Below are positions 1-64,000 of a stretch of 64,000 nucleotides of DNA, one piece after another. The notes below the pieces were generated by a model that saw nothing but the letters and a program-made list of their open reading frames with translations, was not told the DNA's origin and made no database searches. Source of the stretch: a gamma proteobacterium symbiont of Stewartia floridana (GTDB lineage: Bacteria > Pseudomonadota > Gammaproteobacteria > Chromatiales > Chromatiaceae); assembly GCA_003676145.1 (NCBI GenBank), contig NAUB01000034.1, forward strand, positions 1-64,000, in the 5' to 3' direction. Each line of letters starts with the position of its first letter. Position 1 is the first letter of the stretch. The position numbers were made by a program, and so were the translations under genes.

Positions 1-34
1 GTCGTTCATTTGGAATCACCAAACCTCTCTCCTC

Positions 35-55
35 GCGCCTTGATTGGCGCTTTTT
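35..55 (+). terminator. Rho-independent terminator of an upstream gene outside the window
   Basis: GCGCC and GGCGC form a stem around a TTGATT loop, followed by five T. No plus-strand gene precedes it inside the window, so it probably ends a transcript that starts before position 1. Confidence 0.5.
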
Positions 56-75
56 CAGGCACAACAGGGCCAATT

Positions 76-97
76 GGATTAGTGTTAACAGGCCCTA
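76..97 (-). repeat. GGGCCTGTTAAC-family intergenic repeat, near-full copy
   Basis: This is a minus-orientation copy with the arm GGATTAGTGTTAACAGGCCC followed by TA. It lies 14 bp past the stop of the minus-strand flippase-like gene. The same arm recurs at 23638 and 53170. Confidence 0.6.
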
Positions 98-110
98 GAT
101 CCAAGCGTCT

Positions 111-1103
111 CTAATTTTCCACATCAGGTGGCTGAAAGTTTTTATCTTTATCGATCAACTCCAATGATCCGATGATAATACCGCCGATCAGTACCGCAAA
201 CCAAAGTGTGGCCAGACGGCAGATCAGGGTGGCAGCGATCGCCGCCGAGGTATCGGCACCGATCAGTGTCAGTAGCAGCACCATCACCGCTTCAGTACCA
301 CCCAATCCACCCGGAATGAACGAAATGGCCCCCGCAAGCACACTGACAGAGTAGATACCGACCGCCATTTCAACCGAGGTCTCAATCTCAAGGGATTGCA
401 GGATCACATAGAAAGCCACACCCTCGGCAGCCCAGGCCACCAGTCCCAGACCAAGCCCCGCATAGAGTGGTCCCGAGCGCAGCAGAGTCGATGCGGAAAC
501 CAGCAGATCCAGAACCTTCAAACCGAAGTTACGCAACCTCTCGGAGCTCAGTTTATGCAGATTACGATTGATCAGCGCATGAAAGGATCTGGCATGGATG
601 AACGGTAACATGGCAAGAATGAAAACCGTTATGACGATCACCAGCCATTGATACTCGGGGAAAGTGATGGCTGCCACCAGCGCCAGCAGAACCATCGCAA
701 CCAGGTCGGTAAAGCGCTCTGTGAAAAAGGCTGCCAGACTGGCGGTATAGGAGACTCCGTGACGCTTCAGATAGAGCGAACGAACCGCCTCGCCCGCCTT
801 CCCCGGGGTGGTGGTGAAGGCGAAGCCACCAAGGTAGTAGGCAAAACTGCGCAACATCGGAATCCGGCTTTGCAGACGATTCAGATAGATTTCCCAGCGA
901 ATGAACCTCAGGCAGTAGTTGACCAGTGAGAGTCCCAAAACAATCACCCAATCCATCAGGCTGAGTTTGCCGAGGGATTCGGTAACCGCCTGGAAGTCGC
1001 TGGCAACCACGGAAACCCCATAGATAGCGATGGCAGCAAGAATCGACCAAAGCAGCGGTCGCATCAATCGTTGTTGCAGTTCGTTGCTTTGAGTCGTTGA
1101 CAT
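111..1103 (-). CDS. Flippase-like (UPF0104 / lysylphosphatidylglycerol synthase TM-domain) membrane protein
   Basis: This 330-residue integral membrane protein has about eight hydrophobic segments spread over its whole length. The family signature is visible around residues 55-125: a short motif with LRFIRWEIYL, then GGFAFTTTPGKAGEAVRS, then an ERFTDL segment. Family members resemble the membrane half of MprF and are thought to move lipids or lipid-linked sugars across the inner membrane; the substrate cannot be read here. It has its own ATG and no close operon partner. A GGGCCTGTTAAC-family repeat follows its stop. The family call is firm and the function is unknown. Confidence 0.8.
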   Translation of the reverse strand: MSTTQSNELQQRLMRPLLWSILAAIAIYGVSVVASDFQAVTESLGKLSLMDWVIVLGLSLVNYCLRFIRWEIYLNRLQSRIPMLRSFAYYLGGFAFTTTPGKAGEAVRSLYLKRHGVSYTASLAAFFTERFTDLVAMVLLALVAAITFPEYQWLVIVITVFILAMLPFIHARSFHALINRNLHKLSSERLRNFGLKVLDLLVSASTLLRSGPLYAGLGLGLVAWAAEGVAFYVILQSLEIETSVEMAVGIYSVSVLAGAISFIPGGLGGTEAVMVLLLTLIGADTSAAIAATLICRLATLWFAVLIGGIIIGSLELIDKDKNFQPPDVEN

Positions 1104-1397
1104 CTTGTAGGTTCTTTTATCGACCGATTATTCAGGTGGAAATCCATTCGAACAGGTGGGCAGCCAAGCCCTACGGCTTGATAGACATCAGCTCACGGCG
1201 CAGCCTGAATCTGAACCGGCAACTGAACAACAGACTGACAGCGAATGACAGCCCAACCCTCTATTCACCCGGCACTATACAGCGGCTTCAAGCCAACGGC
1301 AAACTGATTACAAATTAAAAAATATCTGTTAAATAAGTCACTTACAGCTAATGCAAATCCTCTCTGTCGATACCCTTTGCAACCCGCTTGAGGCCGC

Positions 1398-1856
1398 TCA
1401 ATAACGGAACCGCTCGATCACTTCGTAGCCGAACTCCGGCTTCCAGCCCCAGGAGTAGTTTCGCAGATCGTAGAGCGCCGCCCGTTCAGCTTCCCCGGCA
1501 GAGACTGGGCTGAAGCCACAACCGTAACTGGTTCGCGGCCGGCCTCTCAGGGTGGTGTAGACAGTCTTGACGATCACCAGATAGGCATGCGGGAGATCAC
1601 TACTGGCTTGAGCGTGTACATCCTGACCCTTTTTTCGAAAGCCCTGATCGAGCAGCCGTTTTTTCGCCTTCTCCATGGCCGACACTGCACTGTCGGAAAA
1701 CGATGCCTGCCACTCAATCGCCAGGGAGTCCCCTTGGCGTTTGGCGACCACACAGCTGCCACCTGCCCAAGCCGTCGTCAACAGCGACCACAACAACAGG
1801 ATCAGGATTGACCTGAACACCACACCGCTCGATAAAAATCGGTAACCGTCAATCAC
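1398..1856 (-). CDS. Small exported protein of unknown function, coupled to uup
   Basis: I do not recognise this 152-residue protein. I chose the GTG at 1856 because it overlaps the TGA stop of the upstream uup gene, a typical translational-coupling arrangement. A longer frame from 1910 would overlap uup further. After the start come about 20 residues rich in L, I and W ending in a TAWA-like site, which reads as a Sec signal peptide, so the mature product is probably periplasmic. The mature part has several aromatic residues near the end (SWGWKPEFGYEVIERFRY) and three Cys. A still later GTG would give a tighter signal peptide. Confidence 0.55.
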   Translation of the reverse strand: MIDGYRFLSSGVVFRSILILLLWSLLTTAWAGGSCVVAKRQGDSLAIEWQASFSDSAVSAMEKAKKRLLDQGFRKKGQDVHAQASSDLPHAYLVIVKTVYTTLRGRPRTSYGCGFSPVSAGEAERAALYDLRNYSWGWKPEFGYEVIERFRY

Positions 1857-3747
1857 CCGCTTTGAATGTCTCGAGTTCTTCCCAACGCGCATAGGCCTGC
1901 TCCAGGTCATGTTCCACCTCTGTCATCTGCTGCTGCAGTTCAACGACCTGCTCTCCTTCGCCAGTCTGATAGAGATCCGGATCGCTCAGCTGCTGCTGCA
2001 AGCCGCTGAGGGATTGCTCCAGCTGTTCAATCTGTTGCGGCAATTGATCCAACTCCCGCTGATCTTTATAACTCAACTTTGTTGTTCTGTTTTTCGGCTT
2101 CTGCCGTTGAGACTTGATCTTTTCCTGAGCGGCATTGTCATTACTGATTCTAGTCTGCTTCTGTTTTTGCTCCCAATCACTGTAACCACCAACGGACTCG
2201 GTGACTCTACCCTCCCCTTCGAAAATCAGACAGCTGGTCACAGAGTGGTCAAGAAACTCCCGATCATGACTGACCAGCAGCAGCGTTCCCTGATAACTCA
2301 CCAGCAACTCTTCAAGCAGTTCCAGGGTTTCGATATCCAGATCATTGGTCGGTTCATCAAGCACCAGAACATTGGCCGGTTTGGTAAACAGTTTGGCCAG
2401 CAGAAGACGGTTTCGTTCTCCACCTGAGAGGGCGTCCACCGGTGCTCTTGCCCGTTCGGGGGTGAAGAGAAAATCCTGCAGATAGGAGATGATATGTTTG
2501 CTTTTACCATCGATCTCCACCTTATCGCTGCCGCCACCCACATTCTCCTGCACCGACAGGGATTCATTTAACTGACTGCGCAGTTGATCGAAATAGGCGA
2601 CCTGAATCTGTGTGCCGAGTTTCACCTGACCCTGCGCCGGCTGCAGCTGGCCAAGCAACAGATTCAGCAGTGTCGTCTTACCCGAACCGTTGGGTCCGAT
2701 AATACCGACCCGGTCACCGCGCATGATGGTGGTGGAGAGTCCCCGGATGATCGGTTCTCCTTCCCAGGAGTAGCTCACGTCATCGACCTCAACCACCAGT
2801 TTTCCCGATCGCTCGGCGGACTGCAGCTGCATCTTCACCTGACCCATGCTGCTGCGACGTTTACTTCGCTCATCCCGCATCGATTTGAGCTGTCTCACTC
2901 GTCCCTCATTGCGGGTACGCCTTGCCTTGATGCCCTGGCGTATCCAGATCTCCTCCTGCGCCAGCTTTTTATCGAAACGGGCATTGGCCAGCGCCTCCGC
3001 ATTCAGCATCTCCTCCTTGCGGCGCAGAAAGTTGTCGTAGTCGCCGGGCCAGTCGGTCAATTCACCCCGGTCGAGTTCCAGGATCCGGCTTGCCAGTCGA
3101 CGCAGAAAGGCCCGATCATGGGTTACGAACAGCACTGCACCGGAGAATCCCAACAACAGATTCTCCATCCAGTCGATCGCCTCGATATCGAGATGGTTGG
3201 TCGGTTCGTCGAGTAACAGCAGATCGGGCTCGGCCACCAATGCCTGCGCCAGCAGCACCCGTCGCTTCATACCACCGGAGAGTTCACTGAACTGTGCATC
3301 CGCATCCAGACCGGTTCGGGAGATCGTGGTTTCAACCCGCTGTTCCAGTTGCCAGCCACCAGCGGCCTCAAGATCGTGTTGGGCTTTCGCCAGGCTGTCG
3401 AGCAGCGACTGGTCCCCTTCCGCCAGACGATGGCTGATGCGATGATAGGTCTTGAGTTTTTCAGCCAGATTGCCAATACCGTCCGCCACCAGATCAAAGA
3501 CCGTGCCTTCGACATCCTGCGGCACCTCCTGAATCAGTCTTGCGACACTGACGCCATTACTGACCACCCGCTCCCCATCGTCTGCCTGTTGGCTACCCAT
3601 GATCACTTTCATCAGGGTCGATTTGCCCATGCCGTTTCGACCCAGCAAAGCGATACGCTCACCCTTCTCGATACTCAGCTCGATACCATCCAGCAATGGG
3701 GCATCGCCAAAGCTCAGATGGAGATTGCGCAGGGTGATTAAAGGCAT
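1849..3747 (-). CDS. uup: ABC-F family ATPase Uup
   Basis: This is a 632-residue soluble protein with two ABC ATPase domains and no membrane segments. Domain 1 has the Walker A GRNGMGKST near residue 37 and the signature LSGGMKRR. Domain 2 has GPNGSGKTT near residue 353 and LSGGERNR. The charged inter-domain linker and a C-terminal coiled coil rich in Q, E and L (about residues 555-625) are typical of Uup rather than EttA or YheS. ABC-F proteins act on ribosomes; Uup has also been linked to suppression of transposon precise excision. The stop overlaps the start of the next small exported protein. Confidence 0.93.
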   Translation of the reverse strand: MPLITLRNLHLSFGDAPLLDGIELSIEKGERIALLGRNGMGKSTLMKVIMGSQQADDGERVVSNGVSVARLIQEVPQDVEGTVFDLVADGIGNLAEKLKTYHRISHRLAEGDQSLLDSLAKAQHDLEAAGGWQLEQRVETTISRTGLDADAQFSELSGGMKRRVLLAQALVAEPDLLLLDEPTNHLDIEAIDWMENLLLGFSGAVLFVTHDRAFLRRLASRILELDRGELTDWPGDYDNFLRRKEEMLNAEALANARFDKKLAQEEIWIRQGIKARRTRNEGRVRQLKSMRDERSKRRSSMGQVKMQLQSAERSGKLVVEVDDVSYSWEGEPIIRGLSTTIMRGDRVGIIGPNGSGKTTLLNLLLGQLQPAQGQVKLGTQIQVAYFDQLRSQLNESLSVQENVGGGSDKVEIDGKSKHIISYLQDFLFTPERARAPVDALSGGERNRLLLAKLFTKPANVLVLDEPTNDLDIETLELLEELLVSYQGTLLLVSHDREFLDHSVTSCLIFEGEGRVTESVGGYSDWEQKQKQTRISNDNAAQEKIKSQRQKPKNRTTKLSYKDQRELDQLPQQIEQLEQSLSGLQQQLSDPDLYQTGEGEQVVELQQQMTEVEHDLEQAYARWEELETFKAGD

Positions 3748-3873
3748 CGAATTTCCTATTGTAAAGGCTAATGATCTATATCAAGAAAAGTAATTGAGCC
3801 AAATTTTGCTCTGCACCATAATAGGTCACGCTGTTTGCATCAAGCAGGCTCAAAGGTGACAGAAAGCTTAAGG

Positions 3874-3888
3874 GTTAGCAGGCCCTAG
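3874..3888 (-). repeat. GGGCCTGTTAAC-family repeat, partial copy
   Basis: GTTAGCAGGCCCTAG lies between divergent uup and the TrpB2-like gene. It matches the 3' half of the minus-orientation arm with one change. Confidence 0.45.
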
Positions 3889-4004
3889 CTTAGCGATTGA
3901 TTGACGAATTGGCACGCCATTTATCTACCGCAGCGATGCGATTGAGAGGTGGCCGACTTCTTAGATGGCTACCCAGTTGGCCATTCATCTGGAGAGAATA
4001 GAGA

Positions 4005-5354
4005 ATGAAAACCAAGATTCTGCTTAAAGAAGCAGAAATGCCGACCCATTGGTACAACGTTGTGGCGGACATGCCCAACCCACCGGCCGCAATCCTTGCA
4101 CCCGATGGCAGTCCGGTGACACCGGATGCACTGAGTGCAATTTTCCCAGATGCCATCATCGAACAGGAAGTCAGCGCAGAGCGTTGGATTCCAATACCGG
4201 AGGAGGTAAGGGAAGTACTCACGCTCTGGCGCCCATCACCACTCTATCGGGCCGAACGACTGGAACAGGCCCTGAATACTCCAGCGAAGATCTATTTCAA
4301 GAACGAAGCCGTCAGCCCCGCCGGCTCACACAAGCCGAACACGGCGGTCGCTCAGGCATTCTACAACAAACAACAGGGCATCAAGCGCCTGACCACCGAA
4401 ACCGGCGCCGGTCAGTGGGGCTGTTCGATCGCTCTGGCCGGCCAGATGTTCGGCCTCGATGTCAGGGTCTTTATGGTGAAGGTCAGTTACGGTCAGAAAC
4501 CCTACCGCCGCTCAATGATGCAGACCTGGGGCGCCGAGGTCTTCCCCAGCCCCACCGATATGACTCAGTCGGGTAGGCATATTCTGGAGAAGCATCCGGA
4601 CTCCGCAGGCTCTCTGGGGATCGCCATCTCAGAAGCGGTGGAAGAGGCAGCCGGCCGCGCCGACACCAATTACGCATTGGGATCGGTGCTCAACCATGTG
4701 ATCCTGCATCAGACCATCATTGGTGAAGAGGCTAAAAAGCAGTTCGAAATGATCGGTGAATACCCCGATATGATCTTTGCCCCCTGTGGTGGTGGCTCCA
4801 ACTTCGCCGGCGTGGCATTTCCATTTTTTGCCGATAAGGCGAGTGGCAAAGAGGTGGAGCTGGTTGCCGTCGAACCGACCTCCTGCCCGACGTTGACAAA
4901 AGGTGTCTATGCCTATGATTTCGGTGATACCGAAGGTCTCACCCCGCTGACCAAAATGTATACCCTTGGTCACGATTTCATGCCACCGGGAATCCACGCC
5001 GGCGGCTTGCGATATCATGGTGAATCGGCACTGGTCAGTCAGCTCTACAATGAGGGGCTGTTGAGTGCGGTGGCAATTCCCCAGCTGGAGACATTCGAAG
5101 CGGGCGTGCTGTTTGCCAAAACCCAGGGCATTATTCCAGCGCCCGAATCATGCCACGGGGTGGCGGCGACGATCCGGGAAGCCAAACGCTGTGCTGAGAC
5201 CGGCGAGCCCAAAACCCTGCTGTTCAATCTCTCCGGTCATGGCCACTTCGACATGAGCTCATACGATCGCTATTTCAAGGGTGAGCTGGAGGATTATGAC
5301 TATCCGGATGAGGCGATCCAGGAGTCCCTCGCCAACCTACCCAAAGTCGGTTAA
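4005..5354 (+). CDS. TrpB2-type tryptophan synthase beta-like PLP enzyme
   Basis: This 449-residue fold-type II PLP enzyme belongs to the TrpB2 branch, which is longer than ordinary TrpB (about 400 residues). The Schiff-base lysine is K110 in SPAGSHKPNTA. The glycine-rich phosphate loop CGGGSNFAGV lies near residue 262, and the GAGQWG segment is present. TrpB2 proteins condense indole with serine or act as serine-deaminating paralogues, and often function without TrpA. No trpA is adjacent, and the gene stands alone with a GGAGAG ribosome site. The TAA stop lies inside a GGGCCTGTTAAC-family repeat. The family is certain; the in vivo reaction is not. Confidence 0.88.
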   Translation: MKTKILLKEAEMPTHWYNVVADMPNPPAAILAPDGSPVTPDALSAIFPDAIIEQEVSAERWIPIPEEVREVLTLWRPSPLYRAERLEQALNTPAKIYFKNEAVSPAGSHKPNTAVAQAFYNKQQGIKRLTTETGAGQWGCSIALAGQMFGLDVRVFMVKVSYGQKPYRRSMMQTWGAEVFPSPTDMTQSGRHILEKHPDSAGSLGIAISEAVEEAAGRADTNYALGSVLNHVILHQTIIGEEAKKQFEMIGEYPDMIFAPCGGGSNFAGVAFPFFADKASGKEVELVAVEPTSCPTLTKGVYAYDFGDTEGLTPLTKMYTLGHDFMPPGIHAGGLRYHGESALVSQLYNEGLLSAVAIPQLETFEAGVLFAKTQGIIPAPESCHGVAATIREAKRCAETGEPKTLLFNLSGHGHFDMSSYDRYFKGELEDYDYPDEAIQESLANLPKVG

Positions 5355-5363
5355 CAGGCTCTA
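5350..5363 (-). repeat. GGGCCTGTTAAC-family repeat, partial, spanning the trpB2 stop
   Basis: GTTAACAGGCTCTA starts at 5350 and contains the TAA stop (5352-5354) of the upstream gene. One base differs from the consensus GGCCCTA. Confidence 0.5.
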
Positions 5364-5369
5364 AAAGAA

Positions 5370-5447
5370 TTAAAACCGCGAATGAACGCCAATCACCGCA
5401 AAATGCCGCAAAGGCATTGATGGTGATTGGCGTTCATTGACGGTTAA
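5370..5447. repeat. Palindromic GAACGC-type intergenic element (78 bp)
   Basis: The left arm at 5370-5399 carries GAATGAACGCCAATCACCGC. The right arm at 5421-5447 is close to its reverse complement, and about 21 bp separate them. The element sits between two convergent genes and could fold as a long stem in RNA from either strand. Related sequences occur at 18121, 21930, 29783 and 60468. Confidence 0.7.
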
Positions 5448-5496
5448 TCTCGACCTCAAGGGCGTGCGATTTCACAAATCCTTTGGCGCACGTCTG

Positions 5497-5508
5497 GGGC
5501 CTGTTAAA
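5497..5508 (+). repeat. GGGCCTGTTAAC-family repeat, partial, spanning the response-regulator stop
   Basis: GGGCCTGTTAAA carries the TAA stop (5504-5506 on the minus strand) of the response-regulator gene. It is one of three gene ends formed by this repeat. Confidence 0.5.
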
Positions 5509-6499
5509 TAGTCTGATTCGATTCCCAGGCCATCAGCAGTCGACTGACTGTAACAGCGGCCTCCTCCTTGACCACTTCATAGCCACTCTCCTGGACGGTT
5601 TCAATCAACTGATGAAGTCCGTTGATCAAAGGCTGCAGGCGTTCACGCTCACCCTGTTTATCCAATAAGCGCTGTACGTCGGAGATGCGCTGATTGACCA
5701 CTTCAACCATCAGATTGATATTCTCTTTCCAGCGATGATAACGATCATCATCATGGATAGGCATGTTACGCACCAGCAGAGAGACAGATTCCGTATTGAT
5801 CAAGGTACGATGACCGAAGTCGATAATCCGCCCCTTCTCATACATACTCTCCATCATCTCCTGGTCCAGCACACCGACCTCGCCGGCATGGGAAAAATAG
5901 TGGCCACTGGGAATCATGCGTACGATCACCCGCAGACCGAAACGCTCCAGAGTCACCAGCATCTGTTCGCCCAGGGAACGAATGTCATCGCACTCCAACG
6001 TGCGGCCGATAAACTTGGCTATCTCTGCCAATTCAGTGGACAACGCCAGAGACTCCTCCATCTCTTCACGAACCAGAACAGAGCGTTGTTTGGCATTCTG
6101 CAGATCATGCCGATTGTTCAATGCAACCCGGATCTTGAGCAGTAACTCTTCCGCATCGTAGGGTTTGGCCACATAGTCATCCGCACCGGCCCGATAGCCG
6201 GCCAGCCGTTCACTCAATCTTGACAGGGCGGAGACAAAGATCACCGGTATCTCCGATGTGGCCGGATTGGCTTTGATGATACGGCAGACGGTCAGACCAT
6301 CCATCATCGGCATATCCACATCCAGCAGTATCAGATCCGGCGTTGCATCCGCCAACTGATCCAGACAGGCCTGCCCGGTGGAGGCTAGAGAAACCTGGTA
6401 ATTGAACTTCAGGATCAGCTGCAAACTGTCCAGATTGGCCTGCTGATCATCCACGACCAGAATATGTTGCGCCGCACTACCCTGTTGTTGACGACTCAT
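5504..6499 (-). CDS. Response regulator with an uncharacterised C-terminal output region
   Basis: An N-terminal receiver domain covers about residues 12-130. It has the acidic pair VVDD, a phospho-acceptor in LLDVDMPMMDG, and the lysine in VAKPYDAEELL. The remaining 200 residues hold a helical linker, a possible sensor-like region with IVRMIPSGHYFSHAGEVG, and a C-terminal coiled coil. No HTH, GGDEF, HD-GYP or kinase motif is visible. I chose the ATG at 6499 (331 residues); a GTG at 6514 adds five. No cognate kinase is adjacent. The C-terminal part resembles the output of other receiver-plus-helical proteins that act by protein contact, which is inference. Confidence 0.75.
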   Translation of the reverse strand: MSRQQQGSAAQHILVVDDQQANLDSLQLILKFNYQVSLASTGQACLDQLADATPDLILLDVDMPMMDGLTVCRIIKANPATSEIPVIFVSALSRLSERLAGYRAGADDYVAKPYDAEELLLKIRVALNNRHDLQNAKQRSVLVREEMEESLALSTELAEIAKFIGRTLECDDIRSLGEQMLVTLERFGLRVIVRMIPSGHYFSHAGEVGVLDQEMMESMYEKGRIIDFGHRTLINTESVSLLVRNMPIHDDDRYHRWKENINLMVEVVNQRISDVQRLLDKQGERERLQPLINGLHQLIETVQESGYEVVKEEAAVTVSRLLMAWESNQTI

Positions 6500-6514
6500 G
6501 GCCAGAGCCCCCAC

Positions 6515-7042
6515 GGCTCATCCAAAGCAACAGCGGATTCCGCTGCGGACAGCACGAATGCCTGATCCACCCTGCGGATGCAATGCTTCAACCCCACTTT
6601 CCCAGTTAAGCGCATGTTTTTTTATCCCTGAATTAACTCCGGCTTTTGCTATGGAAAACAGTTTTCATACAGGTTCAACCATACACCTCAGCCCAAACCG
6701 GTTCCACAGTCAGATAAAAATTCACTGCCTTTGAATGCCGGTTCTGGTATGGTTGACTGTGCAGCTGTGTTTTATATTCCTAAGGTAAAAACCAGTTTAC
6801 AGAGTCGGGAATAAAATTCCTAACCCGGATTGCAGATTGCAACAGGCTTGACCAACCGGGGAACTAAAACCAGCTGCTTGATGACTGTTTAGGTACTGAC
6901 AATAAACAAGTTACCGGTTCTACTGGAGAGATCTGGCGGATAAAGGGTACCGAATGACTGTCAACTGCGGATTATCAGAAGCCCGCAGTTGATCGTGCTA
7001 ACAGTTGCCTGATGGCCGTTAATTTTATGTGGTAAAGAAATT
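6515..7042. other. 528-bp intergenic region between divergent regulators
   Basis: No convincing coding frame, terminator or RNA gene is seen. It must hold promoters for the response regulator (minus) and the Crp/Fnr gene (plus). I found no TTGA-N6-TCAA box in it. Confidence 0.4.
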
Positions 7043-7750
7043 ATGGTTAAGATCGTTTCCTTCAAGGAAGCCAGGGATGGGGTTGCTGACTGTCTGAAAT
7101 GCTCTCTGCGTGAGTCGGTTCTGTTCGCCGACCTGAAAGAGGAGGATTTCGAAAAACTGCACGACCCGATTGATCAATATACCCTTCCGGTTGGATCCAC
7201 GCTCTATCATTCCGGCGACAAAGGCGATCGTATGTACACCGTTCGCTCCGGCATACTAAAGCTTGTCCAGTACCTGCCGGATGGCAGTCAGCGGATCGTC
7301 CGCCTGATCCGCAGCACCGACATCACCGGTCTGGAGTGCATCCTGGGCGAAGCCTATCAACACGATGCGGTCGTACTGCAGGAGACAGAGGTCTGCGCCC
7401 TGCCGGTACGGGTGGTGGATAATCTCAGTAAAGAGAACCCGGCCCTCCACCTGGAACTGCTGAACCGTTGGCAGCGGGCGCTCAAGGAGGCGGATGCCTG
7501 GCTAACCGAGCTCTCCACCGGATCGGCGAAACAGCGGGTCGCGCGCCTGCTGTTGAGACTGGTGAAAGATACCCATGAGAGCCAGTGCAGTCTGTTCGCC
7601 AGAGAGGACATGGGAGCCATGCTGGGAATCACCACCGAGACGGCCAGTCGCACCATCGCGGAGTTCAAGCGCCAGAGCCTGCTGATCGAAACGGCACCGA
7701 ATCAATTCCTGCTGGATATCCCCAATCTGCATCGAATCGCTGAGGATTGA
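7043..7750 (+). CDS. Crp/Fnr-family transcription regulator with three FNR-like cysteines
   Basis: This 235-residue regulator has a cyclic-nucleotide-binding-type beta barrel (about residues 25-140) and a C-terminal winged helix with recognition segment GITTETASRTIAEFKRQ. The N-terminus has C17-x2-C20, and C118 lies in the sequence ETEVCALPV. These align with FNR C20, C23 and C122 by spacing and context. The position matching FNR C29 is a valine (V26), so a standard [4Fe-4S] site looks incomplete. C99 is a possible substitute. It is followed by a DUF6858-like gene and a NifX-like gene on the same strand. A redox or oxygen role is plausible; nothing here identifies the ligand. Confidence 0.85.
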   Translation: MVKIVSFKEARDGVADCLKCSLRESVLFADLKEEDFEKLHDPIDQYTLPVGSTLYHSGDKGDRMYTVRSGILKLVQYLPDGSQRIVRLIRSTDITGLECILGEAYQHDAVVLQETEVCALPVRVVDNLSKENPALHLELLNRWQRALKEADAWLTELSTGSAKQRVARLLLRLVKDTHESQCSLFAREDMGAMLGITTETASRTIAEFKRQSLLIETAPNQFLLDIPNLHRIAED

Positions 7751-7843
7751 TCATTTTCAATGCTTTAGACCGGCCCTGTCAGTACATTTCCAGGACAATC
7801 AACTGTTCTGCCATCAGACTGCGATGGTGCATGGAGATGTCAC

Positions 7844-8278
7844 TTGCAACAAGTCGTCAAGGAAATCGAACTTCCGGTATTTTCACTCCAGATCGATTCC
7901 GATGAGTGTCGCTTCGACACGATTGAAGAGATTATCGCCTACTTTGAAGCAGAGATATCGGCCCATAAGGCCGCAGAGTTCATCGCCACCTTCGATCACA
8001 GGAAGCACACATCAGAGCTCCCTGAGGGGCAACTGGCAGATGGTATCCTGGCCGCTTACAATCTGGTGTTCTGTTTCGGCTTCACCCTGCAGACCCCGGA
8101 ACAACTGGCCTGCAGACCCAGGTCGATCGGCGTCTGTCAGATGAATGACCAGATCGTCGTCTCTTTTCTTGAATCTCCCATGCCGGTCGCCAATGCCCTG
8201 ATGGAGAAGTGGGCCAAATCGCTGCTGATTGAGAATGATTCGACCACCCCCCATTTCAAGCGCACCTCAGCGAAGTAG
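7844..8278 (+). CDS. Small conserved protein, DUF6858-like
   Basis: This 144-residue soluble protein starts at a TTG and has no signal peptide or membrane segment. Segments such as ELPVFSLQID, IIAYFEAEISAHKAAEFIATFDH and RPRSIGV look like the family I remember as DUF6858; that assignment is from memory and unverified. The function is unknown. It lies 93 bp after the Crp/Fnr gene and 30 bp before the NifX-like gene, so the three may be co-expressed. No catalytic motif is obvious. Confidence 0.65.
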   Translation: MQQVVKEIELPVFSLQIDSDECRFDTIEEIIAYFEAEISAHKAAEFIATFDHRKHTSELPEGQLADGILAAYNLVFCFGFTLQTPEQLACRPRSIGVCQMNDQIVVSFLESPMPVANALMEKWAKSLLIENDSTTPHFKRTSAK

Positions 8279-8308
8279 ATTGCGTGACTGAAAACCTGCC
8301 CGATCAAG

Positions 8309-8689
8309 ATGATAAAAATTGCCGTAACCAGTCAGAACTTCCGTACCATCACACCGCATGCGGGGAAGTGCCGTCGTTTTCTGATCCTGGGCAGAAATGA
8401 ACAGGGAGAACTGGTTGAACTCGACCGGCTTGATCTGCCGAAAGAGATGTCCATGCATGAGTTCAAGGGGTTGCGGCACCCGCTTTTTGACTCAGACATC
8501 CTGTTGACCGCCAGTGCGGGCCAGGGCTTTGTCAGGCGCCTGCAACAGGAGCAGGTGCAGGTGATCTGTACCAGTGAGACAGATCCCTATCGCGCCGCAG
8601 AGACTTTTCTGCAGGGCCAGCCTCTGCCGGTGGCGGACGCTCATGTCCACCACCAGCAGAGTCGCCCGATCATGCCGAAACTTGGTTAA
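8309..8689 (+). CDS. NifX/NifB-C-terminal/NafY-like cofactor-carrier domain protein
   Basis: This 126-residue protein is essentially one dinitrogenase iron-molybdenum cofactor-type domain. It opens with KIAVTSQNFRTITPHAGKCRRF and contains ASAGQGFVRRLQQEQVQV and a typical SETDPYRAAETFL segment. Such domains bind Fe-S or Fe-Mo-type clusters, but stand-alone members in non-diazotrophs have other, mostly unknown roles. No nif gene is in the window. The TAA stop is formed within the repeat GTTAACTGGCCCTAGA. Confidence 0.75.
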   Translation: MIKIAVTSQNFRTITPHAGKCRRFLILGRNEQGELVELDRLDLPKEMSMHEFKGLRHPLFDSDILLTASAGQGFVRRLQQEQVQVICTSETDPYRAAETFLQGQPLPVADAHVHHQQSRPIMPKLG

Positions 8690-8700
8690 CTGGCCCTAGA
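8685..8700 (-). repeat. GGGCCTGTTAAC-family repeat, partial, spanning the nifX-like stop
   Basis: GTTAACTGGCCCTAGA contains the TAA stop (8687-8689) of the plus-strand gene. It also separates that gene from the convergent GlcG-like gene by only 16 bp. Confidence 0.5.
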
Positions 8701-8705
8701 GCAAT

Positions 8706-9206
8706 TCACATCTCCATTTCCAGATCATCGATCACCTGATCGATTCCCGCCTGGGCACAAGCCTCATCGGTTTCACCGGATGGAGCACCACTCACCCCTA
8801 CGCCACCGAGCAGTTGGCCACCAGCCTGAACCGGCAATCCTCCTGCGGACATCACCAGCCCGTCGAGGCGTCCGATCGGTGTGTTGGCGCGGCTCGTCAA
8901 AGCCGAGGTGGCGGCATTGAAATTGACGGCAGTGAAGGCTTTCTGGCGACTGATCGGTACGGTGATTTGTGCCGCAATGGTGTCGCGCATGGTCACCTGA
9001 ACAGTGCCGTCCCGATCGACCACGGTGACACCGATCTGAATACCCTGTTTTCTACAGGCCTCGATTGTCGCCAAGGCGATCTGATTGGCTGTCTCCATGG
9101 AGAGACGCTTTAGCGTTACGGTTGGCGCAGCTTCGTCTTCGGCCTGTACACCAGGTAGTACACATAGGCTGGTCAGTAGCGCCAGGGTTGTCAGGGATCT
9201 CTTCAT
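8706..9206 (-). CDS. Secreted GlcG/HbpS-like heme-binding-family protein
   Basis: The chosen ATG at 9206 follows a GAGGAG ribosome site and gives 166 residues beginning MKRSLTTLALL, a clear Sec signal peptide ending near VQA. Starts at 9239 or 9209 would bury the signal. The rest is a single GlcG/HbpS domain, with ALATIEACRKQGIQIGVTVVDRDG, KAFTAVNF, and a glycine-rich end containing QLLGGVGVSGAPSGETDEACAQAG. Members bind heme or cobalamin-related ligands or occur next to glycolate genes; no such neighbour is here. The family is clear and the ligand unknown. Confidence 0.8.
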   Translation of the reverse strand: MKRSLTTLALLTSLCVLPGVQAEDEAAPTVTLKRLSMETANQIALATIEACRKQGIQIGVTVVDRDGTVQVTMRDTIAAQITVPISRQKAFTAVNFNAATSALTSRANTPIGRLDGLVMSAGGLPVQAGGQLLGGVGVSGAPSGETDEACAQAGIDQVIDDLEMEM

Positions 9207-9345
9207 CATCTCCTCCTCAATGGGTGGCTTTATTGTCATTCCAACTCTAGTATTGTTCTTCTCCAGGCCAGATGCTGAGGACAGCTGGTTTCTGGAATCG
9301 ATCCAACCGTTGTAGGGGCTGTCTCATCTCTTATTGAAAAGCCCG

Positions 9346-10557
9346 TTAACGATAATGATTCTCTACATACTCATCCACCAGTTGGATGAACTGTTCAGCA
9401 ATCCGTTCCCCTTTCAGGGTGACTGTTTTTTCTCCATCCACATAAACCGGTGCAGAGGGTGACTCCCCGGTACCCGGCAGACTGATACCGATATTGGCCT
9501 GCTTGCTCTCCCCTGGACCGTTGACAACGCATCCCATCACCGCGACCGACATCTCAGCGACTCCCGGATGCTTCTCCTGCCAGCCTGGCATCCGTTCGCG
9601 CAGATGGATCTGGACCTGTTGGGCCAACTGCTGGAAAAAAGTACTGGTGGTTCGACCACAACCGGGACAGGCAACCACCATCGGCGTGAAAGCGCGTATG
9701 CCCATCGATTGCAGCAACTCCTGGGCGACGATCACTTCCTGGGTCCTGGCCCCACCGGGTTCCGGTGTCAGAGAGATACGAATGGTGTCACCGATCCCCT
9801 CCTGCAGCAGCACCGCCAGGGCCGCACTGGAGGCGACGATACCCTTCGATCCCATGCCCGCTTCGGTAAGACCGAGGTGCAGGGCATAGTCACATCGGTT
9901 GGCCAGTTCCCGATAGACCGCAATCAGATCCTGCACCCCGCTCATTTTACAGGAGAGCACGATCTGTGACGGGGAGAGACCCAGTTCGATCGCCCGCTGG
10001 GCGCTCTCCAGGGCCGAGATCACCATGATCTCCCGGGTCATCTGATCCGCATCCAGCGGTCTCTCCGCATGGGCATTCTGATCCATCATGCGGGCTACCA
10101 GCCCCTTATCCAGGCTGCCCCAGTTGACGCCGATTCTTACCGGCTTCTGATGTTCGCAGGCGAGTTCGATCATGCGTGCATACTGGGAATCACGCTTCTC
10201 CCCGCTGCCCACATTGCCGGGATTGATCCGATACTTGGCCAGAGCCTGGGCGCAATCGGGATGATCATTGAGCAGACGATGCCCATTGAAGTGAAAATCT
10301 CCCACCAGCGGAACAGCAAGCCCCTGTTGGTCCAAACGTTCACGGATTCGGCAAACCGCTTTTGCCGCCGCTTCATTGTTCACGGTGATCCTCACCATTT
10401 CCGAACCGGCACGGGCCAGAGCCGCCACTTGCTTGCTGGTGGCGTCAACATCCGCCGTGTCCGTGTTGGTCATCGACTGCACCACCACCGGGGCGTCGCT
10501 GCCGATCACAACCCCACCTACCACTACACTTCGGGTTTGATGTCTTTTGATTGCCAT
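9346..10557 (-). CDS. ispG: 4-hydroxy-3-methylbut-2-enyl-diphosphate synthase (IspG/GcpE)
   Basis: IspG catalyses the penultimate step of the MEP isoprenoid pathway, converting MEcPP to HMBPP with a [4Fe-4S] cluster. The 403-residue product has the N-terminal TIM-barrel motif [17 protein letters not shown] and the C-terminal cluster cysteines in [10 protein letters not shown] and [10 protein letters not shown]. The electron donor in bacteria is flavodoxin or ferredoxin. It is slightly longer than the E. coli enzyme (372 residues). The gene is transcribed alone, with a GGGCCTGTTAAC repeat just upstream. Confidence 0.95.
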
Positions 10558-10578
10558 GCTTGGGCCTGTAGGCCTGAA

Positions 10579-10590
10579 GGGCCTGTTAAC
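10579..10590 (+). repeat. GGGCCTGTTAAC repeat copy
   Basis: An exact 12-bp core lies between ispG and sqr, 22 bp upstream of the ispG start. Confidence 0.5.
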
Positions 10591-10635
10591 TGCAAACCAG
10601 CGGCTCGGATTGCCGCTGGATAAATTGGCGAAATG

Positions 10636-11934
<1,299 letters not shown>

Positions 11935-12026
11935 CTAGCTGTTTCACGCTGTTGCCAGGAGAGGATACAACACCGTTCATTATCAAGCTTATCAGTCTAT
12001 ATCCAAGCTACTGAAATTCAAAGCTA

Positions 12027-12040
12027 TTGAAGTAATTCAA
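12027..12040. promoter_or_regulatory. FNR/FixK/NnrR-type operator candidate upstream of sqr
   Basis: TTGAAGTAATTCAA fits TTGA-N6-TCAA exactly and forms part of a 16-bp palindrome with 6-bp arms (12026-12041). It lies about 120 bp before the sqr start. Two Crp/Fnr genes occur in this window. Confidence 0.5.
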
Positions 12041-12182
12041 TATGCTCTAATCTATGTGGATTATGGGATCTGGAGCGGCTTGAGCATGGGCCTGCCGGGA
12101 GAAACCCGGTCAGCCCGGAAAAGTTGTCAATTCAGGAGAGCCCGTGGGTCCGGCTGATGATTAGCTCATTTCGCGCGGCCCA

Positions 12183-12950
12183 CTAGACGCTTAACCAGTC
12201 ACTGACACAATTCTGCTCAGCCAGACTGAAACGGGCTTCCAACTCGGGCAGATGCAGGGAGACCATCGACTTGACCAACTCGGGATCGTTGTTTTTCTCG
12301 CTGATATGGGAGGCCACCAGATGGCTGAAACGCTCCACCGGCACCCGGCTGAGCAACTGCAGTGCCTGCTGATTGCTCAAATGGCCATGACTGCCGCCTA
12401 CCCTGGCCTGTAACGACGGGGGATAGGGACCTTCCGCCAGCATCTGCAGGTCGTGATTGAACTCCAGAACCAGACTGTCGCAGGATTGCAATCGCTCGAT
12501 GATATGGGGCGTGATATGGCCTACGTCGGTGAGCACCCCGAGGCTCTGATTGCCGCTCGTCAAGACGAACTGACAGGGTTCTCTTGAATCGTGGGGCACT
12601 GGATAGGGGTGGATGGCGATATCCTCGATCGTCCAGGCTCCCGTGTGACAGTCGATCAATTTGAGCTGGGGCAGCTCTCCGTAGCTGGCGCTGTGATAGG
12701 TGCCCGGCGTCATCCACACCGGTAGCGCGTAACGCCGTGCCATCGCCCCCACACCCCGAATATGGTCCCCATGTTCATGGGTGATCAGGATCCCGGTCAG
12801 GCTGGCCGGGTCCACATCCAGCTGCTGCAAGCGACGCTCAATCTCCCGAGCCGCAAAACCGCAATCGAGAAGTATTCTTGCATTGGCTGATTCAATAAGC
12901 AGCGCATTACCACGGCTGCCACTGCCAAGGTAAGCGAATCGTAAAGACAT
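12183..12950 (-). CDS. MBL-fold metallo-hydrolase, YycJ/WalJ-like
   Basis: This 255-residue cytosolic metallo-beta-lactamase-fold protein starts with FAYLGSGSRGNALLIE, the mark of the YycJ/WalJ group. The metal motif ITHEHGDHIRG lies near residue 57, and the C-terminal half has GGSHGHLSNQQA and ASHISEKNNDPELV. WalJ-like enzymes are proposed 5'-exonucleases or cell-wall-linked hydrolases; the substrate is not settled. It lies five bases after bamC and is probably in one operon with dapA and bamC. Confidence 0.85.
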   Translation of the reverse strand: MSLRFAYLGSGSRGNALLIESANARILLDCGFAAREIERRLQQLDVDPASLTGILITHEHGDHIRGVGAMARRYALPVWMTPGTYHSASYGELPQLKLIDCHTGAWTIEDIAIHPYPVPHDSREPCQFVLTSGNQSLGVLTDVGHITPHIIERLQSCDSLVLEFNHDLQMLAEGPYPPSLQARVGGSHGHLSNQQALQLLSRVPVERFSHLVASHISEKNNDPELVKSMVSLHLPELEARFSLAEQNCVSDWLSV

Positions 12951-12955
12951 CGGTA

Positions 12956-14098
12956 TCAGCGTATCTGTTCGTGGATCAGACCCAAAATGGTTTCAACAGC
13001 CACCTGATCGGCGGCTTCACCCTGCTCATTTCTCACCACCACCCGGGTAGACTCCCCTTCCGCCAGCAGTTTCACCTGATATTGGACCTCAGTATCGATC
13101 TTGCTCTCTTCGTCATCCCAGAAAGCCAACATGGAGAAGAAGCCTTTCTCTTCCTTCTCTTCATTGGCCAGATCGCTGTAGCGAACGAAATAGGTACCAC
13201 TTGAGCGATCACGATCTTCCACCGCAAAACCTACCCGGTCCAGGGCAACACCAGTCAGACGCCAGGCCCGTGCAAAGGCCTCATCAATCCATAATTCAGG
13301 CTGCTCCCCACCCTGCACCAGGCGAGCCCGGTCCTGTCTGGCATCCGGTGCGGAGATGGCTTGCTGTGCTTTTTCGTTGGCGACGCCCAGATGGACCATC
13401 AGACTGCGCAGCATCGAGGCCTCAATATCCGGATCGTTCGGCCTGGGAGCCCAGTAAGTGGTGTCGGCATCGCCACTGATATCCTCTTTCAGCTTCTCTT
13501 CCATGCCACGATGGGTCAAATAGAGCTCAGTGGTGCCTGGCTCCAGACCGTCATCAAGACGCACACGAAACTGGTCTCTGGTCGCCGAGGTATAGACACT
13601 GCCCAGTGCCTGACGGAAGAATTCAGTGATGTATCCCTGTTTGATATCAGCCCGACTCTCCAGCCAGTCGGTCTTCATTACACCCACTGCCGGATTCTGT
13701 TCCACCAGCAGTAGCCCGTTCTTACGCCAGAATTCGACCACTTTTGGCCACACCTTTGTGGGCGTTGCCGCAATCACCAGCCAACGTTTGTTGCCATCCC
13801 GCTCAACCTGGATACCTTCAAATGATGGCAGCACCTCTTCCGCCACGATGGTGCCAAAGCTGCGCTTTTCCCTCTGGTTGGCATACTCCTCGTAGGACGC
13901 ACTTCCCGCACCGGGAATGGTCATCGCATCCTGAATCGCACTGCTTGAAAGGTCCGGCGGGATCTCCAGATCGTCCACACTCTCTTTCTGGCTGCGATAT
14001 TCGCGTTCCGAATCGGAGAAATACCCCCCGTCGGAACTACAGCCGGTGATAAACAGAATCAACAGGATAAGAGACAGAAGAGTTGGGTTTAAACGCAT
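12956..14098 (-). CDS. bamC: Outer membrane assembly lipoprotein BamC (NlpB)
   Basis: The 380-residue precursor has a lipoprotein signal with lipobox FITGC (C20), then an unstructured proline-containing segment including LEIPPDLS, which in E. coli BamC contacts BamD. Two helix-grip domains follow. BamC is an accessory lipoprotein of the BAM complex that inserts outer membrane proteins. The dapA-bamC order, with dapA 117 bp upstream, is the usual gammaproteobacterial one. Confidence 0.92.
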   Translation of the reverse strand: MRLNPTLLSLILLILFITGCSSDGGYFSDSEREYRSQKESVDDLEIPPDLSSSAIQDAMTIPGAGSASYEEYANQREKRSFGTIVAEEVLPSFEGIQVERDGNKRWLVIAATPTKVWPKVVEFWRKNGLLLVEQNPAVGVMKTDWLESRADIKQGYITEFFRQALGSVYTSATRDQFRVRLDDGLEPGTTELYLTHRGMEEKLKEDISGDADTTYWAPRPNDPDIEASMLRSLMVHLGVANEKAQQAISAPDARQDRARLVQGGEQPELWIDEAFARAWRLTGVALDRVGFAVEDRDRSSGTYFVRYSDLANEEKEEKGFFSMLAFWDDEESKIDTEVQYQVKLLAEGESTRVVVRNEQGEAADQVAVETILGLIHEQIR

Positions 14099-14215
14099 AT
14101 TATGAAGTTTTATCAGATTGTACTCTGTTGCCTATGACAAGGATTTGAACATCGAGTTTACCCAGCCTTGTCTGAGACGGAGATATTGAGGGCCCAAGAG
14201 CCGTAACAGCCGCGA

Positions 14216-15091
14216 TCACAAAACTCCGGCCTGCTGCATCGCCTTGCGAACCTCAGGCTCGGAAGAGGCAGTCATCCAGGTCAACGGCAGCCGGATGCCT
14301 TTGTCCGCCAAGCCAAGCTCGGACATCGCCCACTTGACGGGAATTGGGCTCGATTCCACAAACAGCGCACTGTGAAGGCCGGCCAGCTGCTGATCGAGAG
14401 ACTCGGCCTCAGCCCGGTTTCCAGCCAGTGCCGCCGCCACCATCTCATGCATCAGTTTCGGCGCAACGTTCGCCGTCACGGAGATGACCCCATGTCCACC
14501 CTGCAGCAGAAACTCGCAACCGGTGGCGTCATCACCACTGTAGAGCTCGAACTCGGATCCACACAGATCCCGAATCCGATGCAACCGATCCAGATCACCT
14601 GTCGCCTCTTTGACACCGACGATATTGGCCACCGATGAGAGTCGACCTACGGTCTCAGGCAGCATGTCACAAGCGGTACGGCCAGGTACATTGTAGAGGA
14701 TCTGCGGTATATCCACCGCCTCTGCCACTGCCTTGTAGTGCTGGTATAGACCCTCCTGGGTGGGCTTGTTGTAGTAGGGGGTAACCAACAGGCAAGCATC
14801 GGCGCCCGCCTGCTTGGCGCAGCGGGTCAGATCAATCGCCTCCCGGGTGGCATTGGCACCGGTACCGGCAATCACCGGAATCCGTCCGGCCACATACTCA
14901 ACCACCCGGCGAATCACCGCGCAGTGCTCCTCTTCGTCCAGAGTAGCCGATTCGCCGGTAGTACCAACGGCGACAATGGCGTCAGTGCCTTGCTCGACGT
15001 GAAAATCCACCAAGCGTCGCAAAGCGTTGTCATCCAGGACGCCGTCTTCACTCATCGGAGTGATCATTGCTACCATACTGCCGTGAAACAT
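14216..15091 (-). CDS. dapA: 4-hydroxy-tetrahydrodipicolinate synthase DapA
   Basis: DapA condenses pyruvate with aspartate semialdehyde in lysine and diaminopimelate synthesis. The 291-residue product has the catalytic Y133 ([10 protein letters not shown]) and Schiff-base K161 ([10 protein letters not shown]), at the E. coli positions. The [11 protein letters not shown] motif is at residues 41-51. It is divergent from gcvR-bcp and upstream of bamC, as in enteric bacteria. Confidence 0.96.
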
Positions 15092-15170
15092 CAGTCCACA
15101 CCCCTAACTTTATATCAATCCGCAATGTTAGCCTGTGGCTCGTGACTCTGACAAGTAGTGTATATTTTCA

Positions 15171-15296
15171 GGCTGAAGCGGTGGGCTACGCAGGTGTGTG
15201 GAGCATAAGGTACTGGTTTCCCGGTGGAATCACATATCTTTAGCCAGCTATGGCCGTTGAATGGACCGTCACTTGAGTGACAGACCCTCTTCAGCC
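15171..15296. ncRNA. Possible structured RNA between dapA and gcvR
   Basis: The 313-bp dapA-gcvR gap holds complementary ends, GGCTGAAG at 15171 and CTTCAGCC at 15289. They enclose about 110 nt with an inner hairpin GTCACT-TG-AGTGAC. A TATATT sequence lies just before on the plus strand. I recognise no known riboswitch or 6S pattern, and no terminator follows. Confidence 0.22.
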
Positions 15297-15405
15297 CACC
15301 AATTTGGCTATAAACCATGAGATGCTCATGAAATATCGCTTGCGGCTCATTCCTGGTGTTACACTCGACACAAGCATGAACAATAACTGGGGTTAAGAGA
15401 GCTCA

Positions 15406-15945
15406 ATGACCACACCGAAAAACTTTTTGGTTATCTCCGCACTTGGCAAAGATCAGCCTGGCATCGTTAAAAATCTTTCCAAAAAGATCCTCGACGAGGG
15501 TTGTAACATAACAGACAGCAGGATGACCGTTCTCGGCGGTGAGTTTGCCATACTGCTGTTGATCGAGGGCCCATGGAACACCCTGGCGAAGCTGGAATCC
15601 GCAGTGCCGGAGCTGCAGAAGGATCTTGGTCTGACCATCATCTGCAAACGCACTGAAGGCCGGGTTCAATCCAGCAACCAGCTACCCTATCTGGTTGAGG
15701 TGGTCTCCATGGACCATCCGGGTATCGTCAACAAGCTGGCGGAATTCTTTTCCGAGCGCCAGATCAATATCGAAGATATGACCACCAGCAGCTATTCCGC
15801 CGCCCATACCGGCACCCCGATGTTTTCGGTACACCTGAGCGTGGGCATACCCTCGGACAGACAGATCGCCGTGCTCAGGGAGGAGTTCATGGATTACTGT
15901 GATGCCCTCAATCTGGACGCCGTCATCGAACCCATCAAAGGCTAG
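15406..15945 (+). CDS. gcvR: Glycine cleavage system regulator GcvR-like, two ACT domains
   Basis: The 179-residue product consists of two ACT domains. The first starts at FLVISALGKDQPGIVKNLSKK and the second at YLVEVVSMDHPGIVNKLAEFF. In E. coli GcvR binds glycine and blocks GcvA activation of the gcv operon; no gcvA is here, so the target is inferred. The next gene, 54 bp away, is a Bcp-type peroxiredoxin. The gcvR-bcp pair beside divergent dapA is conserved in gammaproteobacteria. Confidence 0.88.
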   Translation: MTTPKNFLVISALGKDQPGIVKNLSKKILDEGCNITDSRMTVLGGEFAILLLIEGPWNTLAKLESAVPELQKDLGLTIICKRTEGRVQSSNQLPYLVEVVSMDHPGIVNKLAEFFSERQINIEDMTTSSYSAAHTGTPMFSVHLSVGIPSDRQIAVLREEFMDYCDALNLDAVIEPIKG

Positions 15946-15999
15946 TGTAACCTCATACTAAGAACTGACATCTGAGGCCCTAAGGAGGAGTCCCCACAC

Positions 16000-16485
16000 A
16001 TGAGCTCGATCGCCATTGGTAAAACCGTGCCCGACATCCCGCTGCCGGCTACGGGTGATAAAGAGATAAAATTCAGCGATTTTCGCGGCAAACCCATTGT
16101 GCTCTACTTCTATCCCAAAGCCAGCACACCCGGCTGCACTCAGGAGGGTCTGGACTTTACCGCCGCGATCGCCAAGTTCCGCCGTCAGTCGGCGGTCATT
16201 CTTGGTGTCTCCCGTGACGGAGTAAAGGCCCAGGAGAATTTCAAATCCAAACAAGGCTTCCCGTTCGAGCTGCTTTCGGACAAGGAAGAGACCCTGTGCA
16301 ACAGCTTCGATGTCATCAAGATGAAATCGATGTACGGCAAAAAGGTTCGCGGCATCGAACGCAGCACATTCCTGATCGACGAAGATGGAAAACTCCGCCA
16401 TGAGTGGCGCAAAGTGAAAGTCAAAGGTCATGCTGAAGAGGTCCTGGAAACGCTCAAGGCGATGCGATCCGGTAAACTCTCCTGA
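16000..16485 (+). CDS. bcp: Peroxiredoxin, BCP/PrxQ type (thiol peroxidase)
   Basis: This 161-residue peroxiredoxin reduces hydrogen peroxide and organic peroxides using thioredoxin-type donors. The peroxidatic cysteine is C46 in KASTPGCTQEG. E. coli Bcp has its resolving cysteine five residues later; here that position is not Cys, so the nearer candidate is C100 (DKEETLCNSF). It may therefore act as a 1-Cys enzyme or use another partner. A GGAG ribosome site precedes the ATG. Confidence 0.9.
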   Translation: MSSIAIGKTVPDIPLPATGDKEIKFSDFRGKPIVLYFYPKASTPGCTQEGLDFTAAIAKFRRQSAVILGVSRDGVKAQENFKSKQGFPFELLSDKEETLCNSFDVIKMKSMYGKKVRGIERSTFLIDEDGKLRHEWRKVKVKGHAEEVLETLKAMRSGKLS

Positions 16486-16551
16486 ACCAGCACCCGCTAT
16501 CTTTCAATCGCCATGGCAAGAGAGCCCTGGCCGTTATTCGCTTGCCTGTAG

Positions 16552-17973
16552 ATGAGACCCAGCATGTCAGAAAACCAAGCTAAGAAACCCCGTCTGTTCG
16601 TCCTGGACACCAATGTTCTGATGCACGACCCAACCGCCCTGTTCCGCTTCAAGGAACACGATATCTATCTGCCGATGGTGGTGCTTGAGGAGCTGGACAA
16701 AGGCAAGAAAGGCATGTCCGAGGTGGCGCGTAACGTACGTCAGACCAGCCGTTTTCTGGATGAGCTGATGGGGCATGTCTCACAGGAGACGATCAGTCAG
16801 GGCATCCCGCTGAATACCCTGCAATTCAATGGCTCGACCGATTCTGTCACCGGTCATCTGATGTTTCAGACCAAACCAGTGAGCCAGGATCTACCCTTGA
16901 GCCTGCCGGGAAACACGCCGGACAACAATATCCTGGCCACCGCTCTGAGCCTGCAGTCCGACTATCCGGAGAAGCGGGTCGTTCTGGTCTCCAAGGATAT
17001 CAATCTGCGTATCAAGGCGACCGTGCTGGGGATTCGGGCCGAGGATTACAGCAACGATCAGGTACTGGAAGATGTCAATCTGCTCTACAGCGGACTCGAT
17101 GAGGTTGCGGCCGATTTCTGGGAGCAACACACCAAGGAGCTGGAGTCCTGGCAGGAGGAGGGAAGAACCTTCTACCGGGTGAGTGGACCGGATACCCAAT
17201 CCTGGTATCCCAGCCAGTGCCTCTACCTGAAAGGCGACGAGGGTTTCCAGGCAATTGTCAGAGAGAAACAGGGGGAGAGCGCGGTCATCGAGCTGGCGGA
17301 GGACTACAGCAATCCAAAACATGCGGTCTGGGGCATTACGGCACGTAACCAGGAACAGAACTACGCACTCAATCTGCTGCTCGATCCGGAGCTCGATTTT
17401 GTCTCCCTGCTGGGCACCGCCGGCACCGGTAAGACCCTGCTGACACTGGCCGCGGGGTTGGTGCAGACCCTTGACCTCAATCTCTACCGGGAGATCATCA
17501 TGACCCGGGTCACTGTACCTGTCGGTGAGGACATCGGTTTTCTACCAGGTACCGAGGAAGAAAAAATGACCCCCTGGATGGGAGCGTTGATGGATAACCT
17601 GGAAGTACTCACCCAGACAGAAGGGGGAGAGTGGGGACGCGCCGCCACGGAGGATCTGCTGCGCAGCCGAATCCGCATCCATTCACTCAATTTCATGCGC
17701 GGCAGAACCTTCCTGAACAAGTACATCATTCTCGACGAGGCGCAGAATCTTACACCCAAGCAGATGAAAACCCTGATTACCCGCGCCGGCCCGGGTACCA
17801 AGATCGTCTGTCTGGGCAATGTGGCGCAGATCGATACCCCCTATCTGACAGAGACCACATCCGGTCTTACCTATGCGGTGGATCGGTTCAAGAATTGGCC
17901 CCATAGCGGACACATCACCCTGCAGCGGGGTGAACGCTCACGCCTGGCCGATTACGCTTCAGCCAATCTGTAA
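16552..17973 (+). CDS. PIN-domain plus PhoH-type ATPase
   Basis: This 473-residue cytosolic protein joins an N-terminal PIN nuclease domain (LFVLDTNVLMHDP at about residue 15, acidic residues in LEELDKGKKG and NNILATAL) to a C-terminal PhoH ATPase. The ATPase has Walker A GTAGTGKTL and Walker B YIILDEAQNLTPKQMK. This is the PhoH2/YlaK-type architecture, for which ATP-driven RNA unwinding and cleavage have been reported in relatives. An internal ATG at 16564 (MSENQ) is an equally good start. It is probably monocistronic. Confidence 0.88.
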   Translation: MRPSMSENQAKKPRLFVLDTNVLMHDPTALFRFKEHDIYLPMVVLEELDKGKKGMSEVARNVRQTSRFLDELMGHVSQETISQGIPLNTLQFNGSTDSVTGHLMFQTKPVSQDLPLSLPGNTPDNNILATALSLQSDYPEKRVVLVSKDINLRIKATVLGIRAEDYSNDQVLEDVNLLYSGLDEVAADFWEQHTKELESWQEEGRTFYRVSGPDTQSWYPSQCLYLKGDEGFQAIVREKQGESAVIELAEDYSNPKHAVWGITARNQEQNYALNLLLDPELDFVSLLGTAGTGKTLLTLAAGLVQTLDLNLYREIIMTRVTVPVGEDIGFLPGTEEEKMTPWMGALMDNLEVLTQTEGGEWGRAATEDLLRSRIRIHSLNFMRGRTFLNKYIILDEAQNLTPKQMKTLITRAGPGTKIVCLGNVAQIDTPYLTETTSGLTYAVDRFKNWPHSGHITLQRGERSRLADYASANL

Positions 17974-17981
17974 TCGGATAA

Positions 17982-17997
17982 GGGTCAACAGGCCCAA
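17982..17997 (-). repeat. GGGCCTGTTAAC-family repeat, degenerate
   Basis: GGGTCAACAGGCCCAA lies nine bases after the phoH stop. It matches the arm with a T-to-C change. Confidence 0.35.
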
Positions 17998-18120
17998 CGT
18001 CAAATCAGGCAAGATCGAATCCATTGGAATGGCAGCATTGCTGCTTGGTTGAGGAATAGAGAGGAGGAATAGCCGCTTCCCAGCCAGCTGCATTCGCTGA
18101 GCGGAATCAGCCTTTCGATT

Positions 18121-18157
18121 ATTTGCGTTTATTCGCGTTCATTTGCGGACTTAATAA
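18121..18157 (-). repeat. Half copy of the GAACGC-type element
   Basis: Tandem units (ATTTGCG, TTTATTCGCG, TTCATTTGCGGAC) lie just beyond the 3' end of the hybrid kinase gene. They match the right arm of the full element at 29975-30011. No second arm is seen nearby. Confidence 0.55.
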
Positions 18158-18169
18158 CCCGTCTACACC

Positions 18170-21022
18170 CTAATGAATACTGCCCCGATCGACGATACTC
18201 TTGAGTTCGCTGATCGAACGCCGATAGATCTCGGCGGTTTGATTGTAACTGGCAACCAGTCCGTTGGTATCCCCCTGACGGCCTTTGAACTCCAGATCGC
18301 GGGCCAGAATCGAGAGCTCCATAGCCCCCACATTGGCACTGCTCGATTTCAACGGATGCGCCGATTTAACCAGCCCTTCCATATCCCCGGACTTGACCGC
18401 ATCCCGAATACCGAGCATCAACCCAGGTGCACTCTTGAGATAACTCTCGAGTACAGAAACAAAATCCTCCTCCATGATTTCATAGAGTTCTTCCAACACA
18501 CTGCGGTCAATCATACCGCCTGCCGTCATGCTTGTATCTCCACCAATTTCAAGCAATCCCTCACTTGACGTATCAACTTCGGCATCTTCATCAGACCCCC
18601 CCAGATCCTGTTCTAGACTAGCATCCTCGCCTGGAGATATCATCTCTTCCATCGGCAACCATTGACGCAGCATATTCTCCAGCTGTGCCGGCTTTACCGG
18701 TTTAGAGAGATAGTCGTCCATACCCACCGCCAGACAACGTTCCCGGTCTCCGGCCATGGCGTTGGCGGTCATTGCTATGACCGGCGTACGCATCAATCCC
18801 TGGTTCTGTTCCCGCTCCCGAATCGCTTCCGTCGCCTCGTAGCCATCCATCCTCGGCATCTGGCAATCCATCAACACCACATCGAACTGTTCGGCGCGCA
18901 GTGCCTCCATCGCCTCAACCCCATCATTGGAGGTTATCGGCGACAATCCCGCCTTCTCAAGCATCTTCTTTACCACGGCCTGATTGACCGGATTATCCTC
19001 GACCACCAGAACCCGTCCAACCAGCTTGGTATGCTGCTGATCCTGTTTGATGTCTTCTGCCCGTTTCGCACCAGGTTCCGAGGATTCCGTCACCAGATCA
19101 ATCTGACTGTCCTGCCAGGCAAGGTGGTCATCAGGCATGCGCGGTACCGGGATCTCTTCCGGCATGGTCCCCGCCCCAGGCGTCTGCTCAACATCGAAAA
19201 TTCGATAGAGTCTCTGCTTGATCTCTTTCGGAGTGGCATGAGGCATCAGGCACTCGACACCCATAGCCTCGTAGGTGAGCTGAGCCTCTTCAGGCAGATT
19301 CACGGCCAGTATCTCCACCTCGCGCATATGGGGTACTTCTCTGGCCGAATCGATGGTCTTACTCAGATTGACGCTCGACAGGTCACCATCGAGCACCATC
19401 AGTTCATAGCGCCAGCTTGCACCCAGGTTGGCGGAAGACTTGAGCTTGCTGAGTGCGTCATACTGATCCTCGGATTGCTCCACCAGCATCCCCTCTTCCT
19501 TCAGCGCATAGAGCAGCTGTCTGGTCTCGGAAGAGGCCTTATCGGCAAGCAACAGGGTACGGATATCCTGAAGATTGCGCCTGCCGGATGGCATCTCCTG
19601 CAGTGATTTGCGCATTGGCAGTATGAACCAGAAATAGGAGCCTTTTCCCGGTGTGGATTTAACCCCGATCTTGCCCCCCATCAATTCGGTCAGGCGTTTA
19701 CAGATCACCAGCCCCAGGCCGGTACCGCCATGCTTGCGGGTGGTTGAGGCATCGGCCTGGGAAAAGGGTTCGAACAGGCGCTCCACCTGCTCCTGGGTCA
19801 TGCCGATACCGGTATCACGCACCGCGAACATCAGATCCACCTCGGTACGTGAGGTCTGACGATTGGTCACCTCAACCGACACCTCCCCATGTTCGGTGAA
19901 CTTCACCGCATTGCTCACCAGATTGGTGAGTATCTGACGCAGACGGATCGGATCGCCACGCACCGTTTTCGGTACATCCCGGTCGATACGGTAATTCAAC
20001 TTCAGATTGCGCCGATCGGCTGCATTTTTCATCAACGAGGTGACCTGCTCGATGGTGCCTTCCAGATTGAGCTCGATAAACTCAAGATCGAGTTTCCCGG
20101 CTTCGATCTTGGAGAAGTCAAGAATGTCGTTGATGATACTCAGCAGCAGTTGAGAGGAGTTCAGGGCGGTGGCGACAAACTGCTTCTGCTCCCCATTCAG
20201 CTTGGTCTCCAGGAGCATCTCCAGAATCGGCAGAATGCCATTCAGCGGGGTTCGGATCTCATGGCTCATGGTAGCCAGAAACTCTGACTTGGCCAGATTG
20301 GCCCCTTCAGCCTCCTCCTTGGCGAGAAACAGTTCCTGTTCCACCGATTGGCGCTGATCATTCTCCTGAATCAGCCGGCTGCGCATTTCACTCAGCTCGG
20401 TTTCCGATGCCACCATCCGCTCATGTAACAGTACCCGGTTGGCGGCGATCAACAGATAGCCTTGTTGATAGACCGTCATCCAGGCGGCCAGAATCAGCAG
20501 CGCCAATGCGTAAGCGATCAGGCCGGCAATGAACTCCTCGCTGACACTGCCCTGTTCACCGTTCAGAACCACCATAACCACCATCGAGGCGGTGAGTACG
20601 AAAACGATACTGAAGAAGGTATCGATGGTGAGTAACAAAGCGGTAAGCAGAAACACCGTACCGATCAGCACCAGATCGATCACCAGAAACTCGGTCGAAT
20701 CGGGATTGAAGAGCAGATGGACCAAAGCCCCCGCCCACAGCAGACCGAGTAACAGGACACCAGGCAACAGGGCATATCGCCAGAGCTGCAATCTGTCCAG
20801 CTCGCTATACCGGGCAGCCAGTGTCAGCACACTCTGCCCGATCAGCAGCAGAGCAAACAGCCCACCCCAGATCAAACCCTGTTCAAACTCCCAAACCTTG
20901 TTGAGATAGAAGAAGATCGCGCCAGCGATAAAATTGGCGATTATCAGTGTTACGCCATTGGCATATAACAGGCGTACCCGCTCTTTTTTTATTTTAATCG
21001 CTTCGATGTCCGGTTCTGACAT
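18170..21022 (-). CDS. Membrane hybrid sensor histidine kinase (HisKA-HATPase-REC-REC-Hpt)
   Basis: The 950-residue protein begins with about six membrane segments (residues 20-190) without an obvious periplasmic domain, then a coiled coil (200-240). HisKA carries H254 in [15 protein letters not shown], and the HATPase has the usual DTGIGM and GGTGLGLVI boxes. Next is a degenerate receiver-like stretch (about 490-610) and a canonical receiver (about 680-800; [20 protein letters not shown]). The C-terminal Hpt has its histidine in [14 protein letters not shown]. This is a BarA/ArcB-like phosphorelay layout. No partner regulator is adjacent, so the output is unknown. Confidence 0.9.
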
Positions 21023-21210
21023 GACGGTAATTCGGCGCCTAACTTCACAAATATCTAGTAAATTAGCATATCATGGACACAACTGCCTCATTTACAAGCA
21101 TTTCAGTTTGGATCCACGATTCCCATTGCATTGGATCACGGCAACGAACTACTATCGGCAACGATCTCCCTGTTCGATCAATCCCGTGACAGTAATAGCT
21201 TGAGGTTGAC

Positions 21211-21924
21211 TTGATTTCCGACACCGGCAACATAACCCAAATTACCCAGCAGTTTCAGTTTCTGCAACAGGCGGAGAGGGACTTTCAACAGAGTTTCTTC
21301 GAGCGCGCCAGCAAGATCGACCTGCCAGCCGATCAGCCAATCTGTCATCAGGGCACGGAATGTACCCATTTGGCTCTGGTGATCTCGGGATCCGCACGGG
21401 TCTACAAACTGAGTGAGAACGGCCGTGAGATCACCCTCTATCGGATCGGCCCAGGCGAGAGCTGCATTCTGACCGCCTCCTGCATCATGAATGGAGAGCC
21501 TTTTCCAGCCTACGCCGTGTCGGAAGAACCGATCGAAGCAGTGCTGATCAGTACCGCCGACGTGATTCGCTGGACAGACCAGACCCCAGCCTGGCGTAAC
21601 TATCTTTTCAACCTGATCAGCAGCAGACTCAGCGAGGTGATCGGCATTGTGGAAGAGATTGCCTTTCGCCGGGTGGACCGGCGTCTGGCCGGGCATCTGA
21701 TCCAACTCGGCAAACAGAGTGGCGCAAGAATCGAATCGACCCATCAGATGATCGCCTCTGACCTTGGAACTTCCCGTGAGGTGGTCAGTCGCATCTTAAA
21801 AGACCTTGAGCAACAGCAGATGATCTCCACCGCCCGAGGTGTCATCAATATCTGTGACGAACAGCGTCTAATTGAAAAGAGTCGTGAAAATCACTACGAA
21901 CGCCCTCAGGCCCCTGATCCGTAA
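21211..21924 (+). CDS. Crp/Fnr-family transcription regulator
   Basis: This 237-residue regulator starts at a TTG preceded by GAGG. It has a cNMP-binding-type barrel with ALVISGSARVYKLSENGREITLYRIGPGESC and a winged helix with SDLGTSREVVSRILKDLEQQ. The N-terminal CxxC motif of FNR is missing. The barrel instead has the pair C-x6-C in ESCILTASCIMNG, which I note but cannot interpret. This is a common layout for Dnr/NarR-like or redox-type family members. A near-perfect 15-bp palindrome lies about 200 bp downstream, before the DUF2892 gene. Confidence 0.82.
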   Translation: MISDTGNITQITQQFQFLQQAERDFQQSFFERASKIDLPADQPICHQGTECTHLALVISGSARVYKLSENGREITLYRIGPGESCILTASCIMNGEPFPAYAVSEEPIEAVLISTADVIRWTDQTPAWRNYLFNLISSRLSEVIGIVEEIAFRRVDRRLAGHLIQLGKQSGARIESTHQMIASDLGTSREVVSRILKDLEQQQMISTARGVINICDEQRLIEKSRENHYERPQAPDP

Positions 21925-21929
21925 GAGTG

Positions 21930-22026
21930 TAATCTGCCAATGAACGCCAATAACCGGGAATCTTCGCTAATCGAGCCCACAGTATGAGTGCTTTCGCGGC
22001 ATTTTGCGGTGATTGGCGGTTAACCT
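21930..22026. repeat. Degenerate GAACGC-type palindromic element
   Basis: The left arm contains AATGAACGCCAATAACCG, and the right arm GCGGTGATTGGCGGTTAACC is a shortened reverse complement of it. It lies directly after the Crp/Fnr gene and resembles the element at 5370-5447. Confidence 0.5.
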
Positions 22027-22123
22027 CTTAGACTAAACCAACTTCAACAGCCGAATTGAGGCGTTATTAACTTTGTAAGGGCCATCCGCCCGACCCCGGT
22101 AGCTTGCATAGCACCACCTGCAG

Positions 22124-22138
22124 TGTGACTTAGTCACA
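22124..22138. promoter_or_regulatory. Perfect 7-1-7 palindrome, operator candidate
   Basis: TGTGACTTAGTCACA is a perfect inverted repeat in the 364-bp gap before the DUF2892 gene. It contains CRP-like half sites TGTGA and TCACA but with five rather than six bases between them. The adjacent Crp/Fnr gene is a natural candidate binder; this is inference. Confidence 0.4.
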
Positions 22139-22289
22139 TACATTTGTATGACGGAGATCTATCCTCTGAGCCACCATTGATGCGATGCCGTGAACGGTTC
22201 TCAGGCACCGGGTCAATTTCAAACCATTCAGGCGAACCAAGCCTCTGGTCTGAACAAACACAGCAACTGTATTACTCAGGAGAAACAGT

Positions 22290-22481
22290 ATGACTCAAAA
22301 TGTCGGCGGTATAGAACGTATTCTCAGGATTGTGGGCGGTCTGGCGATTCTTGCATGGGGCTTCCTGCTCAGTGACCCGATCAACTGGCTCGGCGCCATT
22401 GGTGCGGTGCCGCTGGTCACCGGGCTGGTCTCCTACTGCCCGCTGTGGAGCCTGTTTGGCATCAACACCAAAAAAGCCTGA
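22290..22481 (+). CDS. DUF2892 (YgaP-type transmembrane) small membrane protein
   Basis: The 63-residue protein begins MTQNVGGIERILRIVGG and has two membrane helices, with SYCPLWSLFGI near the end. It matches DUF2892, the membrane tail found fused to rhodanese in YgaP; here it stands alone. A strong AGGAGA ribosome site precedes the ATG. The function of stand-alone members is not known. In this window it sits among sulfur-transfer genes only loosely. Confidence 0.85.
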   Translation: MTQNVGGIERILRIVGGLAILAWGFLLSDPINWLGAIGAVPLVTGLVSYCPLWSLFGINTKKA

Positions 22482-22501
22482 TACTCCAAGCATCGCTTCT
22501 A

Positions 22502-22540
22502 CCCTGTCCGCTAGCTCCCACTCCCGGGAGCCGGGCAGGG
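22502..22540. terminator. Hairpin between convergent genes, possible bidirectional terminator
   Basis: CCCTGTCCG at 22503 pairs with CGGGCAGGG near 22540, with an inner CTCCC/GGGAG stem. It sits between the DUF2892 stop and the minus-strand AI-2E family gene stop. No clear T-run follows, so termination is uncertain. Confidence 0.35.
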
Positions 22541-22541
22541 A

Positions 22542-23615
22542 TTACTCTACAGCAGCCCCCTCATCCTCGAACTCATTGCGCGGCCAGGCCGTCAGCACAG
22601 CCTGCACCAGGGTGGCCAGTGGAATGGCGAAAAACACCCCCCAGAAACCCCAAAAGCCCCCGAACACCAGAATCGCCACAATAATGGCAACCGGATGAAG
22701 ATTGACCACCTCTGAGAAGAGCAGTGGTACCAGTACATTGCCATCCAGGGCCTGAATGATGAAATAGGTCGCGGCCAACCAGGCGAAGTCTGAGGACCAG
22801 CCCCACTGAAACCAGGCGATGAACAGCACTGGAATGGTCACCACGGCAGCACCGATGTAGGGAATGATCACCGACAAACCCACCAACACAGCCAACAGCA
22901 GAGCATAATTCAACCCAAGCATGGAGAAGGCGACGAAGCTGGCTGACCAGATGATGATGATCTCCCAGAACTTGCCGCGCACGTAGTTGGCAATCTGCAC
23001 ATCCACATCCTTCCAGACCGTTACCGAGAATCGTCGATGGCGGGGAAGGTAGGAGACAAACCAGTCGATGATCAGATGCTTGTCCTTAAGAAAGAAGAAT
23101 ACCAGCAGGGGCATCAGGATCAGGTAGACCACCAGGGTGATCACCCCAACCACCGAGGCGAGTGACCAGGTGACAGCCTGCTGGGCAAACGAGGCGATCT
23201 CATTACGCAGTTGCTGAATCAACTCATCCACCTGCGCCTGGGGTATCAGATCCGGATAGCGTTCGGGTAGCTGCATCAGGGCCTGCTGCCCCATTGCGAT
23301 CATATTCGGCAGCTGTTGCAGAAAGTCCGTTACCTGGCGGGATAGCAGCGGCAGCAGTCCGAGCATGATCAGGGCAACGAACAGCAGAAACAGAATGAAC
23401 ACCAGAATCACAGAGATCAGCCTGGGCCAGGAGCGACGCTCCATTTGCGTTACGATCCCCTCGAGCAGATAGGCGATCACGATACTCGCCAACACCGGTG
23501 CAAGCATATCCCCCATGGTGATCACGATGCCGAAAAAAAGCACCAGGAAGAGAGTCAGAAAGATGATCTGAGGATCTGAGAAGTAGCGCTTGAACCAGTT
23601 GGTAATGACCTGCAT
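22542..23615 (-). CDS. AI-2E family transporter (PerM/TqsA-like permease)
   Basis: This 357-residue polytopic protein has two N-terminal helices, a central soluble amphipathic stretch (LLPLLSRQVTDFLQQLPNMIAMGQQALMQLPERYPD) and five or so C-terminal helices. The family motif PYIGAAVVTIPVLFIAW and the ending QALDGNVLVPLLFSEVVNLHPVAIIVAILVFG appear in order. Members export autoinducer-2 or act as Na+/H+ antiporters; the substrate is not predictable. A near-full GGGCCTGTTAAC repeat lies just upstream of its start. Confidence 0.88.
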   Translation of the reverse strand: MQVITNWFKRYFSDPQIIFLTLFLVLFFGIVITMGDMLAPVLASIVIAYLLEGIVTQMERRSWPRLISVILVFILFLLFVALIMLGLLPLLSRQVTDFLQQLPNMIAMGQQALMQLPERYPDLIPQAQVDELIQQLRNEIASFAQQAVTWSLASVVGVITLVVYLILMPLLVFFFLKDKHLIIDWFVSYLPRHRRFSVTVWKDVDVQIANYVRGKFWEIIIIWSASFVAFSMLGLNYALLLAVLVGLSVIIPYIGAAVVTIPVLFIAWFQWGWSSDFAWLAATYFIIQALDGNVLVPLLFSEVVNLHPVAIIVAILVFGGFWGFWGVFFAIPLATLVQAVLTAWPRNEFEDEGAAVE

Positions 23616-23637
23616 ATGAATAACCCGGTATCAAATA

Positions 23638-23657
23638 TTAGTGTTAACAGGCCCTAG
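23638..23657 (-). repeat. GGGCCTGTTAAC-family repeat, near-full copy
   Basis: TTAGTGTTAACAGGCCCTAG lies 23 bp upstream of the AI-2E family gene start. It is the same arm as at 76 and 53170. Confidence 0.6.
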
Positions 23658-23700
23658 TTAACCCGACGACTCACCCTATCGCTTGCAGACTGCGGGTGAT

Positions 23701-24096
23701 TTATGAGTTGCTCAGATAGTCTTGATAGTGCTTCTTAAACAGTGCTTCCAGATCATCGATCACTTCCGCGGCGGCCCTGCCCTGCATGATATGGGAGGTC
23801 ATCAGGGACGAGGTCTCATCCAGCAACCGATCCCGTTCGAGCATGAAGTAGCTCTCGGAGAGGCGCTTGATCGCTTTCACCACGGACTCGTCTCCAGGCC
23901 GTTCCTGCGGCTTCGGCTCCAGGGGTGAGTTTCGCTCTACCGACACCGCCTCCTGAGCGCGCCGTTGCGACAGAAACTCAGCAAACGCCAGCAGAGAATC
24001 CCGCTCGCTCGGCGCAATCTGCTCAAAGAGGTCCAGCAGACGCTGCTGCTCAGGATCGAGCTTTTGCTGTTTGGGTACAATATGCACCGATTCCAA
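23701..24096 (-). CDS. Small soluble protein of unknown function
   Basis: I do not recognise this 131-residue protein. It is charged, helical, lacks a signal peptide or membrane segment, and has no cysteine. The N-terminal half has LDPEQQRLLDLFEQIAPSE, and the C-terminal half is helical with LERDRLLDETSS and VIDDLEALFKKHYQDYL. The gene lies 41 bp after the LysR gene stop on the same strand, so it may be co-transcribed. Codon use looks like its neighbours, and I judge it a real gene. Confidence 0.6.
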   Translation of the reverse strand: MESVHIVPKQQKLDPEQQRLLDLFEQIAPSERDSLLAFAEFLSQRRAQEAVSVERNSPLEPKPQERPGDESVVKAIKRLSESYFMLERDRLLDETSSLMTSHIMQGRAAAEVIDDLEALFKKHYQDYLSNS

Positions 24097-24120
24097 CCTC
24101 GTTGCTGTTAGGGCCTTATC

Positions 24121-24132
24121 GGGCCTGTCAAC
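24121..24132 (+). repeat. GGGCCTGTTAAC-family repeat, one change
   Basis: GGGCCTGTCAAC lies six bases beyond the LysR gene stop (minus strand). It falls between that gene and the small protein gene. Confidence 0.4.
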
Positions 24133-24137
24133 CGACC

Positions 24138-25046
24138 CTACAACTGCTCTTCAGCATGATCCTCACAATAGCCACGAGCAAATTCGAGCAGCTCTTCCAT
24201 GGCCCGCAGGCGAAATTTCTGCTTCTGATGGACAAATGAGAATGGACGCTCCATCGCCGGCTCCAGATTGATCGCCCTCAGGGTGTCCAGCTTCAGCTCT
24301 TTCTGGATGGTCGCGCGGGAGACAACCGAGACCCCCATACCCGCTTCCACAGCACCTTTTACCGCTTCCGGACTGCCCAGCTCCATGTAGATGTTGAGTG
24401 TCGACTCTGCACAATTGTTGTCCAGATACTCATTGATCACCTCACGGGTGCCCGAACCCTCTTCCCGGCAGATGAAGGGGTACTCCAGTAACTTCTGGAT
24501 CGCCACTGTCTCCTGATTCGCCAGATCATGATTGGGCGGCACGATGGCCACCAGTTGGTCATTACGACAAACCTCGACCACCAGGTTCTTGTTACCGACC
24601 GGCGCCTCAACGACCCCCAGATCGATATTGTTGTTCTCCACCATGGAGACAATCCCTTCGGAGTTGGACACCCGCAGATGGATCGTCACCTCCGGATAGC
24701 GCGTGCCGAAATCCCCCAGCAGCGAGGGCAGCATATACTCCGCGATGGTGGTGCTGGCACCAATGGTCAATGCACCACGGATCTCTCCGGTCATCTCCCG
24801 GACAGAGTTCTCCATATCCGCATAGAGGTCGAAAATTCGATCGGCGTAACTGAATACCCGTTCCCCAGCCTCGGTCAGGCTGATCCGGTTGTGGGTTCTG
24901 TCGAACAGCCGAGTGTTGAAATACTCTTCCAGTTGACGTACCTGAAAGGTTACTGCCGGCTGGGTCATATGCAAGGTCTCAGCCGCCTTGGTAAAGCTTA
25001 AAAGACGCGCAACTGTATGAAAAACCTGTAATCTACGATCCGCCAT
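24138..25046 (-). CDS. LysR-family transcription regulator
   Basis: I chose the ATG at 25046 (MADRRLQVFHTVARLLSF, 302 residues); an upstream ATG would add 29 residues that do not look coding. The N-terminal winged helix spans SFTKAAETLHMTQPAVTFQVRQLE, and a standard substrate-binding effector domain follows. FICREEGSGTREVIN is the typical effector-pocket segment of the CysB/CbbR branch. It is divergent from the fadL-type gene by about 290 bp. The target genes and effector are unknown. Confidence 0.85.
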   Translation of the reverse strand: MADRRLQVFHTVARLLSFTKAAETLHMTQPAVTFQVRQLEEYFNTRLFDRTHNRISLTEAGERVFSYADRIFDLYADMENSVREMTGEIRGALTIGASTTIAEYMLPSLLGDFGTRYPEVTIHLRVSNSEGIVSMVENNNIDLGVVEAPVGNKNLVVEVCRNDQLVAIVPPNHDLANQETVAIQKLLEYPFICREEGSGTREVINEYLDNNCAESTLNIYMELGSPEAVKGAVEAGMGVSVVSRATIQKELKLDTLRAINLEPAMERPFSFVHQKQKFRLRAMEELLEFARGYCEDHAEEQL

Positions 25047-25337
25047 ATGTCTATGATGCCCAATCAGTCGTTCTTTGTATGGATAAACAACTTTTATACC
25101 ACAAACAGCTAGCTTTAGGGAACGCTGATACACTTTTCCTTTTTTCCCGGAGACAGGTTGTGGTAATTTCTGCTAAGGCCTTTTAGCACATTTGACCGAT
25201 CTTCAGTTTGACTGAACTCGCCGATGGATGATAAATGGTCTGATCAGGAATAGAATCGCACCAGACTCAATCAGGACCTAACAATAAATCAAGGAAGGGA
25301 CCGTCTGGACATAACAACAGAAAGGTGGAGGATCCGC

Positions 25338-26615
25338 ATGCACCATAACAAAAAGTTTCAAGCCACTACCCTGGCAGTCGCCTGCAGTTCGGCGCTGTTG
25401 ATGGCCAGCTCAGGCGTGCAGGCCTCAGGCTTCGCCATTCCGGAGCTGAGCATCGCAGGCACGGCCACATCCAACGCGCTGGTGGCAAATTACGAAATCC
25501 TGGGAGCCATCCCCTACAACCCGGCTGCCATGTCCTTTCACGAAGGCAGTTCCGTCTCTTTGGCAACCAACCTGGTACTGCCCGACCTGACCGTCGATAC
25601 GGGATCGGGAACGGTCGACAGTGAAGGCAACGAACTGGTTGCCGTACCGGCCATATCGGCACACGACACCCTCAATGAGGAGTGGTCCCTGGGTATCTCA
25701 ATCAATGCCCCCTTCGGTCTGGAGACCGACTGGGAGACGGATACTTACAGTGATCAATATCCGCTGGGTTCATTCATGCCGACACAGACCAAGCTTGAGA
25801 TCGTCGCCTTCAGCCCCAGTGCATCCTACAAACTCAACGATCAGGCCGCTCTGGCGATCGGTGTCGACTACTACTGGATGCGGGAAGTGCTGTTCAACAG
25901 CGTTCTCAATGACGGCGGTACCTATCCGGGCTTCAATCTGGAAGGTGACGGCCAGGGGGTCGGTTTCAACCTGGGCGGCCTGCTGGTGGTGGATAGCTGG
26001 AGTTTCGGCCTGAGTTACCACTCCAGCTCGAAGATCAAAGCGGAAGGCACCCTGGATGATGACGTCGGCGTACTGCCCTCAACCCTCTCAAACGAGGTCA
26101 CAGCAACCCTTGAGTTGCCCTGGCGTCTGCAGGTTGGGGCACGCTATGAAGCCACTGAAAAACTGGCAATCGAATTTGACTACACCCGCACCGGCTGGAA
26201 CAAGTTCGATACCCTGGAAGTCAAGAACGAGCAGTATGGCTCCAACATCTTTACCAGTATCAACGACTTCGACAATGCCTCCGCCTACCGTCTTGGCGTC
26301 ACCTATGACTTCACCAAGGCAACCCAACTGCGGATTGGTTACACCTACGACGAAACCCCACAGAAAGATGACTACTTCAGTCCGCGGGTGCCTGATGCGG
26401 ATCGTCAGCTCTACAGCCTGGGTGTCGGGCACACCATCGATGATGGCTGGACATTCGATGTGGCCTATATGTATGTCGATTTCGACAAACGCACCGTCAA
26501 CAGCAGCAAAGCTGCGGTTGCTGGTGAGGAGCTGAACGGCACCACCGCGGTGAACGGCACCTATGACTCCAGTGTGCATCTGTTCGGCCTCGGCGTGACC
26601 AAGACCTTCATGTAA
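25338..26615 (+). CDS. FadL/OmpP1 (TodX) family outer membrane transport protein
   Basis: The 425-residue precursor has a signal peptide ending near SGVQA and then a FadL-type start: SGFAIPELSIAGTATSNALVA, with the family PYNPAAMSFHEG motif near residue 60. The rest is a series of alternating beta strands ending in FGLGVTKTFM, typical of an outer membrane barrel with a C-terminal aromatic signature. FadL proteins import long-chain fatty acids and other hydrophobic molecules. A strong GGAGG ribosome site precedes the start. A rho-independent terminator follows. The LysR gene is divergent and a plausible regulator. Confidence 0.9.
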   Translation: MHHNKKFQATTLAVACSSALLMASSGVQASGFAIPELSIAGTATSNALVANYEILGAIPYNPAAMSFHEGSSVSLATNLVLPDLTVDTGSGTVDSEGNELVAVPAISAHDTLNEEWSLGISINAPFGLETDWETDTYSDQYPLGSFMPTQTKLEIVAFSPSASYKLNDQAALAIGVDYYWMREVLFNSVLNDGGTYPGFNLEGDGQGVGFNLGGLLVVDSWSFGLSYHSSSKIKAEGTLDDDVGVLPSTLSNEVTATLELPWRLQVGARYEATEKLAIEFDYTRTGWNKFDTLEVKNEQYGSNIFTSINDFDNASAYRLGVTYDFTKATQLRIGYTYDETPQKDDYFSPRVPDADRQLYSLGVGHTIDDGWTFDVAYMYVDFDKRTVNSSKAAVAGEELNGTTAVNGTYDSSVHLFGLGVTKTFM

Positions 26616-26655
26616 AAACCCACGGATCCATATCCACTCAAATGGGTAGAAATTC

Positions 26656-26685
26656 GGGTGCGGCAGTCAGCCGCACCCTTTTTTA
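26656..26685 (+). terminator. Rho-independent terminator after the FadL-type gene
   Basis: GGGTGCGGC and GCCGCACCC form a nine-pair stem with a five-base loop, followed by a run of T. It lies 40 bp after the porin stop. Confidence 0.9.
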
Positions 26686-26840
26686 TTCATCTCAATATTC
26701 CAGTTGATCAATATTTCCGCTCAATTCCGGCCAGAGCGGCTACCCGGCCGATACATTTTGCGGTTGCTTGCAGCGATTGGCGCACATTTGCGGCTTGAAT
26801 GGTTGACGGCCGGCAATCCGAGTGCAGCTTTTTCAAGCGC

Positions 26841-26868
26841 AAAAAAAACGCCGCCCTTGTGGGGCGGC
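26841..26868 (-). terminator. Rho-independent terminator of the dsrE2 operon
   Basis: Read on the minus strand, GCCGCCC-CACAA-GGGCGGC is followed by eight T. It lies just past the dsrE2 stop, giving the tusA-dsrE2 transcript a clear end. Confidence 0.9.
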
Positions 26869-26891
26869 GCCGTGACTGCATTTACTAAGGG

Positions 26892-27374
26892 TTAAATGTA
26901 AAGGCAGATATCGCTTGTACCCGCGAATTCGAAGAATCGGGCGGCACCGGCGTATTCGATACCGTCGATGAATTCAGAGGTATTCATTTCGAACAGATCC
27001 ACTGTCATCTGACAGGCGATCAGTTTGACTTCAGCTTCCTGACACAGCTCACGCAGTTCAGTCAGGTCGGCAACGCCTTTTGAAGCCATCTTTTTCTTCA
27101 TCATGCTGGTCATCATGCCCTGCATGCCTGGCAGTGCCAGACCGACCACAGGGAACCACTTGTCCATACCCATCGGCATGGGCATGCCTGGATTGCCCAG
27201 AGGGGTCACTTCCAGATCCAGATCCTTTTTCAGGAGCTGCAGACCGTAGAAAGTGAAGAAGATTTCAGTTTCATAGCCCAGTGCAGCGGCTGTTGAGGCC
27301 AGGATGAATGGCGGATAGGCCCAGTCTAAAGAGCCTTTAGTCGCAATAATCGCTAACTTTTTTTCGTCTGACAT
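26892..27374 (-). CDS. dsrE2: DsrE2-type sulfur carrier (DsrE/DsrF/DsrH family)
   Basis: The 160-residue protein has the family's conserved cysteine, C121, in KLIACQMTVDLF, after a Met-rich loop (GNPGMPMPMGMDKWF ... MQGMMTSMMKKK). DsrE2 proteins occur with rhodanese and TusA in sulfur oxidisers and pass sulfane sulfur toward the Hdr-like or Dsr oxidation systems. Additional cysteines are C111 and C157. tusA lies 50 bp upstream and rhodanese further upstream, the usual order. No hdr or lbpA gene follows, since a terminator ends the unit. Confidence 0.88.
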   Translation of the reverse strand: MSDEKKLAIIATKGSLDWAYPPFILASTAAALGYETEIFFTFYGLQLLKKDLDLEVTPLGNPGMPMPMGMDKWFPVVGLALPGMQGMMTSMMKKKMASKGVADLTELRELCQEAEVKLIACQMTVDLFEMNTSEFIDGIEYAGAARFFEFAGTSDICLYI

Positions 27375-27424
27375 TGCTTCGTCTCCAATTAAGTCCCTAG
27401 TGGGATTGGCAAACTGATCGCTGA

Positions 27425-27655
27425 TCAGGCCTTTTTGATGAGGAATTCAAACTTACCGCCGACTTCCTTGGATTCCATCAGCTCATTGCCAGTCTGATTG
27501 GCGAAGGCTTCGAAATCCTTAACTGAGCCTGGATCAGTTGCAATGATGTGCAGAACTTTACCGGACTCCATACCATTCAGGGTTTTTTTCGCACGCAGAA
27601 TCGGCAGGGGACAGTTGAGTCCGCTTGCGTCCAGTTCTTGATCAAAATCTGCCAT
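27425..27655 (-). CDS. tusA: Sulfur carrier protein TusA
   Basis: This 76-residue TusA/SirA-fold protein carries the sulfur-binding C15 in the conserved ASGLNCPLPILRAKKTL. It relays persulfide sulfur from rhodanese or IscS-type donors to acceptors such as DsrE2. A GGAGG ribosome site precedes the ATG. The adjacent dsrE2 and upstream rhodanese genes support a role in sulfur oxidation rather than only tRNA thiolation. Confidence 0.93.
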   Translation of the reverse strand: MADFDQELDASGLNCPLPILRAKKTLNGMESGKVLHIIATDPGSVKDFEAFANQTGNELMESKEVGGKFEFLIKKA

Positions 27656-27833
27656 GGTATGACCTCCAGCTTATTAAATTGTGTGTGTGTATCGTTTTTG
27701 GTTAAAAATCAGACGGACCTTTATATGACAAGCGACTTACAAACGCAAGCTTCTGTCCGCTCAAATCCTCTCCAAAAATCTCAGACCCGAAACCAATTCA
27801 GGCCTACCTGTAAATCTTTTCAGACGGCTCGCC

Positions 27834-28163
27834 TCAGCTTGCCAGCCTGGCCTCCAGACGATAACCCGATCTCGCCCAACCCAGAATTCCACCGCGCAGA
27901 TTGACTGCATTGTCGAATCCCTGCTGTGCCAGATAGGCACATGCGTGGTAGGAGCGCGCTCCACTGTGGCAATAGAGGATCAGATCCTTGTCTTTTGGCA
28001 GCTCGGACATGCGAACGGGAATCAGATGCATCGGAATATGCTCGGCATCCGGTAACACCCCCTGAGCCAGTTCACCGGCACTGCGGATGTCCAGTAGCAG
28101 AAAATCACCGTCTTTGGCCATGCGGGCTTCAAGATCGGAAGCGTCTATTTCCTTTATCATCAC
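27834..28163 (-). CDS. Single-domain rhodanese (thiosulfate sulfurtransferase)
   Basis: This 109-residue cytosolic rhodanese has the active-site cysteine C65 in LILYCHSGARS and ends soon after GGILGWARSGY. Rhodaneses generate a cysteine persulfide that is passed to TusA. It precedes tusA by about 180 bp on the same strand, and a divergent cysG lies on the other side. A second start three bases later is possible. Confidence 0.92.
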   Translation of the reverse strand: MMIKEIDASDLEARMAKDGDFLLLDIRSAGELAQGVLPDAEHIPMHLIPVRMSELPKDKDLILYCHSGARSYHACAYLAQQGFDNAVNLRGGILGWARSGYRLEARLAS

Positions 28164-28338
28164 GTTCGGGCAGCCTCAATATCTCAAAAAACAGGGTCAA
28201 TTAGTATATTAATGTGTTTAAATATTGCAAGTTTGATTAGCCCCCTAATCCCTGGCTTTTTTCGTGTGATTGACTCATGCTAGAGTCTCGCACTGGTAAA
28301 ACCTTGAATAGCGAACACTAATTAACTGGTTGTATTTT

Positions 28339-29763
28339 ATGGATTTTTTCCCAATATTCCTGAACATCAGAAACAAATCATGCCTGGTGGTGGGCGGCGG
28401 TGCAGTGGCTGAAAGAAAAATCGCACTACTGCTCAAATCCGCCGCGGATGTGGTTCTGGTCTCCCCTGAATTGACCCATGATCTGACCACCTGGCGGGAT
28501 ATGGGGCGCCTCAACCACCAGGCGCGAGGCTTCCAGGATGAGGATATCAACGAACGTCATCTGGTGATTGCCGCCACCGACGATCCGCAACTCAATCGGC
28601 ATATTGCCGAGCTGGCCCATGCCAGACGAACTCCCGTGAATGTGGTGGACCAGCCTGAATTGTGCAGCTTCATCGTCCCCTCGATCATCGACCGCTCACC
28701 GGTGGTAGCCGCCGTTTCAACCGGTGGAGCATCCCCAGTGCTGGCACGTCTGATCCGCTCCAGGCTGGAATCCCTGATCCCCGCCGGTTACGGCCGCCTG
28801 GCGGATCTGTGCAACCGCTTTCGCCAGCGGGTGAAGGAGCATTTCAGCAAACCTGAAGAGCGGCGCCTGTTCTGGGACCGGGTACTGGAAGGCGGGGTCG
28901 CTGAGCGGGTCTTTTCCGGCCACGATGAGGAGGCGGATCAGCTGATGGAACGCCTTCTGGCAGACCCACGTCTGGATCAGGAGATGGGTGAGGTCTACCT
29001 GGTGGGCGCCGGACCGGGTGACCCGGACCTGCTGACCTTCCGCGCGCTGCGCCTGATGCAGCAGGCGGATGTGGTGGTCTACGACCGACTGGTGGCAAAA
29101 CCGATTCTCGAGATGACCCGTCACGATGCGGAGCACGTCTATGTGGGCAAGGAGCGGGATAAGCACGCCATGCGCCAGGAAGAGATCAACAAGCTGCTGG
29201 CCAGGCTTGCCAAACAGGGCAAGCGGGTATTGCGGTTGAAGGGGGGCGATCCCTTCATTTTCGGCCGTGGTGGCGAGGAGATCGATACCCTGGCCGCCGA
29301 AGGGGTGCCGTTTCAGGTGATTCCGGGAATCACTGCGGCGGCGGGCTGCGCCACCTACTCCGGCATTCCGCTCACCCATCGGGACTACGCCCAGTCGGTC
29401 ACCTTCGTCACCGGCCATCTGAAAGACGGCAGCATGAATCTGAACTGGGATATGCTGGCACAGCCGAACCAGACCGTGGTTTTCTACATGGGCCTGGTTG
29501 GCCTGCCGGTAATCTGCCGGGAACTACTCGCTCATGGGGTTACCGGCGACATGCCGATTGCCTTGATCCAGCAGGGCACGACCCATATGCAGCGTGTCTT
29601 CACCGGTACTCTGGATAATATCCTTGAGACGGTGGAACGGGAACGCCCCAAGCCCCCCACGCTGATCATCGTCGGCCACGTGGTCGAGCTGCAGGAGAAA
29701 CTGGCCTGGTTCGAGGCGCCGCCCCACTCCGAGCAGGGTGCCACCTCACCGGTGGATTTTTGA
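28339..29763 (+). CDS. cysG: Siroheme synthase CysG (trifunctional)
   Basis: The 474-residue protein has an N-terminal precorrin-2 dehydrogenase/ferrochelatase half (LVVGGGAVAERKIALL, TDDPQLNRHIAEL, STGGASPVLARLIRS) and a C-terminal uroporphyrinogen methyltransferase half (VYLVGAGPGDPDLLT, LKGGDPFIFGRGGEE, GITAAAGCATYSGIP). It converts uroporphyrinogen III to siroheme, the cofactor of sulfite and nitrite reductases. I chose ATG 28339 (MDFFPIFLNI) over a TTG nine bases earlier. It is divergent from the rhodanese-tusA-dsrE2 set, so the region groups sulfur functions. Confidence 0.95.
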   Translation: MDFFPIFLNIRNKSCLVVGGGAVAERKIALLLKSAADVVLVSPELTHDLTTWRDMGRLNHQARGFQDEDINERHLVIAATDDPQLNRHIAELAHARRTPVNVVDQPELCSFIVPSIIDRSPVVAAVSTGGASPVLARLIRSRLESLIPAGYGRLADLCNRFRQRVKEHFSKPEERRLFWDRVLEGGVAERVFSGHDEEADQLMERLLADPRLDQEMGEVYLVGAGPGDPDLLTFRALRLMQQADVVVYDRLVAKPILEMTRHDAEHVYVGKERDKHAMRQEEINKLLARLAKQGKRVLRLKGGDPFIFGRGGEEIDTLAAEGVPFQVIPGITAAAGCATYSGIPLTHRDYAQSVTFVTGHLKDGSMNLNWDMLAQPNQTVVFYMGLVGLPVICRELLAHGVTGDMPIALIQQGTTHMQRVFTGTLDNILETVERERPKPPTLIIVGHVVELQEKLAWFEAPPHSEQGATSPVDF

Positions 29764-29782
29764 GCCTAGATCGGGGAAGAAG

Positions 29783-30011
29783 AATAAATCCGCAAATGAA
29801 CGCGAATAAACGCAAATATTGATGGGCGCGACAGACGACCCCAGGTAGATAAATCTATGGTTGTCATCCCGGTACAGGCAGGCATGGCTCCATTTTAGTA
29901 ATCTGCATCCCGGAATACGCCGGGATGGCGAGAGTGAGTCTGACTGCCAATAGAGATCTGATGCATCAAAAACTATTTGCGTTCATTCGCGTTCATTTGC
30001 GGACTTAATAA
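29783..30011. repeat. Full GAACGC-type palindromic element (about 229 bp)
   Basis: The left arm (about 29783-29818) carries AATCCGCAAATGAACGCG and an AATAAACGCAAAT tail. The right arm (29975-30011) is close to its reverse complement and ends GGACTTAATAA. The 155-bp middle holds a nested inverted repeat around TCATCCCGG and CCGGGATGG. It lies between cysG and the convergent rhodanese gene and encodes nothing. It behaves like a MITE-type element without transposase. Confidence 0.75.
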
Positions 30012-30053
30012 TCTTAATAACAGCTGGCACCCAACTACGGCTAACAGGTCAAC

Positions 30054-30524
30054 TCAGGCCGGTTTGGGACTCAGCTGATCTTCCCGCAGATTGGGGGTGA
30101 AGTAGTCATCCGCATCATCGATATCCACCGCCTCATCCTCGGCGTTGACCAGGGGTTGCTCAAAGTCGTTCCAGCCGCGCAGACCGGTCTTCAGTGAGAC
30201 CACGTTTTCGAAACCGAGCATCTTCATGGAGAAGGCGGCCAGCACACTGCGATAGCCGGAGCGGCACACCACCACCACCTCCCGCTGGCGTGCCTTGACC
30301 AGTTCGGGAATGGTCTCTTCATAGTCCCACTCACAGGCCGATTCAAGTATTCCACGAGGTGCAAGAATCGAGTTCTCGATATGCATCGCATCGTACTCAT
30401 AGGGCTCCCTGACATCCACGATAAGTAACTCGGGATTTGCCTCCAGACGCTCTTCCAGATCCCAGGGCATGATCTCCGGCACATCCCCCAGACATTCGCT
30501 GATCAGGTTTAAAAAATTTTTCAT
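30054..30524 (-). CDS. Rhodanese-domain protein with acidic C-terminus
   Basis: The 156-residue protein has a rhodanese domain with C87 in VVVVCRSGYRSVLAAF, followed by a strongly acidic tail containing DEAVDIDDADDYF. It starts ten bases after the NarL-type regulator stop, so it is the last gene of a three-gene unit with the NarX-like kinase and regulator. Why a sulfurtransferase is tied to a redox-type two-component system is an open question. Confidence 0.85.
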   Translation of the reverse strand: MKNFLNLISECLGDVPEIMPWDLEERLEANPELLIVDVREPYEYDAMHIENSILAPRGILESACEWDYEETIPELVKARQREVVVVCRSGYRSVLAAFSMKMLGFENVVSLKTGLRGWNDFEQPLVNAEDEAVDIDDADDYFTPNLREDQLSPKPA

Positions 30525-30534
30525 TATAAAAAGC

Positions 30535-31179
30535 CTATCCTCTTGAACAGAGGTTTTGTTCTACGGCAATCACCGCGGCTTCAACCCGTGAATGGACCTC
30601 AAGTTTTCTAAGGATCGCTTTAACATGAAGCTTCACGGTACCGTCGGAGATTCCCAGGTTTCGCGCAATTACTTTGTTGCTTTGACCATCCGCCAGATGA
30701 CATAGAATCTCCCGCTCCCGGGGAGTCAGATCATCCAGCGAAGAGGTCGGTGCACTGCTGCTGGGCTGCTCCCCCTGTACCGCTTTGGCCAGAATTCCGG
30801 TCAACTCATTGGCGACCACAGTCTGGCCTTTGGTGATCTGCTGCAGCGCATCGATCAACTCGTCAGGTTCCATATCTTTCAACAGATAGCCCTGCGCACC
30901 ATTCTGCAGCGCTTCGATGACATCCGTCTCCTCTCGGCTGGTGGTCAACATACTGATTGGCATCTGTGGATAGTGTTTGCGCAACACACTCAACACTTCG
31001 GTACCGGTCATGTCCGGCATCCGCATATCCAACAGCACCACATCCGGTCGCTCGTGGGCCACCGTTTCTATGCCCTTCAGACAGTCGCCTATGGCGATCA
31101 CATCAATACCACGGCGTTCCAGCAGTTCCTGCAGGCCAATTCGAAACAGAGCATGGTCATCGATTACCAGTACCCGCAT
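30535..31179 (-). CDS. NarL/LuxR-family response regulator
   Basis: I chose the ATG at 31179 (MRVLVIDDHALFRIGLQ, 214 residues) because an AGAGGTG ribosome site precedes it; an upstream start would add 12 poor residues. The receiver has the phospho-acceptor in VVLLDMRMPDMTG and lysine in LLKDMEPDEL. The LuxR-type HTH is LTPREREILCHLADGQSNKVIARNLGISDGTVKLHVKAIL. It is a typical partner for a HisKA_3 kinase, and the NarX-like kinase is directly upstream. Confidence 0.92.
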   Translation of the reverse strand: MRVLVIDDHALFRIGLQELLERRGIDVIAIGDCLKGIETVAHERPDVVLLDMRMPDMTGTEVLSVLRKHYPQMPISMLTTSREETDVIEALQNGAQGYLLKDMEPDELIDALQQITKGQTVVANELTGILAKAVQGEQPSSSAPTSSLDDLTPREREILCHLADGQSNKVIARNLGISDGTVKLHVKAILRKLEVHSRVEAAVIAVEQNLCSRG

Positions 31180-31307
31180 TTTTTCACCTCTGTGGACTCC
31201 TGCATCTCTTGCCAAGGACTACTGCCATGAGCGGCGAGACGCGCTTTGCCTTGAACCCTGACAGACCAACTGAATCCGCCAATATCATCCGGTTAAGGGT
31301 GGGCGTA

Positions 31308-32963
31308 TCATTTGGCACTGCGAATCACCAGTTCGACCCGGGTACCTTCACCCGGCTCGCTCTCAATCGATAACTCACCATCCACCCGTCGAGCACGCTC
31401 TTCCATGATCGACAGACCGATGTGCTCACCCGGATTACCCTTAGGCGCCGCACCCTCGAAGCCGACACCGTCATCCTCAACCAGGATGAGATACTGCCCT
31501 GGACTTCGACATCGTAACAGCACTCGAACGGTATGGGCATTGGCATGCTTACGGATATTGGCCAAAGATTCCTGGACAATCCGCAATGCCTGCATCTCCT
31601 GTGTGGTATCCAGATCGGTTTTCAGGCAGTCCGGCTGAAAAAATGCATGGATCGAAGTCTCCTGATTGAAACGCTCCACCAGTTTTCCCAGGGCCGGAAT
31701 CAGACCGCGCTGATCCATCGGTGCGCGAAAACTGTTGATTAGCTCGCGCAGCTCATCATGCGCCTCATCGAGACCGTTATGAATACGTTTGGCCTCCTGC
31801 TCGGCTGTCAGCGACACCGACTCGTTCTGCAGTGTCTCTTCCAGCATACGGACCTGGAAACGCAGACTGGCCAGAGTCTGCGCCAGTGAATCGTGCAGTT
31901 CATGGGCCAGGGAGGTTCGCTCTTCGACGATCGACAGTCGGCGCGCTTCCGAATCGGAGCGCTGTTTGGCTACCGCCATACCCAGATGACTGCCGATGGT
32001 ATTGAGAATATCCAGCACATCCTCTCGTCCATCATAGATGCCCGGCCTGTCCACATAGAGATGATAGAAACCCAGCACATCACCGTGATACCACATTGGC
32101 ACGGAGACCCGCTCAACCTCATCCGCGCTGAACATCCGGCGTCCGTTTCGATGGGCACAGAGCCTGGGATTCTGATTACACAGAATGTCGCCGGGAGAGA
32201 GGGTGATGCCGCACTGACAGAGTTTGATTGGCAACAGCTCTTGCTCGTTGTAGAGCCGGCCATCCAGGTCGATGCACCCCACCTGCCGCACCTTGTCATC
32301 CGGCAGTACCAGATGGACTGTAGCGGAACGGGCGTTCACCATGCGTTTGAACACCCCCATATACTCCAGCAACAACTCATCCAGATTCTCCGACTGGTTG
32401 ATGCCAGCCGCCACATCATAGAGCACCTGCAGGTTGGTGGTTTTCTGCGCCAGACGCAGGGTCTGCCTGGCCACCCGGACCTCCATATCCTCATAGATAT
32501 CGGTCAACTCCTCACTGAGACTGTCGATGTCCCGCGCCATGCCGCTCAAAACACCACTCGGCTCAAAGGGCTTTTTGCTGGAGACGGGCTCACCCTGGCA
32601 GACCTGGTTGACTGTCTGCTCCAGTGAAGAGAGTGGACGCAACAGCTGACTGCGCAGGCGGATCAGTACCAGCACCAGGGAAAACAGGGCAAAGGCGACA
32701 CCAAGCAGCAGTACCACCTGAACCGAAGAGCGTCCACCGGTCTCTCCGATCAGAAACAGCACCGCCCCCAGGGAAACGGTCAGACTCAAGCCGAGAAACA
32801 GGATCGGCAGCAGCAGGTTGCCGGTAAACAGAATGCGCAGACTCGGCCAGTGCTTGCGATCGATGAAGCTCTCCAGCCAGGTCAACCAGCGGTGCAGCGA
32901 ACCGGAAACCGCTCCGGGACCGGGCAGTGACTCGTTGGAGGTTGTTTTCTGTTCCGCTTGCAT
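31308..32963 (-). CDS. NarX-like sensor histidine kinase with a cysteine-rich GAF domain
   Basis: The 551-residue protein has two membrane helices (about 46-72 and 82-102) with almost no periplasmic loop, a HAMP, then a GAF domain (about 185-330). The GAF contains four close cysteines, C249, C251, C262 and C269, in a C-x-C ... C-x6-C layout reminiscent of the NarX central cysteine cluster. A HisKA_3 box follows with the acceptor H357 in AHELHDSLAQTLASL, then HATPase (GVGFEG, GLSIMEERARRV). It lacks the P-box periplasmic nitrate sensor of NarX. It is upstream of the NarL-type regulator. Confidence 0.9.
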   Translation of the reverse strand: MQAEQKTTSNESLPGPGAVSGSLHRWLTWLESFIDRKHWPSLRILFTGNLLLPILFLGLSLTVSLGAVLFLIGETGGRSSVQVVLLLGVAFALFSLVLVLIRLRSQLLRPLSSLEQTVNQVCQGEPVSSKKPFEPSGVLSGMARDIDSLSEELTDIYEDMEVRVARQTLRLAQKTTNLQVLYDVAAGINQSENLDELLLEYMGVFKRMVNARSATVHLVLPDDKVRQVGCIDLDGRLYNEQELLPIKLCQCGITLSPGDILCNQNPRLCAHRNGRRMFSADEVERVSVPMWYHGDVLGFYHLYVDRPGIYDGREDVLDILNTIGSHLGMAVAKQRSDSEARRLSIVEERTSLAHELHDSLAQTLASLRFQVRMLEETLQNESVSLTAEQEAKRIHNGLDEAHDELRELINSFRAPMDQRGLIPALGKLVERFNQETSIHAFFQPDCLKTDLDTTQEMQALRIVQESLANIRKHANAHTVRVLLRCRSPGQYLILVEDDGVGFEGAAPKGNPGEHIGLSIMEERARRVDGELSIESEPGEGTRVELVIRSAK

Positions 32964-33013
32964 ATTGCGACTCTACCACGAACCCGAAAAGCGGGTCAGT
33001 TACCCGTTTGATT

Positions 33014-33027
33014 TAGGGCCTGTTAAC
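33014..33027 (+). repeat. GGGCCTGTTAAC repeat copy
   Basis: TAGGGCCTGTTAAC lies in the 101-bp gap between cca and the NarX-like gene. Confidence 0.5.
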
Positions 33028-33064
33028 AGCGCCGAACTTCCCTGTCTGTCGCCGGACAGTCGAT

Positions 33065-34213
33065 TCATAAGTTGTTCCGAGGCAGCTTGAGTTGTTGCAG
33101 ACAGTCGAGCCGCCAGCTGCGGATCGCATCTCCCAAGGCCTTGCCTCGCAGCTCGGAAGCGGCCAGCCGCTCCGGCAGGGGAGCCAACAGTACCTCTCGG
33201 GCGGCTGTCAGGTCAGGCTTCAACCACTCCATACGCTCTGGCCAGATTGCCTCAGCCGCCAGTAACAGCCCCTCGAGTCTTTCGGGTTGCTGCCTGGGTT
33301 TGAGCCGGGCAACCAGATCCAACAGATGCTCACCGCTTGTCTCATCCGTTTGGACAGAAGATGACTGCAGAAGATCACGGAGCAACTCGCCAGTGCGCTT
33401 GTCGAGACGGATTTCATCCAGCCAGGCGGCCAGATCAGGCTGATTCCGGGCGGCGTAAAACAGTGCCACCGCTGTACGAATCTGTGGATCATCACTGACT
33501 GGTACAACCCGCTTCAGCGCCGACACCATGCCCCCTGCCGTCTGAGCGCCATGCCCTGCGGATTCGCTGCCCATGATTTCAGCCACTGCCGGTATCAGCT
33601 TATGCAGCGCGCCACAGCGCTGCAAAACCTCAAAAAAGCGCCATGGCTGGGGCTCTCCCATGGCACGACTCATCTCTTTCAGGAAACGCTCTGCAGAGAG
33701 TGTCTCAAGCTCAGCACTCTTTGCCATCTTCTTCATCAATGCATGGGTGCCATGGGCCACCCGAAATCCCCAGCATCCCAGCTTAGCCGCAAACCGGGCG
33801 ATGCGCAGTAGACGCAGAGGATCCTCACTGAAGGCCGGCGTGATATGGCGTAACAGACCCTCCTGCAGATCCTTCTGTCCCTCACAGATATCGATCACAC
33901 AGCCCGATTCATCCATCGCCAAGGCATTGATGGTCAGATCGCGTCGCAGCAGGTCCTGCTCCAGGCTCACCTCGGGCCCGTAACTGACCTGAAAACCCTT
34001 GTAACCGGGTGCTGTCTTAACTTCAGTCCGGGCCAGGGCATACTCTTCACCACTCTGGGGGTGGAGAAACACCGGAAAATCACGATCGGCACGACGGTAA
34101 CCCTGGGCCAGCATCTCTTCCGGCGTGGCCCCGACTACCACCCAATCCCGTTCGTTATAAGGCAACTCCAGCAACTGATCCCGAACCGCACCGCCGACCA
34201 GATAGACTTTCAT
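33065..34213 (-). CDS. cca: CCA tRNA nucleotidyltransferase, class II, without a recognisable HD site
   Basis: This 382-residue enzyme adds or repairs the 3' CCA of tRNA. The N-terminal head has YLVGGAVRDQLL, ERDWVVVG and RADRDFPVF, and the neck has RRDLTINALAMD, all class II motifs. The usual gammaproteobacterial Cca carries a C-terminal HD phosphohydrolase domain; the segments matching H..D (E. coli HDLGKG) are not preserved here, so that function is probably absent. Its start overlaps the ABC exporter stop by four bases. Confidence 0.9.
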   Translation of the reverse strand: MKVYLVGGAVRDQLLELPYNERDWVVVGATPEEMLAQGYRRADRDFPVFLHPQSGEEYALARTEVKTAPGYKGFQVSYGPEVSLEQDLLRRDLTINALAMDESGCVIDICEGQKDLQEGLLRHITPAFSEDPLRLLRIARFAAKLGCWGFRVAHGTHALMKKMAKSAELETLSAERFLKEMSRAMGEPQPWRFFEVLQRCGALHKLIPAVAEIMGSESAGHGAQTAGGMVSALKRVVPVSDDPQIRTAVALFYAARNQPDLAAWLDEIRLDKRTGELLRDLLQSSSVQTDETSGEHLLDLVARLKPRQQPERLEGLLLAAEAIWPERMEWLKPDLTAAREVLLAPLPERLAASELRGKALGDAIRSWRLDCLQQLKLPRNNL

Positions 34214-36030
34214 TGTCCCTCCTGATCACTCTCAAGCTGATTTTGTTGCTGCTGTTTCTGCTGCAGTTGCCACATCTGGTGATAGCGCCCCTGTTGCTGC
34301 AGAAGCTGAGGATGGGTCCCCTGCTCCACAATCCGTCCCTGATCCATCACCAGAATACGATCCGCATCGACCACCGTTGAGAGACGATGAGCAATCACCA
34401 GCGTGGTGTGATTTCTCGCCACCTCCCTCAGTGTCTCCTGTATCGACTGTTCTGTCTTGGTATCCAGTGAGGAGGTCGCCTCATCGAAGATCAGGATCTG
34501 CGGCCGTTTCAACATCGCCCTGGCAATCGCTACCCGCTGTTTCTCACCGCCGGAGAGTTTCAGCCCCCGCTCCCCCACCACCGTCTGATAACCATCAGGC
34601 AACTGATCGATGAATTCCGCAATATGCGCGATGCGGGCCGCCTCTTCGATCTCCTGTTGAGAGGCGTTGGGATTACCATAGGCCAGGTTGTAGAGAATGC
34701 TCTCGTTGAACAGCACCGTATCCTGGGGAACGATACCGATGGCCGCGCGCAACGACTCTCTTGTCAGCTGACGGATATCCTGATCATCCACCCGAATCGC
34801 CCCAGCGGTGACGTCGTAGAAGCGGAACAACAGACGGGAGAGTGTCGACTTGCCAGCACCGCTGTGGCCAACCACCGCCAGCTTCTCACCCGCCTTGAGG
34901 GTGAAATCCACATCGTGCAGGATCTGCCGCTCCGGCTGATAGGCAAAATCGACCTGTTCGAATCGCACTTCCCCACCCTGCAACTTCAACTGTCTGGCAT
35001 CTTCCGCATCGGTGATCTCCGGCTGTTGTTCCAGCAGTTTGAAGATCAGATCCATGTCCGCCAGCGAGTATTTGATCTGCCGATAGACGATGCCGAGAAA
35101 ATTGAGCGGTATGAACAGCTGCAACATGAAGGTGTTCACCAGCACCAGGTCACCGATCGACATGGTGCCTTCCACCACCCCGTCGGCAGCATAGATCATG
35201 ATGATCGCCACACCCACCGCGATAATCCCCCCCTGACCGAAATTGAGCAGCGACATGGAAGTCTGGCTCTTCACCGCATTATCTTCCCAATCCGCCAGGG
35301 TATCGTCGAAGCGGCGCAGCTCGAGTTTCTCATTGCCGAAATACTTTACCGTCTCGTAATTGATCAGACTGTCGAAGGCCTGACTGTTGGCCTCCGAATC
35401 GAGGCGGTTCATGATGTGGCGATACTCCATACGCCACTCGGTGATAGCCAGGGTGAATCCCACATAAACGATCACGGTACCGAAGGTCACCAGGGCGAAT
35501 TTGATGTCATATTGGGTCAGCAGCACCGCCGCCACCAGGGAGAACTCCACCACCATCGGTAGAATGCTGAAAACCATGTAGTTCAGAATGGTGCTGACGG
35601 AACGGGTACCCCGCTCCAGATCCCGACTGATTGCGCCGGTCTGACGTTCCAGATGAAAACGCAACGACAGATCGTGCAGATGGGTCAGAACCTTGTTGGA
35701 GAGATTGCGCATCGCCCGGTAGCGTACCCGGGCAAAGATGGCGTCACGCAACTCATTGAACAGGGAGCTTGCAAGTCTCAAAACCCCGTAACCGATCAGC
35801 AGAAACAGGGGCAGCACCAGCACCGTCTGGGGCGCCTTTTCGAGGCTGTCGACAATCTCTTTGAGCACCAGGGGAATGCCCACATTGGCGACTTTGGCAA
35901 ACACCAGACAACTCAGGGCAAACAGCGCGCGGCCACGATACTCCCAGAGGAAAGGCAGCATGCTTTTCAGATTGTGCAGATCGCGCCGATCGGTGTGAAC
36001 CCGGCTCTGGGATGAAATATGGTGGACCAT
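34210..36030 (-). CDS. Atm1/HMT-type ABC exporter (fused permease and ATPase)
   Basis: The protein is a half-transporter of about 606 residues from the ATG at 36030 (MVHHISSQSRVH); an ATG at 36084 would add 18. The membrane domain (roughly 40-330) starts RRDLHNLKSMLPFLWEYRG, as in Atm1/HMT1 relatives. The ATPase has Walker A GHSGAGKST, signature LSGGEKQRVAIARAM and Walker B ILIFDEATSSLD. Relatives export glutathione-linked sulfur or metal conjugates. It is translationally coupled to cca through a 4-bp overlap. Confidence 0.88.
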   Translation of the reverse strand: MVHHISSQSRVHTDRRDLHNLKSMLPFLWEYRGRALFALSCLVFAKVANVGIPLVLKEIVDSLEKAPQTVLVLPLFLLIGYGVLRLASSLFNELRDAIFARVRYRAMRNLSNKVLTHLHDLSLRFHLERQTGAISRDLERGTRSVSTILNYMVFSILPMVVEFSLVAAVLLTQYDIKFALVTFGTVIVYVGFTLAITEWRMEYRHIMNRLDSEANSQAFDSLINYETVKYFGNEKLELRRFDDTLADWEDNAVKSQTSMSLLNFGQGGIIAVGVAIIMIYAADGVVEGTMSIGDLVLVNTFMLQLFIPLNFLGIVYRQIKYSLADMDLIFKLLEQQPEITDAEDARQLKLQGGEVRFEQVDFAYQPERQILHDVDFTLKAGEKLAVVGHSGAGKSTLSRLLFRFYDVTAGAIRVDDQDIRQLTRESLRAAIGIVPQDTVLFNESILYNLAYGNPNASQQEIEEAARIAHIAEFIDQLPDGYQTVVGERGLKLSGGEKQRVAIARAMLKRPQILIFDEATSSLDTKTEQSIQETLREVARNHTTLVIAHRLSTVVDADRILVMDQGRIVEQGTHPQLLQQQGRYHQMWQLQQKQQQQNQLESDQEGQ

Positions 36031-36287
36031 GCCAGCAACAGTGGTTGGATAAAAACGGCATATTATCGGAATTTCCCTGATCATGCGCGACGTATCAACC
36101 AGACGATTTAAAAACCATACTCTTTACATGCGGATTCCATACAGGCGGGGATAATTCACCGTAAACCGTGGTCTGTGATAGGGATTGAGGCCGCTTAAAA
36201 AAATGCACTGATCGGCTGAACGCGATATATTCTGCGCCTCAGCGGGATGACCGCCCAGTTTGAATCAGCACCAAAGTGTGAACACAG

Positions 36288-36644
36288 ATGAGCAAAGACT
36301 GCAGCTATAACGAACTCTACCCACTCCAGGTTCTGGACGACAGCATGGAGCCGGAATTCCCGCAAAAGTGCATCATCGTGGTCGAACCCTCCGAGGTCTG
36401 TGCCACAGGAGCCTATGTGGTTGCGGAAACCCAGGGGGATCGCTGGTTCAGACAATATATCGCCGACGGCGGCGCAACCAAGCGATTGGTAGCACTCAAC
36501 AGCGACTATCCTGAGATTCAGCTGAAAGAGGGTGAATACAAGATCGTCGGGGTCGTGGTGCAGAGAAATATCGGTCGGGACATCAAGCACTACCACCCCT
36601 ATGTTCCGGGTGGCAAGCAGCCGAAAACCATACCCGTCAGCTGA
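36288..36644 (+). CDS. Orphan S24 (LexA/UmuD-type) peptidase-like protein
   Basis: This 118-residue protein is a lone S24 domain without the DNA-binding part. The Ser nucleophile is S19 in DDSMEPEFP, and the Lys general base is K65 in GATKRLVAL. The VVGVVVQ-type ending is also present. No cleavage site of the Ala-Gly type is obvious upstream of it, so it may not autocleave. It ends four bases before the RND adaptor start, suggesting co-expression; the role is unknown. Confidence 0.75.
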   Translation: MSKDCSYNELYPLQVLDDSMEPEFPQKCIIVVEPSEVCATGAYVVAETQGDRWFRQYIADGGATKRLVALNSDYPEIQLKEGEYKIVGVVVQRNIGRDIKHYHPYVPGGKQPKTIPVS

Positions 36645-36648
36645 TCTG

Positions 36649-37704
36649 ATGCGTCTGCCTTCCATCCGGCTCATATCGGTACTCTTCCTGGGGTTACTCC
36701 TGACTGCCTGCAGCCAGCAGAAACCGGCAGCCAAACCGGCCTCCGAGAAAAGCAAAAAAAACCGATCCCACCTGGTCGCCATTGAGCAGATATCCCTTAA
36801 ATCCCTGGGGCTCAGCCATCAGCGCAACGGCACCTTGAAGGCGCGTCAATCTGTGCGCATCTTCAATCAGGAGGAGGGACGTATCACCGGGCTGCCTCAC
36901 TATGAAGGGGACCGGGTTGAACAGGGTGAGACCCTGGTCAGGCTGGAGGACGATCTGCTGAAGGCGGAATTGGCGAAGGCCGTCGCCACCAGCCGGCAGA
37001 TGCAGACCAATCTGCAGCGGCTTGAGAAACTGGCCAAGCGGAATGCGGTCTCAGACGACGAACTGGCCCGCGCCCGCACCGACCTGAATGTGGCTGATGC
37101 GGAACAGAGACTGCTGCAGACCCGCCTGGGATACACCCGCATCACCGCACCCTTCAGCGGCGTGATCAGCCAGCGCCTGGCGGAACCCGGGGATGTGGTA
37201 CCCCGCCATACCCATCTAATGACCCTGATCGATCCGCAGTCGCTGGTAACCCGAATTCTGGTATCAGATCTGCTGTTGCCTCAGTTGCAGCTCAACGATC
37301 AGGTTTCGGTACGCATCGATGGTCTGGGTAGTAAGGCCTATCCCGGCAAGATTGTACGCATTCACCCGGAACTGGATGAGAATACCCGCATGGGTATAGT
37401 CGAAGTGGCGCTGGAACCGGTGCCTCCAGGCGCCCGACCTGGCCAGTTTTGCCGGATCACCATCAACAGTGCCAATCAGCCAAGACTGACCATACCGTTC
37501 AATGCCTTGCAGAGAGACAGCAAAGGCGAGTACGTCTACCTGCTGGAGCAGGATCAGACCACCAGTCGCAGAGCGGTAACCACCGGCTTGAGAATTGCTG
37601 ACCGGCTGGAAATTCTCAGCGGCCTGGAGCCGGGGGAACAGATCGTCACACGGGGTTTTTTAGGCCTCAAAACCGGTATCCCGGTCGATCCTGTCAACAA
37701 TTGA
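36649..37704 (+). CDS. RND efflux periplasmic adaptor (membrane fusion) lipoprotein
   Basis: I chose ATG 36649 (351 residues) since it opens MRLPSIRLIS with a lipobox LLTAC (C21). A frame running from 36532 overlaps the S24 gene in another frame and is less likely. The mature part has the lipoyl-type and hairpin regions: EQISLKSLGLSHQRNGTLKA, QEEGRITGLPHYEGDRVEQGETLV, and YTRITAPFSGVIS. It bridges an inner membrane RND pump to an outer membrane channel. The likely pump gene lies 2 kb away on the other strand (39673-42771), not in this operon. Confidence 0.88.
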   Translation: MRLPSIRLISVLFLGLLLTACSQQKPAAKPASEKSKKNRSHLVAIEQISLKSLGLSHQRNGTLKARQSVRIFNQEEGRITGLPHYEGDRVEQGETLVRLEDDLLKAELAKAVATSRQMQTNLQRLEKLAKRNAVSDDELARARTDLNVADAEQRLLQTRLGYTRITAPFSGVISQRLAEPGDVVPRHTHLMTLIDPQSLVTRILVSDLLLPQLQLNDQVSVRIDGLGSKAYPGKIVRIHPELDENTRMGIVEVALEPVPPGARPGQFCRITINSANQPRLTIPFNALQRDSKGEYVYLLEQDQTTSRRAVTTGLRIADRLEILSGLEPGEQIVTRGFLGLKTGIPVDPVNN

Positions 37705-37796
37705 GCCAATCCACACAGCGACCTGCCGGAAAGAGATCGCTACTGATTTTTTCCCCATTCAGACTATCCTCATAGTGAGGAAAGCTAAAAAGCAAT

Positions 37797-37811
37797 CTAG
37801 GGCCTGTTAAC
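37797..37811 (+). repeat. GGGCCTGTTAAC repeat copy
   Basis: CTAGGGCCTGTTAAC lies between the RND adaptor and the small HMA-like gene. Confidence 0.5.
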
Positions 37812-37927
37812 GCCAAGTCGATTGACACGAACGGGCCACTAGCCCGGCTGATGGCCAGGGAGGCCGGAACAACCCGCAACTTACAATAATCACCAGAGTT
37901 AAATCTGTCGTATCAAGGAGAGAAACC

Positions 37928-38161
37928 ATGAATATCGATCTTGCAGACGTGACACTGCACGTGGATGAGACACTGGACTCCGATGGACTGGCGGATCTGG
38001 AAAACGCCTTTCGCAGTCGGGAAGGCGTGGTCTCTGTGCATGTCGATAAAAAACGTCCCCATCTGTTTGTCCTCGAATACAACCCGGAGATGGTCAACAG
38101 CAAGGACCTGCTCTCCATCACTCAGTATCAAGGACTGCATGCTGAGCTGATCGGCCTTTAA
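37928..38161 (+). CDS. Small HMA-like (ferredoxin-fold) protein without the CxxC motif
   Basis: This 77-residue protein has the beta-alpha-beta pattern and spacing of heavy-metal-associated domains (ADVTLHVDETLDSDGLADLENAF, REGVVSVHVDKKRPHLFVLEYN), but no Cys at all, so it cannot bind metals in the classical way. A good AAGGAGAG ribosome site precedes it. It lies between the RND adaptor and an SQR-like flavoprotein. I judge it a real gene of unknown function. Confidence 0.7.
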   Translation: MNIDLADVTLHVDETLDSDGLADLENAFRSREGVVSVHVDKKRPHLFVLEYNPEMVNSKDLLSITQYQGLHAELIGL

Positions 38162-38183
38162 ACCACCACCAACCGGCAACCAT

Positions 38184-38214
38184 CCACCCCGTACATTCTC
38201 AAAGTCCGGGGTGG
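38184..38214 (+). terminator. Possible terminator hairpin after the HMA-like gene
   Basis: CCACCCCG and CGGGGTGG form an eight-pair stem 20 bp after the stop. No T-run follows, so this may instead be an attenuating or stabilising hairpin. Confidence 0.35.
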
Positions 38215-38248
38215 ACCACAAATCCCGACGCCAATAGATGAACCTGCC

Positions 38249-38268
38249 TTAGAGTCTGTTAACACTTA
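38249..38268 (+). repeat. GGGCCTGTTAAC-family repeat, variant
   Basis: TTAGAGTCTGTTAACACTTA differs in the GGCC half but keeps CTGTTAACACT. The copy at 62628 has the same AGAGTCTGTTAACAC variant, pointing to a sub-family. Confidence 0.45.
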
Positions 38269-38508
38269 TAGAACAGCAAAATCACCATCTATTGACGTAG
38301 CAGGTATGACCCTCTAGTGTACTTTCTCTAAAAACAAGATCCACACCGGTATCCTCAGATACTGGAAGAGAACACAGTTCCATGCGGATTTTCTCTATTC
38401 AAGGGACGGCTGCGGTGAACCGCTCACACTCTGTTTGGGAGTAACTTGGCAACCAGCCACCCAGGTGCGCACAACACCGAATAACGATCATTGACGGGGA
38501 GTATCGAG

Positions 38509-39636
38509 ATGCAGAAAGTGACGATTGTGGGGAGTGGCTTCGCTGCCCTGACTGCGGTCAAAACCATACGCGCCAAGAGCAGCTCTGCAGAAATAACCGT
38601 TGTCAGTCCCAAAGCGGAATTCCACTACCTGCCCGGTTCGATATGGATTCCCTCCAAAATCCGTGAACCCGGGGATCTGATCATCCCACTACAACCCTTT
38701 TTCAAGCGCATGGGGGTCAATCACGTTGCCGCGACAGCAACCGGGCTGAGCGAAGATGGCCGTCAACTGGAGACCAGCGCCGGTCCGATTGAGAATGACG
38801 GCCTGATCATCGCGTCGGGCGGCCGCTTTATCAAAAAACTCCCCGGCATCGAAAATGCCATCACCCCATGCGAGGGTATCGATGAGACATTGAAGATCAG
38901 ACAGCGACTGAGCGAGATGGATGGTGGCACCATTGCCTTCGGCTTCGCCGGCAACCCCAAGGAGCCGAGTGCGATGCGGGGTGGCCCGATGTTCGAATTC
39001 CTGTTTGGCATCGACCGGCAGCTGCGCCAGGAAAAACGTCGTGACCGATTCAAACTGGTGTTTTTCACCCCGGCGGAGAATCCCGGTCAGAGACTCGGTC
39101 CAAAAGCGGTCACCGGACTGGTCAGCGAGATGAAAAAACGCGACATCGAGACCCATCTGGGAAACAAGATGGTCAAGTTCACCTCCACCGGTGTAGAGAC
39201 TGAAGGGGGGCAGTTCGATGCGGATCTGATTCTTTTCATGCCGGGCATGACCGGAAACCAGTGGTTCGACAACACCAGTCTTCCCCGCTCACCCGGCGGT
39301 CTGGTCAAAGCGGATGCCCAATGCCGGGTTGAGGGCATGGAGCGGGTCTATGTAGCGGGTGATTCGGGCAGTTTCCCCGGCCCTGACTGGATGCCGAAGC
39401 AGGCTCATATGGCTGACCTGCAAGCCGAGGCTGCGGCGAAAAACCTCTACGCCGACTGGCAGGGTATGCCCGCAGAAGAGACCTTTAAAGTGGAACTGGT
39501 CTGCATCGTCGACAGCCAGAACAGCGGCATGCTGGTCGCCCGGACCATGAAAAGAAATATTGTGATGCCGAACATGCGTCTGTTCCATTGGATGAAAAGA
39601 CTTTTTGAGTGGTGGTACCTGCGGCAATACCGCTGA
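38509..39636 (+). CDS. SQR-like FAD disulfide-oxidoreductase family protein
   Basis: I chose ATG 38509 (MQKVTIVGSGFAALTAV, 375 residues) behind a GGGGAG ribosome site. It has the FAD motif and the layout of sulfide:quinone reductases, including VYVAGDSGSFPG and the C-terminal amphipathic end FHWMKRLFEWWYLRQY. Of the three SQR cysteines it keeps C121 (ITPCEG) and C332 (ELVCIVDSQ); the position of C160 falls in a segment with no cysteine (FAGNPKEPSAMRGGPMFEF). It may be an SQR of a different type or a related quinone oxidoreductase. It is the second such gene in the window. Confidence 0.75.
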   Translation: MQKVTIVGSGFAALTAVKTIRAKSSSAEITVVSPKAEFHYLPGSIWIPSKIREPGDLIIPLQPFFKRMGVNHVAATATGLSEDGRQLETSAGPIENDGLIIASGGRFIKKLPGIENAITPCEGIDETLKIRQRLSEMDGGTIAFGFAGNPKEPSAMRGGPMFEFLFGIDRQLRQEKRRDRFKLVFFTPAENPGQRLGPKAVTGLVSEMKKRDIETHLGNKMVKFTSTGVETEGGQFDADLILFMPGMTGNQWFDNTSLPRSPGGLVKADAQCRVEGMERVYVAGDSGSFPGPDWMPKQAHMADLQAEAAAKNLYADWQGMPAEETFKVELVCIVDSQNSGMLVARTMKRNIVMPNMRLFHWMKRLFEWWYLRQYR

Positions 39637-39672
39637 TTGAAATCCAGGGCCTGCCACTGCCGGCGCATACGC

Positions 39673-42600
39673 CTAACGGCCGATCAGCCGGTAGACCATC
39701 GGTATCAGCAACAGAGTGACCAGGGTTGAGAAGATCAACCCGGAAACCAGGGTCACCGCAAGCGGCTGTAACATCTCGGAGCCTTCACCCAACGCCAAGG
39801 CCAGTGGCATCATACCGGCAACCGTGGTTAAGGTGGTCATCAGGATAGGACGCAACCTCAACCTGGAGGCTTCGATGATGGCTTCATTCTTGGCCAGTCC
39901 CGCATCCCGTCTCAGACCGATATACTCCACCAGTACGATTGCATTGTTGACCACGATGCCGGAGAGCATGATCAGCCCAAGCCAGACCGGCATGGAGAGC
40001 GGCAGGTCGACCAGATTCAAACCGAACGCCACACCAATCAAAGCGAATGGCACACTCAGCATGATCACCAGCGGGTTACGGATCGACTCGTACTGCACCG
40101 CCATCACAACCAGTACCAGAAACAGCGCCAACGACAGTAGAATCAATCCCATCTCCCGGCCCTTCTGCACAGCCTGAAAGCCACCGGCTTCGTAGAGGGT
40201 ATAACCGGCCGGGAGCGATACCTGATCAATCACCCGGTTAACCTGCTGGATGGCGAGCCCAAGGCTCAATTCACCGTCCAGCGAGGCGCTGATTTCAATC
40301 ATTCGCTGCTGCTGGTCCCGTTGGATGGTGACCGGCGTGGCAGCCAGTTCCACATCCGCCACCTCACCGAGACGCAAAGGTACCGGCGGCTCGGTACGAC
40401 TGAATATAATAATCGACTCCACATCCGCGGGAGTGGCCAGATCCTGTCGTTGCAAGCGCAACCGGACATCGATACTTCGGTCCCCCTCAAGGTAGTCGGT
40501 CACCACCTCACCACCCAGGGCCAGCTTCAGCATCTCTCCCACATCCTCCACGCTGAGGCCAAAACTCGATGCCCGCTGCCGGTCAACCTGGAGTGAAATC
40601 TCCTGGGTCAGCTCCTCACCGGTGTATTCGATGTTGCTCAATCCGGAGACCTCGCCCAAGCGCTGCTTAACCTGTTGAGCAATTTCATTCAGCACCTTCA
40701 GGTCGGGTCCTTTCACCCGAATACTCAGGTCATCATCCCCCCGATTCAGTCTGATACCGCGTATCCCCTGTACCCGAAGATAGACACGCACCCCGGGCAG
40801 TCGCGCCTGTTTAATCTGTTTGTTGACCCGCTTGACCCAGGCACGGCTGCTGATCCCCCGTTCCTCAAAGGGCTTCAATGTCACTTTGATGCTGGCCCGG
40901 TTGACCGCTTCATATTGGGTTCTGCCGAAAACGAAGCCGCCAACCTGGGTAAACAGACTGGCTGTTTCGGGTTGGCTGTTGATGATCCCCTCGATCCGGC
41001 TGACCAGCTCATCCATACCTTGCAGATTGATACCCCGGTCTGCCGTGATACTGACACTGATACGCCCTTCATCGATCTGTGGAAGGAAGAGCTGCTTCTG
41101 CGGAATCATGGTGAAAAGCACCATCAGCAGCGCCAGGATAAACAACAGCGGCATCAACCAGGGGACACGCAACAGTTGAGTGACCAGTCTGCTATAGAGA
41201 GACTGCAGCCCGCTGATCAGCCGGTCTACCTGTTGACGAAAAATACCATCACCATTGACGCTGAGTTTACCGGCCAGGGCAGGCACCAGGGTCAGCGCGA
41301 CCACCATGGAGGCGAGAATAGCTGCTGAAATGGTGTAGATCAGCTCTCGAAACAGCAGGCCTACCAGCCCTCCGATGAAGAGAAACGGCAGTACGGCTGC
41401 CAGATTGGTTGAGGTTGAGGCTACGATCGCACTGTTGACTTCAGCGGCGGCCTGTTGTGATACCAGGGCTGTGGGCGTGTCATCCTTAACCTTATGCTGA
41501 TGCCGATAGATGTTCTCAAGCATCACGATGGTACTGTCGACCAGCATTCCGATACCCAGCGCCAAGCCTCCCAGAGTCATGATATTCAGGGTAAGATCAA
41601 GACTGGTCATAAGGATGAAAGTTACCAGAATCGAAATCGGTATGGCGCTGCCGATAATCAATGTGCGACGTAGACTGCCAAGAAAGAGGTAGACCACCAG
41701 CATCGCCAGCAGCGCACCGGTCAATGCGGAATTGATTGCGTTGTCCAAAGCTTTGCGTACAAAACGGGCCTGATCATCAACCGCATGAACTTCGATATCC
41801 TTGGGTAGTAAACCTTTTGCTCTCAACTCGTCCAGCCTGTTGAGCACATGGTCAACTACCTCTACCGTGTTGGCGGTAGGCTGTTTCTGAATCGAGAGCT
41901 TGATTCCCGGCAGATCGTTCAAACGAATGCGCAGACGCTCATCCTCTGCGCTATCCGCCACATCGGCAACTTCATAGAGTCGGATCAAAGCGGTTGTCTC
42001 ATCCTTACCAACCTGGCGTATTGGCAGCTGCAGAATCTCTTCCACAGAATTGAATCGACCCGCGGTACGCCCACTGAGCTCACCCTGCTGCATCACCAGG
42101 CGACCACTGGCCGTCTCCACATTGGCGGCTTTCAGGGCATCGCGCAGGTCGAGAAGATGCATACCCAGTCCTGCCAGTCTCAACTGATCGGCTTGTACTG
42201 TGATCTCTCGCTCAAGACCACCACCGACCTCTGCTGAGGCAACACCAGGCAGGTTGACGAACCATTTGCTGAGCTCGAAATCGACCCAGCTCCTGAGAGC
42301 GACAGAATCGCGAAGGGAAGAACTGACCACGAACTCCGCTACCGGTAGCTGAGAAGGATCTCTTTTGAAGATGATCGGTGGATCGATACCCTCTGGAAGA
42401 AAGCGTTTGGCTCTATCCAAGCGTGTACTGGCATCCTGCAGCGCCTGATCGATGTCGGTGCCATAACGGAAGGAGAGATCGACCGCACTTCGCCCCTCGG
42501 TGGTTCTCGACTGAATGAATACAGCCTCTTCGGTGATCGCAAGCTGCTCTTCCAGCTGGCGGGTAACCTGATCCTCCATGATATTGGCAGGAACACCGGA

Positions 42601-42771
42601 ATCTACCACTCTGACGTTGATCTCCGGATAGATAACTTTGGGCAGCAGATCGACGCCAAGTCCGCCCAACGCGAGCAGACCCAGTACCATAACGGCAAGG
42701 GTCATCATTACCACACCGATTGGGTGGTGAATCGACCATGCCGCCAGTCCGCCGCCTATTGCCTTTCTCAT
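39673..42771 (-). CDS. RND-family efflux pump inner membrane permease (HAE1/AcrB-like)
   Basis: The 1,032-residue protein has 12 membrane segments in the RND pattern: the first helix near residue 15 (HPIGVVMMTLAVMVLGLLALGGLG), a large porter domain, the TM2-6 set beginning about 330, then a second large loop and TM8-12. The TM4 region ALGIGMLVDSTIVMLENI retains the acidic residue used in proton relay. It exports substrates by proton antiport. No adaptor gene lies upstream, so the adaptor gene 2 kb away on the opposite strand is the likely partner, by inference. Confidence 0.9.
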   Translation of the reverse strand: MRKAIGGGLAAWSIHHPIGVVMMTLAVMVLGLLALGGLGVDLLPKVIYPEINVRVVDSGVPANIMEDQVTRQLEEQLAITEEAVFIQSRTTEGRSAVDLSFRYGTDIDQALQDASTRLDRAKRFLPEGIDPPIIFKRDPSQLPVAEFVVSSSLRDSVALRSWVDFELSKWFVNLPGVASAEVGGGLEREITVQADQLRLAGLGMHLLDLRDALKAANVETASGRLVMQQGELSGRTAGRFNSVEEILQLPIRQVGKDETTALIRLYEVADVADSAEDERLRIRLNDLPGIKLSIQKQPTANTVEVVDHVLNRLDELRAKGLLPKDIEVHAVDDQARFVRKALDNAINSALTGALLAMLVVYLFLGSLRRTLIIGSAIPISILVTFILMTSLDLTLNIMTLGGLALGIGMLVDSTIVMLENIYRHQHKVKDDTPTALVSQQAAAEVNSAIVASTSTNLAAVLPFLFIGGLVGLLFRELIYTISAAILASMVVALTLVPALAGKLSVNGDGIFRQQVDRLISGLQSLYSRLVTQLLRVPWLMPLLFILALLMVLFTMIPQKQLFLPQIDEGRISVSITADRGINLQGMDELVSRIEGIINSQPETASLFTQVGGFVFGRTQYEAVNRASIKVTLKPFEERGISSRAWVKRVNKQIKQARLPGVRVYLRVQGIRGIRLNRGDDDLSIRVKGPDLKVLNEIAQQVKQRLGEVSGLSNIEYTGEELTQEISLQVDRQRASSFGLSVEDVGEMLKLALGGEVVTDYLEGDRSIDVRLRLQRQDLATPADVESIIIFSRTEPPVPLRLGEVADVELAATPVTIQRDQQQRMIEISASLDGELSLGLAIQQVNRVIDQVSLPAGYTLYEAGGFQAVQKGREMGLILLSLALFLVLVVMAVQYESIRNPLVIMLSVPFALIGVAFGLNLVDLPLSMPVWLGLIMLSGIVVNNAIVLVEYIGLRRDAGLAKNEAIIEASRLRLRPILMTTLTTVAGMMPLALALGEGSEMLQPLAVTLVSGLIFSTLVTLLLIPMVYRLIGR

Positions 42772-42864
42772 TTCAACACACTCTTTTCAAGAGGGTCTAT
42801 GATATGACAAATATAAGACCGGGGTACACTTTGATGGGACGGGTAGTGAGTAGCGGATTCCAGC

Positions 42865-43311
42865 TCAAAGCTGATATATCAGTTCAAGACGATCCGCAAT
42901 CAGGTCATAGCCCCTGAATCTCAACTCTGCTATTTCGTGCGACTGTTCATAGATCCTGTTCAGGGTTTCCAGGGTCCGATTGCGTTTATCTGTCAGCAGA
43001 TCATGACTTGAAAACGCCTCGATCATGGCAATGTGTATACGATAGGATTCGATATAGCTGTCATCGTCTTTTTCACCATACTGCAACAGGCCACGCTCGA
43101 ATGCCTGGAATTTCTTGAGTAACCTAATATGCTGCGCTCGGTGAAAATAGAGGTCTGCAACCTGTGGAGATTTACAACTGTTGGCGATCGTGAGCAGTTC
43201 ACCGGTTGAGTAACCAGGTTCTGACAGAGGGAGATCCAGACAGGCAGGATGCTCTTCAGATACCGAGTATCCTGCATAGAAGAAAAACATACCTAAAACC
43301 CAGCGCAACAT
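42865..43311 (-). CDS. Small exported protein of unknown function
   Basis: I do not recognise this 148-residue protein. It starts with a short hydrophobic stretch (MLRWVLGMFFFYAGYS), probably a Sec signal, followed by a mostly helical, charged body (LYFHRAQHIRLLKKFQAFERGLL, LNRIYEQSHEIAELRFRGYD). It has two Cys in the mature part (ACLDLP and NSCKSP), which might form a disulfide in the periplasm. It lies 93 bp upstream of the RND pump on the same strand. Confidence 0.55.
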   Translation of the reverse strand: MLRWVLGMFFFYAGYSVSEEHPACLDLPLSEPGYSTGELLTIANSCKSPQVADLYFHRAQHIRLLKKFQAFERGLLQYGEKDDDSYIESYRIHIAMIEAFSSHDLLTDKRNRTLETLNRIYEQSHEIAELRFRGYDLIADRLELIYQL

Positions 43312-43710
43312 TGTCCAACTCCGTTTTCCGACGTATTTGTTACAGAGACATTACAAACCTATAGCCAAAATCTGCAAACCTGCAAGTGGTTAAATTCCCA
43401 CTTGACTCTTCTTGGGTATTGGACAGATGGCTATAAAACTGAAAAAAAGAATGGAGGAAAAGCTGCTGGGGTTTCAATCAGCGGAATAACACAAACATTT
43501 ATCTATTGAGTTTGGCTAACACGTTTCAATTACGCACAAGTGTATGTGGCGGTCAGGATACTACCTAATCAGGGTATATCGATTTATCCACTCTGATATA
43601 TTTATAGCTTAAATGCCACTCTGCAGTGTCAATAAGCTTGATACTGACCCGACCGGAAGATTACCAGAATCAAGACCACTCAATTCTGCTACTGGATTCT
43701 TTTGTTACGC
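43312..43710. other. 399-bp AT-rich gap
   Basis: No gene, RNA or clear terminator is seen. It opens the AT-richer block that runs to about 49.8 kb. Confidence 0.4.
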
Positions 43711-44163
43711 TTAACCATTCGCTTCAGTACCGCGTTGTTTTTCTTTCAAGCTTATGAAACCTCCCAATTTTAAATCCACATTTTGTGTATGGTTCAATAT
43801 CCAATTGTTTAAAAATTCCAATATCTGTTCCATCTCCTCTTTGACTTCACTGTTTACACTGTCTCTTGCTGCTACCACTTTTGCAGAGAAACTTCTGTGC
43901 TCATCAACATGCAGGGCCGCCTCTTCGGGGCATTCCTCAAAATAGCCATACTCTTTCATCAGATGCTCTTCTGTCTGAAAGTGATAGATCGCATAACTCA
44001 GCAGCTCTTTGGTTACTCGTTGAAACACAATCTCACTGACCTCCTTATCAAGCTCCTGGTAGGCACCATTTACCATTTGCAGCAGATTCTGGTGCTGGGA
44101 ATCGATTACATCCACACCAGTAGCCATCTCTTGAGACCATCTGATTGAGCTTTTTTCAGTCAT
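43711..44163 (-). CDS. Bacteriohemerythrin
   Basis: This 150-residue four-helix protein binds a non-heme di-iron site and oxygen. All seven ligands can be located: H24 (DSQHQNLL), H61 and E65 (YHFQTEEHLM), H85 and H89 (HVDEHRSF), H125 and D130 (WILNHTQNVD). It lies 15 bp past the giant GGDEF gene stop and is probably co-transcribed, an arrangement suggesting oxygen or redox input to that signalling system. Functional coupling is inferred from position. Confidence 0.93.
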   Translation of the reverse strand: MTEKSSIRWSQEMATGVDVIDSQHQNLLQMVNGAYQELDKEVSEIVFQRVTKELLSYAIYHFQTEEHLMKEYGYFEECPEEAALHVDEHRSFSAKVVAARDSVNSEVKEEMEQILEFLNNWILNHTQNVDLKLGGFISLKEKQRGTEANG

Positions 44164-44178
44164 GCAGTAATTTCCTGT

Positions 44179-47100
44179 CTACGCCTTCAAACCTGGAGTC
44201 TTGCATATCACGCCGGCAGTTGTCTTTGATTTCGCGATCCACTCTGTGAATATCGCTTCAGGGAGCGGTTGTGATATCAGATACCCCTGTATATTCGTAC
44301 AGCCCAGTTTACTCATATCCGATAATTGGCGAGAGTCCTCAATACCCTGTAATATTACGGCTTTACCAGACGACTCTGCTAATGCGAGTATGCTTTTAAC
44401 CAGCACAATCTGACCATCTTTCTGGGTTATAGTTTTCAGTTGGTTGATATTTATCTTTATCTGTTCGACTGACAATTGTGCCAGTTGAATTACCGATAAC
44501 TCACCAGCCCCGATACCACCCAAAATACAGTCAATTTCCAGCTTATTGCATGCTTTGATAAATTGATTTGCCTTGGTATATGAAGTAACAACGTCAGACT
44601 CCTGAATCTCAATATTGATACGATGCCGAATCGCCGGGTCCAAGCTTTCTGTATTTCGTTTTAAGAGCTCAAGAATCCCCGCATCAAAACACTGCTCTGG
44701 AAAAAGATTGAATGAGACCGGAAAAGCGGATCCGTTTGACTTTTGCTTTGACACATAACTGACAACCTGCTTCAAAACCCAATCCGTGATGGAAAGTTTG
44801 ATTTCGTAACGATTCAGCAAGGGAAGAAACTCAGCAGGTTTCAGCAACCCCAGAATTGGATTGTTCCATCTCAACAGAACCTCGCAACTGGTCACGCAAC
44901 CATTTACGCAATCCACCACAGGTTGATAGTAGACCTCCAGCTGGTCCTCACTAAGCGCTCTCACCACATCCCCAAGCACTTCCTGCTGTGCAAAAATTCG
45001 GCGCTCCAACTCCTTGCTATAGAATTGATATCGATTCTTTCCCAAACGTTTGGCTAGATACATAGCCTGATCTGCATGACGTATCAGGCCATCTGCATCC
45101 GTATTATCAACCGGATAGAGTGTCACACCAATACTTGCGCTAACATTGCTGACATTGATATCACCGATAGAGTAAGCTTTTGACACCTGTTCAAGAATAC
45201 GCCCCAGAATATTCTGGGTTTCATGTTGATCATTCAATCCTGCCAGTAGAATAAGGAACTCATCTCCTCCCAGGCGTGAAACGGTATCACCATATCGGAC
45301 ACAAAGACCCAGTCGACTTGCCGTTTGCCTGAGCAGTTTATCACCAGCCTCATGACCGTAAGAGTCATTCACCTGCTTGAAACCATCGAGATCAAGATAG
45401 CAGACCGCCATCAACTCGCTGGTTCGATCAGCCCTGGCTGTCATCTGCTGCAGACGGTCGATTGCGAGCATTCTATTTGGTAGTTTTGTCAAGTTATCAT
45501 AATGTGCAAGCTGCTCCAGCTTAGCTTCACTGTTCTTTTCGTCTGTTATATCTGTGATTACTGAAACTGCGCCGGTAATGGATGATATTTTGCTATCATA
45601 GAGGGCATGTACAGAGAGACTGATCCATGCAGACTCCTGATCTCCTGACTCATGTTCTATTTGACATTTATCGACCGACTCTCCATCCACCAACAAACCT
45701 TGCAGATGTTCATCAATATAGGAAGCAAATGGGTAAGCGCTATCTAATTCTTTCAGTGTCTTTCCGATACACTCGGTAATCGCTGTCTGCTCTTTTTGAC
45801 TGACTATCAAATTGAGAAATTCAGGATTTGCATAGCGCAATCGACCCTGATTATCCCAAAGAGCCACGGCCTCAGAAACGGTATCCAGAATCGTATTGAG
45901 TTGAATTTTGCTCTCTTCGATCTTTTCCTTGATAATTTTACTTTCAGCCAACTCCCAGGTCAGCTCGGCGATCTGCTCGACTTTTTGCAGTTCAGTCTCA
46001 CCATACTGGCCATGATTTCGATTACCAACACCCATCACCGCCACTACGCGATCATTACTCAAAACCGGAACACACAACTCCGATTTCATTTCAATAGTGC
46101 CATAGGTTGTTCTTTTTAATCTATCAATGGAGGCATTTTCATTTTGAATTATTGGCTTCTTTAGCCTACAGACCACTGACCAAGTCTCACCATCTTTCCT
46201 GTCAACCGCTGGTTCATTGGCAATTACACTGACCACGTTATCCTGATCTGACGCCAATACCTGCATAGTCACCGATTTCCGGTCTGGATCAATGAAGTAG
46301 TAAAAGCCCAACTCGCTATCTGTTGTTGCACAAGCCTCTCCAATTGCAAATTTGAGAAGCTCCTTTGTCGTATGGTTTTGAGCAAAATCGTGCAAGTTCA
46401 CTCTAGCGCTCATCAATTCCTCATTGAACTTCCTCTCTGTAATGTCAATAAAGGAGACCACCACCCCTTTTCTATCGGAATTCTCGATGAGTGGATATGA
46501 CCAATACTCTACAGGAAAACTGCTGCCGTCCTTTCTCCAGAACACTTCATCTTCCACATGCACCTGCTGTCCGGATGTTGTGGATTGATACATTGGACAG
46601 GCTTCTCTTTCATACACATTTCCATTATGACGCGTGTGATGCATGACATCATGCATCACCCTACCCTTCAACTCCTCTTCATTCGCATAACCCAGCTGTT
46701 CGAGACATGCCTTATTGACACTGATACAGATACCATTTTCATCCAGCACGTAAATAGACTCTGCTGTTGAGTTCATGATCAGCTTCAAATACTCTTCGCT
46801 TGCTTTTAAAGCGCTCTCTATCTGTTTTTTATCACTCACTTCGGTAATAAAACCTTCGATCAAGCCACGCCCCTCTTCATCCTCAATCAGAGAACCTCTC
46901 TCCCAAACCCAATGAACCCCATTGTTTCTATCCAATATTCTGTACTCAATCTCAAATCGGTCATGCTCACTGATTGCATTAAACACATGACTTTTGACAA
47001 ACTCTTTGTCATCCTGATGTATCAAGTCAGAGTACTTCACCAGATTGTTATTCTTGATATCATTCGCCTCATAACCCGTGATATCCTCAATTCCTTCACT

Positions 47101-49644
47101 GATAAACTGCATTGTCCAGTAATCGTCATTTTTACATCGATAAGCAGCACCAGGCAGATTATCCAAAAGCGTACTAAGTATGCGCCTGGAACTTCTCAAG
47201 TCAGCCACAATCGTCTGTCTTCTGATTGCACCGGTCATAAGATCTGCAACCGTATGCATCATGGGTAGATCATCTTTTAACCAGGCATACTCAACGATCG
47301 ATTGATCCAACCCAAGAAAACCGAGCAAACGATTATTGATTCTTATCGGCACCCCTTTCAGGGTTAAAATACCAAGCTCATTCAATTCCCGCTTGCAATC
47401 ACCCATTTCCCCCACGAGCTCATCAATCGAGCCAATAAAGTCGACATCTCCATTTTGAAAAAAATCGACCAGGCAAGGAAATATTATATTTGCCCTCTGA
47501 TCAAACAGATTCTGAAGTGGTTGCTTTCCCTCTACGCACCACTCGTTTGTCAGCATTGCCCGGTTATCCTCGCCCATAACTCTGATCAAGTAGGCTCTCG
47601 AACTACCTGTCAACTGCCCAAGTTGGGCCAAAAGACTATCAAAACTCTCCTGCATCTCAACCACACCCGCACCAACCAGGCGTGATGAATGCTCAGCAAC
47701 CATTCGCTCATATTCCAACCGGTAACTGAGCTCAAGCTCATTCTCCTTTCTTTTCGTTATATCTTCAGCAATACCTGCAATCCGATAACATTCACCCTGA
47801 TCGTTTTTGATCGCAAAAGCCTTAGCCTCAATCCACCTCATAGAGCCATCGGGACGATACACACGATATTCAGGAAAGGTCAGCTCAACCCAATTTTTTG
47901 AACGCTCTTCACTGAGGAATGCTTCCACACACTTTAAATCACTTTCCGGCAACGCCTCCAGCCAGATCATCGCGTCATCATAGAGCGACTCTCTGCTTCT
48001 CCCCCAAATCTGCTCGTAACCTGGACTGATATAAAAGACTTTTTGCCAGTCCGGCGAACCCAACCAAAAGACCTCTTTGATTGAATGTGTCAGTTGATTA
48101 AATTTCTCTTCGCTCTCTCTTAATCTACTACGCTCTTTTCTTAATGCATTGATATCGCGTACCAATGACAAAATGCCAGAGGTGTTTTGCTGATCATCCC
48201 TCAATCTGCTCGTATTTACCTGCGTCCATACTTCATCACCATTTCTGTTTACAAACTTAACCTCATAAGACCCACTCTCTTCCAGCCCACCTCTTAACAG
48301 ATTATCTGCCGCCTCAATACTTGATCGCTCAGCTATATATTCATGTATTGACTGCCCGATAATTTCATTCAGGCCATAGCCAAGCATATTCGCCAGCCTG
48401 TTATTGGCAAACAAAATTCTACCATCCATATCGAGTTGAAAAATTCCATCATGACTGCTTTCAACTATTCTTCTGTAGCTCTCTTCACTCTTCAGCATCT
48501 CCACTGTTAACTGCCTGTAGCGTCTGAACAACGCCACAAAAACAGAACCAACCACCAACAGCAATATCAAACCGGCAACCGTAAAATAGAAGTAGCTCTT
48601 ATATTGATAAGACTCATCTTCAGGCAGGTTCACCCAGTGGGTTTCTCTTGGAAACTTCTTTTCATCCAATCCAAAGCTAAGTACCAAACGGTAATCGAAA
48701 TAGGGCACATTCGGGCTGGTTCTGTTGACCTTTAAACTATCGATGGAAATGCCTTCTAAAACCTGTTTTGCCAATCTTGCTGCCTGCCTCCCTTGCTCAT
48801 AGTGATCAATCATGATTCCACCGAAAATCCCACTCTTCAGTCCATGCTGCCAGAAGTGAAAAATTGGCGCACCTGACGCTTCCACTATCAGTTTAAGGCT
48901 CTCATCAAAAGATCTACTAATACTGTCTTTATCCCTATAGGCCGATAGTAAAAAAACAAGCTCTTTTGCATCAATATTTTTGACCCGCTCTTCCAGTTCA
49001 GCCCACGTCATATCCAGAAGAGACAGAGTCTCTATCTCCAAGTCGTCGTATTCCTGGAATACTTTTTTAAAACGTTCATAATCATTCTGGCCACTGGTTG
49101 TACCATCTACAATCACATAACTCTTATCGGCGTTTGGAAAGAGCGATTTGGCTAAATCCAGATTCTCTTTAAATGAAGGTATTTCAACGACTCCGGTATA
49201 ACCTTTTCGCTGTTCCAGTTGAAGCGCTAATTCCAAACTGTTAATCCCGAGAAAAACAATCGGAATTCCCTCAAACAGGCTCTCTCCATATCCGGATACC
49301 GTTTCCAATGCATGGTCGTCTGATACAATGACCAAGTCGTACGCTTGCCTGTAATTCAGCTTGTAACTCAGTTGCTGAAGAAAATTGATCTGGCTCTGCG
49401 CATCATACAAGCGCTTTGAATCCATGAATTCAATGTCAACCTTTGGTCCATCAAAGGTAAAAACGGATCGGATACCATTTAAAATTCTTGGCGTTGTTGG
49501 AAAACCGGGATGATAGGAATAGATCAGCAACACTCTCTTTTCAGAGAATGGTGTATCTGCCATTGACGCACAACCAAATAAGAACAGTGCGCCAAATAAC
49601 AGACATTTCACAAAGCGCCCATAACTCATGCTGCAAGCACCCAT
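44179..49644 (-). CDS. Giant sensory diguanylate cyclase with degenerate EAL domain
   Basis: The 1,821-residue protein has an N-terminal signal or lipobox region (LFGC, C25), a periplasmic ABC substrate-binding-like domain (about 35-340), one membrane helix (about 350-373), then PAS (390-500), PAS (515-635), GAF-like (650-810), PAS (820-945), PAS (950-1075), GAF (1085-1235), PAS (1245-1370), GGDEF (1375-1545) and EAL (1555-1805). GGDEF is intact (1459-1463) with an I-site RYGD (1450-1453). In the EAL domain E-V-L replaces E-A-L (E1588), and the DDFGTG motif is GGIGAG (1709-1714), removing both metal-site aspartates, so phosphodiesterase activity is unlikely. An ATG at M6 is also possible. Confidence 0.9.
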   Translation of the reverse strand: MGACSMSYGRFVKCLLFGALFLFGCASMADTPFSEKRVLLIYSYHPGFPTTPRILNGIRSVFTFDGPKVDIEFMDSKRLYDAQSQINFLQQLSYKLNYRQAYDLVIVSDDHALETVSGYGESLFEGIPIVFLGINSLELALQLEQRKGYTGVVEIPSFKENLDLAKSLFPNADKSYVIVDGTTSGQNDYERFKKVFQEYDDLEIETLSLLDMTWAELEERVKNIDAKELVFLLSAYRDKDSISRSFDESLKLIVEASGAPIFHFWQHGLKSGIFGGIMIDHYEQGRQAARLAKQVLEGISIDSLKVNRTSPNVPYFDYRLVLSFGLDEKKFPRETHWVNLPEDESYQYKSYFYFTVAGLILLLVVGSVFVALFRRYRQLTVEMLKSEESYRRIVESSHDGIFQLDMDGRILFANNRLANMLGYGLNEIIGQSIHEYIAERSSIEAADNLLRGGLEESGSYEVKFVNRNGDEVWTQVNTSRLRDDQQNTSGILSLVRDINALRKERSRLRESEEKFNQLTHSIKEVFWLGSPDWQKVFYISPGYEQIWGRSRESLYDDAMIWLEALPESDLKCVEAFLSEERSKNWVELTFPEYRVYRPDGSMRWIEAKAFAIKNDQGECYRIAGIAEDITKRKENELELSYRLEYERMVAEHSSRLVGAGVVEMQESFDSLLAQLGQLTGSSRAYLIRVMGEDNRAMLTNEWCVEGKQPLQNLFDQRANIIFPCLVDFFQNGDVDFIGSIDELVGEMGDCKRELNELGILTLKGVPIRINNRLLGFLGLDQSIVEYAWLKDDLPMMHTVADLMTGAIRRQTIVADLRSSRRILSTLLDNLPGAAYRCKNDDYWTMQFISEGIEDITGYEANDIKNNNLVKYSDLIHQDDKEFVKSHVFNAISEHDRFEIEYRILDRNNGVHWVWERGSLIEDEEGRGLIEGFITEVSDKKQIESALKASEEYLKLIMNSTAESIYVLDENGICISVNKACLEQLGYANEEELKGRVMHDVMHHTRHNGNVYEREACPMYQSTTSGQQVHVEDEVFWRKDGSSFPVEYWSYPLIENSDRKGVVVSFIDITERKFNEELMSARVNLHDFAQNHTTKELLKFAIGEACATTDSELGFYYFIDPDRKSVTMQVLASDQDNVVSVIANEPAVDRKDGETWSVVCRLKKPIIQNENASIDRLKRTTYGTIEMKSELCVPVLSNDRVVAVMGVGNRNHGQYGETELQKVEQIAELTWELAESKIIKEKIEESKIQLNTILDTVSEAVALWDNQGRLRYANPEFLNLIVSQKEQTAITECIGKTLKELDSAYPFASYIDEHLQGLLVDGESVDKCQIEHESGDQESAWISLSVHALYDSKISSITGAVSVITDITDEKNSEAKLEQLAHYDNLTKLPNRMLAIDRLQQMTARADRTSELMAVCYLDLDGFKQVNDSYGHEAGDKLLRQTASRLGLCVRYGDTVSRLGGDEFLILLAGLNDQHETQNILGRILEQVSKAYSIGDINVSNVSASIGVTLYPVDNTDADGLIRHADQAMYLAKRLGKNRYQFYSKELERRIFAQQEVLGDVVRALSEDQLEVYYQPVVDCVNGCVTSCEVLLRWNNPILGLLKPAEFLPLLNRYEIKLSITDWVLKQVVSYVSKQKSNGSAFPVSFNLFPEQCFDAGILELLKRNTESLDPAIRHRINIEIQESDVVTSYTKANQFIKACNKLEIDCILGGIGAGELSVIQLAQLSVEQIKININQLKTITQKDGQIVLVKSILALAESSGKAVILQGIEDSRQLSDMSKLGCTNIQGYLISQPLPEAIFTEWIAKSKTTAGVICKTPGLKA

Positions 49645-49822
49645 TTGCTGAGGGATAGGTAATTAATCTGGATCCTTGCTTTTGTTGACCTTAAAGATGT
49701 GGCGTATTAGGTCAATTTATCGTTATTAGATAATCTCCTGGTAAAATAATAGGCCAGGATGCGGTTTTTTTTAAGATTTAGATGCATTCAAATCCTAATT
49801 CATAATCTAAACAGCTTGCTTA

Positions 49823-50776
49823 TCATTCTGACCGCAAAAGGTAAATCGCAAACATACCTTGATCATCCACCCAATACCGAAGCGATTTGAAACCGTTCAT
49901 AGCGGCCATAGAGATAAACTCTTGCGGGGAGTATTTATAGGAGTTCTCAGTATGCAGATATTCGCCCTCCTCGAACTCAAACTCATGACGATCCAACCTT
50001 AAGGTATGCTTAAGCTTACTGATCAAATGCATCTCGATCCGACCCGCCTGAGTATTGTAAAAGGCTTTATGTGCGAAGTTATCCGGGTTCAGATCCGCAT
50101 TGAGTTCGTTCTGCACCCGATACAACAGATTCAGATTAAATTCAGCTGTTAAACCGGCAGCATCGTTGTAGGCAGCATTCAACAGGCCATGGTGTTTCTT
50201 CGTATCTATGCCAATCAGCAGCATTCCATCTCTACCCACAGTGGCGTGCACCAACCTCATGAATTCACTCGCTTCCTGTTTATTGAAATTCCCCAGGCTG
50301 GATCCGGGAAAAAACAGCAACCTTGGACCAATGGGTACATCCTCAGGTACCGGCAAGGAGTGGGTATAATCGACACAGGCGGCTCGGATGGAGAGCCATG
50401 GATACTCCTCGGCCAGTGCCGTGGCACTCGATTTCAGATATTCAAAGGAGATATCCATTGGTACAAAGGCGCTCGGTTGCAAGGCATCCAGTAACAATCT
50501 GACTTTGCTGGCGCTGCCTGCTCCAGGCTCGATCAAAACCCTACCGCGACCGGCCAGATCAGCTATTTCTGCAGCATTTTGCTCAAGCATCCGCCGCTCC
50601 ACAGTCGGCAGATAATATTCCGGTTGTTGGCAGATTTGGTCAAATAACTCAGAGCCACGTTTATCATAGAAAAACTTGGGCGGAATCGATTTCTGTTGCT
50701 GCGACAGTCCTTGCACCACCGCATCATACAAACTCAACGTTTCAGGTTTGTGGTCATGAAAGGTTACATTCTCCAT
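49823..50776 (-). CDS. egtD: L-histidine N-alpha-methyltransferase EgtD
   Basis: The 317-residue enzyme (from ATG 50776; a longer GTG/ATG start would overlap egtB) methylates histidine to hercynine, the first step of ergothioneine synthesis. It has the SAM motif VLIEPGAGSASKVRLLLD, VPMDISFEYL and PRLLFFPGSSLGNF. The start overlaps the egtB stop by one base (TGATG). Ergothioneine protects thiols against oxidants. Confidence 0.93.
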   Translation of the reverse strand: MENVTFHDHKPETLSLYDAVVQGLSQQQKSIPPKFFYDKRGSELFDQICQQPEYYLPTVERRMLEQNAAEIADLAGRGRVLIEPGAGSASKVRLLLDALQPSAFVPMDISFEYLKSSATALAEEYPWLSIRAACVDYTHSLPVPEDVPIGPRLLFFPGSSLGNFNKQEASEFMRLVHATVGRDGMLLIGIDTKKHHGLLNAAYNDAAGLTAEFNLNLLYRVQNELNADLNPDNFAHKAFYNTQAGRIEMHLISKLKHTLRLDRHEFEFEEGEYLHTENSYKYSPQEFISMAAMNGFKSLRYWVDDQGMFAIYLLRSE

Positions 50777-52050
50777 CACACATCCTCCGCCAGACGCACG
50801 CCTGTAAAAGCCCATCGTTCATCCGGATAAAAAAAGTTTCGATAACTCGCCCGGGTATGCCCCGCTGGAGTGATACAACTCCCTCCCTTGAGCACAATCT
50901 GATTGGACATAAATTTACCGTTGTACTCTCCCATACTTCCCTCTAAGGGTTTGAATCCCGGATATGGGGTATAGGGAGAGGCTGTCCATGCCCACAGATC
51001 ACCAAACCACTGCCCAGTATCTCCAGCCGGCGCAGGATGGAACCGATCCCTTTCGGCAAAATGTCCTTCAACCGGGAGTTCAGCCAACATGGACTCCAGT
51101 TCCGCTTCCATCGGCAGGCGTTTTCCGGCCCATCTGGCATAGGCATCCGCTTCAAAGTAATTCAGATGGCAGACAGGTTCATCCCGGTTTAGTGGCCTGA
51201 CGCCTGCCAGGGTGAACTCCATCCACTCTCCCTCCTGTTGCCAATAGAGAGGCGCTCGCCAACCCTCACCCTGAATCTGCGCCCAACCGTCGGCAAGCCA
51301 CAGCGCCGGCTGCCGATAACCACCATCCTCGATGAAATCGAGATATTCCCCATTGGTCACGAAGCGGTCTGCCAGCCGATGATCGCGCAACAACACCTTG
51401 TGACGGGGAGTTTCGTTGTCATAGGCAAATCCCTGCTCAGCATGACCGATCTCATGAATCCCACCGGTTCGTTCCACCCAGCCCGCGCCGCGCCCGGAGT
51501 TGGCAGTTTCCGACAAATCCTCCCGATAGACCGGCTTGAGAGGGTTCATAAAGAAATTGTGCTTGATATCCATCAGCAACAACTCCTGATGCTGCTGTTC
51601 ATGGTTCAAGCCGAGTATCACCCGGAAGGCAAGCTCATCCCATCGGCAGGCACTGGTGTCACTCATCAGTCTCTCCATCGCACGATCGACAGTTTGGCGA
51701 TAGCGGTAGACCTGATCGACCGTCGGTCTCGACAGAAGCCCCCTGTCTGCCCTGGGATGCATCTTTCCGTGGGTATAGTAGTAGCTGTTGAAGAGATAGT
51801 CGTAACGCCCGTCGAAGCAGGTATAACCCTCATCGAAAACAGTCAGCACAAAGGTTTCGAAGAACCAGGTGACATGGGCAATATGCCACTTCGGTGGACT
51901 GGTCTGCAGGATCGACTGAATCTGGTAATCATCCACTGAGAGGGGTGCACAGAGGGTTTCCGTCGCATTACGAACACGTCGGAACTCCTCTATCAGCAAC
52001 TCCCGGTCGGTTTGCGGTGCAATAGCTGTATCCATTTGAATGTTATTCAT
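50776..52050 (-). CDS. egtB: Ergothioneine biosynthesis protein EgtB (sulfoxide synthase)
   Basis: The 424-residue protein has an N-terminal DinB-like helical domain with the iron-binding histidines (KWHIAHVTWFFETF, LNHEQQHQELL) and a C-terminal formylglycine-generating-like domain ending in GGSCITPAGHTRASYRNFFYPDERWAFTGVRLAED. EgtB joins hercynine with gamma-glutamylcysteine or cysteine using oxygen. Only EgtB and EgtD are here; the other steps may be encoded elsewhere. Confidence 0.93.
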   Translation of the reverse strand: MNNIQMDTAIAPQTDRELLIEEFRRVRNATETLCAPLSVDDYQIQSILQTSPPKWHIAHVTWFFETFVLTVFDEGYTCFDGRYDYLFNSYYYTHGKMHPRADRGLLSRPTVDQVYRYRQTVDRAMERLMSDTSACRWDELAFRVILGLNHEQQHQELLLMDIKHNFFMNPLKPVYREDLSETANSGRGAGWVERTGGIHEIGHAEQGFAYDNETPRHKVLLRDHRLADRFVTNGEYLDFIEDGGYRQPALWLADGWAQIQGEGWRAPLYWQQEGEWMEFTLAGVRPLNRDEPVCHLNYFEADAYARWAGKRLPMEAELESMLAELPVEGHFAERDRFHPAPAGDTGQWFGDLWAWTASPYTPYPGFKPLEGSMGEYNGKFMSNQIVLKGGSCITPAGHTRASYRNFFYPDERWAFTGVRLAEDV

Positions 52051-52486
52051 ATTTTTCTTTTTTTGTGATCAGGTGTATTGCTTTTGGCTGAACCAGAGGA
52101 GCGTTCATCGACCCGTTACAGGAGTGACTGAGCTCGACGGGTCAAGCTCTGTTAAAGCTATTCTGGCAGAATCAGGAATTATGACAGCCCGACAAACCAT
52201 AGAGTCTTTACGGGTATCGAGTTCTGTTTTGAGGAAATAACCTGCATCGATCCAGGCTTCAGGTCTGCGCCTGCTGAATCACTGAAATGAGAATGCTCTA
52301 GATACGAGTATAAACTTCCTCAGTGAACAGACTGTGACAACAGCAGCAGCTAATAATTCTCAGCCAATAACCAGGCATTCATCCAAATGTCGGCTACTCC
52401 CCATTTCAACCAGGGATTCCGCTATCCTGGTTGCCCGCCGCAGTTGGATCTGGCAATGTGATATTAATTCCCATGCGACCAGATCA

Positions 52487-53071
52487 ATGAAAGCAAAACC
52501 GGATTTTATCTCGGCCTGGATGCGCAACCCGCGCCAAGTCGGCGCACTGTTCCCCAGCAGCGATTGCCTGGCCCAGGCCATGGCCGCTCAGGTCAACAGC
52601 ATGAATGGACTCACCATTGAGCTTGGCGCCGGCACCGGCGCGGTCACCTCTGCACTGCTCGACCGGGGTATCAATCCAAAACGCCTGCTGGTGGTAGAGA
52701 AAGATCAGATACTGGCGGATAGACTGACCTGCCAATTCCCCAGCCTCTCGATCCTTGCCGGTGACGCCTCCCGACTGCAACAGCTGCTGAAACAGAACCA
52801 ACTGGGACTGGCCGAAAGTGTGGTATCCAGCCTGCCCCTGTTGAACATGCGCATCCACACCCGGATCCGTGTACTCTCTGGCATATTCAACAGCCTCTCT
52901 CATGATGGAAAACTGATTCAATACACCTACTCCCCCGCACCTCCAATCCCTAAACAACTTGCCAGTTCCATGGGGGTACACGGCTTTCGTATTGACCGCA
53001 TCCTGTGGAATTTTCCCCCGGCCCATGTCTGGGTCTATCGCAGGTTCCGCACTCTACTCAACGATGCTTGA
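52487..53071 (+). CDS. Phospholipid N-methyltransferase-like SAM methyltransferase
   Basis: I chose ATG 52487 (MKAKPDFISAWMRNP, 194 residues) because the preceding frame from GTG 52334 reads poorly. The SAM motif ELGAGTGAVTSALLDRG and the DASRLQQLL segment are clear, and SSLPLLNM plus the AWMRNPRQVGALFPSS opening match the PmtA/KsgA-like lipid methyltransferase family. Substrate phosphatidylethanolamine is likely by family. A GGGCCTGTTAAC inverted pair follows it. Confidence 0.75.
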   Translation: MKAKPDFISAWMRNPRQVGALFPSSDCLAQAMAAQVNSMNGLTIELGAGTGAVTSALLDRGINPKRLLVVEKDQILADRLTCQFPSLSILAGDASRLQQLLKQNQLGLAESVVSSLPLLNMRIHTRIRVLSGIFNSLSHDGKLIQYTYSPAPPIPKQLASSMGVHGFRIDRILWNFPPAHVWVYRRFRTLLNDA

Positions 53072-53130
53072 GCGACCGCCCGGGCTTTTCTATCATGGGT
53101 CCGGCATCTGATTGGGGAGATCAGGGCCTG

Positions 53131-53191
53131 GGGCCTGTTAACACTAATCCAATACGCCCTGCTGGGTCTGGATTAGTGCTAACAGGCCCTA
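53131..53191. repeat. Complete inverted pair of the GGGCCTGTTAAC repeat
   Basis: GGGCCTGTTAACACTAATCC (53131-53150) and GGATTAGTGCTAACAGGCCC (53170-53189, followed by TA) are almost perfect inverted copies with a 19-bp spacer. As RNA this would fold into a long hairpin. It sits between the methyltransferase and the alkyltransferase-like gene. All other copies in the window are single arms. Confidence 0.8.
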
Positions 53192-53217
53192 ACAAGATCA
53201 ATTAACGGAGTAACTCG

Positions 53218-53523
53218 GTGGTGAGTGACGAATTGCGCCAGGTGTTCTATACCAACCTTGCCTCGATTCCGGCTGGCCGTTACTGCAGTTATGGGGATAT
53301 GGCCTCACTCTGCGGTGTCCATGTACGCCAGGTTCTCGCCTGGTTGAGAACCCTGCCTGCAGACAGCGATCTGCCCTGGTATCGATTGATTACAGGTCAA
53401 CGGAAAATCGCAGATTATCCCGGCAATCAAAGACAGTATCGGTTACTCTCGGATGAGGGTCTGATTCCTGATGCCAAAGGCAAATATTCAACCACCTGCC
53501 GATACCCGGATCAGTCTGATTGA
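53218..53523 (+). CDS. Alkyltransferase-like protein (ATL, Ada/MGMT family without catalytic cysteine)
   Basis: The 101-residue protein starts at GTG 53218 (or 53221). It shows the C-terminal MGMT DNA-binding fold, with PAGRYCSYGDMA (Tyr25) and the arginine of HVRQVL (R37), but the PCHR active site is replaced by PWYR (53-56). It therefore cannot transfer alkyl groups; ATL proteins flag O6-alkylguanine for nucleotide excision repair. The Tyr in place of the His of PWHR is unusual. It is convergent with the mocA-like gene. Confidence 0.85.
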   Translation: MVSDELRQVFYTNLASIPAGRYCSYGDMASLCGVHVRQVLAWLRTLPADSDLPWYRLITGQRKIADYPGNQRQYRLLSDEGLIPDAKGKYSTTCRYPDQSD

Positions 53524-53533
53524 TGCCTCCAGC

Positions 53534-54142
53534 TTAACCACGTGATTGGTTACCGGAGAGTGATTCGAAGCCGGCTTCCGATAACTGCTCTGGAAAATCC
53601 ACATCGAGCAGAATTCCGGGATCATCCACTGGCAGCAACTCCAGGTCACTGGGGTAATCGATGAGCAGCTGTCTGGCCCCACGATCTCCGCTCAACTCAA
53701 CCAGCCGCTCTCCCCAACGGGTCGCAAAACCAACCGGATGTCCCCGCTCCCCCTTATACACCGGGGCAACCATGGAAGCCCCCTGTGCCAACCGCTCAGC
53801 CACTTCTGCAATGGTTTGCGGATTTATCCAGGGCATATCACCCAGCGCAACCAGCCAGCCTCCTGCATCGACCGAAGCAGTGACTGCCACAGCCAGACTC
53901 TCACCCATACCGGACTCCGGCTGCTGATTCTCCACCACCCGATAACCCAAATCAGAAAGGGCGGCCGACAACTCGACATCATCCGGTCGAACAACCGCTA
54001 CTCCCCGGGATACAGCAGTCAACAGGTGCCGTGCCGCTATCACCCCCATCGGCTCACCACCTGCCATCGGTTGCAACAACTTATTGGCGCCGAAACGGCG
54101 GCTGCTGCCGGCTGCCAGTAGAACACCAATCGGAGGTGACAT
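53534..54142 (-). CDS. MocA-type molybdenum cofactor cytidylyltransferase / NTP transferase
   Basis: The 202-residue protein has the nucleotidyltransferase opening VLLAAGSSRRFGANKLL and the acidic GDMPWI motif. MocA adds CMP to the molybdopterin cofactor needed by xanthine-dehydrogenase family enzymes. It lies two bases after xdhC in the molybdenum hydroxylase operon, which fits that role. Other NTP transferases in the MobA-like family cannot be fully excluded. Confidence 0.82.
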   Translation of the reverse strand: MSPPIGVLLAAGSSRRFGANKLLQPMAGGEPMGVIAARHLLTAVSRGVAVVRPDDVELSAALSDLGYRVVENQQPESGMGESLAVAVTASVDAGGWLVALGDMPWINPQTIAEVAERLAQGASMVAPVYKGERGHPVGFATRWGERLVELSGDRGARQLLIDYPSDLELLPVDDPGILLDVDFPEQLSEAGFESLSGNQSRG

Positions 54143-54144
54143 GC

Positions 54145-55134
54145 TTAAACTCCAGCCATGCTGCCCGCACCAACACGATTGCGCACAGCGGTGACCTGCG
54201 CCATGATCGAGAGGGCGATCTCAGCAGGACGCTTGCTGCCGATTGGCAGGCCTGCCGGGGCGTGAATGCGGGCAATCTGCTCGGCAGTGTGGCCGATCTC
54301 TGTCAGCCGCGCCCGGCGTTTTTCCGCGCTGCGCCGGGAACCCAGTGCGCCAATATAGAACAGAGCCCGCTCCAGTGCGGCCGTCAGTCCCAGGTCGTCC
54401 TGCCGGGGGTCGTGGGCCAGAGTGACTACGGCGGTTCGGGCGACATCCTTCAATCTGCGCACTTCGTCATCCGGCATCCGCTTTGAGTAGTGAACACCCA
54501 CTAGCGGATTTTCTTCAATGAACTCGGAGCGCGGATCGCAGATTATCACCCGGTAATCGAGACTGATCGCCATTCGCGCCAGATGACAGGCGATCTGACC
54601 ATTGCCGATCAGCAACAGCTGCCAGGCTGGGCCGAACACCTTGGTGACCGATTCACCGGTCACTTCAAACTCGACACCAGCCCCACCGGTCTGCAGAGTG
54701 ACCTCGCCGCTTTCCAGTACCACCCGGCGAGCAGTCAGCTGGCCATCCTGTAATAGATCCAGCAGAGGTTTCAGGGCGTCGGCCGAGTCGAGTAGTTCGA
54801 TCATCAGCTCGAGGCGACCGCCACAGGGCAGACCCAGTCGTTCCGCCTGAGCTTTTTCAACCCCGAAATCGACCAGTGACGGATACGCTCCCCCCAGTTC
54901 TCCTTTACGGTGGCTCGCGACCAGGGTCTCCTCCACACAACCGCCGGACACCGAGCCGACGGTGTGGCCAGACGCATGGATCGCCAGCAGGGAGCCTGGC
55001 GGTCTTGGTGATGAACCCCAGGTTTTCAGCACCGTGACCAGCGCCACCCTTACCCCGTCAGCCAACCAGCCGGAGGCTGTACGAATCACCTCCAGGTCGT
55101 CGGAGACCAGACCGGATGTGTCAGGGTATCCCAT
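54145..55134 (-). CDS. XdhC/CoxI family maturation factor
   Basis: The 329-residue protein has the N-terminal XdhC domain (VTVLKTWGSSPRPPGSLLAI, SVSGGCVEETLV) and a C-terminal Rossmann domain (LLIGNGQIACHLARMA, ALGSRRSAEKRR, IHAPAGLPIGSKRPAEIALSI). XdhC proteins bind the molybdenum cofactor and help sulfurate and insert it into xanthine-dehydrogenase-like enzymes. The start overlaps the iorB stop (TGATG). Confidence 0.9.
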   Translation of the reverse strand: MGYPDTSGLVSDDLEVIRTASGWLADGVRVALVTVLKTWGSSPRPPGSLLAIHASGHTVGSVSGGCVEETLVASHRKGELGGAYPSLVDFGVEKAQAERLGLPCGGRLELMIELLDSADALKPLLDLLQDGQLTARRVVLESGEVTLQTGGAGVEFEVTGESVTKVFGPAWQLLLIGNGQIACHLARMAISLDYRVIICDPRSEFIEENPLVGVHYSKRMPDDEVRRLKDVARTAVVTLAHDPRQDDLGLTAALERALFYIGALGSRRSAEKRRARLTEIGHTAEQIARIHAPAGLPIGSKRPAEIALSIMAQVTAVRNRVGAGSMAGV

Positions 55135-57323
55135 CAGCCCAGCCGCAGCGGCAGCTGACGCAGTCGCTGCCCGGTTGCCGCAAAGACCGCATTTGCCACT
55201 GCCGGGGCAATCACCGGTGTTGCCGGCTCACCGACGCCTGTGGGGGCTTCAGCGGAAGCCACAATATGCACTTCAACCTCCGGCATCTGATCGATTCGCA
55301 ATATCCGATAATCAGTGAAATTGGACTGTTCGACCCGCCCCTCTCTGAAGGTCAGCTCACTCAATAGGGTCGCAGAAAGACCGAATCCCATACCTCCCTC
55401 CATCTGCGCCACAACCACATCCGGGTTGACCGCCACACCACAATCCACCGCGATCACCACCCGATCCACACTGATCACATTACGACGTACCGAGACCTCA
55501 ACCACCTGGGCGACGTAGGAGTTGAATGACTCATGCACGGCGATCCCCTGTCCCCGATTGCGTCCCATGGGTTCACCCCAACCGGCCTTTTCCGCCGCCA
55601 GATTCAACACACCCAGATGTCGCGGATGGTTACGCAGCAGTTTACGCCGATAGGCCAGCGGATCCTGCCCCGCCTTGACCGCCAACTCATCGATGAAACA
55701 CTCCACCGCGAAGGCGGTGTGGGTGGAACCGACAGCGCGCCACCAGAGTACCGGCACAGGCAGTTCGGGCGAGTGCAGATCGACCTGGATATGTTTGATC
55801 TCATAGGGCAGATTCGCCGCCCCCTCCACGGAGGTCATATCGACACCGTCCTTAACCATCACCGACTCGAACGGGGTGCCTTTGAGGATCGACTGCCCCA
55901 CGATACGCTGATCCCAGACATGGGGCTCTCCCTGATCATTCAGGGCAGCGCGCATTCGGTGCAGATAGAGCGGACGGTAGTAACCCGCATGCGTATCATC
56001 CTCCCGTGTCCAGACCATTTTCAGCGGGGTGCCCGGTTTCAGCGCTTTTGCGATATGCACCGTCTCCAGCAGATAGTCCGCTGCCGGATTGGCCCGACGA
56101 CCGAAAGAGCCTCCCGCATAGAGCATGTTGATATGCACCTGCTGCGGCTCGAGACCCAACAGAGCGGCAATCTGATGCTGATCACTGGTCTGCATCTGCT
56201 CCCCATTCCATACCTCGCATCCCGCTTCGTCGATGCGCACCACGCAATTCATAGGCTCCATCGCCGAGTGGGAGAGAAAGGGTACGCTGTACTCCGCCTC
56301 GATGGCGTCATCAGCCGATGCCAAGGCAGTTGCACCATCCCCCTCGGTTCGGGCTGTCAGTCCCGGTTTCTCCGCAAGCTGCCGGTAGTCTTCCAGAATC
56401 TGCGCAGAACTCTTGCGAAAGGCCTTCGACTCATCCCAGCTTACAGAGAGTGCGTCCCTGCCCAGTTTTGCCTGCCAGAAATCATCAGCAACCACCGCCA
56501 CCCCGGAGGGAATCTGAATCACCTCTCTGACACCCTTCACCGCCAGAACGCCCTTAGCGTCGATTTTCGACAGCGTGGCGCCAAGCCGGGGGGGATGTAA
56601 CACCACTGCGGTCAGCATGCCGGGCAGTTTCACATCCTGGGTGAAGATGGCCTGGCCATTGATCTTCTCCGGGCTGTCCTTGCGGGGAACGCGTTGACCG
56701 ATCAAGCTGAACGATTTGGGATCTTTAAGCATCACCGACTCGGGTACAGACTGCTTGGCCGCCAGCTCCGCCAACTCGCCAAATCCGGCTTGTCGACCGC
56801 TCGGTGGATGGCTGATCACCCCGGACTTGACCTTGATCTCAGCCGCCTCTACCTGCCACTGTTTGGCGGCGGCCTGAACCAGCATCTGCCTGGCGGCCGC
56901 CCCGGCCTTTCTCATCTGTTTCCAGGAGTTGGCAATGGCCGTACTGCCACCGGTGCCCTGAGCCTTGCCCCAGAAAAGGTTGTTATAGCGTCCGGCATCC
57001 GCAGGTGCCCCTTCCACTCTGACCTTCTCCCAATCTGCATCCAGCTCTTCCGCCACCAGGGTTGCCATACCGGTATAGGTACCCTGCCCCATCTCAAGAT
57101 GTTTGGAAATGACAGTGACGATGCCATCCCCATCGATACGCAGAAAGGCATTGGGTGAGAAATCCCCAGCGGTCTCAGGCGCCTGCCCGGCGATTCCCGG
57201 CCCGGCTTCCCGCTGTTCGGCCGCCACCGTGGGGATAATGCCCAGAGTCAAACCGGCCAAGGACACCGCACTCCCCGCGACAAATCGACGACGACTGAGA
57301 TTGACGATTTGATCGGTTTTCAT
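55134..57323 (-). CDS. Molybdopterin-binding subunit of an isoquinoline 1-oxidoreductase-like hydroxylase
   Basis: This 729-residue protein has a twin-arginine signal ([17 protein letters not shown], residues 9-25), so the enzyme is exported folded. It belongs to the IorB branch of the xanthine dehydrogenase family with typical motifs such as [29 protein letters not shown], and [17 protein letters not shown]. It hydroxylates aldehydes or N-heteroaromatics with water. The small Fe-S subunit gene overlaps its start by four bases. The substrate cannot be told from sequence. Confidence 0.9.
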
Positions 57324-57787
57324 GACTGCACCCCGTTCAGCTTATCCGCAGCCACTTTGATTGCCTGACGAATTCGCGCATAGGTTGCACAGCGACACAG
57401 GTTACCCTGCATAGCCTGATCGATATCCGCATCGGTCGGTTTACGGTTTCGCTGCAGCAGCGAGGCCGCCGACATGATCTGTCCCGACTGACAGTAGCCG
57501 CACTGCACCACCTCCAGCTCTCTCCACGCCGCCTGTACCGCCTGACCGGCCGGACTGGAGAGCCCTTCGATGGTAGTCACCTGCTTACCCACCGCATCGG
57601 ATACCGGTGTGATACAGGCGCGAACCGGTGCCCCATCGAGATAGACCGTACAGCTGCCGCACTGGGCAATGCCGCAACTGTATTTGGTGCCTGTCAGGCC
57701 GACATGATCCCGGATGGCCCAGAGCAGCGGGGTCTGAGGGTCAAGATCGAGCGCGTGACGCTCTCCGTTAATCGACAGATTCAACAC
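57320..57787 (-). CDS. [2Fe-2S] subunit of the molybdenum hydroxylase (IorA-like)
   Basis: I chose the GTG at 57787 because GAGGAGG stands five bases upstream; the ATG further out adds 17 poor residues. The 155-residue product has both expected clusters: the plant-type Cys set in [17 protein letters not shown], and the C-terminal set in [10 protein letters not shown] and [11 protein letters not shown]. It passes electrons from the molybdenum site. It starts the iorA-iorB-xdhC-mocA operon. Confidence 0.92.
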
Positions 57788-57838
57788 ATCAACCTCCTCG
57801 TGGTAGTGCCCGCTGTTGATGGCAATCAGGCATGGCAC

Positions 57839-58466
57839 ATTAGCGATGTTTAATATTTTTTATGAGAACCCTGACAAAGCCGTTATAGCGGCGTGAGCCG
57901 CAATACTGATAAAGAGAATTAATCAAATATTCTTATTTCAAAGGTACAGAGTAACGTAGTTTTGAAAACCATAATCCTTTCAAGTTCCCAGGCCACACAA
58001 ATACCATCCTGTTCCGCAAATAATAGCCGATTCAGCACCAATTTGAGGCGCCAAAGGCGCTTTTTGAGGGTTTGACAAACACACATTTCTTAACGTAATC
58101 GAATAGCCAGGAGATGTTGAACATAGGATGACGCTTTCAAGACAGAAGAGACATGAGCGATCGGAGACAGCGATCTGCTTAAGAGTGGTTCAGACACTGT
58201 TCAACAGCCTTTAACACGCCAACAGCAGCCATCACTTGAAACAAAGCTCTCTAATCTGGCAGCACCATTCCATATCGATCACTAACCCAGTTGTTCTGAA
58301 TGTGAACAAATCATCTGCCTGATTGGTAATTTTCCACAGCCCATGCCGCTCCGGTTTCTGTAGCTTAACACCCAGTTCGATCAGGGATCGTTCTTCAAGG
58401 GAGTATCCAGGCAGTTAACGGATCATCCAGTTCTTTCTTACACGATATAAATAAAGGATCAAACAC
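57839..58466. other. 628-bp intergenic region with an orphan terminator and promoter-like element
   Basis: It contains no obvious coding frame. A terminator-like hairpin is at 58048-58065, and TTGACA lies at 58071-58076. The stretch after that could form a long leader of about 370 nt before the secreted protein gene. Confidence 0.4.
58048..58065 (+). terminator. Orphan rho-independent terminator
   Basis: GCGCC-AAA-GGCGC followed by five T. No plus-strand gene lies upstream before the divergent iorA gene, so it may end a small RNA or be a relic. Confidence 0.45.
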
Positions 58467-60356
58467 ATGGATATTGTAAAAAAATCCAATAAAGCGGTAA
58501 CGATCGCATTGTGCTGTTCAGCCATTGGCCTGCAGGGAGATGCATTCGCCAAGGATCTACCGGTCTATCACGCAATCGATAATGGCCTGTCGGAAAATCA
58601 AGCCTATCAACTGTCGAAGTTACTTGATACCAACCCGGATGGCATCGATTTCGAAACAGTACAACGAACCGGTGAACTCAGCTACATCGATTTAAAAAAC
58701 CATCAGTACATACCAACCCGGATTGTCGGTCGGGGCGAGGCAGACGAAGAGAAGCGGTCAACCACCATTGAGCAGATCGACTTTGATGCCCTGTCGATGA
58801 TCCAGCCGGTAGAAGAGGATGTGGTTCTGCATCAACTGGAGGGCTCGTTGGATGAGATCGGTCTCTTGCCACAGGTCTATAAACCGATACTGCGTCACAC
58901 CCAGTTCGAAGCGGTGGACATCGATGGCAATACCCTGGCCGATCAGATGATCGATACCAAGGTGGACCTGCAACTCTACGCCGGCGATACACCACTGATC
59001 GGACCTGGCGCCAAAATCTCCGCCAGCGTAGGCAGTGAAGGCACCACCACTCGACTCCATTTTGCCAACCGTACACTGGAACAGGGTGAAACGGTGCCTG
59101 TCATCGACCACTCGGCAGCCAGACTGCAGTGCCAAGAGAAACTTCTGAGTGGGGCACAGAGTAAGGCCTTTGAAAAGCTCAATATCACCACTCAACTTGT
59201 CTACTATGCGCCGAGCCTGGAAATGACCTCGGTGAAGACCATCCAGCCACACTATGATTGCGGTGGAACGGCCGTCGTGGATGGTGAGATCGTCAATCTT
59301 CTGCATCAACTGATCCCCGCGGTAGACAGTAGCGAATATGTTCCGGAAGTGAGCCTCGACAGCTGGTTCGACGGCAAGACCGTCAATGCAAAAGTCGATA
59401 TCAATGGTGGAATGCCTCCCTACCAGATCGACTGGAGCGCCACTCGCGCAAAACTTCAGGATAGGAGCGGTTCAACGATCTCTTTTTATCCCCAGCAGCG
59501 TGATGGAATCAGTGAAGAGAGTGTCAGCGTTACGGTGACCGATGCGAATGGTATTCAGCGTGTGGTCACTGCCAACCTGCCTGCCAATCTGATCTCGCAA
59601 CACGATGAGTCTGCAGTCAGTCGCTTCTTCACCAATGCGGTTACCGCCATGCTTGAGACATTGATCCCTGCGGTGCAGGCGATTGGTGGCATTACCGATT
59701 ACGGCACTGAGAATGCGGTGACCAATGAGTTTGGCGATCTTGAACAGGGCTTTATCGATCGCATGCAGAGTGCCGGTGTCACCGAGCGCTTCAGCTGGTC
59801 CGGAACCCTGGCCTGGGAGCAGGATTTCAAAGCCAGTCAGGACAGCAACTGGATCGACAATACCGATATGACCTTCTATGTCGGCCACGGCTATGGGGGT
59901 GGATTCACCTTCGAAGACAACAGCCATGACGACGGCACTCTGGACCATGACGACGCCACCGATGATTGGGGTGACAAGGATCTTGAGTGGCTGGCGCTGC
60001 TCTCCTGTCAGGTCCTCAAGGATGACTGGAGCGGCATGTCCCGCTTCGACCGCTGGAAGCAGGAGTTCGACGGTCTCCATCTGCTGCTTGGCTTCCATAC
60101 CAATGCCTATGCCTGGAACAGCTTCTCCGGCGAGTTTGCGGACAACATGCTGAAAAGCAGCCCGATGACCGTGAAAACCGCCTGGTTCGAGGCCACCGAC
60201 ACCAACCAGCCATCCGGTGTGGTCCCGGTGGTCATGGGCGTGTTGGGCAACAATGGCATGTCGAACATGAACGACTACTTCTGGGGCAAGGGATCCGTCG
60301 GACCGGATATCCGGGATGGGGACATCATCGGCTACTGGAGTATTAAAATTCTGTAG
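58467..60356 (+). CDS. Secreted DUF6345-like protein with possible caspase-fold His/Cys dyad
   Basis: The 629-residue product has a signal peptide ending near GDAFA (residue 28), an N-terminal region of unknown fold (30-280), and an Ig-like stretch (about 295-375, GGMPPYQIDWSA). The C-terminal domain (about 405-629) resembles DUF6345 as I remember it. It contains H474 in TFYVGHGYGGG and C514 in LALLSCQVL, in the order and style of clan CD cysteine peptidases (CHAT, gingipain, caspase). DGxxLDHDDATDD lies between them and may bind calcium. Protease activity is inferred, not shown. A strong terminator follows. Confidence 0.75.
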   Translation: MDIVKKSNKAVTIALCCSAIGLQGDAFAKDLPVYHAIDNGLSENQAYQLSKLLDTNPDGIDFETVQRTGELSYIDLKNHQYIPTRIVGRGEADEEKRSTTIEQIDFDALSMIQPVEEDVVLHQLEGSLDEIGLLPQVYKPILRHTQFEAVDIDGNTLADQMIDTKVDLQLYAGDTPLIGPGAKISASVGSEGTTTRLHFANRTLEQGETVPVIDHSAARLQCQEKLLSGAQSKAFEKLNITTQLVYYAPSLEMTSVKTIQPHYDCGGTAVVDGEIVNLLHQLIPAVDSSEYVPEVSLDSWFDGKTVNAKVDINGGMPPYQIDWSATRAKLQDRSGSTISFYPQQRDGISEESVSVTVTDANGIQRVVTANLPANLISQHDESAVSRFFTNAVTAMLETLIPAVQAIGGITDYGTENAVTNEFGDLEQGFIDRMQSAGVTERFSWSGTLAWEQDFKASQDSNWIDNTDMTFYVGHGYGGGFTFEDNSHDDGTLDHDDATDDWGDKDLEWLALLSCQVLKDDWSGMSRFDRWKQEFDGLHLLLGFHTNAYAWNSFSGEFADNMLKSSPMTVKTAWFEATDTNQPSGVVPVVMGVLGNNGMSNMNDYFWGKGSVGPDIRDGDIIGYWSIKIL

Positions 60357-60383
60357 GGCAATTTAGGATCATTTGGTAAAGCG

Positions 60384-60415
60384 AACCCGATTCAGTCAGC
60401 TGAATCGGGTTTTTT
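60384..60415 (+). terminator. Rho-independent terminator after the secreted protein gene
   Basis: AACCCGATTCAG and its complement CTGAATCGGGTT form a near-perfect stem, followed by a T-run. It lies 28 bp after the stop codon. Confidence 0.9.
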
Positions 60416-60467
60416 CATGCGCATTGAATATGACAATGTAACGAAACCTTTACGATCACTCACTACC

Positions 60468-60498
60468 ATTTGCGTTCATTCGCGTTCATTTGCGGACT
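60468..60498 (-). repeat. Half copy of the GAACGC-type element upstream of dinB
   Basis: Two tandem units related to GCGTTCATTCGCGTTCATTT and GCGGACT match the right arm of the element at 29975. It ends 53 bp before the dinB start. Confidence 0.6.
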
Positions 60499-60551
60499 GA
60501 AAACGGTAACAAGCAGGTTTCCACACCCGGTTCCTGGTATAAACTCCCAGC

Positions 60552-61766
60552 ATGAGTGAACGCCTGATCATGCATATCGACCTGGATGCCTTCTTTGCCT
60601 CGATTGAGCAACGGGACCATCCGGAGTACCAGGGCCGTCCCCTGGTGGTGGGTGCAAAACCCGGCCGACGGGGGGTTGTGGCAACCTGCTCCTACGAAGC
60701 CAGACGGTACGGCGTACGTTCGGCCATGCCGATCAGTGAAGCGGCCAGACGCCTGCCGCCAGAAGCAGTCTACCTGCGCCCCGATATCAACCGCTATGGA
60801 GAGGTTTCGCAACAGATCATGACGGCTCTGCAGAACCTCTCACCGGTGGTGGAGAAGGTCTCTGTGGATGAGGCCTTTCTCGATATCACCGGCATGGAAC
60901 GCCTGATCGGCGACCCCGCATCGATCGGTCAGCAGGCAAAACAGCTGATCCACGATCAGGTAGGCTTGACCGCTTCGGTGGGAGTCGGGCCAAACCGTCT
61001 GATCGCAAAACTCGCTTCCGACTATCAGAAACCGGATGGTCTGACGGTGGTTTCTGCCGATCAGGTCGAGGCGTTTCTCAACCCCCTGCCACTGACGGTA
61101 CTGCGGGGTCTCGGCAGCAAAAGCGCCCCCATCCTGCAACGTCTGGGACTGCGCACGGTTGCCGATGTCCGTCGACTCTCCCTGCTGGAACTGCGCCGCC
61201 ATTTAGGCAATCTTGCAGGCACCAATATCTATCAGCAGGCCCAGGGTATCGCCTCAAACAGGGTCGACGATCAGTCGACACGCAAGTCGATCTCCAAGGA
61301 GACGACCTTTGACCGGGACATCACCGATCCAGCGATCCTGCGGGAGAGTCTCCACTGGTCGGCCCAAGAGGTGGGGTATGTGGCCCGCCAGGAGCAACGC
61401 AAGGGCAGTCTGGTGACCCTGAAAATCCGTTTTCGCGGATTCGATACCCATACCCGCAGCCGCAGCCTGACCTCCCCAACGTCAGCGGATCAGGAGATTT
61501 TCAATATCGCCTGGGAGCTCTACCAAAATGAATCCTGGGATGACCAGCCGGTGCGCCTGATCGGCCTTGGCATCAGTGGTTGGGATGGAGCCGATGATGA
61601 ACCGGAGCGACAGCCGGACCTGTTTGGTGATCCGGCGCCGGTTAGCGATGAGCGGCAGGACCGGCTCTATCAAACCCTGGATGAGGTGAGTGGTAAATTC
61701 GGTAGACACGCCATTCGCCTGGGCAGTAAGCGAGTCGATGCCAAATCCGGTTCAGGATCAGAGTAG
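60552..61766 (+). CDS. dinB: DNA polymerase IV
   Basis: This 404-residue Y-family translesion polymerase has the catalytic acidic residues in MHIDLDAFFASIE and KVSVDEAFLDITG. The steric and little-finger domains follow (GVGPNRLIAKLASDYQKPDG, RGLGSKSAPILQRLGL). The end is short, with a QPDLFGDP segment that could be a beta-clamp-binding motif. No LexA box was found in the 200 bp upstream; the region instead carries a repeat half. Confidence 0.96.
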   Translation: MSERLIMHIDLDAFFASIEQRDHPEYQGRPLVVGAKPGRRGVVATCSYEARRYGVRSAMPISEAARRLPPEAVYLRPDINRYGEVSQQIMTALQNLSPVVEKVSVDEAFLDITGMERLIGDPASIGQQAKQLIHDQVGLTASVGVGPNRLIAKLASDYQKPDGLTVVSADQVEAFLNPLPLTVLRGLGSKSAPILQRLGLRTVADVRRLSLLELRRHLGNLAGTNIYQQAQGIASNRVDDQSTRKSISKETTFDRDITDPAILRESLHWSAQEVGYVARQEQRKGSLVTLKIRFRGFDTHTRSRSLTSPTSADQEIFNIAWELYQNESWDDQPVRLIGLGISGWDGADDEPERQPDLFGDPAPVSDERQDRLYQTLDEVSGKFGRHAIRLGSKRVDAKSGSGSE

Positions 61767-61782
61767 GCAGTCAGCAAGTAAA

Positions 61783-62472
61783 CTATCTGGTAAGCGGATT
61801 GAGCATAAAATCGAGTTGCGTCGACAGCTTGCCGGTGAACCAGCCACGCCACTTGAAGAGACCCTCCATGGATTGTTGTTCAACCTCTCCTGCAGGTAAC
61901 GGCGACTGCCCATTAAACGCCAGACGCTCCGCCGGATAACGCACCTCCAGACTCATCTGCATGGGATAGTAGCCATCCAGAAATCGGCGCATGTAGGGAC
62001 CATTGCGCAACTGATAGTGCCCATCCCCAAGGTTGTGCAGCGCCCTGCTTTGTGCACTCAGACAGATCTCCGCGGAGCGGTTTACATCACTCAGATCCAG
62101 TTTGTGACCGACCACCTCGGCATGGCCGATGTTGCTCATTGAGACTATCCGAATATCGCGGATACGTTGTGGGTGATAGACGATCTCCAGGCGCGGCACC
62201 GGATCGAGATGGTAGTGACATTGAGAGAGCTCAACCCAGCCATCCTGCAGACTCGACCGGGTGATGGTAATCTGATTCTGATGGTGGTGAACCGGCTTCT
62301 CAGGCGGCTGAGAGAGGAATTCGAGCACCCCTTCATTGACCTCGATCTCTGACTCCTCCCAGAAAGCCTCCTCCTCTTCGAGGGTTATACCATGGACGTT
62401 GAACACCATCACCAATGCCCACAAGCCAGCCATGAATTGGCCAATCGCTCTGAATAAACCGTTGCCGTGCAT
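61783..62472 (-). CDS. Exported protein of unknown function
   Basis: I do not recognise this 229-residue protein. It opens with a hydrophobic stretch (IGQFMAGLWALVMVFNVHG) that is probably a signal peptide; a second ATG at residue 14 would shorten it. The mature part alternates strands with many His (HHHQNQITITRSS, CHYHLDPVPRLEIVYHPQR) and ends in a beta-rich stretch with FKWRGWFTGKLSTQLDF. It lies 17 bp from dinB on the opposite strand. Confidence 0.6.
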   Translation of the reverse strand: MHGNGLFRAIGQFMAGLWALVMVFNVHGITLEEEEAFWEESEIEVNEGVLEFLSQPPEKPVHHHQNQITITRSSLQDGWVELSQCHYHLDPVPRLEIVYHPQRIRDIRIVSMSNIGHAEVVGHKLDLSDVNRSAEICLSAQSRALHNLGDGHYQLRNGPYMRRFLDGYYPMQMSLEVRYPAERLAFNGQSPLPAGEVEQQSMEGLFKWRGWFTGKLSTQLDFMLNPLTR

Positions 62473-62627
62473 GCCAGTTCTCCCATAGGTCAGGCTTGTA
62501 TAATCGCCGATGATTTCATCCTATATGATCCACCTGTCGAGTAGAGAGTTTACTCGCAAATACCATGTTTCTTGCCGACTCTTGCGAGATGCCCCTTGGT
62601 CTGCAGTAACTATAATTCAAATAATTC

Positions 62628-62643
62628 AGAGTCTGTTAACACC
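62628..62643 (+). repeat. GGGCCTGTTAAC-family repeat, variant
   Basis: AGAGTCTGTTAACACC lies 19 bp before the TetR gene start and shares the AGAGTCTGTTAACAC core with 38249. Confidence 0.4.
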
Positions 62644-62661
62644 AACAGAGAGGTATCCGGC

Positions 62662-63345
62662 ATGGCATACCAGAAACCCAATACTGATCCGCAGCCGCCA
62701 GATGAATTGGCGGAAAAGATTCTCGATTTCGCCGTTCGAATGGCCGAGCAGAGCTCCTGGGAGGCGATTCGACTCCACCAGGTCGCGCAAGAGATGGAGA
62801 TCGACCTACAGAGTGTGCAACGTTACTACCGACAGAAAGATGACCTTGTTGAAGCCTGGTACGACCGGGCCGACCGGGCCATGCTGGCCGATGCAGCAGA
62901 GCAGGATTATCAGTGGCTCACCCCGAGAGAGCGTATCCATCGATCGATCTTCTGCTGGCTCAGATCGATGCAGACTCATCGAAAAGTCAGCCGGGAGATG
63001 CTTGGCTACAAGTTTGAACTGGGCCATATCCACCTGCAGGTGCTCGGTCTGTTGAGAATCAGCCGCACCGTCCAATGGTTCCTTGAAGCCGCCCACCGTG
63101 ACTCGACAGACCTGAAGCGGATCGGTGAAGAGGTGGTGACAACCGGCATCTATCTCAGCACATTCGCACATTGGCTGTTTGACGATTCCAGCGCTGCGGA
63201 GAAGACATCGAAGCTGCTCGACCGACTGCTGCGTCGGGCCGAATCCTTCAATCTGCTGACAGCAGCCACAGAAACCCACGGCCACACGGCCCAGAGAGCG
63301 GATCCGTCACAGCAGCGTCAGGAGAACAGCAGCGTCGTACACTAA
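62662..63345 (+). CDS. TetR-family transcription regulator
   Basis: I chose ATG 62662 (MAYQKPNTDPQPPDEL, 227 residues), with AGAGAGGT upstream; an earlier ATG gives a poor N-terminus. The HTH region is EAIRLHQVAQEMEIDLQSVQRYYRQKDDLVEAWYDRADRAM. The C-terminal helical domain is divergent, as usual for ligand-binding parts. It ends 19 bp before the membrane hydrolase gene. Confidence 0.82.
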   Translation: MAYQKPNTDPQPPDELAEKILDFAVRMAEQSSWEAIRLHQVAQEMEIDLQSVQRYYRQKDDLVEAWYDRADRAMLADAAEQDYQWLTPRERIHRSIFCWLRSMQTHRKVSREMLGYKFELGHIHLQVLGLLRISRTVQWFLEAAHRDSTDLKRIGEEVVTTGIYLSTFAHWLFDDSSAAEKTSKLLDRLLRRAESFNLLTAATETHGHTAQRADPSQQRQENSSVVH

Positions 63346-63364
63346 GCCGGACTAGCCGCCAAAG

Positions 63365-64000
63365 ATGGATACCATCACCCACGCCCTGTTCGGTGCGGTC
63401 TGCAGTGCCGCGCTGCAGCGCACCCCGTCGACCAGCTCCAGCGAACTCCCCCGACGCATGGCCATCACCGGCATGGCCGCCGCCTTTCCCGATATCGACT
63501 ATCTGGGATTCTGGATAGACCCCTTACTGTTTCTCGCCGACTGGCATCGCAGCGCCACCCACTCTCTGTTGCTGACTCCCCTCTGGGCGGCCCTGTTGAC
63601 CCTCTGCTGTCTACCCTGGCATTGGGCGCGTAACCGTTGGCGAATGGTCTATGGCCTGTGCTGCCTGGGCCTGCTCTCCCACCTCCCGCTGGACCTCTTG
63701 ACCCCGTTCGGGATTAAACTCTTTTACCCCATTACAACAACCGCTTACAGCCTGGCGATCAGCTTTTTCATCGACGGCTATTTCACCGCAATCCTTGCGG
63801 TTACTCTGTTACTGCTGCTTTGGCACCCTCCCCGCCGGGTGGCATTGAGCGGGCTGCTGATCCTCAGCGTTTATCTGTCAGGATTGTGGCTGCTCAAAAC
63901 AGAAGCCCTGCAGGTGGCGGCACAGCAGCTCCCCCAATCGACCGATCTTCATGCACTGCCGCAACCCTTCTCCCCATTCTACTGGCAACTGATCGAAGCT
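63365..64000 (+). CDS. Membrane metal-dependent hydrolase (YbcI/YdjM, DUF457 type), 3' end outside the window
   Basis: The frame opens MDTITHALFGAVCSAALQR, continues with FPDIDYLGFW and DWHRSATHSLLL, and reads through several membrane segments to the window edge without a stop. The D-I-D and H-R-x-x-T-H-S pattern is the metal site of YdjM/YbcI-like proteins. The C-terminus is missing. Upstream is the TetR gene with little spacing, so the two may form a unit. Confidence 0.8.
   Translation, partial: MDTITHALFGAVCSAALQRTPSTSSSELPRRMAITGMAAAFPDIDYLGFWIDPLLFLADWHRSATHSLLLTPLWAALLTLCCLPWHWARNRWRMVYGLCCLGLLSHLPLDLLTPFGIKLFYPITTTAYSLAISFFIDGYFTAILAVTLLLLLWHPPRRVALSGLLILSVYLSGLWLLKTEALQVAAQQLPQSTDLHALPQPFSPFYWQLIEA

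Follow-up and report, generated by a model that had tools for sequence, protein, structure and literature searches.

DUF6345 as a probable, unrecognised family of clan CD-type cysteine peptidases, represented by a probably exported protein of a gammaproteobacterial symbiont

The gene at positions 58467 to 60356 (forward strand) of the window, i.e. the whole stretch of 64,000 nucleotides analysed here (contig NAUB01000034.1 of assembly GCA_003676145.1, from a gammaproteobacterial symbiont of Stewartia floridana), encodes a probably exported protein with a C-terminal DUF6345 domain (PF19872), and sequence comparison makes it quite probable that DUF6345 is an unrecognised family of cysteine peptidases of clan CD type, with the caspase/haemoglobinase fold. 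The reading frame runs from ATG to TAG without internal stops and specifies 629 amino acids plus the stop. A Pfam scan of the protein placed DUF6345, the proposed clan CD-type catalytic domain, at residues 410-627 (59694 to 60347, forward strand) with a score of 235.9 bits (E 4.7e-70; cut-off 26.9 bits); an NCBIfam scan gave a single weak match, far under its cut-off, and no mention of 'DUF6345' or 'PF19872' as names was found in the literature searched. A sequence-only reading had singled out a histidine in YVGHGY and a cysteine in LALLSCQVL, about 40 residues apart, as a possible dyad, and these positions were confirmed. H474 (codon CAC, 59886 to 59888, forward strand), the proposed catalytic histidine, is in the GHG motif of residues 471-476; C514 (codon TGT, 60006 to 60008, forward strand), the proposed nucleophile, lies within residues 509-517 and is the sole cysteine of the domain; the spacing is exactly 40. 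The domain has the features of the clan CD motif, i.e. a conserved His followed by a Cys, the His in GHG and the Cys after a hydrophobic stretch. Since the same His-Cys pair stands in a similar setting in caspase-type enzymes, DUF6345 is probably an overlooked branch of them.

Few features of DUF6345 are as well conserved as the His/Cys pair. Our searches gave 53 matches, which reduced to 42 distinct domains and to 30 non-redundant ones below 92% identity. Conservation of the two residues had been set beforehand as the test that could refute the dyad, and they were found to be conserved: H474 is present in 42 of the 42 distinct domains and C514 in 39. The exceptions are two Paracoccus domains with Ser at this position (L168 and L169) and one domain (L163) whose Cys lies one residue further on (LDASC), so that an alignment slip is possible there. 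In the non-redundant set of 30, where pairwise identity averages 34% and falls as low as 14%, four positions never vary, H474 being one of them; C514 is kept in 27 rows and ranks about 15th in conservation among the 226 positions. Were two positions drawn blindly, the probability that both fell in the top 15 would be roughly 0.4% (15/226 x 14/225). An alignment of 19 picked domains, from which near-identical copies such as L016 were left out and whose rows are 16-97% identical to the window domain, has six invariant columns (D464, H474, G475, G502, C514 and W530) and a His-to-Cys spacing of 34-43. From the residue numbers in the excerpt of PMC4357240 consulted, the corresponding spacing is 42 in caspase-7 (His144/Cys186) and 49 in MARTX-CPD (His91/Cys140).

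We compared DUF6345 with three clan CD families by profile-profile alignment, using hhalign unsupervised and C25, CHAT and C14 domains taken from genomes of the same class (13 of 15, 13 of 22 and 20 of 30 loci fetched, respectively); C11, with only three matches, was left out. With a 14-row DUF6345 core the probabilities were 14% for C25 (23 columns), 17% for CHAT (49) and 5% for C14 (63). With 19 rows they were 26% for C25 (score 34.3, 102 columns), 28% for CHAT (score 33.9, 119 columns) and 14% for C14 (score 29.5, 65 columns), or 12%, 36% and 20%, respectively, when match columns only were used. In the 19-row alignments with C25 and CHAT, H474 is opposite the histidine of GHG/SHG and C514 opposite the catalytic cysteine, and the matches continue past the Cys through GLHLLLGF and beyond; the 19-row C14 alignment (64 columns, match columns only) stops after the His, before the Cys. 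With 30 rows the C14 probability was 59% over 150 columns, from well upstream of the His to past the Cys, and C25 and CHAT gave 11% and 21%, with the His and the Cys paired in each of the three families; match columns only gave 17% for C25, 43% for CHAT and 40% for C14 (69 columns). The probabilities are therefore modest overall (5-59%) and vary with rows and trimming (12-36% with 19 rows, 11-59% with 30), and the C14 match spans 150 columns in one version and 63-69 in the others.

Controls were run on both sides of these values. When columns were shuffled, none of 100 and then none of 150 shuffles per family reached the real score (best shuffle 25.8 versus 29.5-35.1 for the real profiles); reversed profiles scored 12.7-15.4, and profiles of dinB (rows chosen by a crude longest-frame filter) and of the N-terminal domain scored 12.7-23.4. 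Accepted clan CD pairs, used as positive controls, gave 87% (C25-CHAT), 97% (CHAT-C14) and 55% (C25-C14), mostly above DUF6345. Ranking by the DUF6345 profile separated 46 clan CD domains from 162 other sequences with an AUC of 0.876, and from all 292 others, i.e. including 130 sequences from the clan CD loci themselves, with an AUC of 0.861, the 'other' sequences being longest frames or pieces of these rather than verified genes. Against the 162, the AUC was 0.978 for C14, 0.839 for C25 and 0.754 for CHAT. The top of the ranking also holds unused frames from clan CD loci (e.g. L042, L091 and L094), an unrelated window frame (49826 to 50818), which ranks seventh of 338, and, equally high, the L010/L002 pair. 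In single-sequence local alignments H474 was opposite a His in 9 of 13 C25, 4 of 13 CHAT and 18 of 20 C14 domains (background 18 of 162), and C514 opposite a Cys in 2 of 13, 12 of 13 and 0 of 20, respectively (background 19 of 162).

Scanned against the C25, CHAT and C14 Pfam models, the 19 members gave no match with an E of 10 or less (HMMER filters drop most matches above 0.1), so DUF6345 is not filed in those families, and PDB searches by protein and by profile matched no clan CD chain. The proposal of a C-terminal protease of clan CD type is thus upheld in part, in that the dyad is conserved and superposes on the dyads of C25, CHAT and C14, while searches by sequence did not by themselves reveal any clan CD family. 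Each of the three families resembles DUF6345 in its own way. Peptidase_C25 (gingipain-type, PF01364) has a GHG followed by a Cys in the same order, its 102-column match pairs both residues and continues past the Cys, and it has an N-terminal prodomain (excerpt of PMC4357240); its profile, however, has 374 positions, far more than the roughly 220 of the DUF6345 domain, and a search of the symbiont's own genome for it gave no match. For CHAT (PF12770), profile matches of 119 and 100 columns pair both residues, and five of the six loci listed with both motifs have a His-Cys spacing of 43-46, the sixth having 60, but the CHAT match of the symbiont's genome is a different protein. Peptidase_C14 (caspase/metacaspase, PF00656) has YYAGHG and D[SA]C motifs at many loci and matches DUF6345 over 150 columns through the GHG and the Cys, although the length of this match depends on trimming. 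CHAT and Peptidase_C14 each match once in the own genome (G000:C31:186732-187538 and G000:C19:1959-2627, respectively). The eight clan CD families named in the excerpt of PMC12445089 (C11, C13, C14, C25, C50, C80, C84 and C123) do not include DUF6345. The same excerpt argues that YabG, despite a lack of sequence similarity, belongs in clan CD on the grounds of its dyad and its specificity for Arg; the argument for DUF6345 is of the same kind, with the difference that the activity of YabG had been demonstrated. On these sequence comparisons, clan CD kinship of DUF6345 is likely and a peptidase function probable; a preference for a basic P1 residue would be a guess by analogy with other bacterial clan CD enzymes.

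Three other accounts of the pair have to be weighed against a peptidase. H474 and C514 could be structural or metal-binding, in a domain that is either not enzymatic or a hydrolase of a different kind. This would agree with sequence searches that match no known enzyme family, with the modest profile probabilities and with the other invariant residues D464, G502 and W530, which could be structural; AlphaFold, moreover, gave models too poor to establish a fold, with a pLDDT of 36 for the full-length protein (6 alignment rows) and 31.5 for the DUF6345 domain (7 rows). In the domain model, helices alternate with strands at 468-473, 509-516 and 542-547, beginning and ending with a helix; this arrangement would suit a clan CD domain, but the confidence is too low for it to serve as evidence. 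A Foldseek search with the model against the PDB gave 223 hits up to an E of 10 and not one at 0.001 or below. However, across the 19 rows the domain has no second conserved Cys that could share a metal or a disulfide with C514, and the pair aligns with the catalytic dyad in each of three families, which makes this account unlikely. Six of the 19 rows have no Cys in the domain other than C514, and a disulfide within the domain is ruled out in these.

Instead of a general protein hydrolase, the caspase fold could also serve an enzyme of sorting or transpeptidase type, which would cleave surface proteins and join them; the C25 member PorU and the legumain ligases are enzymes of this type. Such an enzyme would draw on the same dyad evidence as a peptidase, and the signal-peptide-like N-terminus would suit it, as would the Ig-like domain that may lie between the companion domain and the catalytic one. 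We nevertheless hold it to be distinctly unlikely, as no partner or substrate gene recurs in 18 neighbourhoods: among frames of at least 120 amino acids, one group occurs at 5 of the 18 loci, two groups at 3 and the remainder at 2 or 1, and the DUF6345 frame itself was recovered at all 18. A third account, in which a clan CD fold is retained for binding and catalysis has been lost, is suggested by the Paracoccus plasmid proteins. Seven such records were found and four read (L168-L171), and in all four the GHG is kept and Ser replaces Cys (FWSTS, FWAAS). HS and YS variants of metacaspases and YS variants of orthocaspases are known (excerpt of PMC6426788), and the Paracoccus His-Ser proteins are possibly a pseudo-peptidase branch. 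As an account of the window protein, with His-Cys kept in it and in 39 of the 42 distinct domains, lost catalysis is very improbable. An active clan CD-type peptidase is the reading that we carry forward.

The N-terminus, MDIVKKSNKAVTIALCCSAIGLQGDAFA-KD, looks by eye like a Sec-type signal peptide with AFA as the cleavage site, in agreement with the sequence-only reading; the probable signal peptide comprises residues 1-28 (58467 to 58550, forward strand), with the cut after AFA, and the start of close relatives resembles this region. C16 and C17 of the signal peptide suggested a lipoprotein, but by eye they are without a lipobox and this candidate was rejected; L005 keeps only one of the two. 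Residues 30-286 (58554 to 59324, forward strand) form an N-terminal companion domain that is common to 16 multi-domain relatives, with 17 invariant columns. Its cysteines C222 and C265, which are both present in every row except L019, which has neither, probably form a disulfide. Between the companion and DUF6345 domains, at about residues 293-372 (59343 to 59582, forward strand), we tentatively place an Ig-like/SprB-like linker domain: 4 of 8 relatives scanned gave sub-threshold SprB or Big_9 matches (best E 3e-4), and the Pfam scan of the window protein itself gave none. Downstream of the gene, a 12-bp perfect stem with a 4-base loop followed by a T run (60384 to 60411, forward strand; complementarity confirmed) is a probable intrinsic terminator. 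It is absent from the terminator-scan output, and no RNA family matched in window positions 57000-61000.

The companion domain is found on either side of DUF6345. In a second architecture DUF6345 comes first and the companion domain follows (L025, L033, L034 and L164-L169), and the tails after DUF6345 (aligned from L025, L033, L034, L164, L166, L167 and two Paracoccus proteins) are homologous to residues 30-286, with an hhalign probability of 95.9% against the N-terminal domain (E 6e-9, 145 columns). This homology shows that the companion domain goes with DUF6345 whichever side it is on. There are also small forms (L008, L023 and L024), with an open frame of 228-283 amino acids around the domain. 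Residues 129-164 of the L025 tail match positions 16-48 of the 51 of FTP (the fungalysin/thermolysin propeptide motif, PF07504), in a segment common to the tails and the N-terminal domains; unlike a true FTP match, this one is below threshold (E 0.11, 12.9 bits against a cut-off of 21) and occurs in one of 8 tails, none of which exceeds the cut-off, and none of the 16 N-terminal companion domains matches FTP. The either-side placement together with this match makes a propeptide or inhibitor role the first guess, and the companion domain is perhaps a propeptide that assists folding or inhibits the enzyme. The S1 pocket of C25 receives an Arg from a loop of the N-terminal prodomain (excerpt of PMC4357240). 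By comparison, the window protein would be exported by the Sec route and its companion domain would hold the enzyme latent, as the prodomain does in C25; removal of the companion domain would free the clan CD-type site, where C514, at the end of the hydrophobic stretch LALLSC, would attack a peptide bond after activation by H474, which lies at the end of another such stretch, MTFYVGHG. A fuller picture, which we offer tentatively as a real possibility short of probable, is of a new clan CD family outside the eight in the excerpt of PMC12445089, made up of latent enzymes with a propeptide-like companion domain before or after the catalytic domain (the latter in the L025/L033/L034/Paracoccus class) and of His-Ser pseudo-enzymes in Paracoccus.

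The named loci closest to the gene are from Candidatus Thiodiazotropha (L002-L004), a genus of lucinid clam symbionts, with proteins 97, 97 and 95% identical. The symbiont's genome (36 contigs, 97% complete) has a single DUF6345 match. Of 22 genomes in its genus, 8 have a match: in six it is the full protein (91-100%, own included; the five further full-length copies are 91-97% identical) and in two a more distant one (44% over residues 428-626 and 30-31% over the N-terminal part). Matches occur in 2 of 369 genomes of its class (own included), in 4 of 394 Actinomycetes, the class of Pseudosporangium (which is included), and in 27 of 354 Micromonosporaceae (10 in an earlier sample of 150), a share that is no gauge of where DUF6345 is commonest because this family was searched hardest. 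Plasmid records, one from Deinococcus and seven from Paracoccus, list no animal host and give soil, a bioreactor or a hot-spring pond where a source is stated; among 14 control genomes Methanosarcina acetivorans matches, and no relatives were found in the viral contigs and phages searched. Relevance to host contact, which the sequence-only reading had suggested, is not borne out, with relatives also in Micromonosporaceae, Deinococcus and Paracoccus: the scattered taxonomic distribution gives no indication of animal hosts, and the window copy may still be used in symbiosis.

Beside the gene, at 53534 to 57838 (reverse strand), is a four-gene set that we take to be of molybdenum hydroxylase type (small and large subunits, an XdhC-like gene and a nucleotidyltransferase-like gene), and further away the reverse strand has an open frame of 1821 amino acids (44179 to 49644). 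In 7 genus genomes that have a dinB 72-74% identical but no match to the window protein, none of four window neighbours lies within 1.5 kb either side of dinB. In two genomes of the genus (L132 and L133) the dinB homologue contains one in-frame TAA within the match. Sensor-kinase/PAS-type genes stand near the DUF6345 gene at 5 of the 18 loci (L019, L106, L109, L112 and L118), a recurrence that is perhaps due to chance, this being a common kind of gene.

If DUF6345 is a clan CD-type peptidase, a Pfam family of unknown function, which here spans Gammaproteobacteria, Actinomycetota, Deinococcota and Alphaproteobacteria together with the match in Methanosarcina acetivorans, would become a testable peptidase family with a named active site, and the companion domain's change of sides would make inhibition in cis directly testable.
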